Source: Euperipatoides rowelli (taxonomy: Eukaryota > Onychophora > Udeonychophora > Euonychophora > Peripatopsidae). From it: DNA of 22,045 nt. The translations under genes and the position numbers were made by a program. Shown one piece after another: positions 1 to 22,045 of the stretch (position 1 is its first letter; every line of letters starts with the position of its first letter). The stretch lies in the NCBI GenBank assembly GCA_003024985.2, contig PXIH01S0005400.1; one strand, 5' to 3'. The notes beneath the pieces were generated by a model. That model was given only the letters and a program-made list of their open reading frames with translations. It ran no database searches and was not told the DNA's origin.

Positions 1-138
1 TGACTGCATTGTTGCAGATTGTGACTGCATTGTTGCAGATTTTGACTGCATTGTTACAGATTTTGAATGCATTGTTACAGATTTTGAATGCAATGTTGCA
101 GACTTTGTTGCAGGTTTTGGATGCATTGTTGCAAACTA
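1..138. repeat. Minisatellite, 21-bp unit (cut by window start)
   Basis: Tandem array of about six and a half units of 21 bp, core TGCATTGTTGCAGATTT, preceded by TGAC or TGAA. Units start at 1, 22, 43, 64 and 85 in exact register. The unit near 106 is shortened to TGTTGCAGGTTT, and the last (from about 118) reads TGGATGCATTGTTGCAAAC. Copies differ by only one to three substitutions, so the array is fairly young. Its left end is outside the window. Confidence 0.95.
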
Positions 139-676
139 TTTTTGATTTATTATAAGACAATATGCTAATAAATTTGTTGGGGTTTCTGATGTACTGTAGG
201 TAATCTGATAATGCTGTCAATTCTCAGTAATTCCATAATCAATTAGTAAAATCCTTTAAATTAGGTTGAAAGAAAAATCATATAGTGGTTAATATACCAT
301 GAAAGCCTTTCATCATGCTGAATGATTAAGGAAATAGGTTGCTTTACTACAACCACTATAGACAGTACATTTATCACTATAATTTATCTAGACTGATAAT
401 ACTGCCTGGTATAAATTAGTCTGTAACATATACTATATTAAAACAATTGAAATAATTTTTGTCATTTACAAAAGTTAAATTTATTCTAAATATTTTTTTA
501 TATTGCAGATAATAAAAACCACTCTATTTTGAACAATATAGAGAATAATTCATTAAGTAGCCTATACTATGTTAGAAAACAAGTTACCGTAATATTTACA
601 ATAAAATTTTAATGGACTTTTTTTATTTTTAGAATATTAAGAAAAATTTAACAAAATAATTTTAAGTATTTTCCAA
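139..676. other. AT-rich sequence without a recognised gene
   Basis: About 540 bp between two minisatellites. No coding frame, splice-flanked exon or mobile-element end was recognised on either strand. Confidence 0.6.
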
Positions 677-1485
677 CTAGAATAAGTTTTCTATCTCTGA
701 ATAAGAATTTCCTTTCTCATAATAGGTATTTCTTAGAATAAATATTTACTATCTCTGAATATGTATTTCTTATTTCAGAATATGTATTTTACTATCTCAG
801 AGTAAGCATTTAATATTTTGGAATAAGTATTTCGCTTCTCAGAATAAGTATTTAAAAACAAAGAATAATTTTTTTATAACAGAATAAACATTTCCAATCC
901 CAGAATAGATTTTTTACTATCATAGAATATTTTTTTTGTCAGAGTGTTTCCTATCTTTTAGTGTTACTTTTTCAGAATTAGAGTTTCATATCTCAAAATA
1001 AGTGTGTTTCCTATCTCAGAATAACTATTTCTTATCACAGAATGACTTTTTTTTTCCAGAAAAAAATGTTTGCTTTCTCAGCATTGTTTTATTTCTCAGA
1101 ATAAATATTTCCTACCTTATATTAAGTATTTCTATCTGCGAATTAGTGTTTCATTTGTCAGAATATGTTCTATTTTCTATCTAGAATATGTATATCCTAT
1201 CATATAGGCTACTGTGTTTTCTATCTCATAATTAGTACCTCTTATCTCAGAATAAGTATTTCCAATCATAGAATAATTATTTCCTATCTGAAAAAGTGCT
1301 ATTTTTTTTTAGAATAAGTATCCTATCTTAGAATAAATGTTTGGATTCGGAATTACTGTTTCTATTTTTAAAAAAAAAGGATTTTCTATCACAGAGTAAG
1401 TTTTTCAAGCTTCAAGAGTATTTCCAATCTCAAACTAAATATTTATCACATAGTATTTTTTACTCCAGAATAAGCATTTTCTATG
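677..1485. repeat. Diverged minisatellite, unit about 21 bp
   Basis: About 810 bp made of degenerate copies of a unit resembling CTATCTCAGAATAAGTATTT. The GAATAAG-like core starts at 680, 699, 720, 736, 757, 778, 800, 821, 842, 863, 882 and 903, a spacing of mostly 21 bp with occasional 16-22. The pattern carries on to the right with longer T-runs and more drift. That makes roughly 35-40 copies, much more diverged than the array at 1-138. Because 21 is a multiple of three, the array leaves short frames open at 1002-1184 and 1341-1544, whose FLSQN and ISE-like repeats are translated satellite rather than protein. Confidence 0.9.
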
Positions 1486-2299
1486 GTAAATTGTTAAATA
1501 ATAATAAAAATTCAGTCCATGTTCTTAAGAAGTTAGAATTGTGATTGTTATAAACTAACGGGCAAGAATATCCTTTTACATATTACCTATAAAAAGAAAC
1601 TTGACCAAGCAAAATAATGAGNAAACCTTAAAGTATATATATGACATGGACAGATGTTCAAAATAATGATATTGGCTCATAAAAAGATCCACACATGTAT
1701 ACAAAGTGTTAGTAATACTACATACAGGGATGAGCAAAATATTAAAAAAAAAAAAAACAATGAACCACATGCAGAAAATACTCCCCGAAAAAAAAGTGTA
1801 TTGACGTACAAAATATAAACTACATTAAAGCATCTAAAACACAAAATACTCTTATATTTCCAATCTTCTCAAAATACAAATACTTTTTAGGCTACATAAT
1901 TAACCCTCTTTACTGAACATTAAAGTTCTGTGAGAAAATTACATCACAACAAAATGTGAAGATTAAAAAAAGAAGTAAAAATCTTTAAGCAATAATGGAT
2001 TGTCTAACAATAGCAAAGCAAACCAAATAAAGTAGTCAGACAGTGCAGAGACAGTATCCCAAGACAATGTTGTGGTTAAAGTTTGAGGCTGGGGATCTGG
2101 AAATTTTATATCAAATATAAAAGGTTACCATAGCCCAATTTAATTGTTAGAGTGCTGTTTTAGGGACTATTTCTTGGAAAAATGAACTGTGATCTTTCTA
2201 ATGATAAATCATGAGAAACGATACATATAATGTACAGTATAAACCCAACTATTTTTCATTCATGAAAAGTCTAGGAAGCTATTTAAGAAGATTGAATTA

Positions 2300-2324
2300 T
2301 AGCTTATTATTCCATAATAAGCTA
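2300..2324. repeat. Perfect hairpin, 11-bp arms
   Basis: TAGCTTATTAT, a 3-base spacer tcc, then ATAATAAGCTA. The arms are perfect reverse complements. No gene lies next to it, so a terminator or regulatory role is not supported. Confidence 0.85.
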
Positions 2325-2342
2325 ATAATCCCCCCTCCCTGA

Positions 2343-3055
2343 CCAATCAATAGAGATAGTGGGGAGTTAAAGCTTATTTATACTTTTTACGGAACAGGTC
2401 TTCCATTCGTTTTAATCCCTATCATAAACGTTGATGTGTATATAAAGTTGTTCCTAGTTTTCTAATTGGTTGGGTCCATAATCAATCAAATTTCTCTATA
2501 CAACAGCCAATCATATTATGCGTCTTATTTCCAGCAGTTGTTAAGGTTTTAGTTTCAAGTATCAAAACAAATTCCAATAAATGTCTAGTATTGCGTAAAA
2601 TATTTAGTTTTATTTTATTTAGGCTTACTGCTTTACGGAAATTCATTTTCAAATACGCTGTTTTCAAACTAAATCAATTAGGACAAAAATAAAAGTGTGC
2701 TGCCCTCTACTTAGGAAACCTAAGAAATGATTGGTTCAATGGCCAGTAAGATGGAGAGAAAACGGATAGGAATGCGTAAAAGTTGATTTTTTTTTTTTCA
2801 ATAATTCTGGGTGACGGACGAATAATTGTGATACCTGTATGCAGCATTGTGCAAGTTCTTTATGGATAGCATTATGTCTAAATGAGCTTTTAGGAGGGCA
2901 TGGGCTTAGCAGGAAAAAAAAAACGAAATATTCTTAATTTATTTGCATATGAAACAATTATTTTTTCAACTTTTATCAAAAATTATCACTATAAATAATT
3001 TTATTTTCTGTGTTTTTGTCTGTTTGATATGATGACACCCCAAATTAACCAATCA
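2343..3055. promoter_or_regulatory. Cluster of CCAATCA motifs
   Basis: Four exact CCAATCA heptamers occur within about 710 bp: 2343-2349, 2507-2513 and 3049-3055 on plus, and 2728-2734 on minus. CCAAT followed by CA or GA is the preferred NF-Y site in animals. No TATA element, initiator or first exon was recognised nearby, so this is a motif cluster only and not a demonstrated promoter. Confidence 0.2.
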
Positions 3056-6000
3056 AACTTTGTCTTTCACAGAAGAAATGAAGTATGTATAGAAATATTC
3101 AGCACAAATTCAAAAAGTATTTTTTTTTTTTTTTTTTTGAGGATACAAATAATGCAAAACATAGAATTGTATCTAAAGTGAACACTATTTTGGGATAGCT
3201 GACTAGTAATTAACACATTAATATCATTGTGCTATTCCAGCAATGTCTTTTAATGCTTCCTGGAATTAAATATTTATCAGGTGTTTTAATACGTCCCTCA
3301 TTTTTGATGAGCTTTTAACACTAGTCTATATAAAAAAATACTAAAAGACAATGTGCAACATAAATTTTGTTGCTAAGCAACAGGATAAACACAGCTGATA
3401 CGACTAACATTTTGTTATTATTAAATTAACATTGAATGCATTAAACCCTAACAAAACAAAAATGCAAAAAAACAATAGTGGGAAATAATAAAATAAAATC
3501 CAAAAGTGGGGAGGCGACAATAAATAAGGCAAAAGGTAAATAGTGGTTGGAATTTACAGATCTTTTAGGTCGGTGGAAGTTGTGATGGCAGCAGCTAGTT
3601 ATTATTATTTACACTAATAATAATACAACACTACAATAATATATTAACAAAAGTAAATGTTAAGAATGACTAAAAAGCTTATTATATAGCAGATGGTTTA
3701 TACATCTTAAAATATCTAAATCTAATAATAAACTGTAATACTAATGAAGTCATGAAATAGTCATGCAAATTGCTGCAAACTTAGCTAAGACACATGATTC
3801 TAATTCAGACATAATCTAAAGAATTAAAACTTGATTAAAAGAAAAAAAGTACCTGAGTAATTTCCTTCAATGACGACGAGAAAACAAAATACAAAATTCA
3901 ATCAATTTCTTGAAAGATAGGGCAAACATAACGACAAATGGATTTCTCTCATATGTCCTAGGAGACACAGTAGACACACAAGCAAACTATCCAAACATAT
4001 ACATAGAATGTGGATATGGTCAATATTCTATATAGTACTTCAATAAGCTAGAAAAATCATGTGTAATGTGTACAAAGTCTCCCAAGACATCGAAAGATAA
4101 ATTAAGACATAAAGATTTAAATTAGACAGGATTTAAAAATCATTAAAGCTAAAAAGCCAATCTAGTAATTAAATAACTTGTTACAAATTAGACTTTGTTT
4201 TTTTAATATTAATGAACTAGCTTCACCATTAGAAGGGCTTTAAAAATGGTGACATACAGGAGAGGGCCAAATATAGGGAAGAAAGGTGGGTGAATTCAAA
4301 AATTGTTCCTGAATATTTCTTCTAGGGATGAAAATAATGATTTTTTCAAGCATTATGAAAATTTTAATTAAATACCCTGGAACTGATGCTATTACAAATA
4401 ATTTTATTAGCGATAACAATTTGTCACTCTCCCTTACCCTATGATCAGATTTCTGTAATCCTGTCATCACACTTACAGTATGTAAACACACATCACCATT
4501 TCATTGCAAAAAAAAAATTATGTCTACATGCTCTTCCTGCGTCATCAAAAAAATCAATCAATCATTCCATTTCCGGTCATCAAATCATTAAACAGCTTTT
4601 TTATAGTATTTCCCAAATAATAGGCCCAGATAGCCAAAAAATTGAGAAGGATGGGTGAGTAAATCATGTCATACTTTTCCTTATATTAAAAAAGCACATT
4701 CTAATAAGATTTTTAAATATTGACTTCGCCCATGGCTACGACAACACTTTTTGAACCAGGTCTTTCAGAGAGTTAATTGTTCTTCAATTCTGACGACATT
4801 AATAGCTAATGGCATATTAACTTAAAATAGATCTTAACTCAAAAATGCATACCTTAGAGCCGTCTGATAAAGATATGGCATATTTAAATAATAAAAAAAG
4901 TAATAAATTTAATGTCAATAGAATAACATTCATTTCAAGGAGCTGTCTCATTGACAAATATTAGATTTGACATATAGCAGCATGTTAGACCTCTGTGAAT
5001 TAAATATAGAAATACAATTTAAATATGAACCAGATAATATAAAAAAGTTAAGCCATTTTACTAGACACTTAGATTTAAAAATGCAATGAATATCTTAAAT
5101 GCAGCTTGAAAGAGAATTTCCATTTATGAATATTGATTGATATTGAAGAATAAAATACTTCAAAGCTTGGATTTAAAAAATATGAATTATTATGAAAGAT
5201 GTAATTCATCAAATAAAATTGGTTCAAAGACGACAAACTAAATATAAAAATTATAATGGTATAATAAAAGACAAATAAGTTTTAAATAAAACATGTAGGA
5301 CTTTTTCACATACACAAAAAGAAAATACCGGTACAGTAATTGATATGGTCTGGTGTATAATTTTTCGTTTTGTTTATATTATTTAAGGAATATTTAATAA
5401 AAAAAAACATCACCACCTAGCCTTGATGGCAAAATTTACAAAGTATTAAATAATAGGTATAATATTCATCTGCTATTGAACTGTTGGACTAAAATATATT
5501 TTTTTTTCTTATAAGAAAAATATCTAGTCTATGAAAAAAAAAAAAGTATTGAAATAAAATATGTAATAATAATAGACTTATTACACAAAATTTGTGTATA
5601 AAAATCTTTAGGCCTACTAGAATTTTAAATGAAAAATTAAATATAACAGAAAAATTAAACAATTTTAAATTTTTAATAAAAAATAAATCAATTCCAAACA
5701 CCAATACACATTTACAGCACATGGAATAAACTATCATTAAAAAAAAAATAGAATGAAAGACCCAATTATAAAATTAGTGAGTTTATCCTATGCTTTGCCA
5801 AATGTCTCAATGGCCTGTTTGTCCCAGGTAAATATTGAAACTGAGAAAAAATTTATTTATCCAGTGGTATTTTCAAAAAAATTAAATGGCAATATTTACA
5901 ATTTTTGTAAAATTTTAAACATTTCTAATTCAAGATTCTATCTTAAGCTCCATCCTGTTGACTATTTTTACAAATGTTAATGAATAATACCCACATTAGT

Positions 6001-8027
6001 TAGGAAGAATTCTGGTGCATACAACAGTAAAGCCTTTGACATGTTTTTCCTTTGATAATGATCTGTGATCAATATGACTTTTGCAATAACACAAGTGATT
6101 AAAAAAACTATTCTGAAAAATACTGGATTAGTCTAGTGTCTAATATGCATTAACTGAGGGCTTTAATACTAACACCCAGAAAAATAACTTTGAGTGACTT
6201 TTCCTTTCATGGTACCTCATAAAGAACAAGTTACCATAAGAAACAATTTTGCTAAAGACTTGAGAAATATGCAAAGCAATATTATCATCATCACAAGTTT
6301 ATTTGACTAAATAAATAGTAAGAATACAGAAAAAAATTGCAGTGTGCCAAATTCAGTAACCCATAACAGCGACCAATTCTTAAAATAAAAATTTTCAAAT
6401 ATTTACAAATAATCAAATAGAATTTTCCTTTATAAATATAAGACCCTAGCCCAAGCGAGGATGTGGATCTTAATTACAATAGTTTCAAATAAAATTTGAT
6501 TACAAACAAAGTTTGAGAATTGTCAATGATAAACAAGCCAAAGCACACGTCTCTACGATAGTCATGATAATAGCCAAAATCCAGATGAATCTATAATCAA
6601 GACGTCATTATAATAATTGTGAAGAAAACAATTATCTCGGTCTAAACAATTCATACAATCAAATAGTTTTAGTAAAACCAAAGCCTTAAATGACTACCAT
6701 TTCAAATAAACGTTATGTGTAATCTACTCAGGGATCAAAAGATAATTGTAGACACGGCGGCTAATCATTTATATCAAACAAATCTCAATGAAATAATAAT
6801 ACAGTAATAAACATAAAGGAAAATTAAATTCATGAAAATCCAGGATTATGGATCAATTACTTAAAAAAAAATCTTGAGTACAGAAATAGCACATCTGCAA
6901 TCCACAGCCATGAGTTTTCTAAATATCCGATCAGGAACAGAAATAAACTGTCGCTAAGATATTTATATATCCATTACATGTTCAGGATCCAAAAAGATTG
7001 ACACTAGATGCAAAAATTGGACTTGAAATAATAAACATAAAAAACATAATTTAAACTTAAAAAATAAAATATTTACAAAACAATAAAAGCGACACAGTCG
7101 TTCAATAGAGATGAAAGCAATATCCTTGTCACTCAAAATTAAAGCACTCCATTTATTTTTTGTTTACTATTCTAAATTTCTACATTCCACACATAAAATT
7201 AAAAAAATATATTCTTAATATTATTTACAAATTATGTAAAATAGCTTTGGTTTCCATTTCAGATTAAATTCACTCAAAAAGTTAAAATTCCCAAAAATGT
7301 GCAGGTGGTTTGAAACTAAAGCACACCAGAGCCTCTGAGCTATAATTGGTTCCTAAAATATGCAATGAAAATGCAGCGACTCAAATCGAGTATTAAATTT
7401 TCATAGGAATATATTGAAATATATATGTATTTTTTTAAATACTGTATAAAAGAAACAAACATTTCCTTCTTTTCAAATCATTTTTACGTAAAAAAAATAA
7501 GAGAAAGCAAGATTTCATTTTAGGAAGGAGGGCAAATTGAAGCCAGATTAATTAAAAATGAGAAGTCGATTAAAAACAACTGAGCAAATCATTATAATCC
7601 TTTCATTATTCCTTTTTACCTCCTTTAAAATTAGAAATATTAAAAAAATATATTCATTTCTGGGTCTATGCCTTTCATTTTTTAATCTAGTCATTTCTCG
7701 GAATCAGCACTTCTAGCATCATGCCGTAAGAATGATCACATGACCTGGCATGCCATTGCATAATGAGCAGTCTTAAATAAAAATAAACTATGTGAATTTA
7801 TCCAATTTACTGGGTAAAATAATTTGTTTTGGTATTAAATTTGCATCTGATAAAATAATATTTCATTTGTTTTCAATGTGAAAAAAAAAAAAAACCCTTC
7901 ATTCTTACAAGGGATGTCTTTAATCGCCATCTTGTCAATTCTCTCTGTATGAAAAAAAACTCATCTATCGCAAGTAATTTTACATTTTTATCATTAATGA
8001 ATTAGTTTACAGTTAAATATAATTTAA

Positions 8028-8067
8028 AAAATCAGATATACAATTAATTTATTGTATTTCTGATTTT
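8028..8067. repeat. Near-perfect hairpin, 17-bp arms
   Basis: Arms at 8028-8044 (AAAATCAGATATACAAT) and 8051-8067 pair at 16 of 17 positions around a 6-base loop, taattt. A second, shorter hairpin (AGCTGAAA at 8173-8180 and TTTCAGCT at 8188-8195) follows. It could be the centre or the end of a small foldback element, but no matching element ends were found. Confidence 0.8.
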
Positions 8068-10098
8068 AATAAAAATTCATGATGAAATAACAAAAATCTA
8101 ATAATTGCGCTATTATTTAACATTTAATAATAAATTTGACAATTTTTTTTTTATCTTTAATTATCAATTTTGAGCTGAAACAATTTTTTTCAGCTTAGAA
8201 TTTATATAGAAATAGAAAATAAATAAATAATAGAAATAGAAAACATTTAGAAAATATTAGGCTAAATAACTAAAATTTCACCATCCCCATTACAGCCATC
8301 AAAAAGCCAATAATTTTTTTGTTAGTTTTCCTGATGCCTCTCGGAAGCAAAGATTAAAAAAATAATTATCTTGTTAAATTTCAATTTTAATTGTAAAAAT
8401 ATTTGTAGAACTATAAATATTATCTGGTAATCTTTATCTAGGTCTCATTTGAAAGTTAAATAACATAGGTCCCAAATTCACTTAAATTTTTTATATAAAT
8501 AGGAAGGAATGAGGGGGGGGGGGGGTTAACAGATGTTGATTTTTGTATTTTAGGGTAAATACGAACACTCGTTTGGGTTTATACAAATGAAAGGGCTTTC
8601 ATTGGTGATAAAGTGCAAAGAAAATAAGTTTTCCTCATGACAAACTATCTGGAAGACAAGTGCTAAGTAACAGCTTCAGATTGAAAGAACAGCAGAAGCC
8701 GTAAAACTAGTGTAGACAGCCACTCAAGAAAAATCTAAGACTAATAGCATGGTCATTTGCATGGCTCATGTATAGTTGAATATTAATGGTTAATAGATTG
8801 GTGTGCTACAATTCTCCTTACTGATCTTAGTGCGGAAATTTATTTCCATACAAGAAAAGGATTTCTAAGGATGAGACGCAAAGCATTTGCATAATTTGAT
8901 ATCACTTTGCTGTAAAATCTCATGTAAAATGTAACAAAGTTTCTCAAGTACGAGCGATTGGAAATTTCATTTCTACCATCTATTTAATCCCTCTCTGATG
9001 TAAATACTGAACTATGAAAAGTACGATAGAGAAAATATACGCTCAACATTTTCAAAGGGCTATATGTGAAGATTTTGTGACAGAAATTTGCCAAGCCAAA
9101 TCTCCACATATCCTCTGACTTGAGTAACAACACTCAATGTTTTGTGTAGTAGTGGATTTGTGTCTATTTCTTGTTTGGTTTTTGGAGAATAAAAATATTT
9201 GCAGTTAGTTTCTCCTCTTAACACTTTTCACTCGAAGCGCGAGTGAAAATCGTTATTGTCTTTTCCTCTAAAACACGATAACGAACGAGACTCATTATAT
9301 TTTTAACATTTATTGTTTTTCTTAAAACTAGTTGTGTTTGTAGCTTACATTTTCTCATAGCCTGATAATTGCCATCTTCATTTTACTACTAGATGTCATT
9401 TTTAAATTCACAGGAGTAATTAATTAATAACACATTACTACAGCTATTCTTTTAAATTTAATATTTTTGACAATGTCTACTAAACAAAATCAGAGAAGCT
9501 GAAATTTTAAGAAGCTACCCTAATTTTGAAATTCAGTTTCAGAACTTATTAAAATGTTTCTAATAAAGAAACAAATAAGTTTTTTCCTTCACGTAGTAGC
9601 GTATACTCTATAGTAATTTCTTCTGATAACTTTCTTCTAGTTATAACATGCCAAATTCTGATTAGGAAATTGACAGGCCTTCAAATGAAAATTATAATAT
9701 ATGTTCGGAATGATTTTAGTTGTATTATTTTGAAAATTATTATTTTCTTTTTATAATCTGTATATTCAGTATATATGTGTGTGTTGAGTTTTATCACATT
9801 AAAACAAACTAAAATCAATGACATTCCAGTCACACACACATTTAGGCTACATGTAAGAAATTAAAAACAAATGAAGGTGGAGGAGGTTTAGATTAATTAG
9901 CATTTGAGATTTGATTAATTAGATTAAAGTGAATTATTTTTTCAATTTAATAATATTTGACATCATCATCGTCATAATGTTAATGCTTGACTTTGGAATT
10001 TTCTCATAAATTTGTATGTATTGATAAAATTATTTTTATTTAAGGTATTAGCCAATCTATCATACTAAATAAAAACAATCTGAATTTATTTATTCCTA
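8068..10098. other. AT-rich sequence without a recognised gene
   Basis: About 2 kb with no supported coding sequence. It includes a run of 13 G at 8513-8525, a hairpin at 9225-9249 and a short TG/CA-rich patch near 9770-9840. No exon of endophilin-B was recognised here on the minus strand. Confidence 0.5.
9225..9249. repeat. Perfect hairpin, 10-bp arms
   Basis: TTTTCACTCG, spacer aagcg, CGAGTGAAAA. It is GC-richer than its surroundings. A second inverted pair, TCGTTAT and ATAACGA, follows within about 40 bp. The function is unknown. Confidence 0.85.
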
Positions 10099-10965
10099 TA
10101 GGGGAAATAGGGGGAATGCCATGCACTTAAGCAAGATTCGTTCGTGCGGCAAAATAGTTAAAGTTAAGATAAATATTTTTACATGAAAATGATCCTTAGT
10201 TATCCTACTTTTAAATGTATATAAACATTTCGTGCAAAAATANNNNNNNNNNNNNNNNNNNNNNNNNNNNNNNNNNNNNNNNNNNNNNNNNNNNNNNNNN
10301 NNNNNNNNNNNNNNNNNNNNNNNNNNNNNNNNNNNNNNNNNNNNNNNNNNNNNNNNNNNNNNNNNNNNNNNNNNNNNNNNNNNNNNNNNNNNNNNNNNNN
10401 NNNNNNNNNNNNNNNNNNNNNNNNNNNNNNNNNNNNNNNNNNNNNNNNNNNNNNNNNNNNNNNNNNNNNNNNNNNNNNNNNNNNNNNNNNNNNNNNNNNN
10501 NNNNNNNNNNNNNNNNNNNNNNNNNNNNNNNNNNNNNNNNNNNNNNNNNNNNNNNNNNNNNNNNNNNNNNNNNNNNNNNNNNNNNNNNNNNNNNNNNNNN
10601 NNNNNNNNNNNNNNNNNNNNNNNNNNNNNNNNNNNNNNNNNNNNNNNNNNNNNNNNNNNNNNNNNNNNNNNNNNNNNNNNNNNNNNNNNNNNNNNNNNNN
10701 NNNNNNNNNNNNNNNNNNNNNNNNNNNNNNNNNNNNNNNNNNNNNNNNNNNNNNNNNNNNNNNNNNNNNNNNNNNNNNNNNNNNNNNNNNNNNNNNNNNN
10801 NNNNNNNNNNNNNNNNNNNNNNNNNNNNNNNNNNNNNNNNNNNNNNNGTACATATTGCAACCAGAAAAGGACAGTATTAGATAAATTCATTAATTATATC
10901 ACGTAATATGAAAAACTTTGATGCGTGGTATTACCCGCTGCATGGTATTCCCCCCACTTCCCCTA
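10099..10965. mobile_element. TIR-bounded element containing the assembly gap
   Basis: The two sides of the N-run carry matching inverted ends. The left end at 10099-10125 begins TAGGGGAAATAGGGGG, and the right end at 10939-10965, read on the minus strand, begins TAGGGGAAGTGGGGGG. They match at 24 of 27 positions and then diverge. This is the layout of a small DNA transposon or MITE about 0.87 kb long if the gap size is real. A target-site duplication is unclear: a TA outside GGGGAA at both ends is possible, and longer duplications do not fit. Most of the interior is N, so no transposase can be assessed. The superfamily is not assigned. Confidence 0.6.
10243..10847. other. Assembly gap (605 N)
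   Basis: Unsequenced run. Open frames reported across it are artefacts. It could hide the interior of the TIR-bounded element and, less likely, the next endophilin-B exon. Confidence 1.
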
Positions 10966-11421
10966 AATAATTGAACGATTTTTTGAAAAAAGGTCCAAAA
11001 TGCTCAGAGTATTGTGGGAGAAACTTAGAAAATGTCCTACTGTTGAAAGTATTAAAATTAAAATGTAGAATTTTTAGAACATAAAACATAATCCATTTTA
11101 GAAAATTGAGATACTTTTTCTATTTTATTTTATAATTTTTTGTTTTAAATTTATAGTGTATTACCTTATTCAATAGAGATCTCTTTGCCCCAGAAAAATA
11201 GCACAAGGTGTTAGTTATTTTAAATGGATACTTTACTACATTTAAATCAATTAATTACAAAAACTTTAGTGTGTTCAAGAACGTAGAAATCTATTAGGTG
11301 GAAGTGAAAGCCTAAATAATAACAATAAAAACTAATAAGAAGCAAGAAACAGAAGGGAAAAACTCTTAAGATATGACTGAAATAAATTTAAAAAATACAA
11401 AATATTGCATTCCATACTAAC

Positions 11422-11469
11422 CTTTTCGATCAATTCCTTGGAAATGCACGAGGAAAAGAATGAAAAAGA
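11422..11469 (-). CDS. Possible small cassette exon of endophilin-B
   Basis: Candidate 48-bp exon, not confirmed. On the minus strand a pyrimidine-rich stretch ends in ttgttcacag and is followed by 16 open codons (SFSFFSSCISKELIEK) and a gttagt donor, in phase 0 at both ends, so it would not disturb the frame set by the exon at 13162. A second acceptor (catttccaag) would reduce it to a 15-bp microexon, ELIEK, spanning 11436-11422. In that case the pyrimidines encoding SFSFFSS would be the polypyrimidine tract. Vertebrate SH3GLB1 has alternative inserts at the equivalent place. Short splice-flanked frames also arise by chance in such AT-rich DNA, so confidence is low. Confidence 0.28.
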
Positions 11470-12708
11470 CTGTGAACAATAAATAAGACAAAGCATAATA
11501 TAGTGTTCTAATGATACACTAGAGGGCAGGTTGACTGAGGAAAAAAAAAAAAGAGGGATTCTAAAACTTTTAAGCTTCACAAGGGTATGGATGGTTTGAA
11601 TATTAATTTTAAGATTTTAAATGAAAGATGTAGTGAGAAAAGAAAAGTCACAAATAAGTATTCAAATACAGAAGGAATATTGAATTAAGCAATGAATTAA
11701 AGATGACATTCAAGTTAGTATAAATTAACATTTCTAATAAAGAAATTTATCTTACATCAAACTAGGACTTATTTTTCCTTTTATACTATAAAAGAGAATA
11801 ATCAATTCTACAATGCTACTAATATTTAAAAAAAAATTAAGCTAGAAACATATACAGTAGCCTATATTTGCCAAATATATAAATGTAAAGAGACTTAATT
11901 GTCAAGAAAAATATTGTTTAGCGCTACCAGGATGCGTGGGAGAGAAGATGCCAGGAAATAGGGGGGGGGGAGCAATGATTACAATAAGGCATTATCGAAC
12001 AAATAAATATCTTCAAATAATCAGAGAACAATAATATTGACTAACAAGTAAAAATGTTAAAGGTGCCCAATACAACGATGTAATTCACACATTTTCTTCA
12101 AACTAGCGACTAACGACCTCTAATGATACTAACTACAATTATTCAGTTCTGTATACTTGCACAACAATCTAGTTCATAATAAGGTAAACTTGTGACAACT
12201 ATCAGAACTTGCTAACGTACAGTGCATAAAATACTCATTATGATCCCAGTGCTGACCAGTTAATCACAAAAAAAAAGGTACAGACTTAGTCACCTCATCT
12301 ACACAATTGTATAACTTCCTTAGAATTCTGACGATAATTAAGAGTTACCTGTCACACAAAAAAAATGCACACATATAAAGTTTAAATTACCCTGAAGTTT
12401 CTAGAGTGACGTCTTGAGATCACCCATCCCCTTCCCTTTTTTTATTGCTGATTATCGCGATATTTTATTTAGATTACATAGTTGTCTCAAATTAGTTAAT
12501 CTAGCTTATATGCTATTACTATCAACATTTAATCAATACTTTGCAATGTTGAGATGGTAAGGTATATAAGATCTTAACAATAAATGAATAAAAATAAAAA
12601 ATATATTTGATTTGATTATAAGAAATAATTTAACAATTTGAGAAACCTAATATCACTAATGTTTACAGCAGTCTCAAAGTAATCTTGATCAAAATTACAT
12701 TAACCCTC

Positions 12709-12735
12709 TAGTTGTGATTGATTAAATCACAACTA
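12709..12735. repeat. Perfect hairpin, 11-bp arms
   Basis: TAGTTGTGATT, loop gatta, AATCACAACTA. It lies close to a second hairpin at 12769-12794 (TGTGGAGT and ACTCCACA) and to TA microsatellites. Together they make a small cluster of inverted repeats inside the probable intron. Confidence 0.85.
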
Positions 12736-12792
12736 CAAGATCAAATATGAATGGAACATTTTTCCATTTGTGGAGTAGAGTTTGAAACTCCA

Positions 12793-12840
12793 CATATATA
12801 TATATATGTAACAAATAATATATATATATATATATATATG
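12793..12840. repeat. TA/AT microsatellite
   Basis: Two runs of alternating TA separated by gtaacaaa. Simple repeat. Confidence 0.95.
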
Positions 12841-13161
12841 TACAGTATATAGAATTGTAAACTAACACAGTGAAGCGCTTATTTTGTTTAATTACAAATT
12901 CTTCTTTAATGTTGTTTGAGTTATAGAATTGACACTAGTTTTAATTTTCTCTCAATGAAAGCCATTATAAATTCTGAAAAGAAGCATTCTAAAGCCAGTG
13001 ATTCAGATTATTATTATTAGCCAGGGATAGACAAGCATAATAGGGAATGAAGCATAGTTAGATGAAAGGAAATCGTAAAAGAAGCATCACCATGCTGTAT
13101 GTTTACAACAAAAAAAGAAAGAAAAAAATAGAATGATAGAGAGNAGCCTTACTATGCTTAC

Positions 13162-13254
13162 ATTAGCCTGGGCGTCCTGGGACCGGGCTTTGCGCAGCCG
13201 ACTCTTGCAGGCATCTAAATCTAGACGTTTGGTTGCCAAAATCTTTCTTTCTTT
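13162..13254 (-). CDS. SH3GLB1: Endophilin-B exon (BAR-domain helix, following exon)
   Basis: Next coding exon of the same gene, 93 bp or 31 codons, phase 0 at both ends. The acceptor is tttttatag|AAAGAA and the donor AAT|gtaagc. It encodes KERKILATKRLDLDACK and then SRLRKARSQDAQAN, directly continuing KTIM from the exon at 15949. The vertebrate counterpart reads KTIAKERKLLQNKRLDLDAAK. The basic, helical residues belong to the long BAR-domain helix that forms the curved, membrane-facing dimer. Local GC content is clearly higher than in the surrounding intron. The variable QDAQAN end falls where vertebrate SH3GLB1 accepts alternatively spliced inserts, so splice variation after this exon is plausible. 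The conserved next segment (ELRITQSEFDRQ-like in vertebrates) was not found at lower coordinates; it may be in the assembly gap or beyond position 1. Confidence 0.92.
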
Positions 13255-13581
13255 CTATAAAAATTAAAATATTATTAGTAAAGTATTTATTAAACTTTTA
13301 TGAAGTACTTCTTACATACAATTTTTTTCTAAATTGTGGTTTTCACCTCCCAAGTGACCAATGAACGTGTCATCCACCATTAGTTTATTTTTCATTTTGA
13401 TAAAAACAAGCAATTCAAATATTACATTTAGAAAAACCATTCTGATGATACAAATTATAGTTCTGAATTTTAGGGCAAGAAAGCTTAGGGCAGGGATAAG
13501 ATGGCCATTTTTTCCCCATACGCTGATAAAAGGTTTGACAGTATTGGAACATCTTCAGACGCTAAAAAAACTGCACTAAAA

Positions 13582-15180
13582 TATTAAAGGTCACACAAAA
13601 TGAATTTTTTTAAAAAAAAAAAATTATGATTTCATTTCCAAGAAAATCACTAAAAAAGTAATTCCACTTGGTTTAAAAAAAATAAGAGTTATTTAAAAAT
13701 CAAATTTATAAGTTAAACTTTAAGTTCCTCCCCTTTTGAACGCTAGTGCTAAAAGTATCCTGTAGGTAGAGTTGTTTGTAAGAATTTGATGGCATCATCA
13801 GGAGTAAATCAATGAGATGCTGTAAATTAATTCTTTACAATATGTTATGGAGATGAGTGGTATTTTATAAGTAATATAATAGCACAATAAAACATTCTAT
13901 AATAAATTTGGTCTTATATGTCTAAATAATTTTTTTAATACTCTACATCTCCAATAAAGATTTTACATTTTAATTTTAATGTTAAAAAAATGGGGAGTGT
14001 TAAGCTTTGGCTTTCGCCTAATATAGTGAACCTACAACAGCAGCAGCACGGTAGCGTAAAGATTTTATGATTAAAAGAAAAAGTAAATTATTAAAATTTA
14101 CGATCATATGAACTGCAGAATTTCATTTTTATTAACGCTTTTTAGTTTAATTATCGATTTACGAAACTATTTGGCTACTATGGCTGAAACTAATTACAAT
14201 TCAGAGTTGTTGTTTTTTTAAATTATGTCTTAAGTGGTCTATCATAGCTTTTTTTTATTATTGCCATAAAAACTATTAATTTTCTGACAAACACAGGCCA
14301 GTCGAATCCTATTATTATTGTATTACTAAAAAATGTGTGTCTTTGTTAAAACAGGGTTAGTGTCTATTTGATTTCATGTTGCATTGTTTAATTTTATTGT
14401 TAATAATAATAATATCGGTAGACTCAACGGAAATGGAGATTGCATAAGGCAGGCCTGGGATGAATAGCATACGATAGGTGGCCTTCTCTACAGTAAGATA
14501 CTATCAATAAGAACTTGTATTTCATGATTTTTCTAGCTTTTTATTACTGTAGATAAATTGTGAGGACATCGACACATACACAATTACGTTATGAGAATAT
14601 TTGGCGATTTATTAAATAATATTGTTATATTCGCCGTATACAAATAATTTTTACTTTTAATACCTCAATTTTTTTAAAGCTTCATACCGATATTCTTTAT
14701 TTTTAAATGTTTAATTAATTTATACATGATTGTATAAAAAAAACAGTCTGTGGGCATGTATCATCCATAATTACGGCCCCATCAGATGATGATAATTGGT
14801 ACTATCTACCCCTGCCAAGGGGTCAAATTGGTAAAGAATTATTACTCTTGGAATTGTATAATTAAAATATCTACACCATCCATAATGAGTTAAATTTTTT
14901 AGTCTAGTTATAAAAAATAAATGGAAAGAATTGATTTGAACGATACGTTGCTAACATGGATTGTTTCTATGCTTTGAAAGATACTGTAACTCATATAGCT
15001 TGGTAATGCTTACTCCTGATGACATCACAAAATACTCTCGGACCCAAAGAATCATTTTTATCACCTCTGACCTATGCAGAAATGTTTATTAAATTTCCAT
15101 TTTAAAGGAATTTTTTTTTTTTAGTAACTTACTTTAAAATGAAATCATTAAAAAAAATCCATTTTGTGTGACCTTTAATA
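13582..15180. mobile_element. 1.6 kb non-autonomous TIR element in the endophilin-B intron
   Basis: The ends are inverted copies. The left end contains TTAAAGGTCACACAAAATG from 13584, and the minus-strand reading of the right end begins identically at 15178. The likeness extends inward: T-run, ATGATTTCATTT, AGTAA/ACTAAAAAA blocks, then CATCATCAGGAGTAA (about 13793-13807) against TCATCAGGAGTAA near 15010-15022. Each arm is therefore about 175-230 bp with many substitutions and indels. Outside each end lies TTAA, itself within TATTAA and TTAATA. This fits either a TTAA duplication (piggyBac or Kolobok habit) or a TA duplication (Tc1/mariner habit). No transposase frame is visible, so this is a MITE-like derivative, or an old decayed copy. 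It leaves both exons and their splice sites intact. Confidence 0.7.
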
Positions 15181-15812
15181 CAATAAAGATTCTGTCTGAT
15201 TAAGATTACCTTTCAGATTTCCAATACTTAATACAAAGAATGAAGATAAAAATAGAATTTTAATCAACTCTATTTTTTTTAATCTTTTCATGAAGCGCAA
15301 GATATCTGTGCACCCAATATTTATAAAGAAAAGTTTAGAATGACCTCTACACAATTGGCTGCAACAAAATCTACTTTACCCTTTGAACTTAAAAGTGCAT
15401 AGATATCTGAGAAAACGTACAGAAAAGAGCATGAAGTGACTTCCAAGTTGATCAAACCCATATAGGGTGCAATTGAAAAAAACATATCCGTCGGTATTAA
15501 AAAAAAATATTGGAACAAAGGAGTAAAATATTATTAGTATTAAAATTTTGAAATATGTGAGAGAATGAAGGTTTTCATAAGCAGGATACAGTGGTAAATG
15601 TCTATACTTAGATAAATTTGCAAATTGGAAGTTTTCTAACTAAAAAAAAATACGGCTCTTATCACCAATAGGGACAGTCTATCCCATAATTTTCTTCATC
15701 AATTATCTATCACTTTTGCTTTTTGTACACAGTAAATCTAATTCAAAACAGAGACTTTAAAAATCTGTCCCCAATATTATATTTAGCTTATATTATGAAA
15801 TTAAAAAAAAAT

Positions 15813-15856
15813 ATTTGGATGCAAGGTGCTTTTAAAAAAACACCTTGTATCCAAAT
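15813..15856. repeat. Long intronic hairpin, 16-bp arms
   Basis: Arms ATTTGGATGCAAGGTG (15813-15828) and CACCTTGTATCCAAAT (15841-15856) pair at 15 of 16 positions around a 12-base spacer of T then A residues that can also pair. It sits about 90 bp inside the intron after the exon ending at 15949. The strand sense is unknown. Confidence 0.85.
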
Positions 15857-15948
15857 ACATACATTTTTTATTTTACAAAAAAAAAAAAGAATGAAGAACA
15901 CATTCATCCTTTTTCAGAATTTTACATTATCTTTGTACTACCTCTTAC

Positions 15949-16082
15949 CATAATAGTTTTCATATCGCCATCCAGGAATTTGCGGAGAGGAACGAGGAAA
16001 TGGTGGACACAAGTAGCGACTAGTTCTCTTTCAGTTAGGCCTAACTTCTGTTCCGTTGTTCCACATTTCATAAGAGCACTAC
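15949..16082 (-). CDS. SH3GLB1: Endophilin-B exon (BAR-domain segment)
   Basis: Internal coding exon of endophilin-B, a cytoplasmic BAR/SH3 protein that binds and bends membranes and is linked in vertebrates to autophagy and mitochondrial shape. The exon is 134 bp. The acceptor reads tttacag|GT and the donor ATG|gtaaga. The first two bases complete a Gly codon split by the upstream intron (phase 1), followed by 44 codons starting SALMKCGTTEQKLG and ending PLRKFLDGDMKTIM. This matches the vertebrate pattern ALIKCGETQKRIG ... PLRNFIEGDYKTI, roughly residues 115-158 of a protein of about 365. There are no stops or frameshifts, and base composition is less AT-rich than its surroundings. A decayed LINE ends about 130 bp upstream. 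A minus-strand reading frame runs past both splice sites (16119-15922), but the flanking residues are intron translation. Recognised from memory of the family; whether it is the B1 or B2 type cannot be said for an invertebrate. Confidence 0.9.
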
Positions 16083-16211
16083 CTGTAAATATGGACATTA
16101 TTAAACAAAAATTATTCAAACTACATCTTATAAATATGCTATTGCTAAATCATCATAAACAGCTAAGATCTATAATTTCATATATTTTAAAGTTATTGTA
16201 GGTTAAATATA

Positions 16212-16800
16212 TCATTCATTTATTACTAATTGTGAGGTCAGAAGACCTATACAATGAGGATTTATTAAATTATACAGTTTTGAGATTTTCCAATATAACA
16301 TCGAAGAGAAATAACCAAATAAAGAAAAAAAAAATTCACTCAGTCTCAAAAACTTCTTTCTTAAAAATAATACATTTCTAACAAAATTATATAAATCTTG
16401 TATTTGGACTTTTTCCAATAGCAAATAAACAAATTCTGGTCTATAAGCTATTTGTTTTATCTTATCAAAGTAAAATTCTTCTTATCACATCTATAATAAT
16501 TATATGTTGGACATTCCAAAAACAAATGTTGAATATTTTCAACTTTGTTCAAATTACACAATTGACAATAAACTTCACAATATTGAAAAGTGTGCCCATC
16601 ACAAGATAACCAGTTACCCAGAATTATATCTAATTGTATTTGTAAGCATGTATATTTCAAATACTTACTGTATATCTAAACAAATAAGGTTCAGGAAATA
16701 TTTTTGTTTTAATCTAAACATATAGAGAATTAAGTTTATGTTCCCTTATTCTTTCAAAACCTCTTTGTATTAAAGTATCAAATAATGTCCTATGTAAACT

Positions 16801-16839
<39 letters not shown>

Positions 16840-17127
16840 GTAATTAACTCATTATAGTTGGCCCTGTATAAATACGAATATCCATCTATATCTAAGAATT
16901 TTTTTTACTTTGTATGCCCAATTACATGTGTTAGCTACCTATTGTTCTATTTTCCATATTACGGTATATAACCTTAGAAAGGCAGACTTAGGATATCCGT
17001 CTGTAGGCATTTCAAGTAGTTTTAACCAATATCCAATTATCAATTTTTCAACATAAAATACAATTTTTGGTAAACCTAATTCAATTCTAAACATGTATCG
17101 AGGGGTGTACTTTGGTAATTTGAACAA
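16212..17127 (-). pseudogene. LINE C-terminal region with zinc-knuckle-like motif
   Basis: Three minus-strand pieces. At 17127-16939, TPRYMFRIELGLPK ... GYWLKLL ... KSAFLRLYTVIW resembles the conserved post-RT block of non-LTR ORF2 proteins. At about 16800-16725, SLHRTLFDTLIQRGFERIRE follows, after the TA microsatellite. At 16660-16457, CQLCNLNKVENIQHLFLECP carries the CxxC-x(n)-H-x(4)-C arrangement of the terminal zinc motif thought to bind nucleic acid. The last frame, 16424-16212, reads LLEKVQIQDLYNFVRNVLF and ends in a stop. Frames do not join, so no functional protein is made. Confidence 0.8.
16804..16837. repeat. TA microsatellite inside the LINE
   Basis: Uninterrupted alternating TA of about 33 bp between two LINE coding blocks; a later expansion or insertion within the dead element. 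Confidence 0.95.
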
Positions 17128-17289
17128 CTTTTATTATAAAAAAAGATTGAAAAATATGTCTATTCTCTCACAACTGTCTAAATAATTAATAAACCATATA
17201 GTGCTAGCATATAACATAACTGAGAAAATCATAGAGCGAAACAATCTAAAATATATACTGTATTAATATTACCAGATTTAATCTTATTT

Positions 17290-17630
17290 ATTGTTGGCCA
17301 TAGTAGGGCTAGGGCTGATTTAGCGTTATTCATAAACAACTTAACTCTTGATTAAATGAACCGTTAACTGTAAACCATACTCCTAAATATGAATATTTAT
17401 TCACAATTTCTATACTACTTTTTGGATTACTCTAGCCAAATTTAAATTTTTGACTATGCCTTTGACCATTATGAAAAAATCCTCACCTTAGATTTATTCA
17501 AGTTAATTTGTAATTTTCTTTTGTCTAAAAAAAACTTTCAAAATTTTTTTTTTTTTTTAAGATCTATTGCCGAATCTGCAAACAAGACTATATCGTCAGC
17601 ATAGCTCAAGAAATGAATTTCGGTTTCACC
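17290..17630 (-). pseudogene. LINE reverse transcriptase, catalytic YADD box and thumb remnant
   Basis: The minus strand encodes GETEIHFLSYADDIVLFADS (about 17630-17570). The YADD is motif C of the reverse transcriptase palm, holding the two metal-binding aspartates. After a poly-A run comes QINLNKSKVRIF (motif D region, typically N..KTKV..F), NGQRHSQKFKFG, then IEIVNKYSYLGVWFTVNG and MNNAKSALALLWPTINKIK, in shifting frames with stops. The order matches the end of a non-LTR RT domain and the start of its C-terminal region. It begins exactly at the TAA (17631-17633) that flanks the 3.68 kb insertion. Confidence 0.85.
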
Positions 17631-17633
17631 TAA
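17631..17633. repeat. Target-site duplication TAA (left)
   Basis: TAA abuts the first base of the left TIR. The matching copy is at 21310-21312. In the LINE frame (minus strand) the triplet is TTA, Leu. Confidence 0.75.
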
Positions 17634-17941
17634 TAGTCCAGTCAAATTAGACTTTTTAGGGGAGGGGGGGAATTAGCAACAAGCTGATTTTTTGCAGAAA
17701 CCTTCCTCTCACCATTTTATTTAACATACTAAAAGTCCCCACTGATCGGATGTGTGCTTTGGACGCCATATTGTAAAATGGCGACCATAAATAGGTTTTT
17801 GCATTTTTAGAGGAAATGATAGTCTGCACGACAAAATTACCATATATAATTGTAGAGAATAAAATTCTCTACAAAAAAGATTTACATTTTGTGGCTAGGA
17901 CATAGCGTTTAGCCTCAAAAAAACAGAGAAGTTGTAATTTG
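17634..17941 (+). repeat. Left terminal inverted repeat (about 308 bp)
   Basis: Paired with 21004-21309. Shared blocks in order: AGTCAAATTAGA, TTTAGGGG, AATTAGCAACAA, CACCATTTTATTTAA, ATACTAAAAGT, GTGTGCTTT, GCCATATTG, GCATTTTTAGAGGAAATG, GCACGACAAAATTAC, TTGTAGAGAAT, TGGCTAGGACATAGCG and TTTAGCC. It contains a perfect hairpin (17850-17874) and a CGCCAT/ATGGCG pair near 17764-17783. Confidence 0.9.
17850..17874. repeat. Perfect hairpin within the left TIR
   Basis: TTGTAGAGAAT, spacer AAA, ATTCTCTACAA, with 11-bp arms. The right TIR keeps a degraded version (near 21076-21100) in which the inner arm reads GTAAAGAAT. A subterminal hairpin could be a transposase-binding or strand-processing site; that is inference. 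Confidence 0.9.
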
Positions 17942-18203
17942 TATTCAAATTCTCTTTATTGTTAAGAAACAAAGTTCTTGTACAGAGTGATTAAAAACAT
18001 AAATAAATAGTATACAAAACAAAAAAAAAAGAGAGTTTATAAAATTCTACTATAAAAAATACATTAATAGTAACAAATTATATTAACTTTTCCAAAAGAA
18101 AAAAAAAGAATAACAAAAATAAATAGAGCAAAATAGAACATCAAATGAATGGTCTAAAAATACAAAAAGTGAATACTAATCATCATTAAAAACATTAACA
18201 GCA

Positions 18204-18879
18204 TCATTTTTTATTCAATATCTAAATTATTTTTTATAAACTTAAAAATATTTTTTTTTATGGTTTCTAAAAGAACCAGCAAATAATTTTATTTTTAATT
18301 TATTCCACAACTTCAAACATCTGATGTAAATTGAGCTTCTGGTCAGAATCCGTTAGCTGCCCAACACTATTTTGTGGAAGAATATTAAATCTGTTGAACA
18401 AACTACACATCACATACTAAAAGACAAAACGTCTTTTAGCACACGATCTGGCATAGTTTATTCACCAGATCTAATATCCCTCCACAAATNTNCAGTGAGA
18501 TACAGGGAAATTTCAACCTACTGATAAAATTCTGAGAAGATCGATTTTTCCCGTAAAACAATATAGTGGCTAACATATCAACTACCAATTTATCAATGAA
18601 AAAAATATTGTGTTTTTATGACTTTAATATTAAAACAATGCATAAAAATCGAAATTAGCCGTATAAATTAAAATATTATGTATATTTGATACAACTTATT
18701 CTAAAAGATATTTATCATTTTAAATTGTTTAAAATTAATAAACTATATGATTTTAATTTTTCTAAATAAATAAATAACAAAATATAACCAAAATTATACC
18801 AGTTGCGCCACCAAACGACTAGATTTTAAAATATAGTTTTCGTCGTAATTAAAATGTGTCATTTTTTATTCAATATCTA
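18204..18879. repeat. Direct repeat pair, 21 bp
   Basis: A 21-bp sequence containing TTTTTTATTCAATATCTA occurs identically at 18204-18224 and 18859-18879, 655 bp apart, inside the 3.68 kb element. It may mark an internal duplication or the flanks of an old insertion. Confidence 0.75.
18417..18439. repeat. Perfect hairpin, 9-bp arms
   Basis: CTAAAAGAC, spacer aaaac, GTCTTTTAG. It lies about 75 bp inside the left end of the possible nested element. Confidence 0.8.
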
Positions 18880-18890
18880 TTTTTTTTTTA

Positions 18891-19150
18891 AGATACCCAA
18901 ACTTCACCACTACCCTGAACCCTAACTCCTACTATATGTAAAATACACTAAATATCCAACCCTATGATAATCAAATGAGGAATACACTTCTGTATAAAAT
19001 TTGACGTTCATTATTGAATGTGTTTTTTTTTTTTTTTTTAGATAACCAACCTTTTTACCACTATCCTAACCCTACTACATATAAAATATACTAATTATCC
19101 AACACTATGATAATCAAATGAGAAATACACTTCTACGTGAAATACAAATA
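18891..19150. repeat. Tandem duplication, period about 149 bp
   Basis: The segment starting AGATACCCAAACTTCACCACTA at 18891 recurs from 19040 as AGATAACCAACC...ACCACTATCC. Both then share CCTAAC, TATAAAATAxACTAA, TATCCAAC, CTATGATAATCAAATGAG and AATACACTTCT. Each copy is preceded by a long T-run (18880-18889 and about 19023-19039). The copies differ by roughly 15-20 percent. Confidence 0.85.
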
Positions 19151-19672
19151 TATATTTATTCAGTTTTAATAAAATAAAAAAAAATAACTCCATCTTTCAC
19201 CGGCATTCCGTAACACACAACATCATAATATTTCTCAAAGTACATTGTTTACTTGTAAGTAAAATAATAATAATAGTTTTAAATTTTAAATTACATCCAT
19301 TCATAAACTTCACATAAATTAGAAATAAACTTTAATGACATAAATTAAGCCATTATGACAGTAAAATCAATAATAAAAAAATAGTCTGTCAAATTAAATA
19401 ACAAATAAATGCAAATTATTTTTTAAAATTATTTAAATATATAATGTAATATGTTTAAAAATACTTAACATTAATAAACTAAGAAATAACTGAAAAAAAT
19501 GAAAAAAATAAATAACGGATTCTGACAAGCTACTTTTTCTATTTGTTTTATAATGATTAATAAATACAAGGTACCAAATTTTTTGAATTTCCAAAAATTA
19601 TTTTCTTCTTTGTAAATTTGTTAGCAATATTGTTATAATAATTATAGATTTATAATAACTAGGCCTCCAGTG

Positions 19673-19692
19673 TTGGTCGAAATTTCGACCAA
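19673..19692. repeat. Perfect 20-bp palindrome
   Basis: TTGGTCGAAATTTCGACCAA is its own reverse complement. Immediately downstream a 19-20 bp direct repeat, TCCTTTGTAAAAGTCGCCA then TCCTTTGTAAAAAGCCGCCA (about 19701-19740), follows in tandem. The patch is GC-richer than its surroundings. Confidence 0.9.
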
Positions 19693-19974
19693 TAAGAAAT
19701 TCCTTTGTAAAAGTCGCCACTCCTTTGTAAAAAGCCGCCATAACGCTAAAAAATGAATGTTTTAAATTTTATCTATAAATTTTATCTATTGCACTCCCTC
19801 TCCATACAAACTTTAACTCTCCCAAATATCACGCTCCCCCGTGCGCCCAATATGCTTAAAAAGGTATCCAAAGTTTTCCCTTCACGTATTAATATATAGA
19901 TAAACCAAATTATATTTAATTTTTTTGTGATGGAGATAGGGTGTTTAATAATTTTATCCTATTGTCATATGACA

Positions 19975-20490
19975 TCATGAAAACCGTCTATTTGTTTGGT
20001 CAAGACTTTTAATAGTTGTTTTTTTTTTAAAAAGGTGAAATATATATTTCATATAAGATTTTGAAAGTTTCTTTATATATTTGAAGTTATTTTTAATAAT
20101 TCTAAATTTTATTTTGATATTTTTAGACATTGGCTTGTTGAAAAAAAGTGAGTTTGCCAAATATTATTCCTAAATCAGAATGATTATGCCCTTTTAAATT
20201 TCTAAATTATTTATTTTATAGATTGATTGAAATATTATGCTCGGTCCAAAAGATATATTAACAGTTTGTCGATATTTACACTTAAGTCATTTATATTTAG
20301 CCAATTAATTAGCATGTTTAGATTATTTTGAAGAGTATCACAATCATTTAAGGAATTAATCCTATTATAAAGTTTTATGTCATCTGCGTAAATAATACAT
20401 TTAGAATCATCAAATATAGGAAAATCAATAAAATAAAGATTGGATGCTGCAACTCTTTGCCTCAATACCCACTCACATTATAATATTTCA
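19975..20490 (-). mobile_element. Fragment of a second, different LINE (RT region)
   Basis: Decayed non-LTR retrotransposon piece inside the 3.68 kb element. The minus-strand frame at 20465-20235 reads NLYFIDFPIFDDSKCIIYADD, then IKLYNRINSLNDCDTLQNNL and NINDLSVNIDK, matching the motif B-C-D region of jockey/CR1-like reverse transcriptases (usually LYINDLP ... YADDTKLY ... L..W......LN.DK). Upstream, a frameshifted stretch matches the expected GVPQGS-type block poorly. Downstream, the frame at 20160-19975 and its neighbour give DLGIIFGKLTFF and KNIKIKFRIIKNNFKYIK, corresponding to the usual DLGI.FD..L.F...I...KA...LGFI.RN block. The residues around YADD differ clearly from those of the host LINE, so it is another family. 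It has no complete ORF. Confidence 0.85.
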
Positions 20491-21003
20491 CATTAATATG
20501 TTAACCAAAAGTGTATATATTAAAAAAAAACTAGCAGACAATTATTAATTTTTTAGGTGGGGAAATGTTTCAAATAAAAGAGTGAATTTCTCAGTAAATA
20601 AAGTAGACTTAATTAGGAAAAAAATTGTATACTTCTAATAGTTTTATTAATAAATCATTTTAATTCTGATAGTTTTCTGAAATTGAATAATAATTAGTTA
20701 CTATTAAGTTTTAATTATTATACTGTTTGTTCAAATAAAGTTGAAAATTAAATGAATGTATGAGTATAAGAATTAGACTAAATATTACAAAAGTTTTATA
20801 TATTATACAGAATCAATTTTCAAGTCTAATTTTAATTATCTCACCCCCCCCCCTCTACTTTCCCACACACTTTGATTTATTGTAAAAACAATTCTGAGTA
20901 CATGTAAACAAACTATTTACATTCTAAATACATTCTTGTTTAACATATTAAAGTGAAAAAAATTACCGCAGAAGTATGGATAGTGTGGGTATTGATGCAT
21001 CAG

Positions 21004-21309
21004 ACAAATTATAACTTCACTGTTTTTTGCGGCTAAACGCTATGTCCTAGCCATAAAGTGATAGTAATATTTTATGTAAAGAATTTAATTCTCTACAATT
21101 TTTGTCTATTGTAATTTTGTCGTGCGGATTACCATTTCCTCTAAAAATGCAAATAAAAAACAATTTACGGTCACCATTTTCCAATATGGCGGCTAAAGCA
21201 CACACCAAATCGGTGGGAACTTTTAGTATATTAAATAAAATGGTGACAGGCAACATTGTTGCTAATTTTTTCCCCTAAACGTCCAAAAATTATCTAATTT
21301 GACTGACTA
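21004..21309 (-). repeat. Right terminal inverted repeat (about 306 bp)
   Basis: Reverse-complement partner of 17634-17941, ending at the last base before the right TAA. It differs by several small indels, including a poly-G stretch present only in the left copy and a longer AATTTTTGGACGTTTAGGGG segment here. The frame at 21256-21047 (minus) is translated TIR and not a gene. Confidence 0.9.
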
Positions 21310-21312
21310 TAA
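21310..21312. repeat. Target-site duplication TAA (right)
   Basis: Second copy of the TAA flanking the 3.68 kb element. LINE sequence resumes at 21313. Confidence 0.75.
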
Positions 21313-21877
21313 GTACACCGGTGAGATTCCAGATTGTTCCAACACATATGGTAGTTCATTCATATAAAGGCTGAACAAAAGTGGACTTATTACATCACCT
21401 TGAATAACCCCTTTCTATCAACTCTTATGGATTCAGATATTTTTTAATTCGATAATATTGAAACATTTGCTACAGAATAATAAGTATTTAAAAAAGTTAT
21501 CAATTTGTTTGAAACACCAGACTTGGACATTATAGACCATAACATTGAGTGATTTATAGTATCAAATGCTTTTGAAATGTCAATGAAGAATGTATACAAC
21601 TTACCTCTTTTCTTCACTTTATATAAATGTATCAAAGCGTTAAGGGTAAATAAATTAGCCATCGTTGAATATCTTGACCTAAAACCGGCCAGAGATTCAT
21701 GAATTAACTGTTGATTATCACACCAATTCTTTAATCTAACATATAATATATAGGTCAACACTTTAAGAAGAGGAGATAACATACCTATCGGTAGATAATT
21801 GGAAGGATCATCCACAGGTCCCTTTTTATAAATTGGGGGATTATTATTGCCTTTGCTAGTTTCTCTGGTATATATGC
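21313..21877 (-). pseudogene. LINE reverse transcriptase, fingers and palm remnant
   Basis: Minus-strand blocks in order: IYKKGPVDDPSNYLPIGMLS (RT motif 1, usually NYRPIS), LAGFRSRYSTMANLF (motif 2), FFIDISKAFDTINHSML (motif A with its catalytic Asp), then, after a stop near 21444 and a frame change, GVIQGDVISPLLFSLYMNEL (motif B). A C-run at about 21825-21829 causes another frameshift from EKLAKAIII to PPIYKKG. The longest intact frame is 21815-21444. The last codons before the insertion read SPVYL, which continues into GETEIH at 17630. All core motifs are recognisable, but the frame is broken at least three times. Confidence 0.9.
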
Positions 21878-21905
21878 TTCATTATACATTTTATTATAAA
21901 CTTAT
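21313..21905 (-). mobile_element. LINE, 5' half of the visible RT region
   Basis: Upstream half of the LINE interrupted by the TIR element. The visible homology begins near 21905 (VYNKMYNEAYIPEKLAKA, the usual N.....G.IP..W..A. region before the RT) and ends at the right TAA. Sequence from 21906 to the window end shows no endonuclease domain, so this copy may be 5' truncated there or broken again beyond. Confidence 0.8.
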
Positions 21906-22045
21906 ACATTTTTAAAATTGAAATATAATGAGATTTTAAAAATCAAAACAAAATAATTCTAGCTCAAATGAGAGACACACAGTAGGGTTATAGGTGCCAA
22001 AATCGGGTATGGCCTATTTTATCATCATCTCCGAAAAAATTAATA

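Follow-up and report, generated by a model that had tools for sequence, protein, structure and literature searches.

A 3.68-kb stretch of the Euperipatoides rowelli genome, bounded by matching inverted ends and flanked on both sides by TAA, lies within the remains of a LINE reverse transcriptase (RT). Does it represent a single transposon, and to which superfamily would that transposon belong? A sequence-only reading had answered that one terminal inverted repeat (TIR) element of the PIF/Harbinger-like group split the LINE, leaving an empty site that could be defined to the base. Here, we compare the locus with other copies of the element and of the LINE in the same genome. The structure is real and was correctly bounded, and it was wrongly sized: the apparent 3.7-kb element consists of a 1.2-kb element, which we call element A, and 2.5 kb of later insertions. 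As the comparison with other copies shows, the single copy had misled on both element size and superfamily.

The window, i.e. the whole stretch of DNA analyzed, is 22,045 nucleotides long and is carried by contig C1222 of a draft genome of 100.9 Mb in 4,324 contigs. Its bases 10243-10847 are all N, two single N lie within a second inverted-repeat element, element X, and a search of the whole window against Rfam at gathering scores reported nothing. In all likelihood, broken or non-coding elements are nested here four levels deep; their coordinates are given in Table 1. The locus is ordinary nested transposon debris, yet it is unusually readable, down to the single base.

Table 1. Features of the nested locus, in window coordinates
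Feature	Coordinates	Strand	Basis or remark
Host LINE 1, downstream part, frame-broken, (L)GETEIHFLSYADDIVLFADS...; includes one copy of the duplicated codon	17470..17633	-	
TAA, left copy of the target site duplication	17631..17633	.	
Element A, left part with left inverted repeat (~300 bp)	17634..17944	.	
LINE 2, 5'-truncated, 3' end at ~17945	17945..20440	-	Empty site in 11/11 copies, shared 3' end
Element X, second inverted-repeat element, end GGTCAGAATCCGTTA	18341..19526	.	Copies and 8-bp duplications
High-copy repeat of ~250 bp	19648..19904	.	Identity of 88-92% with the six copy loci compared
LINE 2 RT piece (CIIYADDIKLYNRINSLND...)	20237..20438	-	By eye, and relative on C1073
Element A, right part with right inverted repeat	20441..21309	.	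One T at the inner border counted on both sides
TAA, right copy of the target site duplication	21310..21312	.	
Host LINE 1, upstream RT part, frame-broken, ends ...SPVY(L) at the insertion	21313..21878	-	Pfam, phmmer, translation

The host LINE and the empty site

The RT domain of the host, LINE 1, is recognized by Pfam RVT_1 (E=3.2e-12; 21447-21878, minus strand), and the top phmmer match of the upstream part is an R2 retrotransposon protein (9nl3_A, E=1.9e-5). Two minus-strand frames adjoin element A, one ending SPVYL and the other starting LGETEIHFLSYADD. Removal of 17634-21312 restores the RT frame as SPVYL-GETEIHFLSYADD, in agreement with the claim that the element splits a LINE RT.

Because the search reported no DNA-level relatives of the upstream LINE 1 half in the genome, we searched the genome with the joined LINE 1 protein. 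This gave 148 matches among the best candidates, and paralogs do exist at the protein level. The seven best matches outside the window (L057-L063) were aligned, all of them spanning the join. The SPVYL|GETEIHF join is gapless in every one of these seven RT paralogs, none of which has extra sequence at this point; in L057, for example, ISPIYLDKTPIHGLSYADD aligns to ISPVYLGETEIHFLSYADD of the window. Three of the paralogs (L058, L060 and L061) do contain gaps, all away from the join.

The gapless paralogs, taken with the restored frame, mean that the empty site holds and that the target site duplication is TAA, 3 bp long. As the empty site lies in a coding frame, it determines the length of the duplication independently of the repeat itself. 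On the sequence evidence, the 3-bp duplication and the empty site are what is best supported in the first finding, and they stand. The relative age that had been proposed is also upheld: judged by the empty-site comparison, element A inserted after LINE 1 was resident and is thus the younger of the two.

Ends, copies and size of element A

The element boundaries originally placed at 17634 and 21309 are borne out. The left end reads TAA|TAGTCCAGTCAAATTAGAC, with A starting at 17634, and the right end, at 21309, reads TAGTCAGTCAAATTAGAT inward and TAA outward. The TIRs start TAGTCCAGTC, extend over ~300 bp and match in 254 of 290 aligned columns (88%). Unlinked copies across the genome share these ends. 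The copies were collected by using either TIR or the interior as query; each of the three queries returned a different set, and the counts are lower bounds.

In all 11 copies of A compared, 17944 runs straight into 20441. The comparison covers L014-L019 and L023-L027, 11 of the 19 fetched loci. Uninterrupted copies typically read AATTTGTA-TGGATGCT here, and the window adds ~2,496 bases at this point, with one T shared. From this continuity, we conclude that 17945-20440 is a later insert and that A is only ~1,180 bp long (311 + 869 in the window), so that what had been taken for one 3.68-kb TIR element is a short element with a nested insert. Complete copies elsewhere measure 1,234 bp (L018), 1,242 bp (L015), 1,247 bp (L017) and 1,302 bp (L014).

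Element A is very probably a non-autonomous TIR transposon of ~1.2 kb. Its copy in the window contains no open reading frame (ORF) of 100 aa, and the longest stop-free stretch in five copies of A is 114 codons. No transposase that would mark an autonomous partner was seen in the copies from the long-TIR and interior searches, five of which were frame-checked. As A is non-coding, its enzyme is presumably supplied in trans. Inverted ends, a short duplication, the lack of a transposase and diverged copies are features that A shares with non-autonomous TIR elements and large MITEs; it differs from them in its long TIRs (~300 bp or more) and its length of ~1.2 kb.

The insert in element A

We are highly confident that 17945-20440 is a 5'-truncated LINE, LINE 2, inserted into A. 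Read on the minus strand, it starts at ~20440 with a YADD reverse transcriptase piece, CIIYADDIKLYNRINSL, which has a DNA relative on contig C1073 (67% identical), and it ends at ~17945 with TTAACAATAAAGAGAATTTGAA. A similar 3' ending is found at three other loci (L085-L087), which diverge beyond it. The borders of LINE 2 share at most one base (T), and the usual duplication is missing, which calls for either an atypical integration or a small deletion. Both LINE 1 and LINE 2 resemble LINE retrotransposons in their RT remnants, and LINE 2 also in its 5' truncation and shared 3' end; they differ from them in that both copies here are broken.

A Helitron was also considered for the 2.5-kb insert, as it lies between A and T without a clear duplication. 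Helitrons end in CTRR, and no such end was seen. For this reason, and because of the internal RT piece and the LINE 3' end at 17945, shared with the three other loci, the assignment was rejected.

Two further repeats lie within LINE 2. Element X is flanked in the window by GAGCTTCT and AAGCTACT, which match at six of eight bases. Seven further copies of X were seen with both ends. Perfect 8-bp duplications flank three of them (L033, L035 and L036), the flanks of L041 and L043 match at seven of eight bases, and the duplication is unclear in the remaining two (L034 and L042). The other repeat is the ~250-bp high-copy sequence, and either it or X may have been the first to lie within LINE 2.

Target sites and superfamily of family A

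The flanking 3-mers were read at 21 ends of family A; the window supplied two of these ends, and several belong to diverged copies. Six ends adjoin TAA or TTA, and the other 15 adjoin another 3-mer. Outside the window, the count is 4 of 19, slightly above the background of 7.8% (p = 0.056). The expectation that other copies would have the same ends, flanked by TAA or TTA, therefore holds for the ends, whereas the flanks are mostly neither.

A perfect 3-bp duplication is present in two of the five complete copies: TAA/TAA in the window and CTT/CTT in L018. One of the three bases differs in L017 (CTT/CTA) and in L014 (CAG/AAG), and the flanks of L015 (ACA/TAG) do not match. The right end of L017 has AA where TA would be expected of a Tc1/mariner element.

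L015 sits within a high-copy repeat, which we compared using 20 fetched copies (of 40 scored matches, one being L015 itself) together with L031. In other copies, the site mostly reads ...GACTAGTGTGCCAC..., with five additional bases in L075 and a few fewer in L077. The left side of L015 reads ...AACTAG plus seven more bases and the right side TAGGGTGCCAC, which would fit either a duplicated TAG with seven filler bases or an earlier insertion private to this copy. As far as these flanks go, a 3-bp duplication is well supported for the window and L018, and a fixed TWA target is unsupported.

The PIF/Harbinger-like assignment of A, which had been derived from the TWA form of the duplication, is probably wrong; it fails on the flanks of other copies, the test proposed along with it. 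Zator is given as having 3-bp and AcademX 3-4-bp duplications (PMC10045372). Family A has a duplication of this length in the window and in L018, with imperfect ones in three of the five complete copies, and it is like both superfamilies in that the duplication has no evident fixed sequence; it differs in that no transposase of either is linked to it. Judging by duplication length, membership of one or the other is possible; the literature surveyed on Academ/Zator and on nested elements provided background only. If the variable 3-bp duplication holds in more copies, family A would be worth adding to a repeat library of this genome.

Alternative explanations

If A were a Tc1/mariner-type element, the duplication would be TA, the ends would start at the G that follows and the third matching base would be due to chance. 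TA does precede G at both ends in four of the five complete copies (the window, L014, L015 and L018). Deleting the element on the basis of a TA duplication, however, leaves five extra bases at the join and breaks the RT frame, whereas none of the seven paralogs aligned has an extra residue there. The frame thus excludes a Tc1/mariner element unless this copy of LINE 1 had a private 5-bp insertion at exactly that point beforehand, and we consider such an origin very unlikely. That the 3.68 kb form a single PIF/Harbinger element targeting TWA (TAA/TTA) is highly improbable. Such an element would account for the TAA on both sides in the window and for the few TAA or TTA flanks elsewhere; yet 17945-20440 is missing from every copy compared, and if all targets were TWA, the probability of finding at most 4 of 19 such ends would be ~9e-7 at 10% per-base divergence and ~1e-4 at 15%. 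The group was rejected by target site on the 21 ends read, with their predominance of other 3-mers and the CTT/CTT of L018.

The TIRs also argue against it. PIF/Harbinger elements, as PMC2213677 describes them from the plant Medicago, have TTA/TAA duplications and TIRs of 14-25 bp with the motif G(N)5GTT. Element A is like them in its 3-bp duplication and in the TAA of the window copy; it differs in its ~300-bp TIR, which begins with TAGTCC and does not have the G(N)5GTT given there for Medicago, a motif stated for plants that may not be binding for animal elements, and also in its mostly non-TWA flanks and in that no transposase was seen. Least probable of all is an assembly artefact, in which unrelated sequences were misjoined so as to mimic nesting. 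The number of contigs in the draft, the N run in the window and the two single N in X would fit such an error, but the junctions coincide with independently defined ends, namely the TIRs and duplication of A, the 3' end of LINE 2 and the TIRs of X.

Proposed history of the nest

With high probability, LINE 1 came first and was followed by A, LINE 2 and X, in that order. Element A inserted into the RT of the resident LINE 1, duplicating the target TAA, as the empty-site comparison shows. Its TIRs, its duplication and the lack of a long frame suggest that it was moved by a cut-and-paste mechanism with a transposase acting in trans. A 5'-truncated copy of LINE 2 later entered A at 17944/20441 on the minus strand, presumably through target-primed reverse transcription in which the duplication was lost, and X and the 250-bp repeat came to lie within LINE 2. 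Several observations run against this account: the imperfect duplications in three of the five complete copies of A and the failure to find a transposase for it, the flanks of X (unclear in two of seven copies and matching at six of eight bases in the window), and the lack of a duplication around LINE 2.

A separate family with similar ends

We searched the genome for the 18-base end of A, allowing one N and up to two mismatches. There were 36 hits, including family A itself, compared with 21 for a reversed control, so that many of the weak 18-base hits are due to chance. This search, too, brought up no autonomous partner of A. As candidate relatives, we retrieved four of the hits (L053-L056, with L055 and L056 clipped by contig ends). 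L056 resembles A at the end only, and L053-L055 form a separate family. Members of this family start TAGTCCAGTCANATTAG; here L055 agrees with A in all 17 bases, and L053 and L054 each agree in 16 of the 17. In L053 and in the C3464 member, the right end deviates from this shared sequence, and the flanks of these two showed no clear duplication.

The ORF of L053 has eight database relatives, of which seven are hypothetical proteins of Araneus ventricosus; two of the Araneus ventricosus relatives are catalogued as Tesmin/TSO1-like CXC domain proteins. The pieces of this family's ORF that were scanned gave no Pfam match at the curated cut-off. Judged by eye, the L053 ORF has what we take to be an XPG/FEN1-like spacing of acidic residues, and AcademX carries an XPG nuclease. 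It is conceivable, though unlikely, that an undescribed CXC-containing and perhaps XPG-like product of the L053-L055 family mobilized family A, which combines long TIRs and TAGTCCAGTCAAATTAG ends with a 3-bp duplication without fixed sequence. If so, family A would belong to a poorly known or undescribed transposon lineage. The C3464 member spans ~4.2 kb between its inverted ends, and within it lie two copies of the broken ORF, inverted relative to each other.

Nested repeats and related elements

The non-coding terminal-inverted-repeat (TIR) element of ~1.2 kb, element A, has been found together with a high-copy repeat that starts with CAGGGATGGCGAACC at two loci: at L015, a locus of the same genome, the repeat encloses element A, and at L031 a copy of the repeat is flanked by two pieces of element A. 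The two families may therefore have had overlapping periods of activity.

The left end of element A is resembled by that of a 4.2-kb element at L054 with L064, which contains a broken open reading frame (ORF) as two inverted copies. A related ORF at L053 has eight relatives, seven of which are Araneus hypothetical proteins.

A second inverted-repeat family, with the end GGTCAGAATCCGTTA, is represented in the window by element X, which has lost ~20 bases near its right end. Among the seven family copies seen with both ends, the 8-bp duplications are perfect in three. A high-copy repeat of ~250 bp occurs twice at L049, head to tail and ~241 bp apart. The window also carries degenerate tandem arrays of 21-bp units.

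Locations of the repeats
Feature	Coordinates	Other copies
Element X	window 18341-19526	L033-L044, L050, L051
~250-bp repeat	window 19648-19904	L045-L049, L052
21-bp arrays	window 1-137, 663-1289	
Element A with CAGGGATGGCGAACC repeat	L015 ~2095-3336; L031 795-1553	
4.2-kb element	G000:C3464 ~9443-13655
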